Below are positions 1 to 52,447 of a DNA stretch of 52,447 nt, one piece after another. The translations under genes and the position numbers were made by a program. Positions within the stretch are counted from its first letter, which is position 1. Each line of letters starts with the position of its first letter. The notes beneath the pieces are model-generated. The model did no database searches. It was not told the origin of the DNA and saw nothing but the letters and a program-made list of their open reading frames with translations. Where the stretch lies: assembly GCA_947566705.1 (NCBI GenBank), contig CANOLA010000009.1, forward strand, positions 1 to 52,447, read 5' to 3'. The stretch comes from an uncultured Lachnospiraceae bacterium. GTDB taxonomy: Bacteria; Bacillota; Clostridia; Lachnospirales; Lachnospiraceae.

Positions 1-1088
1 GCAAAATAATCCCCAAGCGGTTCGGAGGAAAATGGTCCGATAAAAATTGCCCCGGCATTTTTAATTTTTGTCATTACATGGAACGGGTCTGCCGTTACGA
101 TTTCAAGGTGTTCACTTGCAATATCGTTTGCAGCGGCAACAGCATCCTCCATAGTGTCTGCCACAAGTATATATCCGTAATTATCCAGTGACTTTGTGAT
201 AATTTCCTGACGGGAAAGTGTTTTGATAAACTCATCCGCTTCTCTGGAAACCTGGCTGGCAAGTGTCTGGCTGGTCGTAATTAAGATTGCGGAAGCCATT
301 TCATCATGCTCAGCCTGTGAAAGTAAATCGGCAGCCACATAACGGGCATCTGCAGTCTCGTCGGCAAGTACTAAAATCTCACTTGGTCCTGCAATGGAAT
401 CAATGCCGACATAGCCGAAAACAGCTTTTTTGGCGAGTGCGACATAGATATTGCCAGGTCCTACAATCTTATCTGCCTTTGGAATGCTTTCTGTACCGAA
501 TGCCATGGCAGCAACTGCCTGCGCACCTCCGGCTTTATAAATTTCATCCACGCCTGCCTCTTTTGCGGCAACCAGTGTGGAAGGATAAACCTTACCGTCA
601 GCTCCCGGAGGGGTACACATAATGATACGGGAAACGCCGGCTATTTTTGCAGGAAGAACGTTCATTAACAGGGAGGAAGGATAAGCAGCCCTGCCGCCCG
701 GAACATACACTCCCACGGTTTGAAGCGGTGTCACCTTCTGGCCTAAAATAATGCCGTCTTCTGTGGTAAACCATGAATTCTGCACCTGTTTTTCATGGTA
801 TTTTTTTATATTAACAAGGGCTTTTTGAATCACTGCGAGCAGTGCGGCATCCACCTGTTCATATGCTTCCTTAATCTCATCTTCTGTCACCAGAATGTTG
901 TCCTTACTGATATCTGCCTTGTCAAACTGCCTGGTGTAATCGAAAACAGCTGCGTCCCCATTTGTTTTGACCGCTTCAATAATGGTATTTACGCGTTCTT
1001 CATATTCCCCGTAGTTGTTCGGGCTCCTTTTCAGCAGATTCTGTAAAATATCTTTTCTGGTTTCCTCAGTCAGTTTCAGTATCCTCAT
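1..1088 (-). CDS. hisD: Histidinol dehydrogenase HisD, C-terminus beyond window
   Basis: HisD is a zinc enzyme that catalyses the last two oxidations of histidine synthesis, L-histidinol to L-histidine with 2 NAD+. About 362 codons are present; the family is about 430 residues, so roughly the last 65 lie beyond the left edge. The translation from the ATG at 1086-1088 begins MRILKLTEETRKDILQ. It contains the family stretches VGVYVPGGRAAYPSS, IVGPGNIYVA and the signature GIDSIAGPSEILVLADE. The ATG overlaps the hisG stop codon (ATGA) and follows AGGAGGGAAGAAACCC, so translation is probably coupled to hisG in the order hisZ-hisG-hisD. Confidence 0.97.
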   Translation of the reverse strand, partial: MRILKLTEETRKDILQNLLKRSPNNYGEYEERVNTIIEAVKTNGDAAVFDYTRQFDKADISKDNILVTEDEIKEAYEQVDAALLAVIQKALVNIKKYHEKQVQNSWFTTEDGIILGQKVTPLQTVGVYVPGGRAAYPSSLLMNVLPAKIAGVSRIIMCTPPGADGKVYPSTLVAAKEAGVDEIYKAGGAQAVAAMAFGTESIPKADKIVGPGNIYVALAKKAVFGYVGIDSIAGPSEILVLADETADARYVAADLLSQAEHDEMASAILITTSQTLASQVSREADEFIKTLSRQEIITKSLDNYGYILVADTMEDAVAAANDIASEHLEIVTADPFHVMTKIKNAGAIFIGPFSSEPLGDYF

Positions 1089-1753
1089 GGGTTTCTTCCC
1101 TCCTGTTCCTGAATTATGCTTTTTAAATCATACAGTATTCTGGTAATCCGTTCATGCTCCATCTTCATGCTCACCTGGTTTACTACCATGCGTGCCGACA
1201 GGGGACAGACTTCTTCAAGTACCATCAGACCATTTTCACGCAGCGTGGCACCGGTCTCCACTATGTCACAGATGACTTCGGAAAGTCCTACAATGGGAGC
1301 CAGTTCAATGGAACCGTTTAACTTAATAATCTCCACGGTCTGGTGTTTTTTATTATAAAAATAGTCCCTGGCAATGCGCGGATATTTGGTTGCCACACGA
1401 ATCTGTTCATGGTGCTTTAATAATTCCCCTGCATGCTCCGGCCCGCAGATGCACATCCGGCATTTTCCGAAACCAAGGTCTAAAACCTCGTAAATATTTC
1501 TTGCCTCTTCTAAAACGGTATCCTTACCGACTACTCCGATATCAGCGGCGCCGTACTCCACATAAGTGGGTACATCCGGTCCTTTTGCAAGGAAAAACCG
1601 AAGCTTTAACTCCTCATTTACAAAGATTAATCTGCGGGTTTTTTCATCGTTTATTTCCTCGCAGGTAATTCCTATTTTTTCAAATAACTGTAAGGTCTTT
1701 TTCGCCAGGCGTCCTTTGCCCAGTGCAAATGTCAAATATCTGTTTTCTTCCAT
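1085..1753 (-). CDS. hisG: ATP phosphoribosyltransferase, catalytic short form HisG
   Basis: HisG carries out the first committed step of histidine synthesis, joining ATP and PRPP to phosphoribosyl-ATP. The protein is 222 residues and opens MEENRYLTFALGKGRL. This is the short (HisG-S) form, which lacks the C-terminal histidine-binding domain and needs HisZ as partner; hisZ lies directly upstream. I chose the ATG at 1751-1753, which has GGGGAGA just upstream. A TTG nine codons earlier would also be open but lies inside the 3' end of hisZ and has no ribosome site. The stop overlaps the hisD start by four bases. Confidence 0.96.
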   Translation of the reverse strand: MEENRYLTFALGKGRLAKKTLQLFEKIGITCEEINDEKTRRLIFVNEELKLRFFLAKGPDVPTYVEYGAADIGVVGKDTVLEEARNIYEVLDLGFGKCRMCICGPEHAGELLKHHEQIRVATKYPRIARDYFYNKKHQTVEIIKLNGSIELAPIVGLSEVICDIVETGATLRENGLMVLEEVCPLSARMVVNQVSMKMEHERITRILYDLKSIIQEQEGRNP

Positions 1754-1766
1754 CTCATCTCCCCGA

Positions 1767-2951
1767 CTATATAAATTCAACTTTTGAAATATGGTTCTTT
1801 ACGGCATAGTTACAGTAATCATCCCTTGTCCACTTTTCGTCTGCAGGAACCAGTGCGGCATGGCAGCCCTGACTGCGCAGATGCTGCGCCTTTTGGACAG
1901 CATGGGAAAGGGAATCCTGTCCATAGACTAGAAGCACATATTCCTCCGGTACGGGAAGGGAAATTTTCTGTCTGCTTAATGCCGCAAGAAGCTGGTCCAC
2001 CACAATGGCAAAACCGATTGCCGGCGCATGTTTTCCAAAATATTCCGGCAGCGTGTCATAACGGCCTCCCTTTACGACAGGTTCTCCCGTTCCAAAGGTA
2101 TATCCGTAAAAAATTATGCCGGTATAATAATGATAGTCACTGACAATTCCCGGTTCAAATGAAACATATTTTTCAATTCCGTACATCTTAAGATAGGTGT
2201 CCAGCTGCAGGAGGTTGGAAAGAGCGGATAAAATTTCCGGGTAATTTCCGGCAAATTTACATGCTTCCTCCAGTTCTTCTGCTGTGGTGTCAAAACGTCC
2301 AAGCATCGAAAACAGCTGCATTAGGTCAGAATCCAGGTTTAGTGTTTCCACAAATTCCTCCACACCAAAGAAGTTTTTGTTGGAGAGCAGCTCCCGGAGT
2401 TCTTCTTCCTGCTCCTCATCAAGCCCTGCTTCCTGTACCAGTCCTTTAAAAAACTGTGCATGTCCGACGGAAATCTGGAATTCCTTTAATCCGCCTGCAC
2501 GCAGGGAATCCGCAACCATTGCAAGAATTTCAGCATCTGCCGCGATACTTTTTTCCCCGATCAGCTCCGCCCCGCACTGGGTATTTTCCTTTAAACGTCC
2601 CTGATAAGAGGAGGAATTAATAAATGTGTTGCCCATATAGCACAGCCTGACCGGAATTTTGTCATCCGTATAATATTTTGCAGCGCTGCGAACAATGGAC
2701 GGAGTAAAATCCGGGCGCAAAACCAGGGTGTTTCCATCCTTGTCAAAAAATTTATATAAATCCTTTGAAGGCGTTGTCCCGATTTCCTTGCTGAAAATAT
2801 TAAAAAATTCAAATGTTGGTGTCTGGATATCGCGGTATCCGTAGCGTTTTAGCACTTCATGGAGTTTTTCCTGAAGTAAAAGCTTCTGCCTGCATTCTCC
2901 ATTGTAAATATCCCTTACACCATCCGGTGTATGTAATAACTGGTCTGTCAT
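1767..2951 (-). CDS. hisZ: ATP phosphoribosyltransferase regulatory subunit HisZ
   Basis: HisZ is a histidyl-tRNA-synthetase-like protein (394 residues) that activates short HisG and carries histidine feedback control. Class II synthetase-like stretches are visible: TPDGVRDIYNGE near the N-terminus, TPTFEFFNIF (about 45-54), LVLRPDFTPSIVR (about 76-88) and a late VKGGRYDTLPEYFG. A true HisRS would have an anticodon-binding tail of normal length and sequence, and the short hisG next door supports HisZ over HisRS. The ATG follows GCGAGGAAAAAGAG. The gene is first in the hisZ-hisG-hisD unit, about 70 bases below a strong promoter. No T-box is visible in the short leader. Confidence 0.93.
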   Translation of the reverse strand: MTDQLLHTPDGVRDIYNGECRQKLLLQEKLHEVLKRYGYRDIQTPTFEFFNIFSKEIGTTPSKDLYKFFDKDGNTLVLRPDFTPSIVRSAAKYYTDDKIPVRLCYMGNTFINSSSYQGRLKENTQCGAELIGEKSIAADAEILAMVADSLRAGGLKEFQISVGHAQFFKGLVQEAGLDEEQEEELRELLSNKNFFGVEEFVETLNLDSDLMQLFSMLGRFDTTAEELEEACKFAGNYPEILSALSNLLQLDTYLKMYGIEKYVSFEPGIVSDYHYYTGIIFYGYTFGTGEPVVKGGRYDTLPEYFGKHAPAIGFAIVVDQLLAALSRQKISLPVPEEYVLLVYGQDSLSHAVQKAQHLRSQGCHAALVPADEKWTRDDYCNYAVKNHISKVEFI

Positions 2952-3020
2952 CTCTTTTTCCTCGCTTTAATATAGTAAAGTGATACCGTGATAATTCAAT
3001 ATCATAATAAAATTATTGAT

Positions 3021-3049
3021 ATTATATGGGAAAACAGTTAAAATGTCAA
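3021..3049 (-). promoter_or_regulatory. Sigma-A promoter of the hisZ-hisG-hisD operon
   Basis: On the minus strand TTGACA (3044-3049) is separated by exactly 17 bases from TATAAT (3021-3026), a perfect consensus match. The -35 box overlaps the TGA stop codon of recU (3046-3048), so the his operon promoter is embedded in the end of the upstream gene. Confidence 0.88.
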
Positions 3050-3579
3050 TCCCTCATGTTTAAATCCTTCTGTAACATCTGCAGGTAAGGCACAAGGATG
3101 CCGGATACCTCAGGAAGGAAAAAACCACAGTCCAGTTCATCAAACCGGAAGCTTTTTCTTCCCCCTTCCCTGGCACGGTTTACAAACTGCATCAGTTCAC
3201 AAAACCGCAGATAATAAAAGGTATCCCTGTGGGTAAAGGAAATCAGGATAAATGCAATTCCTTCCTGCTTTTCAAACTGCTCCATAAAACGGATCTGGTG
3301 CTCATGGATATTGGCAAGAGGGAAGGTATCGGTATTGCATTCCTTGGCATCAAAGCATACCGGAATCCCCTGTATGGCACCGATATAATCCACCGTACTC
3401 TTCTGGTCAAAATAGGCAAGGGTTATATGCCTTGTTTTCTTGTCGATGGTAATCGGCGTGATTGGCGTAGGTATTTTCTGAATCAGCGCAAGTTGGTGTT
3501 CAGCATATTTTTCATTTGTACGGTTTAACAGGTCTTCTAAGGTGGAACCTCTTAAACCTCTGGAATTCCAGGTTGGCAT
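3046..3579 (-). CDS. recU: Holliday junction resolvase RecU
   Basis: RecU cuts four-way DNA junctions in Firmicutes, working with RuvAB (encoded at 31.6-33.3 kb here). The 177-residue protein has the family core with nuclease acids: STVDYIGAIQGIPVCFDAKE, followed by LANIHEHQIRFMEQF and a C-terminal FFLPEV. The D of TVDY and the D/E/K of FDAKE fit the metal-binding nuclease centre. In many Firmicutes recU sits beside a penicillin-binding protein gene; here it is last in a run behind pseudouridine synthase, NYN and YgiQ genes. Its stop codon overlaps the -35 box of the his promoter. Confidence 0.88.
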   Translation of the reverse strand: MPTWNSRGLRGSTLEDLLNRTNEKYAEHQLALIQKIPTPITPITIDKKTRHITLAYFDQKSTVDYIGAIQGIPVCFDAKECNTDTFPLANIHEHQIRFMEQFEKQEGIAFILISFTHRDTFYYLRFCELMQFVNRAREGGRKSFRFDELDCGFFLPEVSGILVPYLQMLQKDLNMRD

Positions 3580-3587
3580 GGGCTGTT

Positions 3588-4553
3588 TTACTCCTTGCAG
3601 TTTTTCATGATTACAGAAAATATTTCAGGTTCTTCTGCGGTAAATGTTCTGCCATCAGCAAACTCTATCCGGTATGCATGAAGAAGCTGGTGGTCAACAT
3701 GAAAGCTTTTGCGGTATTTTTGATTCCATGCCCTGTCCCCGTACTTGCTGTCCCCCATCAGAGGATGTCCCACAGAAGCAAGGTGCGCACGGATCTGGTG
3801 GGTTTTTCCGGTAATCAGGTGAACCTCGAGCAGAGTAAAGTCTGTTCCAAAGGCAAGCGGGCAGTATGCCGTTTCGATATATACAGCATCCTTCTGTCCG
3901 GCAGGAAGAATCTGTACTTTATTATTTTTTTCATCCTTAACCAGACAGCCTGAAAGATGTGTTTCTTTTTCAATACGTCCTTTCACAATCGCATGGTAAT
4001 ATTTTTTGATGCTGCGGTTTTTTAAGGCAAAGGAAAGCTCCTGTGAGCCTTTTAAGGTTTTTCCCATCAGAAGCAGTCCCGAAGTATTCCGGTCAAGACG
4101 GTTGCAGACGGACGGGTGAAACACTGCATACTGTTTAGCGGTTAAACTTCCGCTCTGAATTAAGTATCCAAGCAGATATTCATTTGCAGACAAATCCCCC
4201 GCTGCCGCTTTTTGTGAAAGCATTCCGTGCGGTTTATCTGCAATTAAAACATCAGTATCTTCATAAATGACTTTAAGCCCCTTCATCGGCAGGTTTTTAA
4301 GCATTTCATATTCTTTCTGAACTGCTTCAGGTTTACTGGCAAACCTGTCAAATGTATCATCGCTGAAAAAAAGTTTCACAGAATCCAGCGGCTGCAGCAG
4401 CTCGTTTCCTGCTGCTTTTCTGCCGTTATACGTGATGTTTTTTTTCCGGAGCATTTTATATATAAATCCTGCGGAAGCTTCCGGAAGCAGTTTTTTTAGG
4501 TATTTGTCAAGACGCTGGCCTGCTTCGTCTGCATGGATGGAAAATTCTTTCAT
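3588..4553 (-). CDS. RluA-family pseudouridine synthase
   Basis: This 321-residue protein probably isomerises uridine to pseudouridine in 23S rRNA or another RNA (RluC/RluD-like). An S4 RNA-binding domain covers about residues 1-65 (QRLDKYLKKLLP then KNITYNGRKAAGNELLQPLDSVKLFF). The catalytic motif is RLDRNTSGLLL, with the active aspartate at about residue 154, and KTHQIRAHLASVGHPLMGDSKYG follows in the usual place. It starts 4 bases downstream of the NYN-domain gene and ends 8 bases before recU, so the three are probably cotranscribed. The exact rRNA position cannot be told from sequence. Confidence 0.9.
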   Translation of the reverse strand: MKEFSIHADEAGQRLDKYLKKLLPEASAGFIYKMLRKKNITYNGRKAAGNELLQPLDSVKLFFSDDTFDRFASKPEAVQKEYEMLKNLPMKGLKVIYEDTDVLIADKPHGMLSQKAAAGDLSANEYLLGYLIQSGSLTAKQYAVFHPSVCNRLDRNTSGLLLMGKTLKGSQELSFALKNRSIKKYYHAIVKGRIEKETHLSGCLVKDEKNNKVQILPAGQKDAVYIETAYCPLAFGTDFTLLEVHLITGKTHQIRAHLASVGHPLMGDSKYGDRAWNQKYRKSFHVDHQLLHAYRIEFADGRTFTAEEPEIFSVIMKNCKE

Positions 4554-4557
4554 TGCA

Positions 4558-6069
4558 TTATCCTTCGTTGATTTTTATACTGGCAATTCCATTATCCAGT
4601 TCGATTCGCAAAACTTTTAATATGCGGCTGCGGATGGAGGCAATCTCCCCTTCGGTTAAATCTGCGCGTGAAGATGTAATTGCCTGTTCCAGCAGTTCAT
4701 TAAAGGAAAAAGAAAACCTCTGTAAGCTTCTGGCGAAATCCTTTCGGATGGCATTTTCCTTCATTGCAAGCAAATCCCCGGAATAAAACTGGTCCAGATA
4801 ACAGTAATAAATTCCCTTTCCTTCAAATGCACGCTTGATGTCCATACCGCATTTTCCGTGTTCCACCATAAATAAGAACTTTGCTGTACTGAGTGATTCC
4901 ACAAGAGCCCAGTAATCACTGTCACTGGAGCAGACAATAATACCGTCCACTCCGTTCTGGTAATGTTCCCTGCAGGTTTCTGCAGCAAGACGCATATCCA
5001 CAAGGGATTTGTCATCCTTTACGCGGTCAATCATAAGCGGTACGACCGGTATTTTGGTATAGGTATGAATATCCGTCCATACAGTGGAGGTATGTGAGTC
5101 GTTAAACAGCATAATTTTGGAGATTTTGGAAAGCTGGTCGTCATCGAGACTTTTTAATGCGGCACAGAGTCTGTACGGGTCTGAATTTTCGCAGTCAACC
5201 ACCATAATTGCTTTCTGGCTGGCAAAAAGGAAATCATAGACGTTGTGTTTAACATCCTCTTCCACATCCGATATTTTACTGAAATCATTAAAGTCATCCC
5301 CGTATAATTTGTACAGAACCTTTAAACAGGTACGGTCGTTGTTAAACAGTCTGTGAATATCCATGGGCGTTTCCATATAGACATACTGTTTTGCCGGATA
5401 ATAGGCATAATTTGCATAAAACTTTTTGGCCTCTTCCATGTATTTTGCTTCGTCCGTGCCGTTTTTCATGACAAACAGTGCCTTTACATATTCCCAGTTG
5501 ATCCAGTTCGGAAAAACGCCTTTACAGTTATTGATGCGTTCTGCTATCACTTTGTTTAACAGTACACCAAAGGATTTTACATGGTCTTTACCTGTAAATG
5601 GATAGATGTTTTTACTGCTTAAATATTCCAGTTCACTGATTCCAAGCTCCGGAATCTGGTAAATGCTTTTATAGTCATACTTAATTGCGTCCCTTATGGC
5701 TTTAAATTTACGGATAACATTAGAGCGGAGTGTACACAGGCAGCGGATAATTTTGCAGTTGTCATTCAGCTCCAGTTTTTTGATAATATCCTGGTTGTAA
5801 TTAAAGTCAGGGTTACTTAAAAAGTCTTCCCGTACTCCGTGTAAATAGGCTAATGTTGTGCTGATTTCGCTTGAAATATTTCCATACGGGATGTAGCCGT
5901 CATTTTTTGTTCCGGTGGTTTCTGTCTGTGGTTCACTGTCTGTTTCTGCTGTCTGTTCTGTTACTGTTTCTTCTGCATGATCCTCTGCTTCCTGCATTTC
6001 ATTTTCCTGTTCTTCCGGCGCTTCATAATCAAGATTTTTCATAATGTTTTCGATTTGCGAAAATTCCAT
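4558..6069 (-). CDS. NYN-domain (PIN-like nuclease fold) protein with acidic N-terminus
   Basis: A 503-residue protein in three parts. Residues 1-57 are very acidic and low-complexity (many E, T and Q). Residues about 65-280 form a helical region I do not recognise. Residues about 287-430 look like a NYN domain, a PIN-related RNase fold. The evidence for NYN is IMVVDCENSDPY (D292), KSLVDMRLAAE (D358) and IIVCSSDSDYWALV (D383, D385), the acidic pattern expected of such a metal centre. It lies between YgiQ and RluA-type genes with 15- and 4-base gaps, an RNA-modification neighbourhood, so a role in RNA turnover is plausible but inferred. No signal peptide or membrane segment is seen. Confidence 0.75.
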   Translation of the reverse strand: MEFSQIENIMKNLDYEAPEEQENEMQEAEDHAEETVTEQTAETDSEPQTETTGTKNDGYIPYGNISSEISTTLAYLHGVREDFLSNPDFNYNQDIIKKLELNDNCKIIRCLCTLRSNVIRKFKAIRDAIKYDYKSIYQIPELGISELEYLSSKNIYPFTGKDHVKSFGVLLNKVIAERINNCKGVFPNWINWEYVKALFVMKNGTDEAKYMEEAKKFYANYAYYPAKQYVYMETPMDIHRLFNNDRTCLKVLYKLYGDDFNDFSKISDVEEDVKHNVYDFLFASQKAIMVVDCENSDPYRLCAALKSLDDDQLSKISKIMLFNDSHTSTVWTDIHTYTKIPVVPLMIDRVKDDKSLVDMRLAAETCREHYQNGVDGIIVCSSDSDYWALVESLSTAKFLFMVEHGKCGMDIKRAFEGKGIYYCYLDQFYSGDLLAMKENAIRKDFARSLQRFSFSFNELLEQAITSSRADLTEGEIASIRSRILKVLRIELDNGIASIKINEG

Positions 6070-6084
6070 AATTATTCTCCTTTA

Positions 6085-7995
6085 TTATTTTTTTGATGAT
6101 TTTTTATGAATATTTCTAATTGTTTTCTTTTTTTTCCGGTGTTCTTTTTGTCCATCCTTTTTCCTGTGGTATTCTGCTGTCTGTTTTCCGCTGCCATACC
6201 GGCGCGGTTTAATCAGGCACTTTTTGTCAAAGCCAATTAAATCCTGCCTGCCTTCCTTCATAAGCGCTTCATAAACCAGATCGTAATTCTTTGGATTCCG
6301 GTACTGGATTAAGGCGCGCTGCATTGCCTTTTCATGTGGATTTGTTGCAACGTAAACAGGTTCCATGGTGCGCGGGTCCAGTCCGGTGTAATACATACAG
6401 GTTGATATGGTGGACGGTGTCGGATAAAAATCCTGCACCTGTTCCGGCATGTATCCAAGATCACGCAGGTATTCTGCAAGCTCAATGGCTTCCTTCAGTG
6501 TGGAACCAGGGTGTGAGGACATTAAATACGGTACAAGGTACTGTTTTTTACCAAGCTTTGCATTCATCTGGTTATACGCGTTTACAAATTTCCGGTATAC
6601 GGAAACATCCGGTTTTCCGAGTCTGGAAAGTACGGTATTGCTTATATGTTCCGGTGCAACTTTTAACTGTCCGCTGACATGGTGTTCGCAAAGCTCCCGC
6701 AAAAAAGTACGGTCTTTATCATACATTAAATAATCAAAGCGGATGCCTGAACGGATAAATACCTTTTTCACACCGGGAAGCTCTCTCAGCTTCCGGAGTA
6801 AGGCGATATAATCCCGGTGGTCCACCTCCAGGTTTTTGCACGGAGTGGGAAACAGACACTGTTTCAGGGGACATGCGCCCTTTGTCAGCTGTTTTTTACA
6901 AGCAGGTGCGCGGAAATTGGCGGTCGGTCCTCCCACATCATGGATATAGCCTTTAAAATCAGGTTCTTTTGTTATTAATTCTGCTTCTTTTATAATGGAT
7001 TCATGGCTTCTTGTCTGGATAATTCTTCCCTGGTGAAACGTCAGTGCACAGAAGCTGCATCCGCCAAAACATCCACGGTTGCTGATCAGTGAAAATTTAA
7101 TTTCCCGGATTGCCGGAACCCCGCCTGCATCTTCATAGGAAGGATGGTAATTCCTCATGTAAGGCAGGGCATAAACTTCATCCATTTCCGCCTCTGACAG
7201 TGGCTTTGCAGGAGGATTCTGTACGACATAAATTCCGTTTGGATACGGTTCATACAGCCGTTTTCCTGAAAACGGGTCGGTATTGCAGTACTGTGTATAA
7301 AAACTGTCTGCAAAAAGGCGTTTATTTGTTTTCATTATATCAAAGGACGGCAGTTCAATGGCATCATAAATAATTTCCCGGTTTTTAGTTTTATAAACAG
7401 TTCCGTCAATATAGGTGATATCCTTGACAGCAATCCCGGCATTTAAGGCGTCAGCAATTTCAACAATACTCCGCTCTCCCATTCCATAGGAAATCAAATC
7501 CGCACCGGAATCCAGTAAAATAGATCGTTTGACTTTATCTGACCAGTAATCATAATGTGCCAGCCGCCGCAGGCTTGCCTCAATGCCACCAATAATAACC
7601 GGGGTGTTTTTGTATGTGCGGCGGATTAAATTACAGTAGACAACAGTTGCATAATCCGGTCTTTTTCCCATAACGCCGCCCGGCGTATAGGCATCAGTGC
7701 TTCTGCGCTTTTTGGAAACAGAGTAATGGTTTACCATGGAGTCCATGTTTCCGGCAGAAACCAAAAAGCCAAGGCGCGGCGTGCCGAGAACCGAGATGGA
7801 TGAATCATCCTTCCAGTCAGGCTGTGCAATGATGCCGACGGTATAGCCGTGTGATTCCAGAAGCCTCGCAATAATGGCGTGTCCGAAAGACGGATGGTCA
7901 ATATATGCATCCCCGCAGACATAGACAAAATCAAGCTGCGTAATGCCCCGTTCTTTCATATCCTGTTCTGATACTGGAAGATAGCCTTCGTACAT
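6085..7995 (-). CDS. YgiQ family radical SAM protein (UPF0313)
   Basis: A 636-residue cytosolic radical SAM enzyme of unknown reaction. The iron-sulfur triad is C309, C313 and C316 in [18 protein letters not shown]. The N-terminal domain has family stretches such as [19 protein letters not shown] and [19 protein letters not shown]. The C-terminal part has VAPEHIS and [19 protein letters not shown]. The length fits the family. The last roughly 45 residues are highly basic ([17 protein letters not shown]), suggesting contact with nucleic acid. It starts 3 bases after the RsuA-type pseudouridine synthase ends, and a NYN-domain gene follows. Confidence 0.93.
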
Positions 7996-7998
7996 AAC

Positions 7999-8742
7999 TT
8001 AAACCCTTTCATTCTTTAAGGATGCCATCTGCATTAAATCCGAAATTTCCTCTTCAGTCAGTCTCCGGTAGCTGCCTTTTTCAAGCCCTTTCAGGGAAAG
8101 ACCGGCAAATGTGAGGCGTTTTAAGTATAAAACCTTACATCCCACTGCCGCAAACATGCGTTTCACCTGGTGGAAACGTCCTTCACAAACCGTAAGTTCT
8201 GCTGCATAAACCGTATTTTCTGTCCTTTCCGGTAAAATGACAAGTTTTGCCGGAAGGCACGGTTTTTCATCACCAATATCCACACCCTTTAAAAAACATC
8301 CGGCTGCTTCTTCCGGTACAGGGGAATCCAGCACGGCATAATATGTCTTGTTTACATGATAGGAAGGGGACGAAAGCCTGTGGTTTAAGGCACCGTCATT
8401 TGTAATTAAAAGAATCCCTTCCGTATCTTTGTCCAGTCTTCCGACCGGAGAGTGGCTTTTTTTCATGGAATCCGGAAAATAATCCATTACGGTTTTCTCT
8501 GTTTTATCGGTTCTGGCAGTAACGCAGCCCGCCGGTTTGTAAAACAGAAAGGTGGAAAACTGTTCGTATACCAGTTTTTTTCCGTTGCAGCAGATGCTGT
8601 CGGTTTCCGGATTTATTTTCTGTTCCGGTTTCACTGCCGTCGTACCGTTTATGGTAACCTGTTTTTTCCTGATAGTACTCTTTACTTCACTGCGGGTGCC
8701 GCATCCGCATTCCGCAAGAAATTTGTCCAGCCTAATCTGCAT
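7999..8742 (-). CDS. RsuA/RluB/E/F-family pseudouridine synthase
   Basis: This 247-residue rRNA pseudouridine synthase has an N-terminal S4 domain (MQIRLDKFLAECGCGTRSEV, about 1-60) and a catalytic domain with GRLDKDTEGILLITNDG, the active aspartate being D104. The C-terminal motif EGRFHQVKRMFAAVG is diagnostic of the RsuA branch, whereas the RluA branch has KTHQIRAHL. It is the second pseudouridine synthase in this operon-like run (the other starts at 4553) but belongs to a different family, so the two are not recent duplicates. It is 4 bases from pepD and 3 bases from the YgiQ gene. Confidence 0.9.
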   Translation of the reverse strand: MQIRLDKFLAECGCGTRSEVKSTIRKKQVTINGTTAVKPEQKINPETDSICCNGKKLVYEQFSTFLFYKPAGCVTARTDKTEKTVMDYFPDSMKKSHSPVGRLDKDTEGILLITNDGALNHRLSSPSYHVNKTYYAVLDSPVPEEAAGCFLKGVDIGDEKPCLPAKLVILPERTENTVYAAELTVCEGRFHQVKRMFAAVGCKVLYLKRLTFAGLSLKGLEKGSYRRLTEEEISDLMQMASLKNERV

Positions 8743-8746
8743 GGTG

Positions 8747-10195
8747 TTATTTCATCTCTCTTAAAAATTCTGTAAGAAAGTCCCATATTCTTCCGGTAGA
8801 AGAAATGCTTAAACGTTCCTTCGGGGTATGAATGTCATAATTTGCCGGACCGAAGGAAACACAGTCCAGGTCTTCTATTTTTTCTGAAATAAGTCCGCAT
8901 TCCAGTCCTGCATGAATGGTTTCAAATACAGGCTTTTTATGGAAAAGCTTTTCATAAACCTTTTCTACTGTCGGACGGAGTGCAGAATCCTGTTTATATT
9001 CCCATGCCGGATAATCCCCGGTTGCTTCTGCCGTACCGCCAAGCATTTCGACAATTGCTGCTACTTTGTCATAAACCTCGGCTTTTCTAGTGCTGACACT
9101 GCTGCGGACAGAGGTTACGGTGGTAAGTGCATCTTCGGTTAATTTCATAATTCCAAGATTTAAGGAGGTTTCCACCTGTCCGTTCATCTGCTGGCTCATA
9201 TGCAGAATACCGTTTGGAACAGTACGCAGATAATAAATTACTCTGTTGACAGAGGAAAAGTCTAGAGCATCACCTTCTGTGCTGCCGTCTGGCGTGCAGG
9301 AAACTGTTACTCCTGAATCTGAAGAAACCAGTTCTTTTTTTAATATGGTATCCATCTGTTTTACGATTTCATATACAGCTTCTTTTTTGTCATCCGAAAG
9401 CAGAATTTCTGCCGTGCACTCCCGCGGAATGGCATTGTCTTTCATTCCGCCCTCCAGGGAAAGGATTCCAAACGGTGTTTCATTGAAAATGCATTTTAGT
9501 ACGCGTCCCATTATGATATCGGCATTTCCGTGCTCTTTATCAATTTCCACACCGGAATGTCCGCCGGAAAGTCCGTTTACCGTAATCGTAAATTTTGTGC
9601 CGCTCTGCCTTGTTCTTGTAACAGGAATACAGGTATGAACAGACATGCCGCCTGCACAGCCACAGATAAAAATCCCTTCCTCATCACTGTCAATATTTAA
9701 CATCATGCGGCCTTTTAACATGGACAGGTCAATTTCAGCAGCTCCTAGCATTCCGATTTCCTCGTCTACCGTCACAATTACCTCAAGCCTTGGATGGGGG
9801 ATATCCGAAGCTTCAAGAAGTGCCAGGGCATAGGCAACTGCAATCCCGTCATCACCGCCTAAGGTGGTACCCCTTGCCTTTAAAAAGTCTCCGTCTATAT
9901 ACAAATCCAGTCCGTCTTTTGTAAAATCAATGGTACAGCCGTTTTCTTTTTCACAGACCATATCCATATGTCCCTGAATAATGACCGGCGCAGCATTTTC
10001 GTAACCGGATGAAGCTTCCTTTATGATAATTACGTTGTTCATTTCATCCTGTATGCTAAAAAGTTCATGGTCATTTGCAAACTGAACCAGATAATCACTG
10101 ATCTCTTTTGTATTTCTTGAACCGTGCGGTATTTTTGCAAGTTCTCCAAAATAGTAAAAAACACGTTCAGGATAAATATTTTCAAATGTCATCAT
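8747..10195 (-). CDS. pepD: Aminoacyl-histidine dipeptidase (PepD-like, M20 family)
   Basis: A 482-residue cytosolic metallopeptidase that splits Xaa-His and related dipeptides. M20 metal ligands are visible: GHMDMVCEK (H76, D78), the GGDDGIAVAY aspartate at about D116, and the catalytic DEEIGMLGA glutamates at about 145-146. A lid domain lies in the middle (GLSGGHSGVEI). Two start codons lie in tandem (ATGATG, 10190-10195); AGGAGG is 5 bases before the first and 8 before the second, so either may be used. It is the first gene of the minus-strand run and is divergent from the YlbJ-like gene, with only 30 bases between them. A TATAAT (10218-10223) lies there but has no good -35 box. Confidence 0.92.
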   Translation of the reverse strand: MMTFENIYPERVFYYFGELAKIPHGSRNTKEISDYLVQFANDHELFSIQDEMNNVIIIKEASSGYENAAPVIIQGHMDMVCEKENGCTIDFTKDGLDLYIDGDFLKARGTTLGGDDGIAVAYALALLEASDIPHPRLEVIVTVDEEIGMLGAAEIDLSMLKGRMMLNIDSDEEGIFICGCAGGMSVHTCIPVTRTRQSGTKFTITVNGLSGGHSGVEIDKEHGNADIIMGRVLKCIFNETPFGILSLEGGMKDNAIPRECTAEILLSDDKKEAVYEIVKQMDTILKKELVSSDSGVTVSCTPDGSTEGDALDFSSVNRVIYYLRTVPNGILHMSQQMNGQVETSLNLGIMKLTEDALTTVTSVRSSVSTRKAEVYDKVAAIVEMLGGTAEATGDYPAWEYKQDSALRPTVEKVYEKLFHKKPVFETIHAGLECGLISEKIEDLDCVSFGPANYDIHTPKERLSISSTGRIWDFLTEFLREMK

Positions 10196-10225
10196 AGTGT
10201 CCTCCTTGTTTACATAAATTATATT

Positions 10226-11131
10226 ATGAAAAGATTTGGATTTATTATTGTTATTCTGATTATGATTTTTTATTTTATCTTTGCACCCACGCAGGCGCTT
10301 TTTGCATCCAGGCGCGGACTGTCTCTATGGTTTGAACAGCTTCTGCCAACGCTTCTTCCCTTTTCCATTATTTCGTATATTGTACTTGCATCCGGTTTAT
10401 TTTCCTTTCATGGAAACGGGAATAAACGCAGGATAAGCAACTGGGAATGGTATGTGATTTTGTGCGGATTTCTTTTTGGATTTCCAATCGGAAGCAAGCT
10501 GACTGCCGATTTGTACCGCGATGGGAAAATCTCGAAGAAAAATGCATCTGTTCTCTGCTGTTTTACGAATAATCTGAGTCCGGTATTTGTAACAAGTGCC
10601 ATGGCTGCCATGCTGAACCTGAAAGTACATCCGGTTCTGTATCTGGTGCTTTATGGAATTCCGTTCTGTTTTGGAATTGCCAGCCTTGTATTTTCCGGTG
10701 AACAGGCACCGGTACAAAAAAATGCCGCACCAAGATTTCACCTGAATATGCAAATCATTGATGCCGGCATCATTAACGGATTTGAAACACTAATCAAAAT
10801 ATGTGGTTATATTATGATGTTTTCCATTCTGTCTGAGTTAATAAAAACTCTTCCAGTCCATAATCCCCTGGTGAGCCTGCTTCTTGTTGGCTGTACCGAG
10901 GTAACAAACGGCATTTCATGCCTTGCAGCATATTCCTGTAGTGACGCAGTAAAATATCTGCTGGCAGTTCTTTTTCTTTCGTGGAATGGAATCAGCGGTC
11001 TGTTTCAGACAGCATCTGTTCTTGGCATGACCGACTTATCTGTCAGACAGTATCTGAAGAACAAACTGGTGCTGTCAGTCATCCAGTCCGGTGTGACAGG
11101 AATTTTATTCTTCGGAAACTTTTTCATCTGA
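10226..11131 (+). CDS. YlbJ-like sporulation integral membrane protein
   Basis: A 301-residue polytopic membrane protein of the YlbJ/nucleoside-recognition (Gate) type. The start chosen is the ATG at 10226 (MKRFGFIIVILIMIFYFIF), which opens a clear membrane helix. The longer reading frame upstream lies in the pepD coding region and is unlikely. Typical stretches are FGFPIGSKLTADLYRDGKISKKNA and CCFTNNLSPVFVTSAM, which occur in YlbJ of spore formers. YlbJ is needed for sporulation in Bacillus; its transported substrate is unknown. No good ribosome site precedes the ATG. The 3' end overlaps the convergent coiled-coil gene by 27 bases. Confidence 0.8.
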   Translation: MKRFGFIIVILIMIFYFIFAPTQALFASRRGLSLWFEQLLPTLLPFSIISYIVLASGLFSFHGNGNKRRISNWEWYVILCGFLFGFPIGSKLTADLYRDGKISKKNASVLCCFTNNLSPVFVTSAMAAMLNLKVHPVLYLVLYGIPFCFGIASLVFSGEQAPVQKNAAPRFHLNMQIIDAGIINGFETLIKICGYIMMFSILSELIKTLPVHNPLVSLLLVGCTEVTNGISCLAAYSCSDAVKYLLAVLFLSWNGISGLFQTASVLGMTDLSVRQYLKNKLVLSVIQSGVTGILFFGNFFI

Positions 11132-11782
11132 AGCCGGAATATCTGTAATATCCGGTCCCTGTGTTTTCTTCTCCTGCTGCTTTTTGTCTTCATTTTTTTC
11201 TACCGGACGGACAATTTCTTTTGGTTTTTCTGCCTCCGGTGCATGCTGCGGGAATAATTCTGCACGGTTTCGGATGACAACATCCGAGCATTGCTGCAGG
11301 GAAGTCATCAGGCTGGTGTAATGTGTTTTGGAAGCTGTAAGCGCACCGGAAAGAATTTCCTCGATTGCATGAAGCTGCTGGTCTGCATATTCCATAATAT
11401 TCATCCGCAGACTGTTCGCTTCATTGGTTGCATCGTCCAAAATTTCCTGTGCCTGCCTGGTTGCAAGCATGACGACTTCATTTGCCTGGGCATACGCCTG
11501 CTGCATAATCTGGTGTTCACTTACCAGTTCGGTTGTCTGAATCTGTGCCTGCGCAATAATCTGGTCGGCTTTTGCCTGCGCATCCGCAAGAATCGCCTCT
11601 TTATTGCTGATGATTTTCTGATAACGTTTAATTTCCTCTGGAGTTTTTGCGCGAAGCTCTGCAATCAGTTCTTCAAGCTCTTCTTTATTGACAATAATAC
11701 GGGTACTGGACAGTGCCTGGAATTTACAGCCGTCGATATACTCTTCTATTTCATCAATAATTTGTTCCATTTTACTGCTCAT
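11105..11782 (-). CDS. Coiled-coil protein, DivIVA/ATP-synthase-b-like
   Basis: A 225-residue soluble protein dominated by heptad-like helix from about residue 35 to 155 (EELEELIAELRAK, ILADAQAKADQIIAQAQIQ, ATRQAQEILDDATNEANSL). Such composition often makes annotation pipelines call it an ATPase or ATP synthase subunit b-like, but no membrane anchor or nucleotide site is present. The C-terminal 40 residues are charged and probably disordered. It lies 32 bases behind coaD at the end of the yicC-to-coaD operon. Its last 27 bases overlap the convergent YlbJ-like gene. A DivIVA-like structural role is possible; no firm function. Confidence 0.7.
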   Translation of the reverse strand: MSSKMEQIIDEIEEYIDGCKFQALSSTRIIVNKEELEELIAELRAKTPEEIKRYQKIISNKEAILADAQAKADQIIAQAQIQTTELVSEHQIMQQAYAQANEVVMLATRQAQEILDDATNEANSLRMNIMEYADQQLHAIEEILSGALTASKTHYTSLMTSLQQCSDVVIRNRAELFPQHAPEAEKPKEIVRPVEKNEDKKQQEKKTQGPDITDIPASDEKVSEE

Positions 11783-11814
11783 ATCTGAAAATCTCCTTAT
11801 TATTATTTGATATA

Positions 11815-12294
11815 TTACTGATACTTTTTATAAATTCGGTCAATAAAGCATTCCGGAACAAAGTTGGCAATATTACCGCCATAAGAAGCAAATTCTTTTA
11901 CAATGGTCGAACTAAGATAAGAATATTTCGGATCCGTTGTTAAGAAGATGGTTTCTATTTTTGAATCCTGCACATGGTTAGCCTGTGCAATCTGCAGTTC
12001 ATATTCAAAATCCGTAACGGCACGCAGGCCGCGGACAATCAGTGTTGCTCCTATTTCATTCATAAACTCAACTAAAAGACCGTCAAATGAAGCCACCGTA
12101 ACATTTGGCATATCCTCCGTCATCTCTTTAATCATACTAACACGTTCCTCTAAGGAAAACAACGGATTTTTTGCCCGGTTGTTTAAAACCCCGATGACGA
12201 GTTCATCAACAATACCGGAAGCACGCGTTATAATATCCATATGTCCAAACGTTACCGGATCAAAACTGCCCGGATAAATTGCCTTTTTTGTCAT
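11815..12294 (-). CDS. coaD: Pantetheine-phosphate adenylyltransferase CoaD
   Basis: CoaD makes dephospho-CoA from 4'-phosphopantetheine and ATP, the fourth step of coenzyme A synthesis. The 159-residue protein has the nucleotidyltransferase motif [14 protein letters not shown] (TxGH-type) at 9-22 and the second motif [15 protein letters not shown] near residue 125. Length is normal. The ATG shares one base with the rsmD stop codon (TAATG), so the two are translationally coupled. Confidence 0.97.
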
Positions 12295-12848
12295 TACCTT
12301 TTCCTCTGTATAAAAATATGCATACTGTTTTTGTATTTTTTTACTTTTGTAATCATAAAACCCAGATCATCCAGATAAGTAAAACCGGTATCTGCTGATG
12401 CTTCCACAATTATCTTTGCATCCGGCTTTACCATGTCTGAATGTGATAAAAATTCAAGCACATCTTTTTCCAGATCCTGCCGGTACGGAGGATCCATAAA
12501 GATAATATCGAAGCAGTACCTGCCCTCCAGGCTGCGCAATCCGCCAAGAACGTCTGCCGTCAGCAGTTTTGATTTTTCTGTGAATTTTGTAAAAGTAATA
12601 TTTTCTTCGATACACTTCGCCGCTTTGCGGTTATTTTCAATAAATACAGCATAATCTGCACCGCGGCTTAATGCTTCAAGCCCAATCTGCCCGCTGCCCG
12701 CAAACAAATCCAGGAAATAACTTCCCGGTATATCTGCCTGCAGTATGTTAAACAGTGTTTCTTTAATTTTATCCGTGGTAGGCCGTGTGTTCATTCCTTC
12801 AATTGTTTTTAAGGGAAGGCTTCGTGCTGTCCCTGCTATAATCCGCAT
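12294..12848 (-). CDS. rsmD: 16S rRNA (guanine966-N2)-methyltransferase RsmD
   Basis: RsmD methylates G966 of 16S rRNA using S-adenosylmethionine. The 184-residue protein starts [15 protein letters not shown]; the start at 12846-12848 is preceded by AGGGGGGAA. A frame nine codons longer is open but lacks a ribosome site. Visible motifs are [19 protein letters not shown] (SAM binding, about 46-64) and the amino-methyltransferase motif DPPY (119-122). The [14 protein letters not shown] stretch is typical of the family. It overlaps coaD by one base. Confidence 0.95.
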
Positions 12849-12885
12849 AAAAATTCCCCCCTTTCTGAGGAACATAAACTGCCTG

Positions 12886-13428
12886 TTATTTCTGGTCTTT
12901 TAATACGTCCTTGTTTTTTACGATATAATCCACAAGTGAAATTACAGTCAGTGCCAGTGACAGGTAAATAAATACGGTTCCAAGTACAGAAAATACCGGA
13001 CCGGGAATATTTAAAACGAGGATTACCACAGTTACCATCTGGGACGCGGTCTTGAATTTGCCCCAGTAACCTGCTGCAATAACAACGCCGTTATCTGCAG
13101 CGACCAGCCTGAAGCCGCTGATAATAAATTCCCTTGCAATGATAATAATAACAATCCACGCCGGAATGCGGGAAAGTTCCACCAGACAGATCAGTGCGGA
13201 ACAGACCAGTAGTTTGTCCGCAAGCGGATCCATAAACTTTCCGAAATTCGTAACCAGGTTATGTTTTCTTGCAATTTTGCCATCCAAAAAGTCCGTAATG
13301 CTGGCAATAATAAAGACTGCAGCAGCAAGGTAACTGCCATATTCATCAAAATAAGGCGCAAGCAGAAAGAACACGAAAAACGGTATTAAAATCACACGGA
13401 AAATTGTCAGTTTATTTGGTAAATTCAT
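12886..13428 (-). CDS. pgsA: CDP-diacylglycerol--glycerol-3-phosphate 3-phosphatidyltransferase PgsA
   Basis: PgsA makes phosphatidylglycerophosphate, the precursor of phosphatidylglycerol and cardiolipin. It is a 180-residue integral membrane protein. The CDP-alcohol phosphatidyltransferase motif is complete: D46, D49, G50, A53, R54, G63, D67 and D71 within TDFLDGKIARKHNL and NFGKFMDPLADKLL. Four or more hydrophobic segments surround it. TAAGGAGAAATCTT precedes the ATG. It is 11 bases behind rimO, a common arrangement in Firmicutes. Confidence 0.96.
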   Translation of the reverse strand: MNLPNKLTIFRVILIPFFVFFLLAPYFDEYGSYLAAAVFIIASITDFLDGKIARKHNLVTNFGKFMDPLADKLLVCSALICLVELSRIPAWIVIIIIAREFIISGFRLVAADNGVVIAAGYWGKFKTASQMVTVVILVLNIPGPVFSVLGTVFIYLSLALTVISLVDYIVKNKDVLKDQK

Positions 13429-13439
13429 AAGATTTCTCC

Positions 13440-14762
13440 TTAAATTATTTCACCAGTCAGATCATATTCGCAGGCGCCAGTGACTTTTACTTTCACGATA
13501 TCACCCGTCATCAGTTCTTCATCAGTGCTGATAAAAATATAGCCGTCAACATTCGGTGCATCCCGGTAGGTTCTTCCGATATAGGCATTTTCATCGCATA
13601 CCCTGCCCTCTACTAGTACATAAAGTTCTGTATCCTTCATGGATAAATTTTTGTCATAGATAACTTCTTCTTCAAGTTCCATCACATCTGCCTGCCAGTC
13701 TGCCATGACAGATTCATCAATCTGGTCCGGCATTTCGGCAGCTTTTGTCCCCTCTTCGGCAGAGTATGTAAAAGCACCGAGACGGTCAAACTCCATGTCG
13801 TTTACAAACTGCATCAGTTCCTCATGCTGTTCATTAGTCTCTCCCGGAAATCCGCAGATTAATGTCGTCCGTAATGTAATATCCGGAATCTGCTCACGTA
13901 AATACAGGATACGTTTTACCAGTTCGTCCTTTGTTGTTTTACGGCCCATGCGTTTTAAAATGTCATCGCTGCAGTGCTGGATGGGCATGTCGAGATAATG
14001 GCATACTTTTTCATTTCTTTTCATGGAAGCAACCAGCTCCGGATAAATTTCCTCCGGATAGCAGTAGAGAATACGAATCCAGAAAAGTCCGGAAATTTCA
14101 TTCAGACGGTCTAAAAGCAGATGCAGGCTCTTGGTCCCATATAAATCCACACCGTAAAGGGTGGTCTCCTGGGCAACCAGAACCAGCTCTTTTACGCCTG
14201 AGGAAACCAGTTCCCTTGCGGATGCCAGAAGCTCTTCCATGGGAATACTGCGGTATTTACCCCTGACAGAGGGAATGACGCAGTACGTACAGTTTTTGTT
14301 GCAGCCTTCTGCAATTTTTAAGTATGCATAGTGCCCACCGGTAGTAACTGTTCGTTTTGCAGGTCTTTCAGGCATTCCTGACAGGGAACGGAGACTCTGG
14401 TAAAAGCGGTTCTGTAAAGTTTCCTGTACAGCCTCCCATATGCTGTCCCAGGAACTGGTGCCAAGGATGGCATCCACTTCCGGAATCTCTTTTTTGATTT
14501 CTTCCGGATAACGCTGCGCCAGACAGCCGGTAACAATTAACGACTGCAGGCAGCCGGTCTTTTTCAGTTCCGCCATTTCAAGAATTGTATTAATACTCTC
14601 CTCCTTGGCGTCCCCGATAAAACAGCAGCTGTTTATCACAATTACAGAAGCTTCTGTTTCATCATCTGTCAGCTCCACCCCGTGTTCTGCAAGAATCCCA
14701 AGCATGTACTCACTGTCAACAAGGTTTTTATCACAGCCAAGCGAAATAAATAATAATTTCAT
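13440..14762 (-). CDS. rimO: Ribosomal protein S12 methylthiotransferase RimO
   Basis: RimO adds a methylthio group to an aspartate of ribosomal protein S12. The start chosen is the ATG at 14760-14762 (MKLLFISLGCDKNLVDSEYM), with GAGAGGATTT before it; a GTG four codons upstream is less likely. The 440-residue protein has the UPF0004 domain cysteines (C10, C46 or C47, C80), the radical SAM triad C154, C158 and C161 in EGCNKNCTYCVIPSVRG, and a C-terminal TRAM domain. Its paralogue MiaB is encoded at 49402-50859; the opening SLGCDKN distinguishes RimO from MiaB. Confidence 0.95.
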   Translation of the reverse strand: MKLLFISLGCDKNLVDSEYMLGILAEHGVELTDDETEASVIVINSCCFIGDAKEESINTILEMAELKKTGCLQSLIVTGCLAQRYPEEIKKEIPEVDAILGTSSWDSIWEAVQETLQNRFYQSLRSLSGMPERPAKRTVTTGGHYAYLKIAEGCNKNCTYCVIPSVRGKYRSIPMEELLASARELVSSGVKELVLVAQETTLYGVDLYGTKSLHLLLDRLNEISGLFWIRILYCYPEEIYPELVASMKRNEKVCHYLDMPIQHCSDDILKRMGRKTTKDELVKRILYLREQIPDITLRTTLICGFPGETNEQHEELMQFVNDMEFDRLGAFTYSAEEGTKAAEMPDQIDESVMADWQADVMELEEEVIYDKNLSMKDTELYVLVEGRVCDENAYIGRTYRDAPNVDGYIFISTDEELMTGDIVKVKVTGACEYDLTGEII

Positions 14763-14813
14763 AAATCCTCTCACTTGAAAAGAGAATGACAGCCTGCCAC
14801 TCCCCCTTATTTG

Positions 14814-15059
14814 TTAGATATTCTCTTCCTCTTCCGGTACGATTTTAACATCACCGCGGTATAATTCCTCAACAGCAATTGAAAGCGGTTTGTTGCATTT
14901 TGGTCTTGGTACCAGAGGCTCTGCACCCGCAATAATCTGCTTGGCGCGTTTGGAGGTTGCGAGCACAATGGAATAACGGCTGTTTACTACCGGTTCTTCG
15001 CCGATTTCAGCCTCGTCATTAACTACTTTCATAAGTTCTACATAAGATGGATGTATCAT
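14814..15059 (-). CDS. rpoZ: RNA polymerase omega subunit RpoZ
   Basis: RpoZ is the small omega subunit that helps RNA polymerase assemble by holding the beta-prime chain. The 81-residue protein contains NSRYSIVLATSKRAKQII and the tail KPLSIAVEELYRGDVKIV, both typical. Its start overlaps the gmk stop by four bases (ATGA), the common gmk-rpoZ arrangement. Confidence 0.95.
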   Translation of the reverse strand: MIHPSYVELMKVVNDEAEIGEEPVVNSRYSIVLATSKRAKQIIAGAEPLVPRPKCNKPLSIAVEELYRGDVKIVPEEEENI

Positions 15060-15724
15060 AATTGTTCTCCTTTCAAAAAGCTTTTCAGCTCTTTTCTGAT
15101 TTGATTGATAAAATCTGTATTGGAAGATACCCGGTTTGGCAGGAAGTCTTCGGTGTTTCCCAGACGTTCACCGTTTATTAACCTGTGAATCAGGTCTGCG
15201 CCCTGTTCCACGGTATCATTTACCACTAAATAATCATAACTTTCTATGCCGGCGGATTCTTCGGCGGCACGGGACAGCCTTGCAGAAATGACATCCGACG
15301 TTTCGGTGCCGCGTCCGATCAGACGGTCATACAGCTCCTTCGCACTCGGTGCAGTCACAAACATGAGTACCGCATCCGGAAATTTTTCTTTGATTTTAAG
15401 CGCGCCCTGAATTTCAATTTCAAGGATGACATTTTTTCCAAGTGCAAGCTGTTCTTCCACGTATGCTTTCGGTGTTCCGTAATAATGGCTGACATACTGG
15501 GCATACTCAATCAGCTCATTATCTGCAATCATGGATTCAAACTTTTCTGTGCTGACAAAAAAGTATGCAACCCCGTCCTCTTCTCCAGGTCTTGGAGCCC
15601 TTGTTGTCGCTGAAACAGACAGGGCATAATCATCCTTATGCTGTTTTAAAAGTTCTTTCATGAGGGTGCCTTTTCCGGCTCCGGAAAATCCGGAAACAAC
15701 CACCAGTTTTCCTCTGTTTTCCAT
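15056..15724 (-). CDS. gmk: Guanylate kinase Gmk
   Basis: Gmk phosphorylates GMP to GDP with ATP. The 222-residue protein has the P-loop GFSGAGKGT (residues 12-20), followed by TTRAPRPGEEDGVAYFFVS and ILEIEIQGALKIKEKFP, all typical of the family. It lies 14 bases behind yicC and overlaps rpoZ by four bases. In Bacillus remA often sits between yicC and gmk; here there is no room for it. Confidence 0.97.
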   Translation of the reverse strand: MENRGKLVVVSGFSGAGKGTLMKELLKQHKDDYALSVSATTRAPRPGEEDGVAYFFVSTEKFESMIADNELIEYAQYVSHYYGTPKAYVEEQLALGKNVILEIEIQGALKIKEKFPDAVLMFVTAPSAKELYDRLIGRGTETSDVISARLSRAAEESAGIESYDYLVVNDTVEQGADLIHRLINGERLGNTEDFLPNRVSSNTDFINQIRKELKSFLKGEQL

Positions 15725-15738
15725 AGTTCATACGTCCC

Positions 15739-16617
15739 CTATTCAATATTCTGTATCTGCTCACGTATTTTTTCGATACCGGTCTTTAAACAGATGCCGG
15801 TATCAGAAACTTCTATATTATTGGCTTTTGACAGGATGGTATTTGCCTCGCGGTTCATCTCCTGCGCGATAAAATCCAGCTTCCGCCCGATGGAGCCTCC
15901 ATTTTGCAGTGTTTCCTTTGTGGATAAAATGTGGCTGCGCAGTCTTACGGTTTCCTCGTCAACACATATTTTGTCCGCATATATGGTAACCTCTGTTGCA
16001 ATCCGGCTGTCATCAAGCTGGCGGTCCCCAAGCAGTTCTTTTATTTTTTCTTCCAGACGCTGTCTGTAATCCTGCATAATCTGCGGAGAACGGCTTTCAA
16101 TGAAATCCACGCAGGCAAGCAGTTCGTCAAGCTTTGCCATAAGGTCTTTTTTCAGGTTTTCGCCTTCACTGACCCTGCCTGCCACAAGCCTTTCGCATGC
16201 CTGGCGGATGGTCTTTTCCAGTAAGCCCCAGAGTTCTTTTTCATCTGTCTCCTGCTCTTCCATAACAAAAACATCCGGATAACGCGACAGTGTACTTACC
16301 CTTATGTCATTTTCCAGATGAAACTCTTCTGCCATGGAATTCAGATAACCAAGGTACTCTTTGGCAAGGGCGCGGTTATAACGCAGGCTGTAGCTGTCAT
16401 CTGTATAATCTTCATACGTAATATAGACGTCCACTTTGCCGCGCTCTAAGTATTCTTTTAACAGATTTCTGATTGTACTTTCAAAGAAGTTCAGTTTTTT
16501 CGGCATCTTGATGCTTATGTCCAGATACCGGTGGTTTACGGATTTGAGTTCCACGGTGAATTTGCGTTTTTCATCTGCAAGTTCACAGCGGCCGAATCCA
16601 GTCATACTTTTAATCAT
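15739..16617 (-). CDS. YicC family endoribonuclease-like protein
   Basis: A 292-residue protein with the YicC/YloC N-terminal hallmark MIKSMTGFGRCE and the C-terminal DUF1732 stretch GGSIGRKLDFIAQEMNREANTILSKA. YicC has been described as an endoribonuclease or RNA-decay factor in E. coli; its role in Clostridia is less clear. It is first in the yicC-gmk-rpoZ-rimO-pgsA-rsmD-coaD operon, behind a near-consensus promoter. Confidence 0.92.
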   Translation of the reverse strand: MIKSMTGFGRCELADEKRKFTVELKSVNHRYLDISIKMPKKLNFFESTIRNLLKEYLERGKVDVYITYEDYTDDSYSLRYNRALAKEYLGYLNSMAEEFHLENDIRVSTLSRYPDVFVMEEQETDEKELWGLLEKTIRQACERLVAGRVSEGENLKKDLMAKLDELLACVDFIESRSPQIMQDYRQRLEEKIKELLGDRQLDDSRIATEVTIYADKICVDEETVRLRSHILSTKETLQNGGSIGRKLDFIAQEMNREANTILSKANNIEVSDTGICLKTGIEKIREQIQNIE

Positions 16618-16656
16618 TCTGATTTTCTCTCCATTATCCTGAAGGATATACAGTCC

Positions 16657-16685
16657 ATTATAATGCTTACAGGCAAATTCGTCAA
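16657..16685 (-). promoter_or_regulatory. Sigma-A promoter for the yicC operon
   Basis: On the minus strand TTGACG (16680-16685), a 17-base spacer and TATAAT (16657-16662) lie 40 bases upstream of the yicC ATG. It is back to back with the rqcH promoter. Confidence 0.83.
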
Positions 16686-16692
16686 ATATTCA

Positions 16693-16722
16693 TTGGCTTT
16701 TTTCTGGAATTTATACTATAAT
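16693..16722 (+). promoter_or_regulatory. Probable sigma-A promoter for rqcH
   Basis: TTGGCT (16693-16698), an 18-base spacer and TATAAT (16717-16722) precede rqcH by 32 bases. The -35 box is weaker than that of the divergent yicC promoter. Confidence 0.6.
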
Positions 16723-16754
16723 TTTATTCGATAAGTCAAGAAAGGAGCAAAATA

Positions 16755-18497
16755 ATGGCTTTTGATGGAATCGTAATTGCAAATCTGGTGTACGAACTGA
16801 ACCAGACCATCTTAAATTCAAAAATCAGTAAAATCTCGCAGCCGGAAAACGATGAACTGCTTTTTACCTGCAAGGGAGCAAACGGCCAGTTTCGCATGGC
16901 AGTTTCTGCAAGCGCCTCCCTGCCTTTTTTATACCTGACGGCGGAAAACAAGAAAGCTCCCCTGCAGGCACCGACCTTCTGTATGGTTTTACGCAAATAC
17001 ATTGCAAACGGCCGCATTATAAAAATTTATCAGCCGCATATGGAACGTATTATCAATTTCGACATTGAACACCTGAATGAAATGGGCGATGTCTGCCATA
17101 AAACGCTGGTGGTTGAACTGATGGGCAAACACTCCAATATCATCTTCTGTGATGAAGACGGCACGATTATTGACAGTATCAAACGGGTATCCTCTGCCGT
17201 CAGCTCTATCCGGGAAGTTCTTCCGGGCAGAAATTATTTCATTCCTGCCACCCAGGAGGATAAATTTAACGGTCTTGTCATGGAGGCGGATGCAATCGCA
17301 GCTGAAATTGAAAAAAAACCGCTTTCCACTACACGTGCTGTCTATACAACCTTTTCCGGCGTTAGTCCGCTTGCAGCTTCAGAAATGGTATACCGGGCCG
17401 GGCTGGACGGGGATCTTCCGTTGGCTTCCTGCACAAAGGAACAGATACTGCATCTTGGAAATCACATTTACTGGTTTTTTGAAAAAATCAGAAAAAATGA
17501 ATTTTGTCCCTGCATTATCAGAAACGGGAAAAAACCTCTGGAATTTTCTGCAATGGAACTGACAATGTATGCAGATTATGAGCAGGAAAGGTTTGAGAGT
17601 ATTTCCAGGGTGCTGGAGGTTTTTTATGCAGAAAAAAATGTGTACAGCCGCATCCACCAGAAATCAGCCGACCTGCGGCGGATTGTCACGACAGCGCTTG
17701 AACGGAACCAGAAAAAATACCAGTTACAGACAAAACAGATGAAGGATTCCATGAAGCGTGAAAAATACAAGCTCTATGGGGAACTGATCAATGTTTACGG
17801 TTACAATCTCGCCGAAAATGCCAAAGAACTTGTCTGTGAAAATTTTTATGATAACAATAAAGAAATTAAAATTCCGCTGGATCCGAATCTGACTGCCCGT
17901 GAAAATTCCCAGAAATATTTTGACCGCTACGGCAAAATGAAACGGACTGCCGAGGCACTGGAAACACAGCTTGCAGAAACAAAGGCAAAAATAGACCATC
18001 TGGAATCCATTCAGAATTCACTGGATATTGCCCTGTCTTCTGACGATCTGGTACAGATCAAGGATGAACTGACAGAATATGGATTTATAAAAAAGCATAA
18101 AAATGCTAAAAAAGAAAAAATTAAAAGTAAACCGTTTCATTATCTTTCTTCTGACGGATATGATATTTATGTCGGAAAAAATAATTACCAGAATGATGAG
18201 CTTACGTTTAAGTTTGCATCCGGAAACGACTGGTGGTTTCATGCAAAAGGAATGCCCGGTTCCCATGTAATTGTTAAGAGTAAAGGGGAGGAAATGCCGG
18301 ACAGGGTATTTGAAGAAGCCGGAATGCTCGCAGCATATTACTCGAAGGGACGCGAAAGCGATAAAATTGAAATTGATTATTTACAGAAAAAAAATGTAAA
18401 AAAACCGGCAAAAGGTGCACCGGGATTTGTCGTATATTATACAAATTTTTCCCTCACCATTCAGCCGGATATCAGCAGCCTTACACTTGTGGAATAA
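16755..18497 (+). CDS. rqcH: NFACT family protein RqcH (fibronectin-binding protein A homologue)
   Basis: RqcH binds stalled 50S subunits carrying a peptidyl-tRNA and directs C-terminal alanine tailing for degradation; older annotation calls the family FbpA or fibronectin-binding. The 580-residue protein has an NFACT-N domain (about 1-200, MAFDGIVIANLVYELN, LVVELMGKHSNIIFC), a long coiled coil (about 280-430) and an NFACT-R domain (about 450-560). The last contains DGYDIYVGKNNYQNDELTF and DWWFHAKGMPGSHVIV. A ribosome site AAAGGAGC precedes the ATG. It is a single-gene unit, divergent from yicC. Confidence 0.93.
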   Translation: MAFDGIVIANLVYELNQTILNSKISKISQPENDELLFTCKGANGQFRMAVSASASLPFLYLTAENKKAPLQAPTFCMVLRKYIANGRIIKIYQPHMERIINFDIEHLNEMGDVCHKTLVVELMGKHSNIIFCDEDGTIIDSIKRVSSAVSSIREVLPGRNYFIPATQEDKFNGLVMEADAIAAEIEKKPLSTTRAVYTTFSGVSPLAASEMVYRAGLDGDLPLASCTKEQILHLGNHIYWFFEKIRKNEFCPCIIRNGKKPLEFSAMELTMYADYEQERFESISRVLEVFYAEKNVYSRIHQKSADLRRIVTTALERNQKKYQLQTKQMKDSMKREKYKLYGELINVYGYNLAENAKELVCENFYDNNKEIKIPLDPNLTARENSQKYFDRYGKMKRTAEALETQLAETKAKIDHLESIQNSLDIALSSDDLVQIKDELTEYGFIKKHKNAKKEKIKSKPFHYLSSDGYDIYVGKNNYQNDELTFKFASGNDWWFHAKGMPGSHVIVKSKGEEMPDRVFEEAGMLAAYYSKGRESDKIEIDYLQKKNVKKPAKGAPGFVVYYTNFSLTIQPDISSLTLVE

Positions 18498-18571
18498 TTG
18501 ATACTACATTTTGTAAAAAGTACCCGTACTTTCCAGCATACTAAACTTTGTACTGCATATACTAGAATCGA

Positions 18572-18630
18572 GCAAAGTCAATGAAAATCCGCTTCGCGGA
18601 TGAGGCTTTGCCCACCAGTGCAAAGGAGGA
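18572..18630 (+). promoter_or_regulatory. Foldable leader before the spore-protein gene, with two rival pairings
   Basis: GCAAAG (18572-18577) can pair with CTTTGC (18606-18611), enclosing a perfect inner stem ATCCGC-TTC-GCGGAT (18587-18601). The same CTTTGC could instead pair with a second GCAAAG (18620-18625), which runs into the ribosome site AAAGGAGG (18622-18629). The two folds are mutually exclusive, one leaving the ribosome site open and the other closing part of it. Further upstream are an inverted repeat AAAGTAC-CC-GTACTTT (18517-18532) and CATACTA, which resembles a sigma-F/G -10 box, but no convincing -35 was found. Confidence 0.45.
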
Positions 18631-18638
18631 AGGAAAGC

Positions 18639-18830
18639 ATGGCTAACAGAAGTACAAAAAAATCATTGGAGCGTTTTAAGTATGAAGTTGCAGACGAGCT
18701 TGGAGTTCCACTTGGCAACGGATACAACGGCAACCTGACCGCAAAACAGAATGGTTCTGTTGGCGGTTACATGGTGAAAAAGATGATTGAGGCTCAGGAA
18801 AGACAGATGACTGAAAAAAATCATCAGTAG
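18639..18830 (+). CDS. Alpha/beta-type small acid-soluble spore protein
   Basis: This 63-residue DNA-coating protein protects spore DNA and is later degraded by the GPR protease. The start at 18639 (MANRSTKKSLERFKYEVADE) follows AAAGGAGGAAGGAAAGC; a longer frame upstream lacks support. Family stretches are FKYEVADELGVPL and the second half GSVGGYMVKKMIEAQERQM, although the classical GPR cleavage motif is degenerate. It is expected to be expressed in the forespore. A strong terminator follows 33 bases after the stop. Confidence 0.9.
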   Translation: MANRSTKKSLERFKYEVADELGVPLGNGYNGNLTAKQNGSVGGYMVKKMIEAQERQMTEKNHQ

Positions 18831-18862
18831 CTGCGGCATCTGAATAAGATACAAAAGACAAA

Positions 18863-18896
18863 GGCAGGTCCTGTTCCAGGACCTGCCGGATTTTTT
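18863..18896 (+). terminator. Rho-independent terminator after the spore-protein gene
   Basis: A perfect 11-bp stem (18863-18873 with 18877-18887, loop TTC) is followed by GGATTTTTT. On the other strand the stem is followed by TTTGTCTTTT just past the recG stop, so it may serve both convergent genes. Confidence 0.85.
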
Positions 18897-20960
18897 CTAT
18901 AAACTCATCTTTTTTAATTCATCATCCATAAATTTTTCCATTTTTTTATGAAGCATTTTGTGTTCCTCCATGGAAAGCTCCGGATCTTCCCGAAGTACAG
19001 TCTTTACAGCATCAGACGCATCCTGGAGGATGTCTGCATCCTGGTAAATGTCTGCAAGTGCAAAAGGCAGGTCCCCGCTCTGGCGGATGCCAAAGAAGTC
19101 TCCAGGTCCGCGAAGCTTTAAATCCTCACTGGCGATTTTAAATCCGTCATTGGACTGATTTAATATTTCCAGCCGTTTCTGGGCAGTTTTTGCAGAGGAT
19201 GTGTTTACCATAATGCAGTAGGACTGGGCATCCCCACGTCCAACCCGCCCGCGTAACTGGTGCAGCTGTGCCAGTCCGAACCGGTCCGCATTTTCAATCA
19301 TCATGACAGTGGCATTCGGGACATTTACGCCGACTTCGACTACCGTGGTGGAAACAAGAACCTGGATTTCATTTCCGGCAAACTGCTCCATCACCTTGTT
19401 TTTCTGTGCGTTTTTCATTTTTCCGTGAAGGATTCCGATTTTAATATCAGGGGAAAGCTCTTTTTCCAGCTGTTTTGCATAATCGGTTACATTTTCCCCT
19501 TCAAAATTCTCACTTGCTTCTACCAGGGGACAGATGATGTATGCCTGGTGTCCGCTTCTTATCTGCTTTTCAATAAATTCATATGCCCTTGGACGGTATC
19601 CGGTATTTACCACGCAGTTTTTGTTTGGCAGACGTTTTGCCGGAACCTCGTCAATAACGGAAATATCCAGGTCTCCGTAAATAATTATGGCAAGTGTCCG
19701 TGGAATCGGCGTTGCGCTCATCACAAGAATATGCGGGTGTGTGCCTTTTTCCGCAAAAAAATCTCGCTGCCTTACACCGAAGCGGTGCTGCTCATCGGTT
19801 ATCACCAGTGCAAGATTTGAATAATGAACATTTTCCTGAATCAGGGCGTGTGTTCCAATAATCATTGCAGAAGGTAACACCGCAAGTTTTTCACAGGCAA
19901 GCCGCTTTTCTTTTGCCGTCATGGAACCAGTCAGCAGTACAACCGGAAAATCCAGTCCGAAATCAGCGCAGAGCTTCTGGTAGGATTCAAAGTGCTGCCT
20001 TGCCAGAACCTCAGTCGGAGCCATAATTGCAGACTGGTAGCCGTTGTGTGCACACCATGCCATGGCAAGGAATGCAATAATTGTTTTTCCTGAGCCCACA
20101 TCCCCCTGAATCAGACGCTGCATAACATATTCGCCATGCAGGTTTTCCGTCACATCGGAAAGCGCCCGTTGCTGTGCGTCTGTCAGCTTATAAGGCAGTT
20201 TGTCCGTCTGCTGTCTTATAAAATCCTCATCCTGAAAGGTAAAGGGATTTGCCTCTCTCTTCTGCTGCTTTTTCTGGTACTGCATTCCCATGATAAAGAG
20301 AAAAAATTCATCAAAAACCAGCCGGTTTCTTGCTGTTACCAGTGTGTCCATGGTATCCGGAAAATGGATCTGCTTCATGGCATAGTTATATTCGCATAGA
20401 CCGCAGTTTTTACGTATATTAGCCGGAAGAAAATCCATGACCAGCGCACCTGCATCAAGTGCCTGCCGGATGGTTTTTGTCACCAGGTTATTGGTAAGCC
20501 CGCCGGTAAGTGCATAGACTGGATACAGCTGTTCCGCCATCTGTTCATAGCTTTTTGGCTGGTAAACAACGGGCTGTTCCATGACATATTTTCCTTCACG
20601 GATACTTACTTTTCCATAAAAAACATAGTACTGTCCGTGTTTTAAGGAATTTTTAATGTATGGCATGCGGTACCAGACAAGCTGGATTCTGTGTCCGTGG
20701 CTTCCAATAGTAAGAAGCGTTACCTGCATGCGCCGTCCGCTCTTGACTACGGGTGCCTGCGTTACTTTTGCTGCAATTGCATGAGGTTCTTCAGTCAGTT
20801 CTGTGATATCGTCAATTGCCTGCAGCTTGGGATATCTGATATAAGTCCGGGGAAAATGAAGGAGTATATCACCAACGGTGTATACCCCCATTTTTGCAAA
20901 TAAATCTTTTGTTTTTTCGCCAATGCCCCTGATTTCGGTAATTACAGAGTCCTGGTTCAT
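18897..20960 (-). CDS. recG: ATP-dependent DNA helicase RecG
   Basis: RecG remodels stalled replication forks and branched DNA. The 687-residue protein has an N-terminal wedge/OB region (about 1-200), Walker A GDVGSGKT (286-293), DEQHRFGVRQRD (389-400, the DEAH-type box), VMSATPIPRTLAI and the C-terminal motif LRGRVGRGDAQSYC. Length is normal. It starts 12 bases behind fakA in the conserved gls24-fakA-recG order. Confidence 0.97.
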   Translation of the reverse strand: MNQDSVITEIRGIGEKTKDLFAKMGVYTVGDILLHFPRTYIRYPKLQAIDDITELTEEPHAIAAKVTQAPVVKSGRRMQVTLLTIGSHGHRIQLVWYRMPYIKNSLKHGQYYVFYGKVSIREGKYVMEQPVVYQPKSYEQMAEQLYPVYALTGGLTNNLVTKTIRQALDAGALVMDFLPANIRKNCGLCEYNYAMKQIHFPDTMDTLVTARNRLVFDEFFLFIMGMQYQKKQQKREANPFTFQDEDFIRQQTDKLPYKLTDAQQRALSDVTENLHGEYVMQRLIQGDVGSGKTIIAFLAMAWCAHNGYQSAIMAPTEVLARQHFESYQKLCADFGLDFPVVLLTGSMTAKEKRLACEKLAVLPSAMIIGTHALIQENVHYSNLALVITDEQHRFGVRQRDFFAEKGTHPHILVMSATPIPRTLAIIIYGDLDISVIDEVPAKRLPNKNCVVNTGYRPRAYEFIEKQIRSGHQAYIICPLVEASENFEGENVTDYAKQLEKELSPDIKIGILHGKMKNAQKNKVMEQFAGNEIQVLVSTTVVEVGVNVPNATVMMIENADRFGLAQLHQLRGRVGRGDAQSYCIMVNTSSAKTAQKRLEILNQSNDGFKIASEDLKLRGPGDFFGIRQSGDLPFALADIYQDADILQDASDAVKTVLREDPELSMEEHKMLHKKMEKFMDDELKKMSL

Positions 20961-20972
20961 AACTGCTCCTGT

Positions 20973-22718
20973 CTATTCCACGGAAAGGATGTAGTAATAA
21001 ACCGGCTGTCCGCCGTTATTAACTTCCACTTCAATATCCGGATACTTCTCTTCCAGCATCCTGCTGAGTTCGTCTGCATCTTCCCCGGTTGTGTCAGCGC
21101 CGTAATAGATACTGATAATGGATGACTCCTCATCTACCAGCTCATCCACCAGTTCCAGAGTGGTTTCTTTTAAATCGCTGCCGACAGATAAAATGGCCCT
21201 GTCACCGATTCCCATATAATCATCCTGTTTTATCTGTTTGCCGTCAATTTCCGTATCCCTGACTGCAAATGTCACCTGGCCTGTTTTTACACTGTCAAGC
21301 TCGGCTGTCATGGCGTCTGTATTTTCCTTTACGGAACGCTCCGGAATAAAATTAATCAGTGAAACAATTCCCTGCGGAATGGTCCTTGTCGGAATCACGA
21401 TAACATCCGTCTCGGCAAGTTCTGCCGCCTGGTTTGCAGCCATAATAATGTTTTTGTTGTTTGGCAGTACAAAAATATGCTCGGCATTTACTTTTTCAAT
21501 TGCCTGAAGAATATCCTCCGTACTCGGATTCATGGTCTGACCGCCTTCTATAATATAGTCTGTGCCAAGACCGCGGAAAATTTCACTTAATCCCTTTCCG
21601 GCTGATACACTGATAAAACCAAATTCTTTTTTCGGTTCTTCTGCTGCCGGAGCAGGTTCTTCTTCCTGCACTTTAACCGGCGGTGTTTCCAGCGGACGGA
21701 CAATTTCTGTCGGACGGACAATTTCCCCTTCTGTTTGGGCCTTCTTTTGTTCTGCCGCAATTTTAGCCGCATCCTTAATTAATTTTTCCTGATGTTCCTC
21801 ACGCATATTATCAATCTTGATCCTGCTTAAAGAGCCGTGTGTTAAGGCTTTCTGGATGGCATTACCCGGATCATTGGTATGTACGTGAGTCTTAACGATC
21901 TCATCGTCCGCTACCACAACGATTGAATCACCGATGGATTCCAGATATGCCTTATATTCCTGCTCTTCCTTATCCGAAAGGGGACGGTTTAAAACAATGA
22001 TAAACTCTGTACAATAGCCGAACTTGATTTCTTCTTCTGTTTCGGAAGTGATTTTAACAAATCCGGTCCCAGTGCTTCCCTCGATGCTGTAATCGATTTC
22101 TTTTCCAAGCAGACAGTCATATGCACCCTTTAATACCTGCATCAGTCCCTGTCCGCCGGAATCAACAACACCTGCCTGCTTTAAAACCGGAAGCATTTCC
22201 GGCGTCCTGCTTAACACATGGTCTGCATACTGGATGACTTCATCACAGAAATACACCAGATCGTCAGTTTCCTGCGCCAGCTCAAGAGCACGGTCCGCAG
22301 CGCCTTTTGCAACGGTAAGGATCGTTCCCTCTTTTGGTTTCATAACCGCCTTATAGGCTGTTTCAACGGCTTTCTGGAAAGAGTCAGACAGTATCATAAC
22401 ATCTATTTCCTGATATTCTGCAATGACTTTACAGAAACCGCGGAACAGCTGCGAGAGGATAACGCCGGAGTTACCCCTGGCGCCGCGCAGGGAACCGGAG
22501 GAAACTGCTTTTGCAAGCTCCTGCATGGTCGGGTTTTTCAGTGCACTTACTTCCTTTGCCGCAGACATAATTGTCATGGACATATTGGTACCTGTATCTC
22601 CATCCGGAACCGGAAATACGTTTAATTCATTAATCCAGTCTTTTTTTGATTCCAGGTTTTTTGCCGCAGCAAGAAACATTCTGGACAGTAATTCGGAATT
22701 TATGCTTGTGATTTCCAA
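20973..22718 (-). CDS. Fatty acid kinase-like DAK2 domain protein (FakA/YloV)
   Basis: A 581-residue protein like FakA, which phosphorylates FakB-bound fatty acids. The N-terminal DAK2 kinase domain shows LNVFPVPDGDTGTNMSMTI (about 32-50) and GSLRGARGNSGVILSQLFRG. The C-terminal DegV-like/FakA half contains FVLPNNKNIIMAANQAAEL. A linker rich in P and E (about 310-370) joins them. The start is TTG (22716-22718) behind GGGGAGGG at good spacing; no ATG is nearby. It is 14 bases after gls24. FakA activity in Clostridia is inferred from the family. Confidence 0.9.
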   Translation of the reverse strand: MEITSINSELLSRMFLAAAKNLESKKDWINELNVFPVPDGDTGTNMSMTIMSAAKEVSALKNPTMQELAKAVSSGSLRGARGNSGVILSQLFRGFCKVIAEYQEIDVMILSDSFQKAVETAYKAVMKPKEGTILTVAKGAADRALELAQETDDLVYFCDEVIQYADHVLSRTPEMLPVLKQAGVVDSGGQGLMQVLKGAYDCLLGKEIDYSIEGSTGTGFVKITSETEEEIKFGYCTEFIIVLNRPLSDKEEQEYKAYLESIGDSIVVVADDEIVKTHVHTNDPGNAIQKALTHGSLSRIKIDNMREEHQEKLIKDAAKIAAEQKKAQTEGEIVRPTEIVRPLETPPVKVQEEEPAPAAEEPKKEFGFISVSAGKGLSEIFRGLGTDYIIEGGQTMNPSTEDILQAIEKVNAEHIFVLPNNKNIIMAANQAAELAETDVIVIPTRTIPQGIVSLINFIPERSVKENTDAMTAELDSVKTGQVTFAVRDTEIDGKQIKQDDYMGIGDRAILSVGSDLKETTLELVDELVDEESSIISIYYGADTTGEDADELSRMLEEKYPDIEVEVNNGGQPVYYYILSVE

Positions 22719-22732
22719 TGCTTTTCCCTCCC

Positions 22733-23092
22733 CTAGTCAATTACACGTACGCCTTCGACGTAAATATTGATTTTATTGATTGTCATACCGGTAAACGACT
22801 CAACTTTATACCTTACCGTATCAATCAGGTTTTCGGAAACTGTATAGATGCTGACGCCATAGGCAACGATTACATGGAAATCAATGGTAATCTGGTTATC
22901 CGCCTCAACCAGAACGCTGATACCATGTGTCAGGTAATCCCTCTTTAACAGCTTGACCAGACCATCCTTCATATTTACAGCCGCCATGCCGACAATTCCG
23001 AAACATTCCACGGCAACGGAACCGGCATAGGTCGCAATTACATCTTCGTCGATTAATATCTTACCATACTGGGTATCAATCTGTCCCTTCAT
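22733..23092 (-). CDS. Asp23/Gls24 family envelope stress protein (YloU-like)
   Basis: A 119-residue protein opening MKGQIDTQYGKILIDEDVIATYAG and containing the family run VVAYGVSIYTVSENLIDTV. Proteins of this family sit beside fakA in most Firmicutes and have been linked to envelope stress or fatty acid metabolism. I chose the ATG at 23090-23092; GGAGG lies 10 bases upstream. A GTG eleven codons earlier is open but overlaps the inverted repeat in the leader. Confidence 0.9.
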   Translation of the reverse strand: MKGQIDTQYGKILIDEDVIATYAGSVAVECFGIVGMAAVNMKDGLVKLLKRDYLTHGISVLVEADNQITIDFHVIVAYGVSIYTVSENLIDTVRYKVESFTGMTINKINIYVEGVRVID

Positions 23093-23116
23093 ACTCTTTA
23101 TACCTCCATTATTTGC

Positions 23117-23132
23117 AATCCCCACGGGGATT
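23117..23132. repeat. Inverted repeat in the gls24 leader
   Basis: AATCCCC-AC-GGGGATT forms a perfect 7-bp inverted repeat with only a 2-base centre, between the -10 box and the ribosome site of the gls24 operon. The tight centre suggests a protein-binding site more than an RNA hairpin. Confidence 0.5.
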
Positions 23133-23158
23133 ACCGATATCAGTACACAACTAATCGT

Positions 23159-23187
23159 ATTATAACCATTTTTTGTAAAAAAGTAAA
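23159..23187 (-). promoter_or_regulatory. Promoter for gls24-fakA-recG
   Basis: On the minus strand TTTACT (23182-23187), a 17-base spacer and TATAAT (23159-23164), divergent from the rpmB promoter. Confidence 0.72.
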
Positions 23188-23232
23188 TATTTTGTTATTA
23201 CGGTTAAAAATAAAATTTTTTGTAATTTTTCC

Positions 23233-23261
23233 TTGCAAATAAAAAACGAATCTGATAAAAT
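23233..23261 (+). promoter_or_regulatory. Promoter for rpmB
   Basis: TTGCAA (23233-23238), a 17-base spacer and TAAAAT (23256-23261) lie 57 bases before the rpmB start. Confidence 0.72.
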
Positions 23262-23317
23262 AAGCATGTTGTGAGCCTGCAGATGCAGGAAAGATATATG
23301 CAAGGAGGTGCAAAATC

Positions 23318-23503
23318 ATGGCAAAATGTGCAATTTGTGAAAAGGGCGTACATTTCGGACATAATGTGAGCCATTCTCATAGAAAATCAAACAGAATCTG
23401 GAAATCAAACATCAAGCGTGTACACTGCAAGGTAAACGGTGTGCCACAGAGGTTATATGTTTGTACTTCCTGTCTGAGATCTGGTAAAGTAGAAAGAGCT
23501 TAG
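23318..23503 (+). CDS. rpmB: 50S ribosomal protein L28
   Basis: A 61-residue structural protein of the large ribosomal subunit. The sequence opens MAKCAICEKGVHFGHNVSHS and contains KRVHCKVNGVPQRLYVCTSC. It keeps the four-cysteine zinc pattern (CAIC near the N-terminus and CTSC near the C-terminus), so it is the zinc-bound (C+) form. GCAAGGAGGTG gives a strong ribosome site. It is transcribed alone, with its own promoter and terminator, divergent from gls24 as in many Firmicutes. Confidence 0.97.
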   Translation: MAKCAICEKGVHFGHNVSHSHRKSNRIWKSNIKRVHCKVNGVPQRLYVCTSCLRSGKVERA

Positions 23504-23514
23504 GAAACAAATCG

Positions 23515-23544
23515 GAACCGTCGCAGCTGCGATGGTTCTTTTTT
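23515..23544 (+). terminator. Rho-independent terminator after rpmB
   Basis: The stem GAACCGTCGCA (23515-23525) pairs with TGCGATGGTTC (23528-23538) with one G-T pair, followed by TTTTTT. Confidence 0.87.
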
Positions 23545-23552
23545 ATTGCCTG

Positions 23553-23717
23553 CTATTTGCAGGAAGAAAACAAAAGATAAGAAACCAGCAGTGCTCCTGC
23601 TATCAGCAGAATTCCTATTAATCCTCCGCCAACAAAAAACATGACGAGCATACCAAGTGCAAACCAGAACAGTGTATATCCCCAGATACGTTTCACGATT
23701 TCACCAAAAAAGAACAT
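23553..23717 (-). CDS. Small membrane protein, function unknown (54 residues)
   Basis: An open frame of 54 residues starting MFFFGEIVKRIWGYTLFWF and ending in a hydrophobic helix and LLFSSCK. Composition is that of a small inner-membrane protein with one or two helices (about 15-30 and 30-50). It fills the space between the rpmB terminator and the gerW terminator. The proposed ATG at 23715-23717 lies inside the gerW terminator hairpin and has no clear ribosome site; a GTG a few codons downstream is an alternative start. Expression may depend on read-through from gerW. I do not recognise a family. Confidence 0.5.
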   Translation of the reverse strand: MFFFGEIVKRIWGYTLFWFALGMLVMFFVGGGLIGILLIAGALLVSYLLFSSCK

Positions 23718-23739
23718 ATATTACTACTAATATATGCTC
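23706..23739 (-). terminator. AT-rich terminator after gerW
   Basis: On the minus strand GAGCATATATTA pairs with TAATATATGTTC around GTAG (23712-23739), followed by TTTTTT (23706-23711). The stem is long but AT-rich, so it may be leaky. It ends the NUDIX-to-gerW operon. Confidence 0.68.
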
Positions 23740-23767
23740 TTTTGCGAATTAAATACTTTTTTATCTG

Positions 23768-24160
23768 TTATTCTTCATCCGCCCCGTCTTCTGCCTCATC
23801 GAAAAAGTCGTCTGAACCATTGTCATGTTTTCCGGCTGTAAATTTGTTTATCACATCAGGAACCATATCCAGGATTTTTGTCATGCCATCCTGGTTTTTC
23901 ACATTAACAAGCTTTGTTTCTCCATTCTGAATCACAAGCACGGCGCTTGGGTTGATCTTTCCACCCATACCTCCTGCCCCGTTATTGCTCTTTTCCTGGG
24001 CAAAAGCACCAGCCGCCACACCAAATGACACATCCACAAGCGGAAGTATAATCGTATCGCCAATGTGGATTGCATCCCCAACCACGGTTTTTGTTGTTAT
24101 AAAGCTGTCCATACCTTTAAACAGGGATTCCACTGTATTGTTAAAACTGTTATCTGCCAT
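23768..24160 (-). CDS. GerW family spore protein (YtfJ-like)
   Basis: A 130-residue protein of the GerW/YtfJ family, found in spores and needed for normal germination in Bacillus. Visible family features are FKGMDSFITTKTVVGDAIHI, TIILPLVDVSFGVAAGAFA and the glycine-rich GAGGMGGKINPSAVLVI. The acidic tail (DDFFDEAEDGADEE) is unusual but soluble. It is 17 bases behind the DUF2953 (YtfI-like) gene; ytfI-ytfJ pairing is also seen in Bacillus. Confidence 0.92.
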   Translation of the reverse strand: MADNSFNNTVESLFKGMDSFITTKTVVGDAIHIGDTIILPLVDVSFGVAAGAFAQEKSNNGAGGMGGKINPSAVLVIQNGETKLVNVKNQDGMTKILDMVPDVINKFTAGKHDNGSDDFFDEAEDGADEE

Positions 24161-24177
24161 CGCAAAACCTCCTTGGT

Positions 24178-25077
24178 TTATTTCATAGTCATAATGTTAT
24201 TATATAGTTTCTGGCAGTTCTTATCAAGAACTATTCCAAGGAAAAGAACAAGAATTTGTATTCCGTACAGGTGTCCGCGGATATCAAAATCAGCTTCCGC
24301 ATAAGCATTTTCAGCGACAAAGTCCGGTATAATGTTCCAGTGGTATTTATATCCAACCGGAAAAAGCGCAAGTACTCCCAGTAATTCTCCTGTTATATCC
24401 GGTGTACCTGCAGAGTATTTTAAATCCAGGCTTGATTTCCTGGGGCTTATTTTTTTAAATAAAGAAAATAAACTATCCTTTAATTTTCTAAATGCAGCAC
24501 GGTTTTCCTCATCATTTATAAATTCAATAAAATCTTTTGATATATTTCGAATATGTGTCAGCATATGCCGGAGCTTTTTAAAAAAATCCAGAAGCCGTTT
24601 AAAACGCAGCTTCTGCTTCTTCCAGATGGCAGACCATCCTTTTTCCGGCGGCTGTTCATCCCGGTCATTTTCTTGTGTGTCGGATGAAAGGTCTGTTTTG
24701 CAATGCGGTGAATCTTCCTGTATGGAAAGCATCTGCAGTTCATGTTCTGCTGAGGGATCCTTTACACTGTATTTTGAACCGGTATCTTTTATAGTATCTT
24801 CAGTTTTTTGTAAATTATCACCTGATAACTGTTTTTTTATTCCCAGAATCCGAAGATACATGTCAAAGCCGGATTCCTCTGCGTTTATATACAGACCGAG
24901 CAGATGGAGAAATAAAAAAATCCGCCCTTTGAAATAAAGTTTTTTGTCATGGTAACTGCCCTTTATCCGGTATTTCACAGGGGTAAACAGCAGGATAAAT
25001 ACCAGAAGAAAAATGATTCCGGCAATTACCAGAAGAACCAGTCCCGTAATCTTTAGAATCTGGAGAAATATGCTCAT
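24178..25077 (-). CDS. DUF2953 domain protein (YtfI-like)
   Basis: A 299-residue protein with one N-terminal membrane helix (about 8-30, LKITGLVLLVIAGIIFLLVF), a middle charged and disordered region (about 95-150), and a C-terminal DUF2953 region (KKISPRKSSLDLKYSAGTPD, TGELLGVLALFPVGY). A second weak hydrophobic segment is near the C-terminus. YtfI-like genes precede gerW in spore formers, which suggests a sporulation role; the biochemical function is unknown. The start overlaps the stop of the upstream 108-residue gene by four bases. Confidence 0.85.
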   Translation of the reverse strand: MSIFLQILKITGLVLLVIAGIIFLLVFILLFTPVKYRIKGSYHDKKLYFKGRIFLFLHLLGLYINAEESGFDMYLRILGIKKQLSGDNLQKTEDTIKDTGSKYSVKDPSAEHELQMLSIQEDSPHCKTDLSSDTQENDRDEQPPEKGWSAIWKKQKLRFKRLLDFFKKLRHMLTHIRNISKDFIEFINDEENRAAFRKLKDSLFSLFKKISPRKSSLDLKYSAGTPDITGELLGVLALFPVGYKYHWNIIPDFVAENAYAEADFDIRGHLYGIQILVLFLGIVLDKNCQKLYNNIMTMK

Positions 25078-25400
25078 GCCAGCCTCCGTTTCTCTTTCAG
25101 GTACGAGCGGATATCCACAGAGCCTGTGTTCTGGTAAGTTTCTTCCACAATACGTTTTACCAGAAGAACTGCTTCCTCATGTCCTTTTGCAAGCCCGATT
25201 ACCGTAAGATTCTTCTTTGGATAGGCCTTCTGCATCAGTACCCATGACGGGATGATATCAAGAAGATTTTCCCGGTTAGATGCAAAGGTAATAACATAAA
25301 CAGAAACTGTCCCTGCATTTTGGTTAATCTTTCGCTTTATTCGGTTGATCTTTTTGTCAGCTATGGAATCACTGACATAAAGTTTATGATACCATTCCAT
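25074..25400 (-). CDS. Unknown 108-residue protein in the gerW operon
   Basis: I do not recognise a family. The protein opens MEWYHKLYVSDSIADKKINR, then has alternating strand and helix patterns (VSVYVITFASNRENLLDII, LTVIGLAKGHEEAVLLVKRI) with no signal peptide or membrane segment, suggesting a small cytosolic alpha/beta domain. I chose the ATG at 25398-25400, preceded by GGAGAGG at 7 bases. It overlaps the DUF2953 gene by four bases (ATGA) and follows the NUDIX gene by 33 bases, so it is probably expressed with gerW. Confidence 0.75.
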   Translation of the reverse strand: MEWYHKLYVSDSIADKKINRIKRKINQNAGTVSVYVITFASNRENLLDIIPSWVLMQKAYPKKNLTVIGLAKGHEEAVLLVKRIVEETYQNTGSVDIRSYLKEKRRLA

Positions 25401-25433
25401 GCCAAGACCTCTCCTGCATCTGTTCTGCAAAAA

Positions 25434-25886
25434 TTAATAGTATTTGCGGGTTCCCCACAGATTGCTCTTCTTTAAATCCAGGTATTCATTGTACGCTTTT
25501 TCAAGAATCTGCTTTTCATTTGGAAACCTGAGTAAATGGTATGCCTCATGGTACTTATAATAGCCGGAGTCTACAAAATATTCTTCCCTCTGCGGCTTAC
25601 TGTAATAGCTTTCTCCCATCATCAGATACCAGTGAACCCTTTTTTCCACAGTATCCTCCAGAGCGGTAAAGGTATACTGACTCCTGCCGACATACTCTAT
25701 AATAGTTGCTTTCGCTCCTGTTTCCTCCCGGACCTCCCGGACCGCAGTTTCTTTATAGTCCTCGTCCTGCTCCACGGTCCCCTTGGGGAGAACCCAGCCT
25801 TCGTATTTGTTTTTGTAGTTTTTATATAAAAGTAATATTTTTCCACGAAAAATTACCACACCGCCACAGCTCGTTGCCTCAATCAT
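25434..25886 (-). CDS. NUDIX hydrolase
   Basis: A 150-residue pyrophosphohydrolase of unknown nucleotide substrate. The NUDIX box is complete, from GTVEQDEDYKETAVREV to REETGA (about residues 36-58), with the catalytic glutamates of REVREE. It is preceded by GWVLPK as in Ap4A-hydrolase-like members. It is first in the unit NUDIX-unknown-DUF2953-gerW. AAGGAGG precedes the ATG by 8 bases. A small hairpin CGTATCC-GCAG-GGATACG (25914-25931) lies in its leader. Confidence 0.92.
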   Translation of the reverse strand: MIEATSCGGVVIFRGKILLLYKNYKNKYEGWVLPKGTVEQDEDYKETAVREVREETGAKATIIEYVGRSQYTFTALEDTVEKRVHWYLMMGESYYSKPQREEYFVDSGYYKYHEAYHLLRFPNEKQILEKAYNEYLDLKKSNLWGTRKYY

Positions 25887-25950
25887 CGCAGATCCTCCTT
25901 ATGTGTCGGCTGCCGTATCCGCAGGGATACGACTTATTGCTGTTTATACC

Positions 25951-25979
25951 AGTATATCATCTGTTAAAATATACGTCAA
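25951..25979 (-). promoter_or_regulatory. Promoter for the NUDIX-to-gerW operon
   Basis: On the minus strand TTGACG (25974-25979), 17 bases and TATACT (25951-25956). The -35 box and spacer lie inside the last codons of the penicillin-binding protein gene (stop 25957-25959). Confidence 0.7.
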
Positions 25980-27429
25980 ATATCTTCTTCGCAACAGGAA
26001 CGGCATATGTGCTCCCGGCACCGCTTTTTTCTACAATGACAGTAACTGCAATGTCCTTATATCCTTTTTTTCCGGCAAATCCGGTAAACCAGGCGTTTGT
26101 TTCATCCGAGGTGTCAGAAACCTGTGCTGTTCCCGTTTTTCCGTATGCCTCATAAGACTGTCCGGCAAGTTTCCCCCCGGTCCCTTCTGTTACTACGGAA
26201 CGCATATATTTTTTCAGAAGTTTTGCTTCTTTTGCAGATATAACAGAACCGTATTCGGAAGGCTCGCTGGAGCTTATGGTATTTCCTGCGGCATTTTCAA
26301 TATGATCCACGAGATATGGTTTCATTACCATACCTTTATTCGCAACTGCGGAAGTGACTAACAGCATATGAAGGGGTGACACCAGTGTCTTTCCCTGTCC
26401 GATGCCTGTTTCCATTACCATTGCAGAAGAGTCTTTTTCTGAAAGGTTAAAGCTGCTTTTGGATGACTCAAACCGGATTGGCAGGTTCTGGTTAAAAAGC
26501 ATGGAGTCACAGGTTTCCTGAAAACGCTTTCTGTCCAGCGACAGTGACAGATTCGCATAGGAAGCATTACAGGAATTTGCAAATGACGTCTGCAGATTTT
26601 CGTTTCCGTGGCGCCTATTACCGGCACAGTGTATCGTCTGGCCGTTGACCGTGATGGAACTGTCACAGAAATAAGTGTAATCACTGTATTTTTGGGGATG
26701 CTCCCTATAGTATTCAAGAGTGGTAAAGATTTTAAATACTGACCCCGGCGCATATTTCCCCTGTGTTGCCCGGTTAAACAGTGCTGTACTGTCTTCGGAG
26801 CTGACAGTATCCCAGTCCTGTTTTATGGTATTCGGGTCATAATCGGGTTTGGAGACCATGGCAAGGATTTTTCCGGTTTCCGGCTCCATGACAATGACAG
26901 CCCCGTCGAAACTTCCAAGCGCATCGTATGCTGTCTGCTGAATCTGTGTATCCAGTGTCGTCACAACAGAATCCCCCTGGCTTTTGTTTCCGGCGATATC
27001 ATTTCCCATCTGCTTTAAAAAGAATTCATGGGACCGTAACAGGGAAAAGTTTTCCTGGTTTTCAATGCCTGCCTTGCCGTTTTCGGCATAACCGACAGCA
27101 TGGGCAAAAACCCTTCCGTAAGGGTAGTCCCTGCTTTCATTTCCATCACTGTCTGTATTTGTTTCCGCCAGTACTTTACCGTCTGCAGATAAAATATCCC
27201 CCCGGATAACCCGTCTGGAAAAGAGATCCTGAAGGGAATTATACGGGCTGTTAATAAATGTCTCGCTTTTTACAGCCTGAAAGTATACAAAGTATGCCAT
27301 CATGGCAAGAAATATGGCAAGAAACAGATACATGATTACCAGAAACTCACGGTTTCCTGGTTTGGCGCCCTCCTGTTTTTCTTTCCGGTTTCTTCCGGTC
27401 CGGCTTCTTTTCGGAACTTCTTTTTCCAC
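25957..27429 (-). CDS. Class B penicillin-binding protein (transpeptidase)
   Basis: A 490-residue peptidoglycan transpeptidase. A basic cytoplasmic N-terminus (1-27) precedes one membrane helix (about 28-51), a short non-catalytic domain (about 60-150) and the transpeptidase domain. Catalytic motifs are SVFK (S230, K233), SCN (286-288) and KTG (431-433). The short N-terminal domain resembles PbpA of actinobacteria and related Clostridial proteins. The start is GTG at 27427-27429 behind AAAGGAGGG with good spacing. This makes it overlap the 3' end of the ftsW-like gene by 83 bases. The pair FtsW/RodA plus class B PBP forms a typical wall-building complex. Confidence 0.92.
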   Translation of the reverse strand: MEKEVPKRSRTGRNRKEKQEGAKPGNREFLVIMYLFLAIFLAMMAYFVYFQAVKSETFINSPYNSLQDLFSRRVIRGDILSADGKVLAETNTDSDGNESRDYPYGRVFAHAVGYAENGKAGIENQENFSLLRSHEFFLKQMGNDIAGNKSQGDSVVTTLDTQIQQTAYDALGSFDGAVIVMEPETGKILAMVSKPDYDPNTIKQDWDTVSSEDSTALFNRATQGKYAPGSVFKIFTTLEYYREHPQKYSDYTYFCDSSITVNGQTIHCAGNRRHGNENLQTSFANSCNASYANLSLSLDRKRFQETCDSMLFNQNLPIRFESSKSSFNLSEKDSSAMVMETGIGQGKTLVSPLHMLLVTSAVANKGMVMKPYLVDHIENAAGNTISSSEPSEYGSVISAKEAKLLKKYMRSVVTEGTGGKLAGQSYEAYGKTGTAQVSDTSDETNAWFTGFAGKKGYKDIAVTVIVEKSGAGSTYAVPVAKKIFDVYFNR

Positions 27430-28774
27430 GGTACTTCCCTCCTTTCAGCATCTGCTCTTTCTTTTTCATCCGGTCGTCAAACTGCATAATATACAGTCCC
27501 TGGATGATTCCAAACACAATCATTGTGGAAAGCAGCGAACTGCCGCCATAACTTACAAGAGGCAGTGTTACTCCCGTTGACGGTATGAATTTGATTACGC
27601 CGCCCACCGTTAAAAATACCTGCATGGCATATAAGGTGCCAAGTCCCACCGCTGTCAGACGGTAGAAGTTGTCCCGCAGTTTGATTGCAACATTCATAAT
27701 CATAAAAAAACAGCTGATACATACCATAAGCAGACAAAGCGCAAAAACGCCGCCCATTTCCTCGGAAATTGCCGCAAAAATAAAGTCTTTTGTGACAACC
27801 GGGATTTTTGATGGAAGTCCCTGGCCAAGCCCCAGCCCAAACCAGCCCCCGGTTCCAATTGCAAACAGGGACTGGCACACCTGGTATCCGGCATCGTCTA
27901 TGACTGCCAGGGGGTCTGACCATGCAAGAACCCTTGTCTGTACATGTGAAAACAGATGGTATCCTGCAGTCGCTGCCCCTGCCATCGCAAGTAATCCTGC
28001 GGCAAAATAAGCAAAACGCTGTGTTGCCACATATATCATGACTAGATAGGTAAAAAAGTATAAAAGCGCTCCCCCAAGATCTCTGGACAGGACAAGCGCC
28101 AGTACAAACAGCGCGCTTATGAAGCTGGTAACAGCCAGCTGGCGGATGTCATGTCTTTTATGCAGCATAGAAGCAATAAACATGACAAACAGAATTTTAA
28201 CAAATTCGGATGGCTGGATACTGATTCCTGCAAATGAAAGCGACAGCTTCGCACCATAGCTCGTCTGTCCAGCCACTGCAACAACAGTAAGCGCCCCCAC
28301 CCCGATAATGGCATAAAGCCATGTCAGTTTGCGGAACATGGACATATTCTGCAGAACCATGGGGATTAACAGTGCAATAAAGCTTCCGGCACAGACAAAA
28401 ATAAACTGTTTAAATGCCCTTTCAAAGGAGATTCTTGTCAGAATGATAAAGCTTATGGCAAGTAACATGCACATATTGTTAAGCACCAGTTCCGATGCAT
28501 GTTTGTACAAAAGATGATAAGCGCTGATAATGGCAAGCAGTATAATCAGCTGCATCAGGTAAAATCCAATCAGCTGTATATTTTTTGTTATCAGGTACAG
28601 CACTATAAAGGCATCCAGGTGGATCAGGAAAAGAAGCACGCGCTGGATATGGTAGATACGTTTCTGCTCTGCTTCGTTTCCCTGAAATTTAAATACATGG
28701 AAGCATTCAAATGTATATATGAGAAAAAACAGAATCATCAGGTATTTTGAGCCCTGTACCAGTAAATGCAGCAT
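27347..28774 (-). CDS. FtsW/RodA/SpoVE family peptidoglycan polymerase
   Basis: A 475-residue polytopic protein of the SEDS glycosyltransferase family, which polymerises lipid II. About ten membrane segments are visible. Family stretches are AGISIQPSEFVKILFVMFIA, DLGGALLYFFTYLVMIYVA and the C-terminal FIPSTGVTLPLVSYGGSSLL. The last 40 residues are a very basic tail (KKEQMLKGGKYRGKR and further K/R/P), encoded partly over the start of the penicillin-binding protein gene. Whether it serves division, elongation or sporulation cannot be told from sequence; zapA two genes upstream hints at division. Confidence 0.92.
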   Translation of the reverse strand: MLHLLVQGSKYLMILFFLIYTFECFHVFKFQGNEAEQKRIYHIQRVLLFLIHLDAFIVLYLITKNIQLIGFYLMQLIILLAIISAYHLLYKHASELVLNNMCMLLAISFIILTRISFERAFKQFIFVCAGSFIALLIPMVLQNMSMFRKLTWLYAIIGVGALTVVAVAGQTSYGAKLSLSFAGISIQPSEFVKILFVMFIASMLHKRHDIRQLAVTSFISALFVLALVLSRDLGGALLYFFTYLVMIYVATQRFAYFAAGLLAMAGAATAGYHLFSHVQTRVLAWSDPLAVIDDAGYQVCQSLFAIGTGGWFGLGLGQGLPSKIPVVTKDFIFAAISEEMGGVFALCLLMVCISCFFMIMNVAIKLRDNFYRLTAVGLGTLYAMQVFLTVGGVIKFIPSTGVTLPLVSYGGSSLLSTMIVFGIIQGLYIMQFDDRMKKKEQMLKGGKYRGKRSSEKKPDRKKPERKTGGRQTRKP

Positions 28775-28775
28775 A

Positions 28776-30989
28776 CTACTCTACTCCTCTTTTATAGTGG
28801 CCGTTGGTATAACGGTTTTTTAAATATTTCGGATATTCCTGCCTTCTTCCTTCGGAAAACTCCTGGAATAAAGATAATATTTCTTCTGTCTGCTTTTGGT
28901 CTTCCACTGTAAAATCCAGCCGGAAATCTGATATTCCCGCTTTTTTTAATTCATCCAGACTGGAAAAAAGCATTACAGGCAGTGAATTATAGATGACATT
29001 ATAGCAGGCGCCGCAGTAATTTTTTACTGGAAATTCCACATGGCGGCGGTCTTTTATATAGCAGGTGCCACGAATCCCGTCACAGCTTCCGGTACTGGAA
29101 TGTACACACTGTGCGCTTGTCATTAGCGGGTAACGGCCGTATATGACCATTTCACTGGCATGGTTTTTCCTGTGAAATATCTCTTTTTTATTGAGCTCCA
29201 GGGGAACTGTATTGTATAACCCGCATGCTTCAAACGTCTGTACGCTGGTATCATTGTATGTGTACAGATTATGGTCTGAAACCAGTATGGCTGACGGAAA
29301 ATGTTTTTTCAGGTAATGAATCTGTCCGTAAGTACGAACAAGAAATCCGTCAAAGTGAAGCCGTTTTAACTCATTTGCCGCAGCAGCAAACTGTTCTGCC
29401 GTATGCTGTCTGAAAATTCGCGGCATGGCAAACCAGACTTCCTTTCCTGCTTTTTTTGCTGCCGCAGTATCTTCTGAAAGCCCGGAACTCTTTAATTCAC
29501 TGTATGCACCATAGTCCAGGCAGACTGTTGTTACAAATGTTTGGCTTAACAGCAGCGGAAGCAGGGAGCGTTCTTCTGTCAGGCAGATAATGCGTTTTTT
29601 CTGTCTATGTACAAATGTTTTGCCGGAATACGGTTTGGGGATGATTTCATCCTTTGTATTGCATTCCCTGTAATACGGCTTTAATAACTGGTGTTTTAAC
29701 TGCCCAAACGCTTCCCGTCTGAGCTGGTTTAAGGCACTGTTTGGCAGAAATACGGCCTTATCAAGTGTTATATCCAGATTTCGGATGCAAAACGGGGTAT
29801 CTCCTGTTTTTGTGATCCGCCTTCTGACCTCCTCTTCTGCAAGGGGATTTGTTTTTGCCTCCATGACATTCATGCCGTTTACGCAGATATGTGTCTGTCC
29901 CATACTAAGTTCCAGAACTGCAGGATGGCTTTTTTGCAGGCAGATTTTAGCATCCGCTTCAATTTTACTGCCTTTGCTGTAAGTTTCTTCAATGCTCTTC
30001 TGCAGGGATTCGTTTGTTTTTTCATAGGATGGTTTTAAAAAGGTCACCATGTCTTTCCCTGGTTTCCCGTGGTAATAGCCGTTTGTAAATCCGCAGCGGT
30101 TTCCCAGATGAAAAATGGTTTTTTTATCTTTTTCAGAAACCTGGTAAGCGGCATCCGGATGTTCTGAAAATCTGTCTATATATTTCCGGTAAACTGATAC
30201 AACACCGGCAGCATACGCCAGCTGTTTCATTCTTCCTTCGATTTTCAAAGAGTATACGCCGGCAGCATACAGTTTATTCAGATCACCGATACCGCACAGA
30301 TCTTTCAGGCTTAACACATACGATTCATGTAATTTCCCTGATCTGTCTGATAAGGAATAAGGGAGCCGGCATGGCTGGGCACAGCGTCCGCGGTTTCCGC
30401 TTCGTCCGCCCAGGATACTGCTGAACAGGCACTGTCCGGAATAACTGTAGCAGTGTGCTCCATGGACAAAAGCCTCAAGCTCCATACCGGTTTTATCATG
30501 AATCTGTTTCATTTCAGAAAGGGAAAGTTCACGCGCCAGTACTATCCGCTCTGCCCCAAGGTTTTTAAAAAATTCCGCATCTTCTGCAGAGGTAACTGTC
30601 ATCTGTGTGCTGGTATGGATGGAAAGCCCCGGAAAATTGTCTTTGATAAACCGGAATACTCCCAGGTCCTGTACCAGCACGGCATCCAGTCCCCTCTCAT
30701 AATAAGGCAGAAGATAATCATAAAGCTGTCTGATTTCGGAATTTTTCAGAAGGGTGTTTACCGTCAGGTAAACCTTTCTGCCATACAGATGTGCATGATC
30801 AATTGCCATCAGCAGTTCATCAGCGGAAAAATTATCCGCATACGCGCGTGCGCCGAACATGCTGCCGCCCACATAGACTGCATCCGCACCTGCCGCAATC
30901 ACTGCCTTAAAAATTTCAAAAGACCCGGCAGGCGCCAGAAGCTCAAAAATATGCTGTTTTTGTCCGTCTGTATTCCGGCATGGTTTCAT
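28776..30989 (-). CDS. U32 family peptidase-like protein (collagenase-like, DUF3656)
   Basis: A 737-residue protein of the U32 family, whose better-studied members take part in RNA modification (tRNA or 23S rRNA hydroxylation), while older annotation says peptidase. The N-terminal half shows LLAPAGSFEIFKAVIAAGAD, ADAVYVGG and the U32 signature EAFVHGAHCYSYSGQCLFSS followed by GNRGRCAQPCRLPYSL, with conserved cysteines. The middle fits DUF3656 and a second C-terminal repeat carries further cysteines (VKNYCGACYNVI). The start at 30987-30989 follows GGGAGGACCAAT; a GTG ten codons upstream is less likely. Confidence 0.88.
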   Translation of the reverse strand: MKPCRNTDGQKQHIFELLAPAGSFEIFKAVIAAGADAVYVGGSMFGARAYADNFSADELLMAIDHAHLYGRKVYLTVNTLLKNSEIRQLYDYLLPYYERGLDAVLVQDLGVFRFIKDNFPGLSIHTSTQMTVTSAEDAEFFKNLGAERIVLARELSLSEMKQIHDKTGMELEAFVHGAHCYSYSGQCLFSSILGGRSGNRGRCAQPCRLPYSLSDRSGKLHESYVLSLKDLCGIGDLNKLYAAGVYSLKIEGRMKQLAYAAGVVSVYRKYIDRFSEHPDAAYQVSEKDKKTIFHLGNRCGFTNGYYHGKPGKDMVTFLKPSYEKTNESLQKSIEETYSKGSKIEADAKICLQKSHPAVLELSMGQTHICVNGMNVMEAKTNPLAEEEVRRRITKTGDTPFCIRNLDITLDKAVFLPNSALNQLRREAFGQLKHQLLKPYYRECNTKDEIIPKPYSGKTFVHRQKKRIICLTEERSLLPLLLSQTFVTTVCLDYGAYSELKSSGLSEDTAAAKKAGKEVWFAMPRIFRQHTAEQFAAAANELKRLHFDGFLVRTYGQIHYLKKHFPSAILVSDHNLYTYNDTSVQTFEACGLYNTVPLELNKKEIFHRKNHASEMVIYGRYPLMTSAQCVHSSTGSCDGIRGTCYIKDRRHVEFPVKNYCGACYNVIYNSLPVMLFSSLDELKKAGISDFRLDFTVEDQKQTEEILSLFQEFSEGRRQEYPKYLKNRYTNGHYKRGVE

Positions 30990-31064
30990 ATTGGTCCTCC
31001 CACAGGAACAGTTTCGCACAGGTTGTCATATAAGGAAAAAGACAGCAGATGCTGTCCTTATGAT

Positions 31065-31508
31065 TTATGAATTTGCTTTTGGTTTTCCTGCTGGTTTTTT
31101 GTCTAACAGCTTGTCCTCCAGCGCAGCTTCAAGTCTGGATTTATTTAAAATCAGCTCTTTATTTTCAGCTTCCAGCTCTTTCATGGATGCTTCTGCATTT
31201 TCTGTCTTGATCTGGTTTGAAATCAGGTCATGCTTTAAGTCATAAATTTCTTTGTCTTTATTTTCGATGTCACGTTCTAATTTTATTACCTGCTCTTTTG
31301 CCTTGAAATAGTCATCTGCAATATTAAGCTCAATCAGGGTGTTTTTCATCGCAGGCGTAATGTGCCTGTATTCCTCAATGGAATCAAATTCACTGAATTT
31401 ATTATTGATGTAGGCGGCAACCTTCTGAAGGTATTCTTCTCCTTCATATCCGCTTAATGTATAAACCTTGCCGTCAATGACTACTTCGGCACTTGTCTTT
31501 GCTGACAT
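31065..31508 (-). CDS. zapA: Cell division protein ZapA
   Basis: ZapA is a small protein that bundles FtsZ filaments at the division site. The 147-residue protein has the N-terminal ZapA domain (VVIDGKVYTLSGYEGEEYLQ, KVAAYINNKF) and a long C-terminal coiled coil (about 70-138). This longer form is usual in Clostridia. It lies first in the zapA-U32-FtsW-PBP unit behind a good promoter. Confidence 0.9.
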   Translation of the reverse strand: MSAKTSAEVVIDGKVYTLSGYEGEEYLQKVAAYINNKFSEFDSIEEYRHITPAMKNTLIELNIADDYFKAKEQVIKLERDIENKDKEIYDLKHDLISNQIKTENAEASMKELEAENKELILNKSRLEAALEDKLLDKKPAGKPKANS

Positions 31509-31590
31509 ATCTTATCCTCCAGTGGAACATCAGTTTATGCTGAATCCGTCCCATGCCGTACATCAGGGATATACGGCAGACACCAGTTGT

Positions 31591-31619
31591 ATTATAACCT
31601 TATCAGGAATCAGAATCAA
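31591..31619 (-). promoter_or_regulatory. Promoter for zapA and the wall-growth genes
   Basis: On the minus strand TTGATT (31614-31619), 17 bases and TATAAT (31591-31596). The leader between it and zapA contains the inverted repeat TGCCGTA/TACGGCA (about 31555-31579). Confidence 0.78.
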
Positions 31620-31636
31620 CCTTTTTTCATACTTTT

Positions 31637-32638
31637 TCAGCCGGACTTTCTAATGCGCCCGAAATGCGCATAGGCAAAATCAGTTGCCACGCGCCCCTTG
31701 GGGGTACGGTTGATAAAATTATTTTTTACGAGGTACGGTTCGTATACATCTTCAATCGTGCCGGAGTCCTCTCCGATGGATGCTGCAAGCGTATCCAGTC
31801 CCACCGGTCCTCCGTCAAATTTGTCAATTATGGTAAGGATGATGTTTCTGTCGTTGACATCCAGTCCCATTTTGTCTACTTCCAGTAAATCGAGAGCAAA
31901 AGCAGCCACTTCGTAAGTGATCACGCCGTCATATTTTACTTCTGCAAAATCACGCACACGTTTTAACAGACGGTTTGCAAGCCTTGGCGTACCGCGGGAA
32001 CGGCGTGCCAGCTCATAAGCGCCTTTTTCATCTATTACCACATGAAGGACCTGGGCTGACTGGCGGATAATGGTCTGCAGCTCATCCACGGTATAGTATT
32101 CCATGTGTCCGATTACGCCAAAACGGTCCCGGAGCGGGGCGGATAGCATGCCTGCCCGTGTGGTCGCCCCGACCAGCGTGAATTTCGGAAGGTTCAGCCG
32201 GATGGAACGTGCGGATTCACCTTTTCCAATCATGACGTCAATCGCATAATCTTCCATGGCAGGATACAGTACTTCCTCCACCTGCCGGTTCAGCCTGTGG
32301 ATTTCATCTACAAAAAGGATATCATTTTCTGCCAGATTATTGAGTATGGCTGCCATTTCTCCGGGTTTGGCGATTGCAGGTCCCGAAGTCACTTTCAGGT
32401 GTGTCCCCATTTCGTTTGCAATGATGCCTGCCAGAGTGGTTTTTCCAAGTCCCGGCGGACCGTAAAAGAGCACATGGTCCAGTGCCTCCCCCCTGGCTTT
32501 GGCGGCGTCAATATAGACTTTCATATTATCCTTAATTTTTTCCTGCCCTGTATAGTCGGACAGCTTCTGCGGACGCAGGGTGGTTTCTGTTTTTATGTCA
32601 TCTTCCTGCAGCTGTGTAGAAATTATACGCTTTTCCAT
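31637..32638 (-). CDS. ruvB: Holliday junction branch migration helicase RuvB
   Basis: RuvB is the hexameric AAA+ motor that drives branch migration with RuvA. The 333-residue protein has Walker [14 protein letters not shown] (about 59-71), Walker [12 protein letters not shown], the sensor motif [20 protein letters not shown] and a C-terminal winged-helix domain ([15 protein letters not shown]). Length is normal. It follows ruvA by 57 bases. Confidence 0.98.
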
Positions 32639-32695
32639 GTCAAGTTTCCCTTAATTTTTGTATCCGTTCTGGTGTTATTTTTCAACCGGTTTTAT

Positions 32696-33304
32696 TTATA
32701 TTTGAGACATATGCCTGAGGGCTGCCTTCAATAAATCCTCCACATCCATTGTTTCTGTAATTTCCACAAGGGATACGGCTTTTAGGCTTTCCGCGGAGGA
32801 ATATCCCAGTGCAGTAAGCGCAAGGACGGCATCGTTTTTTAACTGGCTGCCGGCAGAGGAAGAAGCAGCCGTATGCTCTTTTTTCTTTTCAAATGCATCC
32901 TCCAGGGACATTTTATCCTTTAATTCCAGAATCACCCGCTGTGCGGTTTTTGCACCGATTCCCGGAGCTTTGGAAATGGCTTTGGCATCACCGGATAAAA
33001 TGGCAAAGCGCAGATCATCTGCATTCAGTGCAGACAGAATGGAAAGCCCGCCCTTTGGTCCGATGCCGCTTACGGTTATAAGCTGCTTAAAAATCTCAAG
33101 GTCATCCCTTGTCAGAAAACCGTATAAAATCATCAGGTCTTCCCTTAAATGCAGGTAAGTATATACTTTAAGTACCTCTCCGGCTGCCGGAAGATATTCA
33201 ATTGCCTGTCCCGGAATAAAAATACGGTATCCGATTCCGCCGGATTCAATAATAATGTGGTCGGTATTGATTTCTGCGAGTTCACCTTTGATATATGCGT
33301 ACAT
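32696..33304 (-). CDS. ruvA: Holliday junction branch migration protein RuvA
   Basis: RuvA binds four-way junctions as a tetramer and loads RuvB. The 202-residue protein has an OB-fold N-domain (MYAYIKGELAEINTDHIIIE), two helix-hairpin-helix motifs (TVSGIGPKGGLSIL and KAPGIGAKTAQRVILELKDK) and a C-terminal RuvB-binding domain after a flexible linker rich in K, E and S. GAGGGAGAAATC precedes the ATG. Confidence 0.97.
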   Translation of the reverse strand: MYAYIKGELAEINTDHIIIESGGIGYRIFIPGQAIEYLPAAGEVLKVYTYLHLREDLMILYGFLTRDDLEIFKQLITVSGIGPKGGLSILSALNADDLRFAILSGDAKAISKAPGIGAKTAQRVILELKDKMSLEDAFEKKKEHTAASSSAGSQLKNDAVLALTALGYSSAESLKAVSLVEITETMDVEDLLKAALRHMSQI

Positions 33305-33363
33305 GATTTCTCCCTCTGGATTTTCTTTTCACAAATTTTACGGATGCGCCATGCACCGTAATG

Positions 33364-33392
33364 ATTATACCAAACATTTGTTCTTTGTTCAA
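33364..33392 (-). promoter_or_regulatory. Promoter for ruvA-ruvB
   Basis: On the minus strand TTGAAC (33387-33392), 17 bases and TATAAT (33364-33369). The -35 box overlaps the stop codon of the upstream transporter gene (33389-33391). A LexA-type box occupies most of the spacer. Confidence 0.82.
33372..33383 (-). promoter_or_regulatory. LexA (SOS) operator in the ruvAB promoter
   Basis: GAAC-AAAT-GTTT on the minus strand matches the Gram-positive LexA pattern GAAC-N4-GTTY. It sits between the -35 and -10 boxes, where a repressor would block RNA polymerase. SOS control of ruvAB is well known in other bacteria. Confidence 0.72.
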
Positions 33393-34267
33393 GAAGTTTT
33401 TTGGGAACTGCCCTGGTTTACATATGCCCACTTAAATACCGCGCTTCCGATAATCAGTAAATAGCCGCAGACACTAATCCAGTCCGGAATCTGCTCAAAA
33501 AACAGAAATCCCAGCAGCGCTGCAAAAAGTACCTGCGTATAATCATACACGGAAATTTCTTTTGCCGGAGCTTTCGTATAGGCGGCTGTAATGGATAACT
33601 GGCCTCCTGCGGCACATGTCCCCGCAAGCAGAAGAGCCAGAAGCTGCCGGCCGCTCATGGATTTAAACTGAAACAGCAGAAACGGAAACGTCACAAGACA
33701 GGAGAAAACGGAAAAACACATCACTATGACAGGTCCTCTTTCGCCCTGCTTTCCAAGCTTTCTTACATAGGTATAGGCTATGCCCGCTCCCAGTCCGCCA
33801 AGCAGCCCGATGACTGCATAGATAAATTCCATCTGAAACGAAGGCTTTACTACAAACAGCGCGCCGGTAAATGCCACTGCAACACAGAGCCATTCTACTT
33901 TATTTGCTTTCTCTTTCAAAATGAAATAAGAGGCAATAATCGCAAAAAACGGCGACATTTTATTTAGGATGTTGGCATCTGCAATATTCAGGCGGTCTAT
34001 TGCATAAAAATTGCAGATTAGACCTGCTGTTCCGCAGGCGCAGCGCATAAAAAGCGCCTGCCAGCTGGTCTTTTTGATTTTAAAACCGTTTTCACTTCTG
34101 GCAAGCATTGATATTGCAAACACTGCAGCGACGGCATTACGGAAAAATGCTTTCTGCATGGTCGGTAAATCACCGGAAATACGCACAAAAAAGGTCATAA
34201 GTGCGAAAAAAAATCCGGCAAGTATAATGTATAAAATTCCCTGGTTTTTCTGGCTGCTGATTTTCAT
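33389..34267 (-). CDS. DMT superfamily (EamA) transporter
   Basis: A 292-residue membrane protein with about ten hydrophobic segments in two EamA repeats. The first begins ILYIILAGFFFALMTFFVR and the second is marked by the internal GLLGGLGAGIAYTYVRKLG. It is the size of RhaT/EamA-type exporters and permeases. The N-terminal stretch FVRISGDLPTMQKAFFRNAV is typical. The substrate cannot be predicted. It is probably a single-gene unit behind its own promoter, and its end provides part of the ruvAB promoter. Confidence 0.88.
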   Translation of the reverse strand: MKISSQKNQGILYIILAGFFFALMTFFVRISGDLPTMQKAFFRNAVAAVFAISMLARSENGFKIKKTSWQALFMRCACGTAGLICNFYAIDRLNIADANILNKMSPFFAIIASYFILKEKANKVEWLCVAVAFTGALFVVKPSFQMEFIYAVIGLLGGLGAGIAYTYVRKLGKQGERGPVIVMCFSVFSCLVTFPFLLFQFKSMSGRQLLALLLAGTCAAGGQLSITAAYTKAPAKEISVYDYTQVLFAALLGFLFFEQIPDWISVCGYLLIIGSAVFKWAYVNQGSSQKTS

Positions 34268-34306
34268 TACCTGTATCCTCCAGACTGTTTTTGCATATAC
34301 CAGTAT

Positions 34307-34335
34307 AATATATCACTTTTTTTTGTAATGCTCAA
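34307..34335 (-). promoter_or_regulatory. Probable promoter of the EamA transporter gene
   Basis: On the minus strand TTGAGC (34330-34335), 17 bases and TATATT (34307-34312). Confidence 0.58.
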
Positions 34336-34390
34336 ATGCCTTGTTGGAATTTTATGGATTTTTTGCGGTTTTAACTTAAAAAGTGTGATT

Positions 34391-34449
34391 TGATCCGGCT
34401 GCCCGTTTGTCTGGCAACATGGATTTGGGAAAGTTTAAGATGTTTCTAT
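34391..34449 (+). pseudogene. 59-bp remnant of an AAA/DUF4143 ATPase gene
   Basis: These 59 bases match 38433-38491, part of the intact ATPase gene, with only three mismatches. In the same frame they encode LSGNMDLGKFKMFL, as in the intact protein. Similarity stops sharply on both sides. It is therefore a fragment of a second copy, left by deletion or recombination, in the same orientation as the intact copy 4,042 bases away. Confidence 0.85.
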
Positions 34450-34459
34450 TTAAAGGCGG

Positions 34460-34699
34460 TCAGGCAAACCGTTCTTTCTTCACTGGCAGGCCGCTTAAAA
34501 GCGGCTCTCTTTTAATGCTCCATCCTATCCCTTTCCCTCTATATTCTGGATGCCTGTCAAATATCATAAGCGCACTCCTGCCCTTAATAAGGCCTACGTC
34601 CTTTGATACGCTCAACTTGGGCGGGACTGATACATACATATGTACATGATCGGGAAGCGTAGCCGCCTTTTTTGGGACTCTGTTCACCGCCACTTGCAT
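34460..34699 (-). pseudogene. IS200/IS605-type transposase TnpA remnant
   Basis: The minus-strand frame contains the HUH motif of Y1 transposases in LPDHVHMYVSVPPKLSVS, followed by LIKGRSALMIFDRHPEYRG, strongly like TnpA of Clostridial IS200 elements. The N-terminal third of the usual about 140 residues and the C-terminal catalytic tyrosine region are missing. Short inverted repeats GCCGCTT-AA-AAGCGGC (34490-34505) and CCCAGCT-C-AGCTGGG (34710-34724) may be relics of the hairpins such elements carry. The gap 34268-34801 otherwise holds only the ATPase remnant and a promoter. Confidence 0.78.
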
Positions 34700-34801
34700 C
34701 TTTTATTCTCCCAGCTCAGCTGGGGGATTGATACGGTTTCATTCATTCAGATATTAAGTAATTCGGTCACTGTCCTGTTATTTAATGTGTCTTTCTTGTT
34801 A

Positions 34802-35482
34802 TTACGGCATATCCTCCTCAATTTTCCCATCCCTGATATGAATGATCCTTTCCGTCTGCGCCGCAATTTCCATATTATGCGTAACGATAATGATGGTTTT
34901 CCCCTCCCTGTTCAGTTCTTTTAGAATTTCCATGATTTCCTGCCCGGTTGCCTCGTCAAGTGCGCCTGTCGGCTCGTCCGCCATAATATAATTCGGTTCA
35001 CTGACAAGTGCCCGTGCAATTGCCACACGCTGTTTTTCACCTCCAGACAGTACTGACACTTTTTTATCGCATAGATTTTCTACACCTATCTTCCTTAGGG
35101 TTTTTCTTGCAGCCGACTGTATTTTACGGAGTTTTGCAGAGCTAAACATCAGTGGAAGTTCGACATTATATAAAACTGTTTCATCTTCCACCAGACCATA
35201 ATCCTGCAGGACGAATCCAATTTTTTTATTCCGCATCTTTGCCATCTCTTTATTACCCAGACAACTTACATCAATATCGTCAAGCAGATAACTCCCACTG
35301 TCCATAACATCCAGTAATCCCATAATATGTAACAGTGTTGACTTTCCTGCTCCGGATTTTCCTTTTATCGCCACAATTTCCCCATCCTGAACGGATAGTG
35401 ACAGACCGTTTAAAACAACCTGTTCTTTTCCCCCATTTCCAACCGGATATTTTTTTATAATCTCCTTTAATACAATTCCCAT
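34802..35482 (-). CDS. ABC transporter ATP-binding protein (MacB/LolD type)
   Basis: A 226-residue ATPase for an FtsX-type exporter. Walker A is GKSGAGKST (about 41-49), the signature LSGGEKQRVAIARAL, Walker B YIMADEPTGALD and the H-loop IIIVTHNMEIA. I chose the ATG at 35480-35482 behind AGAGGAAAGGA; the longer open frame upstream overlaps the permease fragment. The start shares a base with the stop of the permease fragment (TAATG). With its permease cut off by an insertion sequence, the transporter is probably non-functional unless another permease substitutes. Confidence 0.88.
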   Translation of the reverse strand: MGIVLKEIIKKYPVGNGGKEQVVLNGLSLSVQDGEIVAIKGKSGAGKSTLLHIMGLLDVMDSGSYLLDDIDVSCLGNKEMAKMRNKKIGFVLQDYGLVEDETVLYNVELPLMFSSAKLRKIQSAARKTLRKIGVENLCDKKVSVLSGGEKQRVAIARALVSEPNYIMADEPTGALDEATGQEIMEILKELNREGKTIIIVTHNMEIAAQTERIIHIRDGKIEEDMP

Positions 35483-35885
35483 TATCCTTTCCTCTTGTAT
35501 AATTCCATTATATTGCACTTTCCTGCTTTTAAAACAAATGAAACCGAAGTCACTGCATATATCGCAAGAAAATATATAAATGTAACTGCCAGTATCCATC
35601 CGCTTTCATTCGAAATTCCCATGGGAAGGATAGACCTGAGTATCCATTTGTATCCTATCAGAAATAACAGATATGAAATCCCTACCACTGTAAATGTTTT
35701 CAGTGCTTCTATCATCATACAATTTTTCGTATCCAGTCCCAGCATATACATAATTGTATATACACGTTCATCCTCAACTTCCCAGATTCTGTTAATTCCA
35801 TTGATACCTGCCACTGTCAAAATCATAAAAATGACAAATACCATACCATTGGTCATAAAAAAATTCCTGTTTTCTATATTAACAG
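35482..35885 (-). pseudogene. FtsX-like ABC permease, C-terminal fragment cut by an IS
   Basis: The frame has three hydrophobic segments (MVFVIFMILTVAGING, VVGISYLLFLIGYKWIL, WILAVTFIYFLAIYAVTSVSFVL) and the usual end of an FtsX-type permease, KAGKCNIMELYKRKG. The open frame continues upstream without a start codon right to the insertion-sequence end at 35886 (reading VNIENRNFFM before the first ATG), so the gene was cut. The rest of the permease, normally several hundred residues, is not found on the other side of the element, so a deletion accompanied or followed insertion. Confidence 0.8.
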
Positions 35886-35900
35886 CACTTTACAAGTTTT
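35886..35900 (+). repeat. Left terminal inverted repeat of the IS
   Basis: CACTTTACAAGTTTT, matched perfectly in inverse orientation at 37329-37343. It lies 4 bases beyond the transposase stop codon. Confidence 0.85.
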
Positions 35901-35903
35901 GAA

Positions 35904-37139
35904 TTACCCAACATGTTTCAAACACAGTTGTTTCAAGGCTTTGGCAATAGCATTTGATTTTATGTGGGTTTCGATGTTTTGCACCAAATTAGCATAAAAT
36001 ACCTGCTGGCGTATCCGCCCGCCAAGGGCAAACCGGAATTCCTGTACGCTGCCGCCCCTGTACTGGGAGAATGTTTCCTCCATATATGGAAAGAGCTTCA
36101 TGGCGCAGTAACTGATGTTGATAAGGTTGACTAACATTTCTATTCCTTTCCGGCTGCGAATCATATAACCGCATAGTGACCAGAAGGATTTCTGTTCATA
36201 GTAGCTTACTTCAATGTTCCATCGGAACGAGTAAAGAAACAGGGGGATATACTGCATCCAGCTGCTCCCTGTCTGGTTCAGGGGTGATTTTTCCTGCCAT
36301 GCGCAGAATACCTGCAGCTGGCTTGGGAAAACCGTACTGAAGAACAAACGCCTGGTTCCACCCTCCCTGCTGGGGGATGTCACATAGGCTAAGACTTCTT
36401 TTGTCCCGAAAATATTTGTTAGGACACGGCGGCAGCCTGTATAATAACCGCCAATTTTCCTGTCCGAAAGGACAAAATCTTCATTAATGGACAGGCGGCG
36501 CCCATGCTTTGCAGGCCTGCCTTTTTTCCCGGTCGGTGCAGGGGCAAGGTCGTATATGACGGAATCTGATCTTGCATTGCCAATCAGGTCAAGGTTCGGG
36601 TAGTCATCCACTATGGAGACAAGTTCCTTCTTCACATACCAGCTGTCACACAGGATGACAACATTCTTCTTCCGGCTGAATTCCGGCATCACCTGCCGCA
36701 CCATGGATGCTGCAAGCGAAAGTTTTGATTCTTTTTTCTGCCACATACGGTATCCAAGCGGGACGGCAAGGTAAGAAACCTTCTGCCGGTTCCAGACAGG
36801 GACACAGAGCATAATACTGACAAAACAGTGTCCGTTCAGATAATTGGAACCGTTATGGGCGGCATGGTCAAAAAGTTTTGACACATTTTCGAATTTCGTC
36901 CCGAATTTAGAGACCATGGTGTCATCTATGCACAGGAATACCGGCTGTGATTCGAGACTGCCGGGGATCAGCCGCAACGCAAGCCTGGATGTAACATTCA
37001 TAAAAACGGAAAAATCTGTTTTGGCATAGGAGCAGGCATAATAAAAGGCGTTTAGTGACCTGAGCGTTATGCCGGATAAAAAGTGCCTGTAGAGGGAACG
37101 GATGGAATCTGCGGATTCCATCGCCAGCATGGACAGCAC
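35904..37139 (-). CDS. IS4-type DDE transposase, start codon unclear
   Basis: 411 residues from the GTG at 37137-37139. DDE-like stretches are PVFLCIDDTMVSKFG (first aspartate), VVILCDSWYVKKELV (second) and FRWNIEVSYYEQKSFW (the glutamate, YREK-like). The frame stays open a further 37 codons upstream to 37250 and reads like a normal IS N-terminus (LLYNDKHIIGRLYKYF, FAAFPAPTAESLFLL). No ATG, GTG or TTG exists there: the codon where a start would be expected is ACG (37248-37250). The true protein is probably about 448 residues and this copy may have lost its start, or it uses a rare start. Confidence 0.82.
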   Translation of the reverse strand: MLSMLAMESADSIRSLYRHFLSGITLRSLNAFYYACSYAKTDFSVFMNVTSRLALRLIPGSLESQPVFLCIDDTMVSKFGTKFENVSKLFDHAAHNGSNYLNGHCFVSIMLCVPVWNRQKVSYLAVPLGYRMWQKKESKLSLAASMVRQVMPEFSRKKNVVILCDSWYVKKELVSIVDDYPNLDLIGNARSDSVIYDLAPAPTGKKGRPAKHGRRLSINEDFVLSDRKIGGYYTGCRRVLTNIFGTKEVLAYVTSPSREGGTRRLFFSTVFPSQLQVFCAWQEKSPLNQTGSSWMQYIPLFLYSFRWNIEVSYYEQKSFWSLCGYMIRSRKGIEMLVNLINISYCAMKLFPYMEETFSQYRGGSVQEFRFALGGRIRQQVFYANLVQNIETHIKSNAIAKALKQLCLKHVG

Positions 37140-37231
37140 AAGCAGAAACAGCGATTCGGCGGTTGGAGCCGGGAATGCAGCAAAATATGAGGAAAAATAT
37201 TTATAAAGTCTACCAATTATGTGTTTGTCGT

Positions 37232-37314
37232 TGTATAATAAGTTTGTCGTATGAGATCACTTCTTTCGTGTAATTTTGTTTGCAAACTTATTATACACCA
37301 AAGTATCTCATACG
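37232..37314. repeat. Two interleaved inverted repeats inside the IS right end
   Basis: Arm A TGTATAATAAGTTTG (37232-37246) pairs perfectly with 37283-37297. Arm B CGTATGAGAT (37248-37257) pairs perfectly with 37305-37314. The order is A, B, A-complement, B-complement, so the two pairings interlock as in a pseudoknot. They cover the untranslated region ahead of the transposase frame and could be transposase or repressor binding sites or a translational control structure. Confidence 0.7.
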
Positions 37315-37328
37315 GCATTTTTTATATA

Positions 37329-37343
37329 AAAACTTGTAAAGTG
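37329..37343 (-). repeat. Right terminal inverted repeat of the IS
   Basis: The complement of the left end: AAAACTTGTAAAGTG on the plus strand. Confidence 0.85.
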
Positions 37344-37468
37344 GTGTATAATTAAAATAAATTTATAGTTTAATTAATTATACCATAGCTGCTTATAAAT
37401 TACCATTTTTTATAATAAATCAAAATATCCCGTCCTGATGGGAAATTTATTGTTTTTTGTGGTTTATC

Positions 37469-37496
37469 TTTACAAAATGCGATTTTGTAGTAAAAT
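37469..37496 (+). promoter_or_regulatory. Promoter of the AAA/DUF4143 ATPase with palindrome in its spacer
   Basis: TTTACA (37469-37474), 16 bases and TAAAAT (37491-37496). A perfect palindrome TACAAAAT-GCG-ATTTTGTA (37471-37489) covers the -35 box and spacer, a position suited to a repressor. AT-rich sequence with no gene lies between the IS end and this promoter. Confidence 0.6.
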
Positions 37497-37553
37497 GGAA
37501 GTATAAAAAATGCGATTCTGCATAAAATAATTCAAATAAAAAATGCGATTTTG
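37474..37553 (+). repeat. Three 33-bp-spaced AAAATGCGATTTTG repeats
   Basis: The core AAAATGCGATTTTG starts at 37474 and 37540, and as AAAATGCGATTCTG at 37507, giving an exact 33-base period (about three helical turns). The first copy is inside the promoter and the last ends 13 bases before the ATG, near the ribosome site GGGGAGAC. The bases between copies are similar but not identical. Confidence 0.85.
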
Positions 37554-37566
37554 GGGAGACGGAACT

Positions 37567-38895
37567 ATGTTTAAAAGAAAAATATATGAAAAACTTGCAG
37601 ACTGGAAGAAAACATCAGACGGAAAAACTGCGCTTCTGGTTGAAGGAGCCAGAAGAACAGGAAAGTCAACAATTGTTGAGGAATTTGGCAAAAATGAATA
37701 TAAAACCTATATCTTAATTGACTTTTCGGTTGCCCCAAAGTCTGTAAAAGAACTGTTCGATGATATGTCGGATTTGGATTACTTTTTCCTTCAGTTACAA
37801 TTACAGTATAAAACAGACCTGGAAGAAAGAAACTCCCTTATCATTTTTGACGAGGTTCAGTTATGCCCGCTTGCAAGACAGGCAATAAAAGCACTTGTAA
37901 AAGACCGCAGGTATGATTATATTGAAACCGGTTCCCTGATTTCCATTAAAAAAAATGTAAAAGACATCCTGATTCCCAGTGAGGAACGCATTATTAATAT
38001 GTTTCCGATGGATTATGAAGAGTTTTTGTGGGCTATTGGGGACATCACAACCTGCCAGCTTTTAAAAAAATGCTATTCTTCCGGTACACCTCTGGGCGAG
38101 CATGTTCACAGAAAGCTCCTTCGGGATTTCCGCCTTTATATGCTGGTTGGCGGTATGCCACAGGCTGTTAATGAATATATTGAAACCAATAATTTAAGAA
38201 AAGTGGATGAAATAAAAAGGGATATTTTAAACCTGTATCACGAAGATTTTATGAAAATTGATTCTACAGGGAAAATATCGCTATTGTTTGATGCAATTCC
38301 GGCAGAACTAAATAAAAATTCTTCAAGATACCAGGTTTCAAGCGTTATGAAAGGCGGACGGGCGGATACGGTTCTGGAACTTATTGCACAGATGAAGGAT
38401 TCAAAAACGGTTCTTGTGGCATACCATGCAAATGATCCGGCTGCCGGTTTGTCCGGCAACATGGATTTGGGAAAGTTTAAAATGTTTCTATGTGATACTG
38501 GGCTTTTTGTTACACAGATGTTCAAAAACAAAAATTTTACTGAAAATATCATTTACGAAAAGCTGTTGAATGATAAATTGTCAGGAAATCTGGGATATCT
38601 GTATGAAAATATCATGGCACAAACACTGGCAGCAAACGGAAACGAACTTTTTTATCACACCTTGATGAATAAATCATCAAGGCATAATTATGAAATAGAC
38701 TTTCTGTTAGCCAGAAAAAACAAAATCTGCCCAATAGAAGTAAAATCATCCAGTTACAAAACACATAAGTCATTAGATGCGTTTACAGAAAAATTTTCTG
38801 ACAGGATTTTGCAGAGGTATCTGGTATATACAAAGGATTATGCAAAGGATCAGGATATGATATGCCTGCCTGTTTATATGGCGCAGTTTTTGTAA
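37567..38895 (+). CDS. AAA ATPase with DUF4143 (AAA_14) domain
   Basis: A 442-residue protein of the common, poorly understood AAA_14/DUF4143 family. Walker A is GARRTGKST (27-35), Walker B LIIFDEVQ (91-98), followed by the family's YDYIETGSLISIKKN and ERIINMFPMDYEEFLW. The C-terminal DUF4143 part ends with EIDFLLARKNKICPIEVKSS, a PD-(D/E)xK nuclease-like pattern. The start at 37567 follows GGGGAGACGGAACT; eight further codons upstream are open but overlap the third repeat. A 59-bp piece of a second copy lies at 34391. Family members are often spread horizontally; function unknown. Confidence 0.88.
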   Translation: MFKRKIYEKLADWKKTSDGKTALLVEGARRTGKSTIVEEFGKNEYKTYILIDFSVAPKSVKELFDDMSDLDYFFLQLQLQYKTDLEERNSLIIFDEVQLCPLARQAIKALVKDRRYDYIETGSLISIKKNVKDILIPSEERIINMFPMDYEEFLWAIGDITTCQLLKKCYSSGTPLGEHVHRKLLRDFRLYMLVGGMPQAVNEYIETNNLRKVDEIKRDILNLYHEDFMKIDSTGKISLLFDAIPAELNKNSSRYQVSSVMKGGRADTVLELIAQMKDSKTVLVAYHANDPAAGLSGNMDLGKFKMFLCDTGLFVTQMFKNKNFTENIIYEKLLNDKLSGNLGYLYENIMAQTLAANGNELFYHTLMNKSSRHNYEIDFLLARKNKICPIEVKSSSYKTHKSLDAFTEKFSDRILQRYLVYTKDYAKDQDMICLPVYMAQFL

Positions 38896-38923
38896 CATGC
38901 ATGTTTGCATAATAAACCGTCAG

Positions 38924-39112
38924 TTATTCCCCGTCAAGATATTTCATATTTTTTTCACCGGGAAAAATGCCTAATCTTTTATATCTCCAGCGCATCATCT
39001 CGCCCACTCTGCTGTCAATTTTATCTGAGGAATATTCCACATCATAGCTGCCGTTTTTGTACAGTGCAATGACACTGCAGCTATTAAGAGTGTGTTTAAA
39101 ATATACTGGACG
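38924..39112 (-). pseudogene. Truncated C-terminal gene fragment, origin unknown
   Basis: A minus-strand frame of 62 codons with no start, opened by a stop at 39113-39115, reads SCSVIALYKNGSYDVEYSSD then SRVGEMMRWRYKRLGIFPGE and ends at TAA (38924-38926). The composition is protein-like and unlike random frame. It lies 34 bases past the end of the ABC permease gene, so it may be the tail of a gene once at the end of that operon. I do not recognise the family. The rest of 38896-39146 shows nothing clear. Confidence 0.4.
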
Positions 39113-39146
39113 TTATTGGAAATGCAGTTGCATGAGACTTAAGCGG

Positions 39147-39776
39147 TTATCTTGCAGGTCTTATTTTTGCCACAGCATGCGCTGCCATAAAAAACAGACA
39201 TCCTGCAAGAAAATATCCGCAGCCGTAAACCAGCCAGTCAGTCCTGTGAAGTACACTGTACTGGTACCAGAAGCTGTGGGTGCCGATAACTGCAGTAGAA
39301 AAAATGGAATAAACCAGTACCGCAAGGGTTGCAGCCGCAATATTCCCTGTTACCATGCAGAGAAAATAAGCAAGTCCGTGCATAAAAAATATAATTACCA
39401 TCATCTGCAGAACAAGTCCCGTGAGTTCCGTATCCTTCTGCGCCAGAATAAGGGCTGGCAGAAGACATATAAACTGGAGCAGGTAAATCCCAAAGGAAAG
39501 TCCCGTCATGGCGGAAGCATTCCACAGAAGTTCCCCGCCCTGCCCCTGCACATATTCCCGCAGACTGAGAAACAGCCAGAGTGTGGAAACCGCAGGCACA
39601 TAGTTATACATATACTCACTAAACAAAGCTGCCATTCCTGCGGTTTCATAGACCGGACTTTTTCCCAGTTTATATGCAGCAAACGGAATCAGAATATAAT
39701 ATACTGCCAGCGGAATAATAAACATCCCGCGCATGGCTTTTATATGTATCCGGATTCTTTCAAACACTGTAATCAT
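39147..39776 (-). CDS. ABC-2-like membrane permease of a peptide export module
   Basis: A 209-residue integral membrane protein with about six hydrophobic segments (FIIPLAVYYILIPFAAYKL, GLSFGIYLLQFICLLPALIL, LVLQMMVIIFFMHGLAYFL, AAATLAVLVYSIFSTAVI and a last one near WLVYGCGYFLAGCLFF). I chose the ATG at 39774-39776, with GGGAGGTGTGAC before it, one base after the stop of the ABC ATPase. It is probably the second permease of that transporter. The substrate is unknown; the adjacent exported protein or the 12-residue peptide are candidates. Confidence 0.78.
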   Translation of the reverse strand: MITVFERIRIHIKAMRGMFIIPLAVYYILIPFAAYKLGKSPVYETAGMAALFSEYMYNYVPAVSTLWLFLSLREYVQGQGGELLWNASAMTGLSFGIYLLQFICLLPALILAQKDTELTGLVLQMMVIIFFMHGLAYFLCMVTGNIAAATLAVLVYSIFSTAVIGTHSFWYQYSVLHRTDWLVYGCGYFLAGCLFFMAAHAVAKIRPAR

Positions 39777-39777
39777 G

Positions 39778-40638
39778 TCACACCTCCCGCATCCTTTTAT
39801 TATCCAGTTTTTTCTGGATGCAGAGGTAACCGTCCTCAAGCGTTGGTTCTGCCTGAGTCAATGGCAGCATGGCGGCAGATAAAATCCGGTAACAGATTTC
39901 ACCGTTAAATTCAAACTGCTTTTCAATCACATATTTTCCCATGATTTCATTCTCTTTGCCTTTCGGGCAGATATATACCCGTTCCTTTGCTGCATCTGCA
40001 ATCTCCCGGCAGGTTCCGATTTTTAAAATTTTTCCGCTGTCTATGACAATGACGGCATCACAGCAGGCTTCAATATCCTCCACAATATGTGTGGAAACAA
40101 TGACGGTTTCTTCTTTGCCCAGCTGTGACAGGATATTTTTAAAATGCATCCTCTCCTCCGGATCCAGTCCTGCGGTCGGCTCGTCAAATAACAGAAGCTC
40201 TGGTTTTCCCATCAGTGCCTGCGCGATTCCCAGCCGTCTTACCATACCGCCGGAGAGTGAACCGACTCCTGTTTCCGCACTGTTTTCCATGTATACCGCA
40301 TGCAGACAGCGCAGAATTTCCTGTTCTCTTTCGTCCCTTGCGATTTTTTTGGCACTGGCAAGATAACGCATCATATCAAGCACTTTCAGTTCCTTAAACA
40401 ACCCGAACGACTGCGGCAGATACCCTGCCATAACTTCCTTTGTTCCTGCCGGTTTTCCATTGATCAGGATTTCCCCGTTCCAGTCACCATAAATACCTGC
40501 CATGCAGCGCATCAGGGTGGTTTTTCCTGCTCCGTTTTTTCCAAGGAAACCATAGATGCCATTTTCCAGACGACAGTTAATTCCGGCAAGGATTTCCTTC
40601 GGACCAAATGATTTGCCCAGGTTTTTAATCTCGATCAT
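39778..40638 (-). CDS. ABC transporter ATP-binding protein
   Basis: A 286-residue ATPase of an ABC-2-type exporter. Walker A is GKNGAGKT (33-40), the Q-loop YLPQSFGLFKELKV, the signature LSGGMVRRLGIAQAL, Walker B LLLFDEPTAGLD and the H-loop VIVSTHIVEDIEA. About 80 extra C-terminal residues after residue 205 are typical of CcmA/drug-export types. It overlaps the preceding membrane protein by 14 bases and is followed after one base by the second permease, so the three form one transporter unit. Confidence 0.92.
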   Translation of the reverse strand: MIEIKNLGKSFGPKEILAGINCRLENGIYGFLGKNGAGKTTLMRCMAGIYGDWNGEILINGKPAGTKEVMAGYLPQSFGLFKELKVLDMMRYLASAKKIARDEREQEILRCLHAVYMENSAETGVGSLSGGMVRRLGIAQALMGKPELLLFDEPTAGLDPEERMHFKNILSQLGKEETVIVSTHIVEDIEACCDAVIVIDSGKILKIGTCREIADAAKERVYICPKGKENEIMGKYVIEKQFEFNGEICYRILSAAMLPLTQAEPTLEDGYLCIQKKLDNKRMREV

Positions 40639-42364
40639 TTTCTTCCTCCTCCATCTTTTCCAGTTCTTCCTGCATTTGTTCCACTTCTTTTAACTGTTCC
40701 TCTGAAAGCGTCTGATACCAGTCTCCTGTGTCCTGGTAGCTCTCATAATAATACCGCAGATTGCCAGTATCCCCCATCAGCTGTCCTTTTCCGAAATAAT
40801 ATTCCGGATTACCGCCTGCCGGAAGACACCAGAGCGTCAGTCTGTCCCCGGACTGTTTTTCATACCACTGGATAAAATCCAGATATTTCTTGGGATTACT
40901 TTCTACAGCGGTCCGTTCGGCATTCAGCGGCGAGTATAAAACGGTACAGTCTCCGATGGTGGTTTCTTTCATAAAATCACCTGCATATAAAGAAATACCG
41001 TCGCCTGTTCCTTTAAAACAGTTTTTTCCTGCAGAAGGCAGATTGGAATATACGGTCTGTTTTGTATGAACTGTAACCTGGCAGGCCACATCATAGCCAA
41101 ATCCTTCCATCGTATATCCATAATAACCAGGCGTCTGTATATAAACCGGATGAAATCCCGGTACAGGGTAATATTCCAGATAGGCAGGAAGAAAAATCCC
41201 CTGCGAGGTGGAATAACAGTGCGGATTTGAGCCGCTGTAGGTAAAGGTAAGTGCAGTTACTTCCTTTCCCCGTGATTTTACGGTAAGATAATCATTGTCC
41301 TGGTCAAATTCGAGCTTATCCCCGTTCTGGTTTTGAATTTCTTTTATCCGGTATCCGTGGTACAGGGTAAAACAGTACTGTCCCAAATCTTTTTTGTCCA
41401 CACCGTATGTCACCTCTGCGTCCAGCAGCCGGTCAGCAGTAAAATCTGCCTGCATGGATGTGAGCTTAAAATCCGCTTCCAGATTACGAACGGTATCGGC
41501 GTCCGCATACATATAATGAATAAAGTCGCCGTTCCAGAAATCATTCTCCCCTGTTCCAAGACATAATTCCGAGGACGGCATAAGGTACATGCCAAGACAG
41601 CCTGCACCCGCTGCAAAAAGCAGGAGTGAAAACCATTTCTTTTTACGTGGAAACTTCTGCAGCAGAATGACAGCCGTAATTATCCCAAGCCATGCACCAA
41701 TTCTCTGAAAATTGACGTTTTCCACAGAAAAAATATAGTAATGGTTATTCATTCCGCCGTAATGCTGGCTGTACAAATTGATAAAACCAGCCAGACGTTT
41801 CATCCAGCCGTCTGTTCCTGTCAGCATTTCTGCGATTAATGAAATTGTTTTTACATGAAACAGCATATAAAATCCGACAAGGACACAGTAGGCACCAGCC
41901 TCTGATTTCATTCCGGAAACAGCAAGTCCCAAAAGAATGGCAAGCAGATGCGGCAGAAACTGGTGGATGATTACAAGCTTTGCCAGAAACAGCGCCAACG
42001 CAGTATCCGCCAGCTGGAATTTATCCGTCTGGCAGTACATATAAATATAGGTTCCGGACGATACCAGTACGGCAAAAAGCATCAGAAATACAAACTGGGA
42101 AAGCACCTGTCTTAACATACCATGCGGTATACCGGAAATGTTTTCATCCAGACACACCTGTCTGCTTTTTGACTGGAATATGTAGGAAATAAACATAAAA
42201 AACAAAAAGGAAGTCTGGACTGTCTGCAGAATACGGGCAGGCACCTGCAGAAATTCAGTGTAGTCAGCAGCCGCAAGACCATATATATAATAAGCGGTCC
42301 ATGCGGCTGCCAGGCTGATTAAAACTGGTGTTTTAAAAAAACGTTTTGCGTTGATAAAAAACAT
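40625..42364 (-). CDS. Membrane protein with ABC-2-like N-half and large extracellular C-half
   Basis: A 579-residue protein. The N-half (about 1-270) has about seven membrane segments (FFKTPVLISLAAAWTAYYIY, QFVFLMLFAVLVSSGTYIYM and others). The C-half (about 285-560) is hydrophilic and rich in Y, G and D, with FTYSGSNPHCYSTSQGIFLP and EYYPVPGFHPVY. It resembles the N-terminal domain of M1 aminopeptidases fused to ABC permeases, but no HExxH zinc site follows, so the peptidase part appears absent. The last 30 residues are highly acidic. I chose the ATG at 42362-42364 behind AAAGGAAT. The homology is judged by eye. Confidence 0.68.
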   Translation of the reverse strand: MFFINAKRFFKTPVLISLAAAWTAYYIYGLAAADYTEFLQVPARILQTVQTSFLFFMFISYIFQSKSRQVCLDENISGIPHGMLRQVLSQFVFLMLFAVLVSSGTYIYMYCQTDKFQLADTALALFLAKLVIIHQFLPHLLAILLGLAVSGMKSEAGAYCVLVGFYMLFHVKTISLIAEMLTGTDGWMKRLAGFINLYSQHYGGMNNHYYIFSVENVNFQRIGAWLGIITAVILLQKFPRKKKWFSLLLFAAGAGCLGMYLMPSSELCLGTGENDFWNGDFIHYMYADADTVRNLEADFKLTSMQADFTADRLLDAEVTYGVDKKDLGQYCFTLYHGYRIKEIQNQNGDKLEFDQDNDYLTVKSRGKEVTALTFTYSGSNPHCYSTSQGIFLPAYLEYYPVPGFHPVYIQTPGYYGYTMEGFGYDVACQVTVHTKQTVYSNLPSAGKNCFKGTGDGISLYAGDFMKETTIGDCTVLYSPLNAERTAVESNPKKYLDFIQWYEKQSGDRLTLWCLPAGGNPEYYFGKGQLMGDTGNLRYYYESYQDTGDWYQTLSEEQLKEVEQMQEELEKMEEEENDRD

Positions 42365-42435
42365 ATCGGATTCCTTTCTGGTATCAAACAGGTTTGTTAC
42401 AAAGGAATTGATTTTTCCTTTGTAACAGTGTTTGA

Positions 42436-42831
42436 TTACTGATTTGATATGCGAACAGATGCGCTGCAACCTGTTTTAAGATTAGATCTTGTATTTCCAT
42501 ATAATGTTGCTCCTGCTATGGCGAAATAATCCGCTACATCCCATACTCGATAATAGGTTGTATTCTTAGCTACAACGACACTGGTAATTTCTGTATCAAA
42601 TCTGGAGCTAATACCTGCCTGTAAAACAGCCTGAACCTGATAGTCACCTGTTGTTCCATTTGACACTGCAAGACCAATTTTTCCAGTTGTATTTCCAAGA
42701 GGAGATGTGGAAACAACGCTGTCACTTTGTCGTAACAGTGCCATGGAAGCTCCTGCCATAACTGTTCCGGTTACAGAAGACAAAATAACACAGACTGCTA
42801 AAAATGCACCTCCTTTGTTTCTGATTTCCAA
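42436..42831 (-). CDS. Small exported protein, unknown function; start or frame uncertain
   Basis: Up to 131 residues. A positive start (MEIRNKGG) is followed by a secretion helix (AFLAVCVILSSVTGTVMAGA) with likely cleavage after AGA or VMA. The mature part of about 105 residues is rich in T, S, G and V, beta-strand-like, with TTYYRVWDVADYFAIAGATL. The only start for this frame is TTG (42829-42831) without a ribosome site. A good ATG with AAAGGTG (ATG 42848-42850) lies just upstream in another frame; removal of one base between them would fuse them as MKLKNKLEIRNKGG, a better signal peptide. It is the first long gene below the LytTR-type repeats and precedes the exporter genes. Confidence 0.6.
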   Translation of the reverse strand: MEIRNKGGAFLAVCVILSSVTGTVMAGASMALLRQSDSVVSTSPLGNTTGKIGLAVSNGTTGDYQVQAVLQAGISSRFDTEITSVVVAKNTTYYRVWDVADYFAIAGATLYGNTRSNLKTGCSASVRISNQ

Positions 42832-42864
42832 TCTTATTCTTGAGTTTCATGTTCTTTCACCTTT

Positions 42865-43049
42865 GTATGATATTACTGGGAGTTATAAAATCATACGTCC
42901 TTTCTTAGAATTATTTGTATAGTACTTTACGTTACTTTGTTTTATCAGTTCCTAATAAAACAATTCCGACTTTTCTGTACCAGTATATATATGAACTCTC
43001 CCAATAATTTAATAAGCTGTATATAAATTATTGGCAATATAGATACTGG
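42865..43049 (-). promoter_or_regulatory. Structured leader between the 12-codon ORF and the exported-protein gene
   Basis: Three inverted repeats lie here: CCAGTAT/ATACTGG (42980-42986 with 43043-43049) enclosing a perfect 10-bp stem CCAATAATTT/AAATTATTGG (43001-43010 with 43025-43034), and GTATGAT/ATCATAC (42865-42871 with 42890-42896) immediately before the ribosome site of the exported protein. None is followed by a T-run, so they look like RNA structure or regulator sites and not simple terminators. The stretch 42851-43071 has no other gene. Confidence 0.5.
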
Positions 43050-43071
43050 ATGTCAGTTACATCGTAGCCTT

Positions 43072-43110
43072 TTATTTAAAAAAAGGGAACAATGGAATAC
43101 CTAAAAACAT
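43072..43110 (-). CDS. 12-residue hydrophobic peptide, candidate signal or secreted peptide
   Basis: An ORF of 12 codons plus stop encodes MFLGIPLFPFFK. It is preceded by AAAGGAGG (AGGAGG at 43118-43123), exactly seven bases before the ATG, one of the best ribosome sites in this window. It lies 33 bases below a promoter that has two 19-bp direct repeats just upstream. Ten of the twelve residues are hydrophobic or glycine/proline, with three Phe-rich turns and a C-terminal Lys. It has no double-glycine leader, so it would be exported or processed unusually. That it is translated is inference from the ribosome site and context. Confidence 0.5.
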   Translation of the reverse strand: MFLGIPLFPFFK

Positions 43111-43142
43111 CTTTTATCCTCCTTTCGCGTTTGATAAAAGAT

Positions 43143-43170
43143 ATAATAATCATTTTTTTATTCATTACAA
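43143..43170 (-). promoter_or_regulatory. Promoter ahead of the 12-codon ORF and exporter genes
   Basis: On the minus strand TTGTAA (43165-43170), 16 bases and TATTAT (43143-43148). The direct repeats end 3 bases upstream of the -35 box, the usual spot for a LytTR-type activator. Confidence 0.55.
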
Positions 43171-43173
43171 GTA

Positions 43174-43212
43174 TTTTTCGACAAACGACATATTTTTTCG
43201 ACAAACGACATA
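43174..43212 (-). promoter_or_regulatory. Pair of exact 19-bp direct repeats, probable LytTR regulator site
   Basis: TTTTTCGACAAACGACATA occurs at 43174-43192 and again, exactly, at 43194-43212 (period 20). On the transcribed strand each holds GTCGTTTGT, which matches most of the LytTR half-site pattern built around GTT. Pairs of half-sites about two helical turns apart bound by AgrA/ComE-like regulators are well known. The partner regulator gene is 1.3 kb upstream. A target elsewhere is not excluded. Confidence 0.68.
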
Positions 43213-43223
43213 ATTTTTACTGT

Positions 43224-44516
43224 CTACAAGAGAATTTCCACCAAAAACCAGCCATCTTCATTCCGATATTCGATGCTCCCGCCGTACTGTTCAACCACCA
43301 GCCTTACATTGTGGCTGCCCAGACCATGATGCTTTTCTGTTTTTGATGTCATTAGCATGCCATCCCTGATGATGGCAGGGCTGTTTGTGGTGTTTGATGC
43401 CAGAATATAAAGCTGCTCATGAACGGAATTTAATTTAAGGCTGATTTCTTTTTCTTTCATAGCATTCCGGCTGGCTTCAATCGCATTGTTTAAAAGATTG
43501 GACAGTACGGTACATAAATCATACAATTCAATTCGGCTGCTTTCTGTCATATGGCATTTGTAGTTTACGGTAATGCCCAGTTTTTCCGCTTCTTCCCGTA
43601 AATTCTGCAAAACAGCGTCAACTGCCACATTTCCGGTATAGGAGAAAGTATGAAAAATCTCCGATTCTGTTATGTTTCTGTGAATGTATTCTGCAAGCTC
43701 CGGCTGTTCTTTCTCACTGCACATTGCCTGCAGTGCCAGAAGGTGGGCTTTCATATCGTGCTTGTAGGCACGTAGTTTTTCATCACTCCGGATAATGGAA
43801 TCAAACTGGCGTTCCTGCAGACGCATAAAAATTTTTAACTGTTCAAACTTGTATTCCTGCTCCTGCTTATTTTGCAATATAATACCATTCCAAATGGCAT
43901 AAAACAGGCAAAGACCACATATTCCCGTCATTGCAATTCCATATAAATTCAGTTTTTCCAGTGTATAATTATCTCTGCTGCTGATAATCTGTGATATGCC
44001 CATTACACAGACAGAAAATATGGAACACATCCATAGAAGAAAATACTGTTTTCCTTTCAGGGTAATTTCTTCCCATGTTTTTTTTGTTTTAATGTAATAT
44101 AATAAAATAACAAGCATAATGACAGAAGGTACAGCTTCTCCAATTAGTACACAAATTTCATTTTCATATATTTTTTCAAATGTTCCTCCATCATATATAG
44201 CAAAGGAATAAATTATAAAGGTTGAAAAAATAGATACAAGAATTGGAACAGCTGGATAAATGGAAACCCATTTTGTTATACGTCCCTTAAAGCAGGTTAA
44301 GGGCATAATAACTCCCAGAAATAATAAATATATCTCCGGAAAATCATCATTAATTTTATTTAGTTTTATCCAAAAAACAACCGCATAGACCACCAGCAGA
44401 CACAAAAGCCAGCATTTATTCTCCTTTAATTTTGCATGAAACACCACAATATAAACCAGCAGATAATTTAACAGCTCCAGCGTGATAATAACTGCAAGGT
44501 ACAAATAGCTATTCAT
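43224..44516 (-). CDS. AgrC-like sensor histidine kinase (GHKL family)
   Basis: A 430-residue membrane sensor. Six to seven hydrophobic segments occupy residues 1-215. The dimerisation/phosphorylation box is AYKHDMKAHL (H253). The GHKL ATP-binding domain has the N-box LSNLLNNAIEA (about 338-347) and the glycine box HHGLGSHNV (about 396-403). This layout is that of AgrC/ComD-type kinases that sense peptides at the membrane. It overlaps the response-regulator gene by four bases (ATGA). Its 3' end lies 11 bases from the direct repeats. Confidence 0.9.
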   Translation of the reverse strand: MNSYLYLAVIITLELLNYLLVYIVVFHAKLKENKCWLLCLLVVYAVVFWIKLNKINDDFPEIYLLFLGVIMPLTCFKGRITKWVSIYPAVPILVSIFSTFIIYSFAIYDGGTFEKIYENEICVLIGEAVPSVIMLVILLYYIKTKKTWEEITLKGKQYFLLWMCSIFSVCVMGISQIISSRDNYTLEKLNLYGIAMTGICGLCLFYAIWNGIILQNKQEQEYKFEQLKIFMRLQERQFDSIIRSDEKLRAYKHDMKAHLLALQAMCSEKEQPELAEYIHRNITESEIFHTFSYTGNVAVDAVLQNLREEAEKLGITVNYKCHMTESSRIELYDLCTVLSNLLNNAIEASRNAMKEKEISLKLNSVHEQLYILASNTTNSPAIIRDGMLMTSKTEKHHGLGSHNVRLVVEQYGGSIEYRNEDGWFLVEILL

Positions 44517-45253
44517 TGTAACCGCCTCCTCATAATGGTTTTCAAGAACTGTTCATATTTTTCTGTTACCTGTTTTTTATAGGTTCTCCCAACCGGAATT
44601 ACTATTGTCTGGTTTTCCAACGTTAAACCGCTTCCGGTTATTTTTTTAATAAACTGCATATTTACAATAAAAGATTTATGTACACGGATAAACTGTTTAC
44701 TGCTTAACGTATTATTTTCCCAGTGTTTCAGGGAGGAATTCAGCAGAAGCGGGGAATCTCCTTCGCAGTATAATTTTGTATAGTCTTTTTCCGCTTTCAG
44801 ATATAAGATACTGCTCTCCTTAATTTCATATTCCCTATCACTTGTCTGACAGATAATCCGATCACCGTCCAGTTCCTCCATTGCGACAGAAATCCATTTT
44901 TTAACAACTTCCTTTGTCACCGGTTTTTCCTCAAAGCCGATGACCTTCATCCCAAAGGCTGCCTGCATATATTCCCCATGGCAGGTAATAAACACAATCT
45001 TTTTAAACCGGTAATTTTTCCGGAGTTTGTTTTTTATCTGTAATCCGTTCATTCCGTCCATTTCCACATCCAGAAAAAGCAGATCCGTTTCCTTATCCGT
45101 ATTCAACATTTCTTCTCCTGAATGATATATATTTACCTCACCGGAAAGCTGTAATTCTTTGAAGGACTGTTGAATAATACTTTTTACCGATTCGGTATAC
45201 AAAAAATTATCATCACACACGGCAATTCGGAATTTCTCTCTTTTGTATTTCAT
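44513..45253 (-). CDS. LytTR family response regulator
   Basis: A 246-residue cytosolic regulator. The receiver domain (about 8-125) has acidic residues D14-D15, the phospho-acceptor D62 in LLFLDVEMDGMNG and the conserved lysine in EEKPVTK. The LytTR DNA-binding domain (about 140-240) shows LYLKAEKDYTKLYCEG, FIRVHKSFIVNMQFIKKI and IVIPVGRTYKK. GAGGTGAATAT precedes the ATG. It forms a two-component pair with the kinase and probably controls the promoter at 43143. Confidence 0.92.
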   Translation of the reverse strand: MKYKREKFRIAVCDDNFLYTESVKSIIQQSFKELQLSGEVNIYHSGEEMLNTDKETDLLFLDVEMDGMNGLQIKNKLRKNYRFKKIVFITCHGEYMQAAFGMKVIGFEEKPVTKEVVKKWISVAMEELDGDRIICQTSDREYEIKESSILYLKAEKDYTKLYCEGDSPLLLNSSLKHWENNTLSSKQFIRVHKSFIVNMQFIKKITGSGLTLENQTIVIPVGRTYKKQVTEKYEQFLKTIMRRRLQ

Positions 45254-45309
45254 ATATTCACCTCTTCATTTTTTGTATTTTTGACTTTTCCCGTTTTCTT
45301 TGTCATAAT

Positions 45310-45339
45310 TTATAAAATAATCGTAATGGTTCATGTAAA
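45310..45339 (-). promoter_or_regulatory. Possible promoter of the regulator-kinase pair
   Basis: On the minus strand TTTACA (45334-45339), 18 bases and TTATAA (45310-45315). The match is weak and the AT-rich surroundings give other possible boxes. Confidence 0.35.
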
Positions 45340-45459
45340 TTATATTATATTCGATTTACAATAATATTTCAAGTATAATTAATAATGAATCACTCCAATC
45401 AGATTCTCCAAAATTTTACCAGCTTTTTTAGACAGTTCGCGTATTGACGGCAGGTTTGT

Positions 45460-45489
45460 CCATATGATAAGGTTTTACCATATGGTAAG
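45460..45489 (+). promoter_or_regulatory. Direct repeats CCATATGRTAAG ahead of the alcohol dehydrogenase
   Basis: CCATATGATAAG (45460-45471) and CCATATGGTAAG (45478-45489) are 18 bases apart start to start. They lie 31 bases before the ATG and just below TTGACG (45444-45449), which could be a -35 box, so they would cover the -10 region and transcription start. This is a plausible operator; the regulator is unknown. Confidence 0.5.
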
Positions 45490-45520
45490 ACATATATTAC
45501 ATATCAGAAGGAGGAGAAAA

Positions 45521-46738
45521 ATGGCTAGATTTACATTACCAAGAGATGTATACCACGGGAAGGGGGCCCTGGAGGTTCTTAAGGATTTTGAAGGAAAGCG
45601 CGCCATGATCTGTGTGGGCGGCGGTTCCATGAAACGCTTTGGATTTCTGGACCGTGCGGAAGGCTACCTGAAGGAAGCAGGCATGGAGGTTAAAATATTT
45701 GAAGGGATTGAACCGGACCCGTCTGTTGAAACAGTTATGAAAGGCGCAAGCGCAATGGCGGAATTTGAGCCGGACTGGATTATCGCCATGGGCGGCGGTT
45801 CCCCGATTGATGCTGCGAAGGCCATGTGGATTAAATACGAATATCCGGATGTTACATTTGAGGATATGTGCAAGGTGTTCGGACTTCCGAAGCTTCGGAC
45901 AAAGGCACATTTCTGTGCAGTATCTTCTACTTCCGGTACTGCGACAGAGGTGACTGCATTTTCCATTATTACGGATTATGAAAAAGGAATCAAATATCCG
46001 ATTGCTGATTTTGAAATCACACCAGATGTTGCCATTGTAGATCCTGACCTGGCGGAAACCATGCCGCAGAAACTGGTTGCACATACCGGAATGGATGCCA
46101 TGACGCATTCCATTGAAGCCTATGTATCCACGGCAAACTGTGACTACACGGACGCTCTTGCCATCCACTCCATTGAGATGATCCAGGCAGACCTTGTGGA
46201 TTCCTATAACGGGGACACAGCGGCACGCGACCGGATGCATAATGCCCAGTGTCTCGCCGGAATGGCATTTTCCAATGCGCTGCTTGGTATTGTACATTCC
46301 ATGGCACATAAAACAGGCGCTGCATTTGCTGATTACGGTGCACATATTATACACGGAGCTGCAAATGCCATGTATCTTCCTAAGGTCATTGCATTTAATG
46401 CAAAGGACGAAACTGCAAAAAAGCGTTATGGGGTAATTGCTGATTATATGAAGCTTGGCGGGACAAATGATGATGAAAAGGTAAAGCTGTTAATTGATTA
46501 TCTGAGAAAGATGAATGATGACCTGAAAATTCCGCACTGTATTAAAAACTACGGGGAAGACAGCTATCCGACAGAAAATGGTTTTGTTCCGGAGGAAGTA
46601 TTTTTAGAGCGTCTTCCTGAAATTGCAGCAAATGCCATTTTAGATGCCTGCACCGGCTCCAATCCAAGGCAGCCTTCCCAGGAAGAAATGGAAAAACTTC
46701 TTAAGTGCTGCTACTATGATACCGAGGTGGATTTCTAA
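45521..46738 (+). CDS. Iron-containing alcohol dehydrogenase
   Basis: A 405-residue cytosolic oxidoreductase (type III alcohol dehydrogenase, butanol or propanediol dehydrogenase-like), interconverting alcohols and aldehydes with NAD(P)H. The nucleotide loop is GGGSPIDAAK (91-100). Iron ligands are D192, H196 (GMDAMTHSIEAYV), H263 (SMAHKTGAAF) and H278 (HIIHGAANAM), all present. The start at 45521 follows AAGGAGGAG; a 19-codon longer frame lies over the direct repeats and is unlikely. It is a single-gene unit flanked by a terminator-like region. Confidence 0.93.
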   Translation: MARFTLPRDVYHGKGALEVLKDFEGKRAMICVGGGSMKRFGFLDRAEGYLKEAGMEVKIFEGIEPDPSVETVMKGASAMAEFEPDWIIAMGGGSPIDAAKAMWIKYEYPDVTFEDMCKVFGLPKLRTKAHFCAVSSTSGTATEVTAFSIITDYEKGIKYPIADFEITPDVAIVDPDLAETMPQKLVAHTGMDAMTHSIEAYVSTANCDYTDALAIHSIEMIQADLVDSYNGDTAARDRMHNAQCLAGMAFSNALLGIVHSMAHKTGAAFADYGAHIIHGAANAMYLPKVIAFNAKDETAKKRYGVIADYMKLGGTNDDEKVKLLIDYLRKMNDDLKIPHCIKNYGEDSYPTENGFVPEEVFLERLPEIAANAILDACTGSNPRQPSQEEMEKLLKCCYYDTEVDF

Positions 46739-46755
46739 GCAGGTTAGTTAAATAC

Positions 46756-46847
46756 CCTGCCACAAGCAGCCACTTGACTCGTTGCCGGCAGGATTATAAT
46801 TCGATTTTCAAAATGTTTAACGGACAGGCATAAAATGTCTGTCCGTT
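46756..46847. terminator. Hairpin region between the dehydrogenase and anti-sigma genes
   Basis: Two inverted repeats: CCTGCC/GGCAGG (46756-46761 with 46787-46792) and AACGGACAG/CTGTCCGTT (46819-46827 with 46839-46847). Neither has a strong T-run on either strand, so termination of these convergent genes is likely but inefficient or of another type. Confidence 0.42.
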
Positions 46848-46855
46848 AGCTTATA

Positions 46856-47770
46856 TTATTCCAGCGTATTAAGAAATTCTTTCATGGTATCCCGCGAAAC
46901 ATCCCCCATAAACTGGTATTCCATCCCCTGATAAATAAAGAATGCATGGGAAACTGCTGATTCCTTCTCTTTGTTCCAGAAAGCTGGTCCGTCTGTATAA
47001 ACAGTTTCAAGAACAGCTTTCACGCCAAGATTTTCCAATAAATAAATTTCCGCATCGGATGACTCCCCGGCATCTGTATAGTCAAGATTTGTTCCGGAAT
47101 ACTCCAGTTCATGATCCTTTAAATTCACTCCCTCGTCTTTATCTGAGCGAACCAGAACCTGCATCTCAATGGGACTTTTAAATTTTTTTCCTGCACGATA
47201 CGAGGATTGACCCGCTGTAAAAGTTCCGTCATCCTCTATCTGCCAGTCAACCAAAATATCTGTCAGGTCCCCTGTGGCGTAATAGCTGTCAATAACCATA
47301 AATCCATTCATGGTTCCATTTCCGGATAAATACGGATAATACTTAACCGCTTTTTTTCCATGGTATTCATCTTTACTTTTCAAAAAATCCATCCCCGTCT
47401 GTTTCCCTGCTTCCTGCATGGTTGTAAATACCTTCTCTTTCTTTGGGGCTTTTTCAGGAATGGATACATATGCATCCTGCCATGACAGTGATTCATTTTT
47501 ATCTCCGTCACGAAATGTAATGTTTGTAGTAAAGTAACGGAGTACTTTCGCGGAAACCACCTTTACTGCCGGAATCTGCCAGACTCCGACAAGCAGCACA
47601 GCGCATATTGCAGAAACCGCCAGTTTCCATTGTTTCTTTGTCACCCGTTTTTGCTGTCCGGCAGAATGCTCTTTGATGATTTTTTGTATTCTCTCATTTG
47701 TTTCCTCGCTCGCATGGACACTGACATGCTCCGGATTCAGTGCATCCTTTAGTCTTTTTTCAAGATTCAT
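46856..47770 (-). CDS. Probable anti-sigma factor, membrane-anchored
   Basis: A 304-residue protein. A cytoplasmic N-terminus of about 48 residues (MNLEKRLKDALNPEHVSVHA) precedes one membrane helix (about 49-68, WKLAVSAICAVLLVGVWQIP) and a large extracellular domain of about 230 residues rich in K, D and Y. This topology, and an 11-base overlap with the ECF sigma gene, argue that it holds the sigma factor inactive. No zinc-anti-sigma HxxxCxxC motif is visible. The start at 47768-47770 follows GGAGGAAAAATATT. The signal sensed is unknown. Confidence 0.8.
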   Translation of the reverse strand: MNLEKRLKDALNPEHVSVHASEETNERIQKIIKEHSAGQQKRVTKKQWKLAVSAICAVLLVGVWQIPAVKVVSAKVLRYFTTNITFRDGDKNESLSWQDAYVSIPEKAPKKEKVFTTMQEAGKQTGMDFLKSKDEYHGKKAVKYYPYLSGNGTMNGFMVIDSYYATGDLTDILVDWQIEDDGTFTAGQSSYRAGKKFKSPIEMQVLVRSDKDEGVNLKDHELEYSGTNLDYTDAGESSDAEIYLLENLGVKAVLETVYTDGPAFWNKEKESAVSHAFFIYQGMEYQFMGDVSRDTMKEFLNTLE

Positions 47771-48293
47771 AATATTTTTCCTCCATTTCTTTCTTGATTT
47801 TTGCCCGTGCTTTAAACAGTCTGCTTCTGACTGTCGTCTCGGGTATATCCAGTATTCTGGCAATTTCTGCGGTCTTTAAATCCGCTGAGTAATGCAGTAA
47901 AATGACCTGCTGCAGTCTGGGTGACAGCTCACGGATACAGCGCCTGATATATGTATTTTTTTCTTTCCGGATCATATAATCTTCCGGGCTTTCTTTGGTA
48001 CAGGCTTCGCTGAACTCGGAAAATAAATGGTTTTCGTCTGAAATAAGTTCCCTCCTTCTTTGTTTTTTCCATTTATTTTTCCATAAATTTGTGGCAATCG
48101 CCATCAGATAATTGCGCATTTCTTTACTGGACATTTTTTCGGGACAGTATTTGTGCTTTTTCTCCAACAGTACAATAAATGAATCCTGGTAAATTTCTTC
48201 GGCCGTATATTTATTTCCTGTAAGATACACACAAAATGCAAATATGCTGCTGCCGTATTCTGATAACATTTCCAATACTTTATCCTGAAGCAT
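47760..48293 (-). CDS. ECF-family RNA polymerase sigma factor
   Basis: A 177-residue sigma-70-type factor. Region 2 covers about 10-85 (FCVYLTGNKYTAEEIYQDSF, NYLMAIATNLWKNKW) and region 4 about 118-170 (LSPRLQQVILLHYSADLKTA, IARILDIPETTVRSRLFKAR). GGGAGGTGTAAAAAG precedes the ATG. Its stop overlaps the anti-sigma start. Upstream, GAACATT and CGACAT 14 bases apart look loosely like an ECF promoter, hinting at self-control, but the spacing is short. Confidence 0.9.
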   Translation of the reverse strand: MLQDKVLEMLSEYGSSIFAFCVYLTGNKYTAEEIYQDSFIVLLEKKHKYCPEKMSSKEMRNYLMAIATNLWKNKWKKQRRRELISDENHLFSEFSEACTKESPEDYMIRKEKNTYIRRCIRELSPRLQQVILLHYSADLKTAEIARILDIPETTVRSRLFKARAKIKKEMEEKYYES

Positions 48294-48387
48294 CTTTTTA
48301 CACCTCCCAAAAACTTTTTCACTTATATCATGTCGCGAATCTGGAAAATGTTCTCTTTTTATTTTTTATATTGTATTTTGGGGAATT

Positions 48388-48430
48388 AATAAGAAAACAG
48401 CCGAACTGTTTTACCTGCCAGAAAGGCAGG
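48388..48430 (-). terminator. Double-hairpin terminator after the Gx transporter gene
   Basis: On the minus strand CCTGCC-TTTCT-GGCAGG (48414-48430) is followed at once by AAAACAG-TTCGG-CTGTTTT (48394-48412) and CTTATT. On the plus strand the first stem is followed by AGAATCTTTTTT, which would also stop transcription from the other side. Confidence 0.6.
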
Positions 48431-48450
48431 AGAATCTTTTTTATTTATTT

Positions 48451-48999
48451 TTACACGGATGAATTTTTCATAAACTTCTGCAGCCGCAGTACAATCTCCT
48501 GCGATAAAATCCCAATCAGAAGTCCGGTCAGAAATCCTGCAATCAGTAATACCGGAATATAGTACATGATTTTATAGTTTTCAACAACCAGCGCAGCCAC
48601 CAGAAGCTGCCCAGTATTGTGGCTGATTCCTCCTGCCACACTTACGGAAATAATACGCAGCTTTCCTGTACGTTTTAAAATCCACATCACAAGAAAGCTG
48701 AGAAGCCCCCCTGCGAGGGAATAGAGAATCCCGAATAAATTTCCAAATAAAAATCCGGTTAAAATAATCCGGAGTACGGAAACAATCAGCGCGTCTTTGG
48801 TCCCCATCATATACAAAACAAGCAGTACCACAAGATTTGCCAGCCCCAGTTTGATTCCGGGAATACCAAAATTTACAGGAATCATAGCTTCTATATAACT
48901 GCAGATCATTGCAACGGCTGTAAACATACCAAGCATGGCAGCCTTTTTTGAATTTTTACAGAACAAATATTCTCTTTCCTTCTGTTGTTTTTGTTTCAT
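48451..48999 (-). CDS. Gx transporter family protein (heptaprenyl diphosphate synthase component I-like)
   Basis: A 182-residue membrane protein with about five hydrophobic segments and the family stretches VNFGIPGIKLGLANLVVLL and LFGILYSLAGGLLSFLVMW. The family was once called heptaprenyl diphosphate synthase subunit I, but it looks like a small transporter with ECF-S-like character. It follows the NusG-domain-II gene, a conserved pair. In Listeria a similar pair lies in the extracellular electron transfer locus; none of its other genes is in this window. The start chosen is the ATG at 48997-48999; GGAGG is 11 bases upstream. Confidence 0.85.
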   Translation of the reverse strand: MKQKQQKEREYLFCKNSKKAAMLGMFTAVAMICSYIEAMIPVNFGIPGIKLGLANLVVLLVLYMMGTKDALIVSVLRIILTGFLFGNLFGILYSLAGGLLSFLVMWILKRTGKLRIISVSVAGGISHNTGQLLVAALVVENYKIMYYIPVLLIAGFLTGLLIGILSQEIVLRLQKFMKNSSV

Positions 49000-49025
49000 G
49001 GGTTTTCTTTCCTCCGGATTTTCCT

Positions 49026-49409
49026 TCACTGCGCAATGGCGTCAAAATCAGAAGCATCTCCGTCGACCACTGTAACAACCACTTTATTGGGCAGACAGAC
49101 AATATTTTCATTTTCATGGGATATGGCTTTTTGTTTTACACACAGCCTGTCCGGACAGTCTGCAGACTCCATATCTGCTTTCTGGTCTTTTATGATAAGC
49201 GTATTTGTAACTGTCCCATCCTTATCCTTTATTTCAATTGTCTGCTCTTTTTCCAGTGAATAGGTTCCATAAACCTCACCATTTTTTGTAATGACAATCC
49301 GGCTGCCTTTCGTGCGTAAAAAAACACGGTATCCAAGAAAAACAAGCAGGCAGAGTCCAAGAAGAATTCCCAGAAAAACCGCATCATTTTTTCCAAATCT
49401 TTTATGCAT
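49026..49409 (-). CDS. NusG domain II-containing membrane protein
   Basis: A 127-residue protein with one N-terminal membrane helix (about 10-30, AVFLGILLGLCLLVFLGYRV) and an outward-facing NusG-II domain (VITKNGEVYGTYSLEKEQTI, then DCPDRLCVKQKAIS and a GDASDFDAIAQ tail). The CPDRLC cysteine pair may form a disulfide. It overlaps the end of miaB by eight bases and precedes the Gx-transporter gene. Such pairs are thought to take part in flavin- or quinone-related envelope processes, but the function is unproven. Confidence 0.9.
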   Translation of the reverse strand: MHKRFGKNDAVFLGILLGLCLLVFLGYRVFLRTKGSRIVITKNGEVYGTYSLEKEQTIEIKDKDGTVTNTLIIKDQKADMESADCPDRLCVKQKAISHENENIVCLPNKVVVTVVDGDASDFDAIAQ

Positions 49410-50859
49410 CTGCCACCTTTTCCCCCAGATAATAAAAGCCTTTGCATTCGGTCAGTTTCACCATAAAAAGATGCCCGACCATGTCCGGCGTTCCTGCAAA
49501 ATGAACCACAGCATTGTTGGAAAGCCGTCCGGTAATCAGTGAGGAATCCTGCGTATTTACTTCTTCTGCAAGCACCTCCAGAGTTTTTCCTTCCAGCAAA
49601 GAAGCTTTTTTTGCACTGATCTGCTGGACGGTTTTTAAGAGTAGATCAAAATGCTCTTTTACTTCTTCAGGAGCCACCTGGTTTTCCATGGCAGCCGCCG
49701 GGGTTCCGGTACGTTTTGAATAAATAAAGGTAAAAGCACTGTCAAATTCCACCTGCTTTACCACATCAAGTGTTTCCATAAAATCTTCTTCTGTTTCACC
49801 TGGAAATCCGACAATAATATCGGTTGTCAGTGCAATATCAGGTATCGCCTCGCGAAGCTTCTTTACCAGTGCCAGATACTGCTTTTTATCATAATGGCGG
49901 TTCATTATTTTAAGGATTCTGGAACTGCCGGACTGCAGCGGCAGATGCATGTGTTTACATACTTTATCGCATTCCTTCATGGCAAGAATCAGATCATCGG
50001 ATAAATCCTTTGGATGGGACGTCATAAAACGGATGCGTTTTAATCCCTCTATTTTATTCACCTCACGAAGCAGGTCTGCAAAACTCATGGGATTTTCCAG
50101 GTTTTTGCCGTAGGAATTTACATTCTGTCCCAGCAGCATGACCTCACAGACACCATCGGACACAAGGGCTTTGATCTCCCGTATGATTTCCTCCGGTTTC
50201 CTGCTTCTCTCACGTCCCCGTACATAGGGTACAATACAGTAACTGCAGAAATTGTTGCAGCCAAACATAATATTGACACCGGATTTAAAGGAAAATTTGC
50301 GTTTGTTTGGAAGGTTTTCAACAATTCTATCGGTATCCTTCCAGATATCCGTAATCATGGAACCGGATTCCATGCTGTTACATAAAAGCTCGGCAAATTT
50401 ATAAATATTATGGGTGCCGAAAACCAGGTTCACAAAACGGTAGGATTTCTGTATCTTTTCAACAACCTGCTCCTCCTGCATCATGCATCCGCAGAGTGCA
50501 ATCATCATATGCGGATTCTTTTTTTTGTAACCGGAAAGATAACCAAGCCGCCCGTATACCTTGTTATTTGCATTTTCACGCACGGTACAAGTGTTGTAAA
50601 TGACAAAATCCGCATGCTCGTCTTCTGTTTCCTCATATCCGATATCCGTGAGTATTCCGGTAAGTTTTTCAGAATCCCTGGCATTCATCTGACAGCCAAA
50701 GGTTTTTACGCAGCAGACGGGTCTGCGCCCTAATTTTTCCCCAAGTTTTTTCACGTATTCCCGGCATTTTGCCATATAGTAATACTGTCTGGCTGGTTCT
50801 TTTGTCGGAGGCTCCTTTGTTATATCTATTTTGTCAAAGTCTATTTTTTCTTCATACAT
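49402..50859 (-). CDS. miaB: tRNA methylthiotransferase MiaB
   Basis: MiaB converts i6A37 of tRNAs to ms2i6A37 using two 4Fe-4S clusters and SAM. The 485-residue protein has an N-terminal extension of about 45 residues, the UPF0004 domain (VKTFGCQMNARDSE, IYNTCTVRENA, ALCGCMMQEE), the radical SAM triad in FGCNNFCSYCIVPYVRGRER and a C-terminal TRAM domain (LEVLAEEVNTQDSSLITGRL). The VRGRERSR stretch is typical of MiaB as opposed to RimO. It lies 14 bases behind a 49-residue ORF and overlaps the next gene by eight bases. Confidence 0.97.
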   Translation of the reverse strand: MYEEKIDFDKIDITKEPPTKEPARQYYYMAKCREYVKKLGEKLGRRPVCCVKTFGCQMNARDSEKLTGILTDIGYEETEDEHADFVIYNTCTVRENANNKVYGRLGYLSGYKKKNPHMMIALCGCMMQEEQVVEKIQKSYRFVNLVFGTHNIYKFAELLCNSMESGSMITDIWKDTDRIVENLPNKRKFSFKSGVNIMFGCNNFCSYCIVPYVRGRERSRKPEEIIREIKALVSDGVCEVMLLGQNVNSYGKNLENPMSFADLLREVNKIEGLKRIRFMTSHPKDLSDDLILAMKECDKVCKHMHLPLQSGSSRILKIMNRHYDKKQYLALVKKLREAIPDIALTTDIIVGFPGETEEDFMETLDVVKQVEFDSAFTFIYSKRTGTPAAAMENQVAPEEVKEHFDLLLKTVQQISAKKASLLEGKTLEVLAEEVNTQDSSLITGRLSNNAVVHFAGTPDMVGHLFMVKLTECKGFYYLGEKVADA

Positions 50860-50873
50860 AGGCTTTCTTACCT

Positions 50874-51023
50874 CTAATTTTCTTTTTCCTCTTTGTCTAT
50901 CTTCTTTTTACCTTCAACTGATTCGATACAATCAACAATATCGTCACTTGTGAAATTTTTGGATTTTAACCATTCGATAAGATTTAATACCTCTCTTGCT
51001 GTCATTGACTTTAATACCTCCAT
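50874..51023 (-). CDS. Small unknown protein upstream of miaB (49 residues)
   Basis: An ORF of 49 codons begins MEVLKSMTAREVLNLIEWLK and ends KKKIDKEEKEN. A ribosome-like GGGAG lies 8 bases before the ATG at 51021-51023. A second ATG seven codons on (51003-51005), behind GGAGG, is equally possible (MTAREVLNLIEWLKSKNF). The composition is helical and charged with no membrane segment; similar short proteins occur in Clostridia. It ends 14 bases before miaB and is probably cotranscribed. Function unknown. Confidence 0.6.
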   Translation of the reverse strand: MEVLKSMTAREVLNLIEWLKSKNFTSDDIVDCIESVEGKKKIDKEEKEN

Positions 51024-51122
51024 CTTCCAATCTCCCTTCTATCCATCAGATTTACTTGCATCATTTGATAATATCATTAATAAACGTTTTTTGGTTTATC
51101 TCAGATATTAAAATTAGACTGT

Positions 51123-51332
51123 TTATGGTTTATTTTCCACGTATTTTATTATGTTTCCCGGTTGCATATCTAATAATTCACAAAGCTGTTCCAGTGTTTT
51201 TATCCCTACTATTTCTCCTTTCCTCAATTTCTGCATAGCAGACTGACTAAGTATATTTTCCCTTAATATCCTGGTGCTATTGTACCCGGATTCTTTCAGT
51301 GTTTCTATTACATCTATCTTATATGCCAGCAT
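51123..51332 (-). CDS. Small XRE-family helix-turn-helix regulator
   Basis: A 69-residue DNA-binding protein consisting of one Cro/CI-type domain: MLAYKIDVIETLKESGYNST, the recognition region ILSQSAMQKLRKGEIVGIKT and LEQLCELLDMQPGNIIKYVE. It has no effector domain. AAAGGAGGTTTCTGT precedes the ATG and a promoter lies 25 bases upstream. It probably regulates itself or neighbouring genes; no target is visible. Confidence 0.88.
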   Translation of the reverse strand: MLAYKIDVIETLKESGYNSTRILRENILSQSAMQKLRKGEIVGIKTLEQLCELLDMQPGNIIKYVENKP

Positions 51333-51352
51333 ACAGAAACCTCCTTTTCTCT

Positions 51353-51381
51353 ATTCTAATTTGATACTGAAAAAAAGTCAA
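51353..51381 (-). promoter_or_regulatory. Promoter of the XRE regulator gene
   Basis: On the minus strand TTGACT (51376-51381), 17 bases and TAGAAT (51353-51358). Confidence 0.72.
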
Positions 51382-51382
51382 G

Positions 51383-51434
51383 AAAAATAATCCAAAACCA
51401 GTTTAAATATCACCTGATATTAAACTGGTTTTGG
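51383..51434 (-). terminator. Long-stem terminator after the 247-residue gene
   Basis: On the minus strand CCAAAACCAGTTTAATATC pairs with GATATTTAAACTGGTTTTGG around AGGT (51392-51434, one bulge), followed by ATTATTTTTC. It separates the proA-side unit from the XRE promoter only two bases on. Confidence 0.72.
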
Positions 51435-51476
51435 TTGTTGAAAAAGAAGCAGAAAAAGCACACAAAGAAGATCTGA

Positions 51477-52220
51477 TTATTCCTGAATTGCTTTAACAAA
51501 CTTTAAATATTCTTTTAAATCCAGCCCTTTATTCATCTTTTTTGCCAGGGGAATCAAATGTTCCAAGAGGTCATCCTCCCCGATATATGGAAATACATAC
51601 ATCTGGCTGTCATCCTCATTTTCAAAGAAATCCCCTTCTTTGCGGATATCCGCTATCGTTTGGGCAAGGATTTTATCTATTTCATGGTTTTGCTTTGTAA
51701 TTCTTTCCGTAAGCTCATCCGTATCCTTAAATTCCTTTATGATTTCCTCATCTTCATCATTCAGGCAGTTTTCATATAAATATTTCTGAACCCTGGCAAA
51801 CCCTTCCATGCCGGGTTCAGAATACCCATATTCTTCCGGAATATATTTAAAGGCAAGCAGATCAGAGGCACAGTATGTCCCTTCATTCTCTTTTTTATAT
51901 TTTATGATGCTTTCCTCACAGTTTTTTACGGTCTGTACAATTACTTCACATGAGAAAAGCCATTCAGCGGTAACATTGTAATGCATGCGAAAACACATGG
52001 CATAAATATTTTTCCCCTGGTCCTGGAATTTAAACTTTATATTGCGTGCTGTCTGGCGAACGGCAAAGTCAAACATTTTTTTCAGTTCGCGTTTGTCTGG
52101 TTTTCTCTCGCCAGCACTTTTATTATCTTCTATGTTTTCCAGTAGTGTAAGAACCAGTTCCAGTTTTTCTTCCGGCAGTGTTTCCAGTTTTTTTATAACA
52201 TGCTGTCTTAATTCTGTCAT
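51477..52220 (-). CDS. Unknown 247-residue protein behind proA
   Basis: I do not recognise it securely. The N-terminus (MTELRQHVIKKLETLPEEKL) is helical, like the start of some antitoxin-like proteins. The middle (FAVRQTARNIKFKFQDQGKN, YAMCFRMHYNVTAEWLFSCE) recalls DUF4303-type immunity-like proteins. The C-terminal half is acidic and helical. It is soluble, with no signal or membrane segment. Its ATG lies three bases after the proA stop, so it may be translated by coupling, which is odd for an accessory gene. A strong terminator follows. Confidence 0.65.
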   Translation of the reverse strand: MTELRQHVIKKLETLPEEKLELVLTLLENIEDNKSAGERKPDKRELKKMFDFAVRQTARNIKFKFQDQGKNIYAMCFRMHYNVTAEWLFSCEVIVQTVKNCEESIIKYKKENEGTYCASDLLAFKYIPEEYGYSEPGMEGFARVQKYLYENCLNDEDEEIIKEFKDTDELTERITKQNHEIDKILAQTIADIRKEGDFFENEDDSQMYVFPYIGEDDLLEHLIPLAKKMNKGLDLKEYLKFVKAIQE

Positions 52221-52223
52221 GGT

Positions 52224-52447
52224 TTACCGTACCTGCCCGTTTCCGTAAATAATGTATTTATAGCTTGTAAGGGCTTCCAGTCCCATCGGTCCCCTTGCAT
52301 GAAGCTTTTGTGTACTGATACCGATTTCAGCACCGAAACCAAACTCGTTTCCATCAGAAAACCGGGTGGATGCATTTACATAAACGCATGCCGCATCCAC
52401 CTCATCCAGAAACTTCTGTGATATGTCGTAATTTTTTGTGACAATCG
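52224..52447 (-). CDS. proA: Gamma-glutamyl phosphate reductase ProA, C-terminal part
   Basis: ProA reduces glutamyl-5-phosphate to glutamate semialdehyde in proline synthesis. Only the last about 74 codons are in the window; the N-terminal part lies beyond the right edge. The end shows [40 protein letters not shown] and [17 protein letters not shown], diagnostic of ProA. Confidence 0.95.

Follow-up and report, generated by a model that had tools for sequence, protein, structure and literature searches.

A 52,447-nucleotide stretch of DNA from an uncultured Lachnospiraceae bacterium (the window, meaning that whole stretch) contains a locus that may be a self-inducing LytTR system. Its first product would be a very short peptide that undergoes no processing and probably serves as the ligand of the sensor kinase encoded beside it. 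We regard this reading as evenly balanced between right and wrong. Judged from the sequence, the 12-codon ORF at its center is likely a real gene occupying the slot of a signal peptide. It may represent an overlooked type of bacterial chemical signal, because it sits where a quorum-sensing signal gene often does and relatives have similarly tiny genes in that place.

Organization of the locus

All the parts named in the original prediction were found on the minus strand and in the stated order (Table 1): first the LytTR regulator and the AgrC-like kinase, then the paired repeats with the promoter-like site behind them, next the 12-codon ORF, and after it the genes for the small exported protein and the ABC proteins. 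The regulator and kinase genes overlap by 4 nt, and the small ORF lies 240 nt from the exported-protein gene.

Table 1. Features of the candidate signaling locus, in transcriptional order
Feature	Position	Strand	Details
LytTR response regulator	44513..45253	-	Pfam LytTR E 1e-15, Response_reg E 5.5e-12
AgrC-like GHKL sensor kinase	43224..44516	-	PF14501 E 6e-21
Repeat copies	43174-43193 and 43194-43213	-	19/20 identical
LytTR half-site 1, GTCGTTTGT (putative)	43201..43209	-	20 nt start-to-start to half-site 2
LytTR half-site 2, GTCGTTTGT (putative)	43181..43189	-	11 bp past half-site 1, 10 bp ahead of -35
Promoter-like site, TTGTAA-16-TATTAT	43143..43170	-	9/12
Leader RNA with small ORF and 240 nt behind	42835..43137	-	predicted structured
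Ribosome site, AAAGGAGGA	43117..43125	-	ideal for 12-codon ORF
12-codon ORF, MFLGIPLFPFFK	43072..43110	-	read directly from sequence
Small exported protein	42436..42831	-	TTG start; 39% identical relative in another genus
ABC permease, M1-aminopeptidase-like C-terminal domain, no HExxH	40625..42364	-	
ABC ATPase	39778..40638	-	PF00005; 56% to relative over 218 residues
Second ABC membrane protein	39147..39785	-	32% to relative

What had been described as one ABC exporter (39147-42364) is three ABC genes. The ORF for the exported protein opens at TTG. Because the ATG at 42850, which has a good ribosome site, opens a different frame, this gene is either TTG-started or frameshifted. The predicted fold of its product had a mean pLDDT of 50 and a hint of all-beta structure. 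Neither this secreted protein nor the M1-peptidase-like permease gave a convincing family in Pfam or NCBIfam, and the kinase scored under every NCBIfam cut-off shown. No kinase match was confirmed in the genome contigs. A search of the plasmid collection gave no match. The ATPase weakly matched the model for the modulin exporter PmtC (96.8 bits, cut-off 375). A second ATPase, at 34802-35482, had TIGR03608 as its best match; neither window ATPase reached the cut-off of that model.

Operator and promoter-like site

The paired repeats predicted beside the kinase pair are two adjoining 20-nt copies. Their core, TGTCGTTTGTCGA, is unique in the window even at 2 mismatches, where shuffles give 0.92. 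Among 137 kinase units surveyed, direct repeats just downstream of the kinase were spaced 20 nt apart in 16 and 21 nt apart in 11, and any other spacing from 12 to 32 nt occurred in 0-2 units. With near-duplicates removed, the counts were 15/133 and 10/133. A paper on LytTR Regulatory Systems (PMC6193735) gives 9-bp repeats with a spacer of 11-13 bp, about 10 bp from the -35. In the window, the -35 begins exactly 10 bp behind the second 9-mer. Given the spacing statistic and a geometry like that in the paper, the repeats are very probably the operator of the LytTR regulator, as had been proposed.

The promoter-like site lies where it was predicted; taken by itself it does not exceed chance, with 5 such sites in the kilobase against 4.0 in shuffles. 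Elsewhere in the genome, a sequence on C39 that looked like another copy of the promoter region was rejected as an AT-rich chance match.

The 12-codon ORF and the agrD position

The ribosome site predicted ahead of the small ORF reads AAAGGAGGA (43125-43117). The ORF is the window's only ATG ORF of 5-40 codons with a Shine-Dalgarno (SD) match of at least 8 in the 392-nt gap, and just 15 of 20,000 first-order Markov copies of that gap contained one. The peptide, MFLGIPLFPFFK, does lack a double-glycine leader, as was first noted, and contains no Cys, Ser, or Thr for lactone closure; no AgrB was found in the contig. No orthologue of the 12-mer was found.

This ORF occupies the position of agrD in four related cassettes (L069, L079, L082, and L084), where AgrD lies between the kinase and the secreted protein (by eye; TIGR04223 over cut-off). 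Three of them, L069, L079, and L084, also have AgrB (PF04647). Re-scanning the slot in the 137 units (8-60 codons, SD match at least 7, ORFs within longer genes excluded) gave an ORF in nine: AgrD in L100, L128, L170, and the near-duplicate L193 (TIGR04223 was run on the first three), short ORFs of 12-19 codons in the window, L114, and L092, and the remainder in L159 and L021.

Short ORFs in related loci

The L114 kinase had 12 matches in 397 genomes of the family, its own included. Their slot held an ORF of 16-21 codons in 8, none in 3, and a contig end in 1; the ORFs of L220 and L223 were taken by eye and have weak SD matches. This set was drawn by similarity to the L114 kinase, so the grouping of recruited homologues with L114 is by construction. 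Under a uniform rule (10-25 codons, SD match at least 8), 4 of the 10 evaluable homologues besides L114 passed, against a Markov expectation of 0.00. The genes that come next at L114 encode a C39 peptide exporter and small proteins, among them one whose class II bacteriocin match falls below threshold. The L213 ORF has an alternative in-frame start ten codons earlier, and internal stops interrupt the L216, L217, and L223 kinase frames. Excluded from the class were a 25-codon match far downstream in L217 (+425) and an 11-codon ORF in L169, which hinges on the point where its near-duplicate L177 diverges. The L092-kinase homologues that were judged (L205, L207, L208, and L209, leaving L206 and L210 aside) had no short ORF in the slot. 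The expectation that similar ORFs would accompany LytTR pairs in other genomes is borne out for the class and not for the exact locus, since the window kinase has no orthologue in 61 other genomes of the genus (best partial match 36%).

Across the whole survey, ORFs of 10-25 codons were modestly enriched at an SD match of at least 8 (3/137, Markov 0.57), hardly at 7 or more (3/137, 1.73), and not at 5 or more (29/137, 29.43).

The window regulator sits in a 15-leaf clade (support 0.968), with L221, whose peptide is MPELDIFYWLIKVIWP, as its sister (support 0.918). It fell there, as did L095 from the same genome (19 codons, weak SD), though neither was recruited through L114. Ten loci of this clade, the window among them, have a leaderless ORF of 12-21 codons in the slot, with a weak ribosome site in 3 of the 10. 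Four others (L030, L097, L217, and L222) have no clear short ORF, the ambiguous MVTLESILNEN of L222 being scored as none. Set against the proposed short-peptide LytTR class, the window has a regulator in the clade and, right after the operator, a leaderless ORF of 10-25 codons with an SD match, but its kinase lies outside the kinase clade (nearest L027 and L026). Its peptide is also shorter than the others and has no WE[W/Y] motif.

Possible roles of the short peptide

We propose an Agr-like autoinduction locus with no local AgrB. The kinase, with its membrane N-terminus and GHKL core, would phosphorylate the LytTR regulator, which would then bind the pair of half-sites lying 10 bp ahead of the -35 and turn on a single operon. 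This would encode first the 12-residue leaderless peptide, then the small secreted protein, then the ABC transporter, whose permease bears an M1-peptidase-like outer domain lacking the catalytic motif. The peptide would be exported by this ABC transporter or a different one, probably with no processing and possibly with its formyl group retained, and as the kinase ligand it would close a positive loop. The gene order, the repeats and their geometry, the ideal ribosome site, and the recurring slot ORFs in the clade can be read in the sequences compared; promoter activity, translation, export, and sensing of the peptide we infer.

The short peptides could instead be effectors, that is, leaderless amphipathic antimicrobial or membrane-active products under quorum or stress control, exported by ABC transporters while the kinase senses something else. 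Many class members do end in a hydrophobic, aromatic C-terminal stretch (by eye), exporters lie near some loci (the window, L095, and L114), and the window ATPase has its weak resemblance to the PmtC model. We nevertheless consider this reading unlikely: L214 and L221 have no exporter among the downstream genes seen, the next gene of L092 encodes a large secreted protein, and no immunity gene was recognized, short of a systematic search. To our knowledge, 12-21 residues is also below the size of known leaderless bacteriocins.

Somewhat less probable again is that the ORF serves as a regulatory leader (uORF), or as an mRNA-stabilizing ribosome site, whose translation tunes the RNA fold ahead of the secreted-protein gene, the peptide being functionless. 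The leader is predicted to fold strongly (-63.9 kcal/mol, z -3.54, equalled by 0 of 100 shuffles), and a predicted hairpin takes in the end of the small ORF. Against this, an amino-acid motif, [I/F]WE[W/Y], is common to the short peptides of four homologues, and a simple scan of the same strand of the leader found no terminator. The short ORF of L214, moreover, is followed by no likely same-strand gene: before the convergent kinase gene, the only same-strand ORF of at least 90 codons is a 97-codon TTG frame that is mostly antisense to that gene. Rfam gave one match to the leader, which is not credible. The leader was rejected as a repeated element: 62 genomes of the genus gave itself and three minor matches (its own hairpin on the opposite strand, 21 nt on C4, and a weak match of 32 nt in G481).

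It is improbable that the kinase responds to a cyclic AgrD peptide from another locus of the genome, the local agrBD having been lost and the 12-codon ORF being roleless. The four cassettes with AgrD in the slot fit such a history, as do the two AgrB genes (PF04647) in the genome, on C69 and C2 only and none on the window contig, C9. Each of these AgrB genes, however, has its own regulator and kinase alongside (the C2 kinase is truncated by the contig end), and we rejected them as orphan signal suppliers; nor would an ideal ribosome site be expected to survive decay. Because the assembly is 84% complete, a third AgrB may have been missed.

An ORF and a ribosome site that both arose by chance would suit a mere 12 codons, the missing orthologue, and the weak overall enrichment, but this is very improbable given the Markov result, the correct position after the operator and promoter-like site, and the slot filled in ten regulator-clade loci, window counted.

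Relation to known systems and implications

With Agr (agrBDCA) and clostridial agr-like systems, the locus shares the LytTR regulator, the AgrC-type GHKL kinase, a paired-repeat operator, and a peptide gene in the adjacent operon, and related cassettes hold real agrD and agrB genes. It differs in that the contig has no AgrB and the peptide has neither a Cys/Ser/Thr ring residue nor an AgrD-type tail. In ComCDE, Blp, and plantaricin systems, a peptide gene and an exporter are under the control of a LytTR-kinase pair. The relative L114, with its C39 exporter and bacteriocin-like protein, resembles these, whereas the window peptide has no double-glycine leader and a scan of 10 window proteins gave no C39 exporter. 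Lactococcin 972-type cassettes encode a small secreted protein, then a membrane protein and an ATPase; the window exported protein matches no bacteriocin family, and bacteriocin and ABC models scored below cut-off. SHP/Rgg and ComRS pheromones likewise have very short hydrophobic precursors, but they are read intracellularly by Rgg or ComR, whereas the window encodes a membrane kinase beside the peptide. The LytTR Regulatory Systems, as PMC6193735 describes them, have a membrane inhibitor and no kinase, unlike the window locus.

We put forward, with somewhat less than even confidence, that the Lachnospiraceae use peptide pheromones of a class not previously described: 12-21 codons long, with no leader, AgrB-type enzyme, or ring chemistry, encoded behind LytTR operators, read by AgrC-like kinases, differing between kinases, and accompanied by varied exporters and secreted effectors. 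In searches of the open-licence literature, no paper was recognizable as a description of such short ORFs beside LytTR pairs, which is weak evidence of absence. Independently of this, we describe a cassette in which the gene for a small secreted protein is followed by ABC genes, including a permease with an M1-peptidase-like domain; it lies beside agrD or agrB in several genomes.

The Lachnospiraceae are a gut-associated family. With 21 kinase matches in this genome and only two AgrB genes, many of the AgrC-like kinases lack an obvious ligand. If the proposed class exists, its members would rank with the smallest known genes for an extracellular signal, short enough for gene callers to skip. 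If very short unannotated ORFs of this kind encode ligands, orphan kinases of gut bacteria would become testable with synthetic 12-21-mers.

Locus Layout and the 12-Codon ORF

The series in the original prediction, from regulator through kinase, repeats, promoter-like site and short ORF to exported protein, is present in full and in that order on one strand. ABC genes also lie at 39147–42364, where a single exporter had been proposed, and they number three. The long ORF of the exported protein starts with TTG (42831), and the best-placed ATG (42850) is in another frame; the gene has either a weak start or a frameshift.

Features of the locus and their positions in the window
Feature	Position	Strand
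LytTR response regulator	44513–45253	−
GHKL kinase, AgrC kind	43224–44516	−
Two direct repeats, 20 bp each	43174–43213	−
Promoter-like site	43143–43170	−
12-codon ORF, preceded by AAAGGAGGA	43072–43110	−
Small exported protein	42436–42831	−
ABC gene	40625–42364	−
ABC gene	39778–40638	−
ABC gene	39147–39785	−

The 12-codon ORF exceeds chance. It is the one ATG ORF of 5–40 codons in the whole window with a ribosome-site match score (SD) of at least 8. When the 392-nt gap was simulated 20,000 times with a first-order Markov model, a crude null, 15 of the simulated sequences held such an ORF. No orthologue of the window kinase was found in the 61 other genomes of the genus.

Probable Operator Repeats

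We gathered 137 kinase units by profile and measured direct repeats (an 11-mer recurring with at least 10/11 identity, at spacings of 12 to 32) in a stretch reaching from 15 nt upstream to 160 nt downstream of each pair. A 20-nt spacing occurred in 16 units and a 21-nt spacing in 11, while every other spacing scored 0–2; removal of four near-duplicates left 15/133 and 10/133. Repeats at 20 or 21 nt directly behind AgrC/LytTR pairs look like a recurrent rule across these genomes, one that would help to predict which operon an orphan pair controls. A second recurrent layout was seen at five loci (L005, L007, L011, L023, L091), where short kinases of 216–247 residues are followed by repeats with no strong small ORF; what by eye is a gene for an ABC transporter comes next, and L091 has two of these.

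In the window, the 9-mers GTCGTTTGT lie at 43209–43201 and 43189–43181 with an 11-bp spacer, and 10 bp separate their end from the −35. For promoters of this kind, PMC6193735 gives a 12-bp spacer, with 11-bp and 13-bp spacers in the minority, and a preferred distance of 10 bp. The window shares the core TATGTCGTTTGT with L015 (TTTATGTCGTTTGTGCAA, repeats 20 nt apart), a regulator and kinase pair from the same genus, despite the L015 regulator falling outside the set closest to that of the window. The CGTT of the repeats agrees with the general LytTR consensus.

Short ORFs at Other Loci

Two other loci of the same genome share the window layout. L095 has regulator, kinase, repeats, 19 codons (MVYGSNDFLELLRRLLGSG, weak SD), a secreted protein and an FtsX-type ABC transporter; L092 has repeats, 18 codons (MICSGLKILLEFVSNLWK) and a secreted protein of 1261 residues. 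The regulator closest to the window's in the first survey was that of L114 (genome G471), where the repeats are followed by MLLSASSEIWEWIWGLLRN with AAAGGAGGTGA ahead of it. Farther on come a C39 exporter and several small proteins, among them one that matches a class II bacteriocin model below threshold.

The L114 kinase gave 12 matches in 10 of 397 family genomes, itself included. Eight carry an ORF of 16–21 codons in the corresponding slot: L212 (the L114 locus itself), L213 (MYFANDNTIWEWILSILNGGR), L214 (MMTFSGLYRDIWEYIFKLLGK), L223 (MWLNGDLSFWEWMKKLLGGK), L218 (MYFSTGESLWKLLKELFGW), L219 (MILFDLLDLLLWLFGGRR), L220 (MATTNGVLDGYYWFLLFFG) and L221 (MPELDIFYWLIKVIWP), those of L220 and L223 being taken by eye with weak SD matches. 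The ORF is missing in L215, L217 and L222, and L216 runs into the end of its contig. Internal stops interrupt the kinase frame in L216, L217 and L223. Under a uniform rule (10–25 codons, SD at least 8), 4 of the 10 evaluable homologues, L114 excluded, had an ORF versus 0.00 in the Markov null, and the survey gave 3/137 versus 0.57. At SD of at least 7 the values were 6/10 versus 0.27, counting a doubtful L217 match, and 3 versus 1.73; at SD of at least 5 the survey showed no excess (29 versus 29.43). At L231 (G083:C37), the short ORF MILFDLLDLLLWLFGGRR is followed by a protein of 371 residues, by an ABC pair and by what resembles, by eye, a radical SAM protein of the B12 type; together they may form a peptide-modification cluster.

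The regulator tree (81 leaves) placed the window inside a 15-leaf clade (0.968) as sister to L221 (0.918). The short ORF occurs in 10 of these 15 loci, the window counted; it is missing in L030, L097, L217 and L222, and L216 is not judgeable. Most of the clade was recruited through L114 and so groups with it by design, which does not apply to the window or to L095. The kinase tree, with 120 leaves and no L223, placed L095 in the group with weak support (0.624) and the window kinase outside it. For the window, this conflict between the trees counts against the favoured reading of an autoinducing short-peptide system.

Secreted Protein and ABC Cassette

A search of 250 family genomes with the exported protein found, apart from the protein itself, a single relative (39%), in G230 of the same family, where the same four genes stand in the same order. 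They are preceded by a short C-terminal stretch and a 49-mer that by eye resemble AgrB and AgrD, respectively; the 49-mer matched no NCBIfam or Pfam model. The permease profile hit 21/397 family and 3/60 genus genomes, own genome counted in both. At L069, L079, L082 and L084, the kinase-permease gap holds AgrD (TIGR04223 over cut-off) and a secreted protein of 124–134 residues; AgrB (PF04647) is also present in L069, L079 and L084. At L070, AgrB lies ahead of the permease, around which neither kinase nor secreted protein was identified. Fourteen such secreted proteins gave no convincing Pfam or NCBIfam match (best E 0.048 and 0.0036). L118 and L119 carry the ABC cassette with no LytTR pair within the flanks examined.

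The predicted permease model (mean pLDDT 60; mostly 70–90 over residues 300–380 and 420–480) combines a helical membrane half with a C-terminal domain resembling M1 aminopeptidases (Foldseek, best E 4.5e-9, TM 0.29 on the full query). Since HExxH is missing from 29 of 30 permeases (L085 is the exception), this domain probably binds rather than cuts.

Three further observations follow. A lactococcin-972-like ABC ATPase (34802–35482, −; TIGR03608, 227 bits, cut-off 255) is preceded by an FtsX-type permease fragment (35482–35856, −) ending near a DDE transposase (35904–37139, −); 34802–37139 probably holds a second exporter disrupted by insertion. An AAA_14/DUF4143 ATPase (37543–38895, +) lies on the other strand between transposase and cassette. 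A 21-nt stretch spanning the exported gene's ribosome site recurs exactly at L203 (the G000:C4 contig end), ahead of another small protein, secreted by appearance.

Interpretation

The most likely reading, to which we give about even credence, is an autoinducing LytTR system whose unprocessed short peptide would be both its first product and the probable ligand. The peptide may instead be an effector, which we consider rather unlikely. Somewhat less likely is a leader ORF with a structured RNA: the segment 42835–43137 (−) has several predicted hairpins and folds better than 100/100 shuffles (z −3.54), with no credible Rfam match. At L214 the gene arrangement argues against a leader role, because the closest gene points toward the short ORF and the sole other nearby same-strand frame of at least 90 codons is a TTG frame mostly antisense to that convergent gene. 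That a cyclic signal comes from elsewhere seems improbable. Pfam AgrB matches in the genome are confined to C69 and C2, each adjoined by a regulator and kinase (the C2 kinase cut by the contig end), and none was found for the window locus, a result not final in a genome 84% complete. A chance ORF is the least credible explanation and a very improbable one.

As a putative autoinducing system, the locus would operate in like manner to Agr and Com/Blp. It does not belong to Agr, in that no AgrB was found and the peptide has no ring residue, nor to Com/Blp, since the peptide has no double-glycine leader, as had been noted, and none of the window proteins scanned is a C39 exporter. The presence of a kinase separates it from the LytTR Regulatory System, and it is no lactococcin 972 cassette, as the models for that stayed below cut-off. 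If the peptide is the signal, the locus would add a new form to quorum sensing by peptide and kinase.
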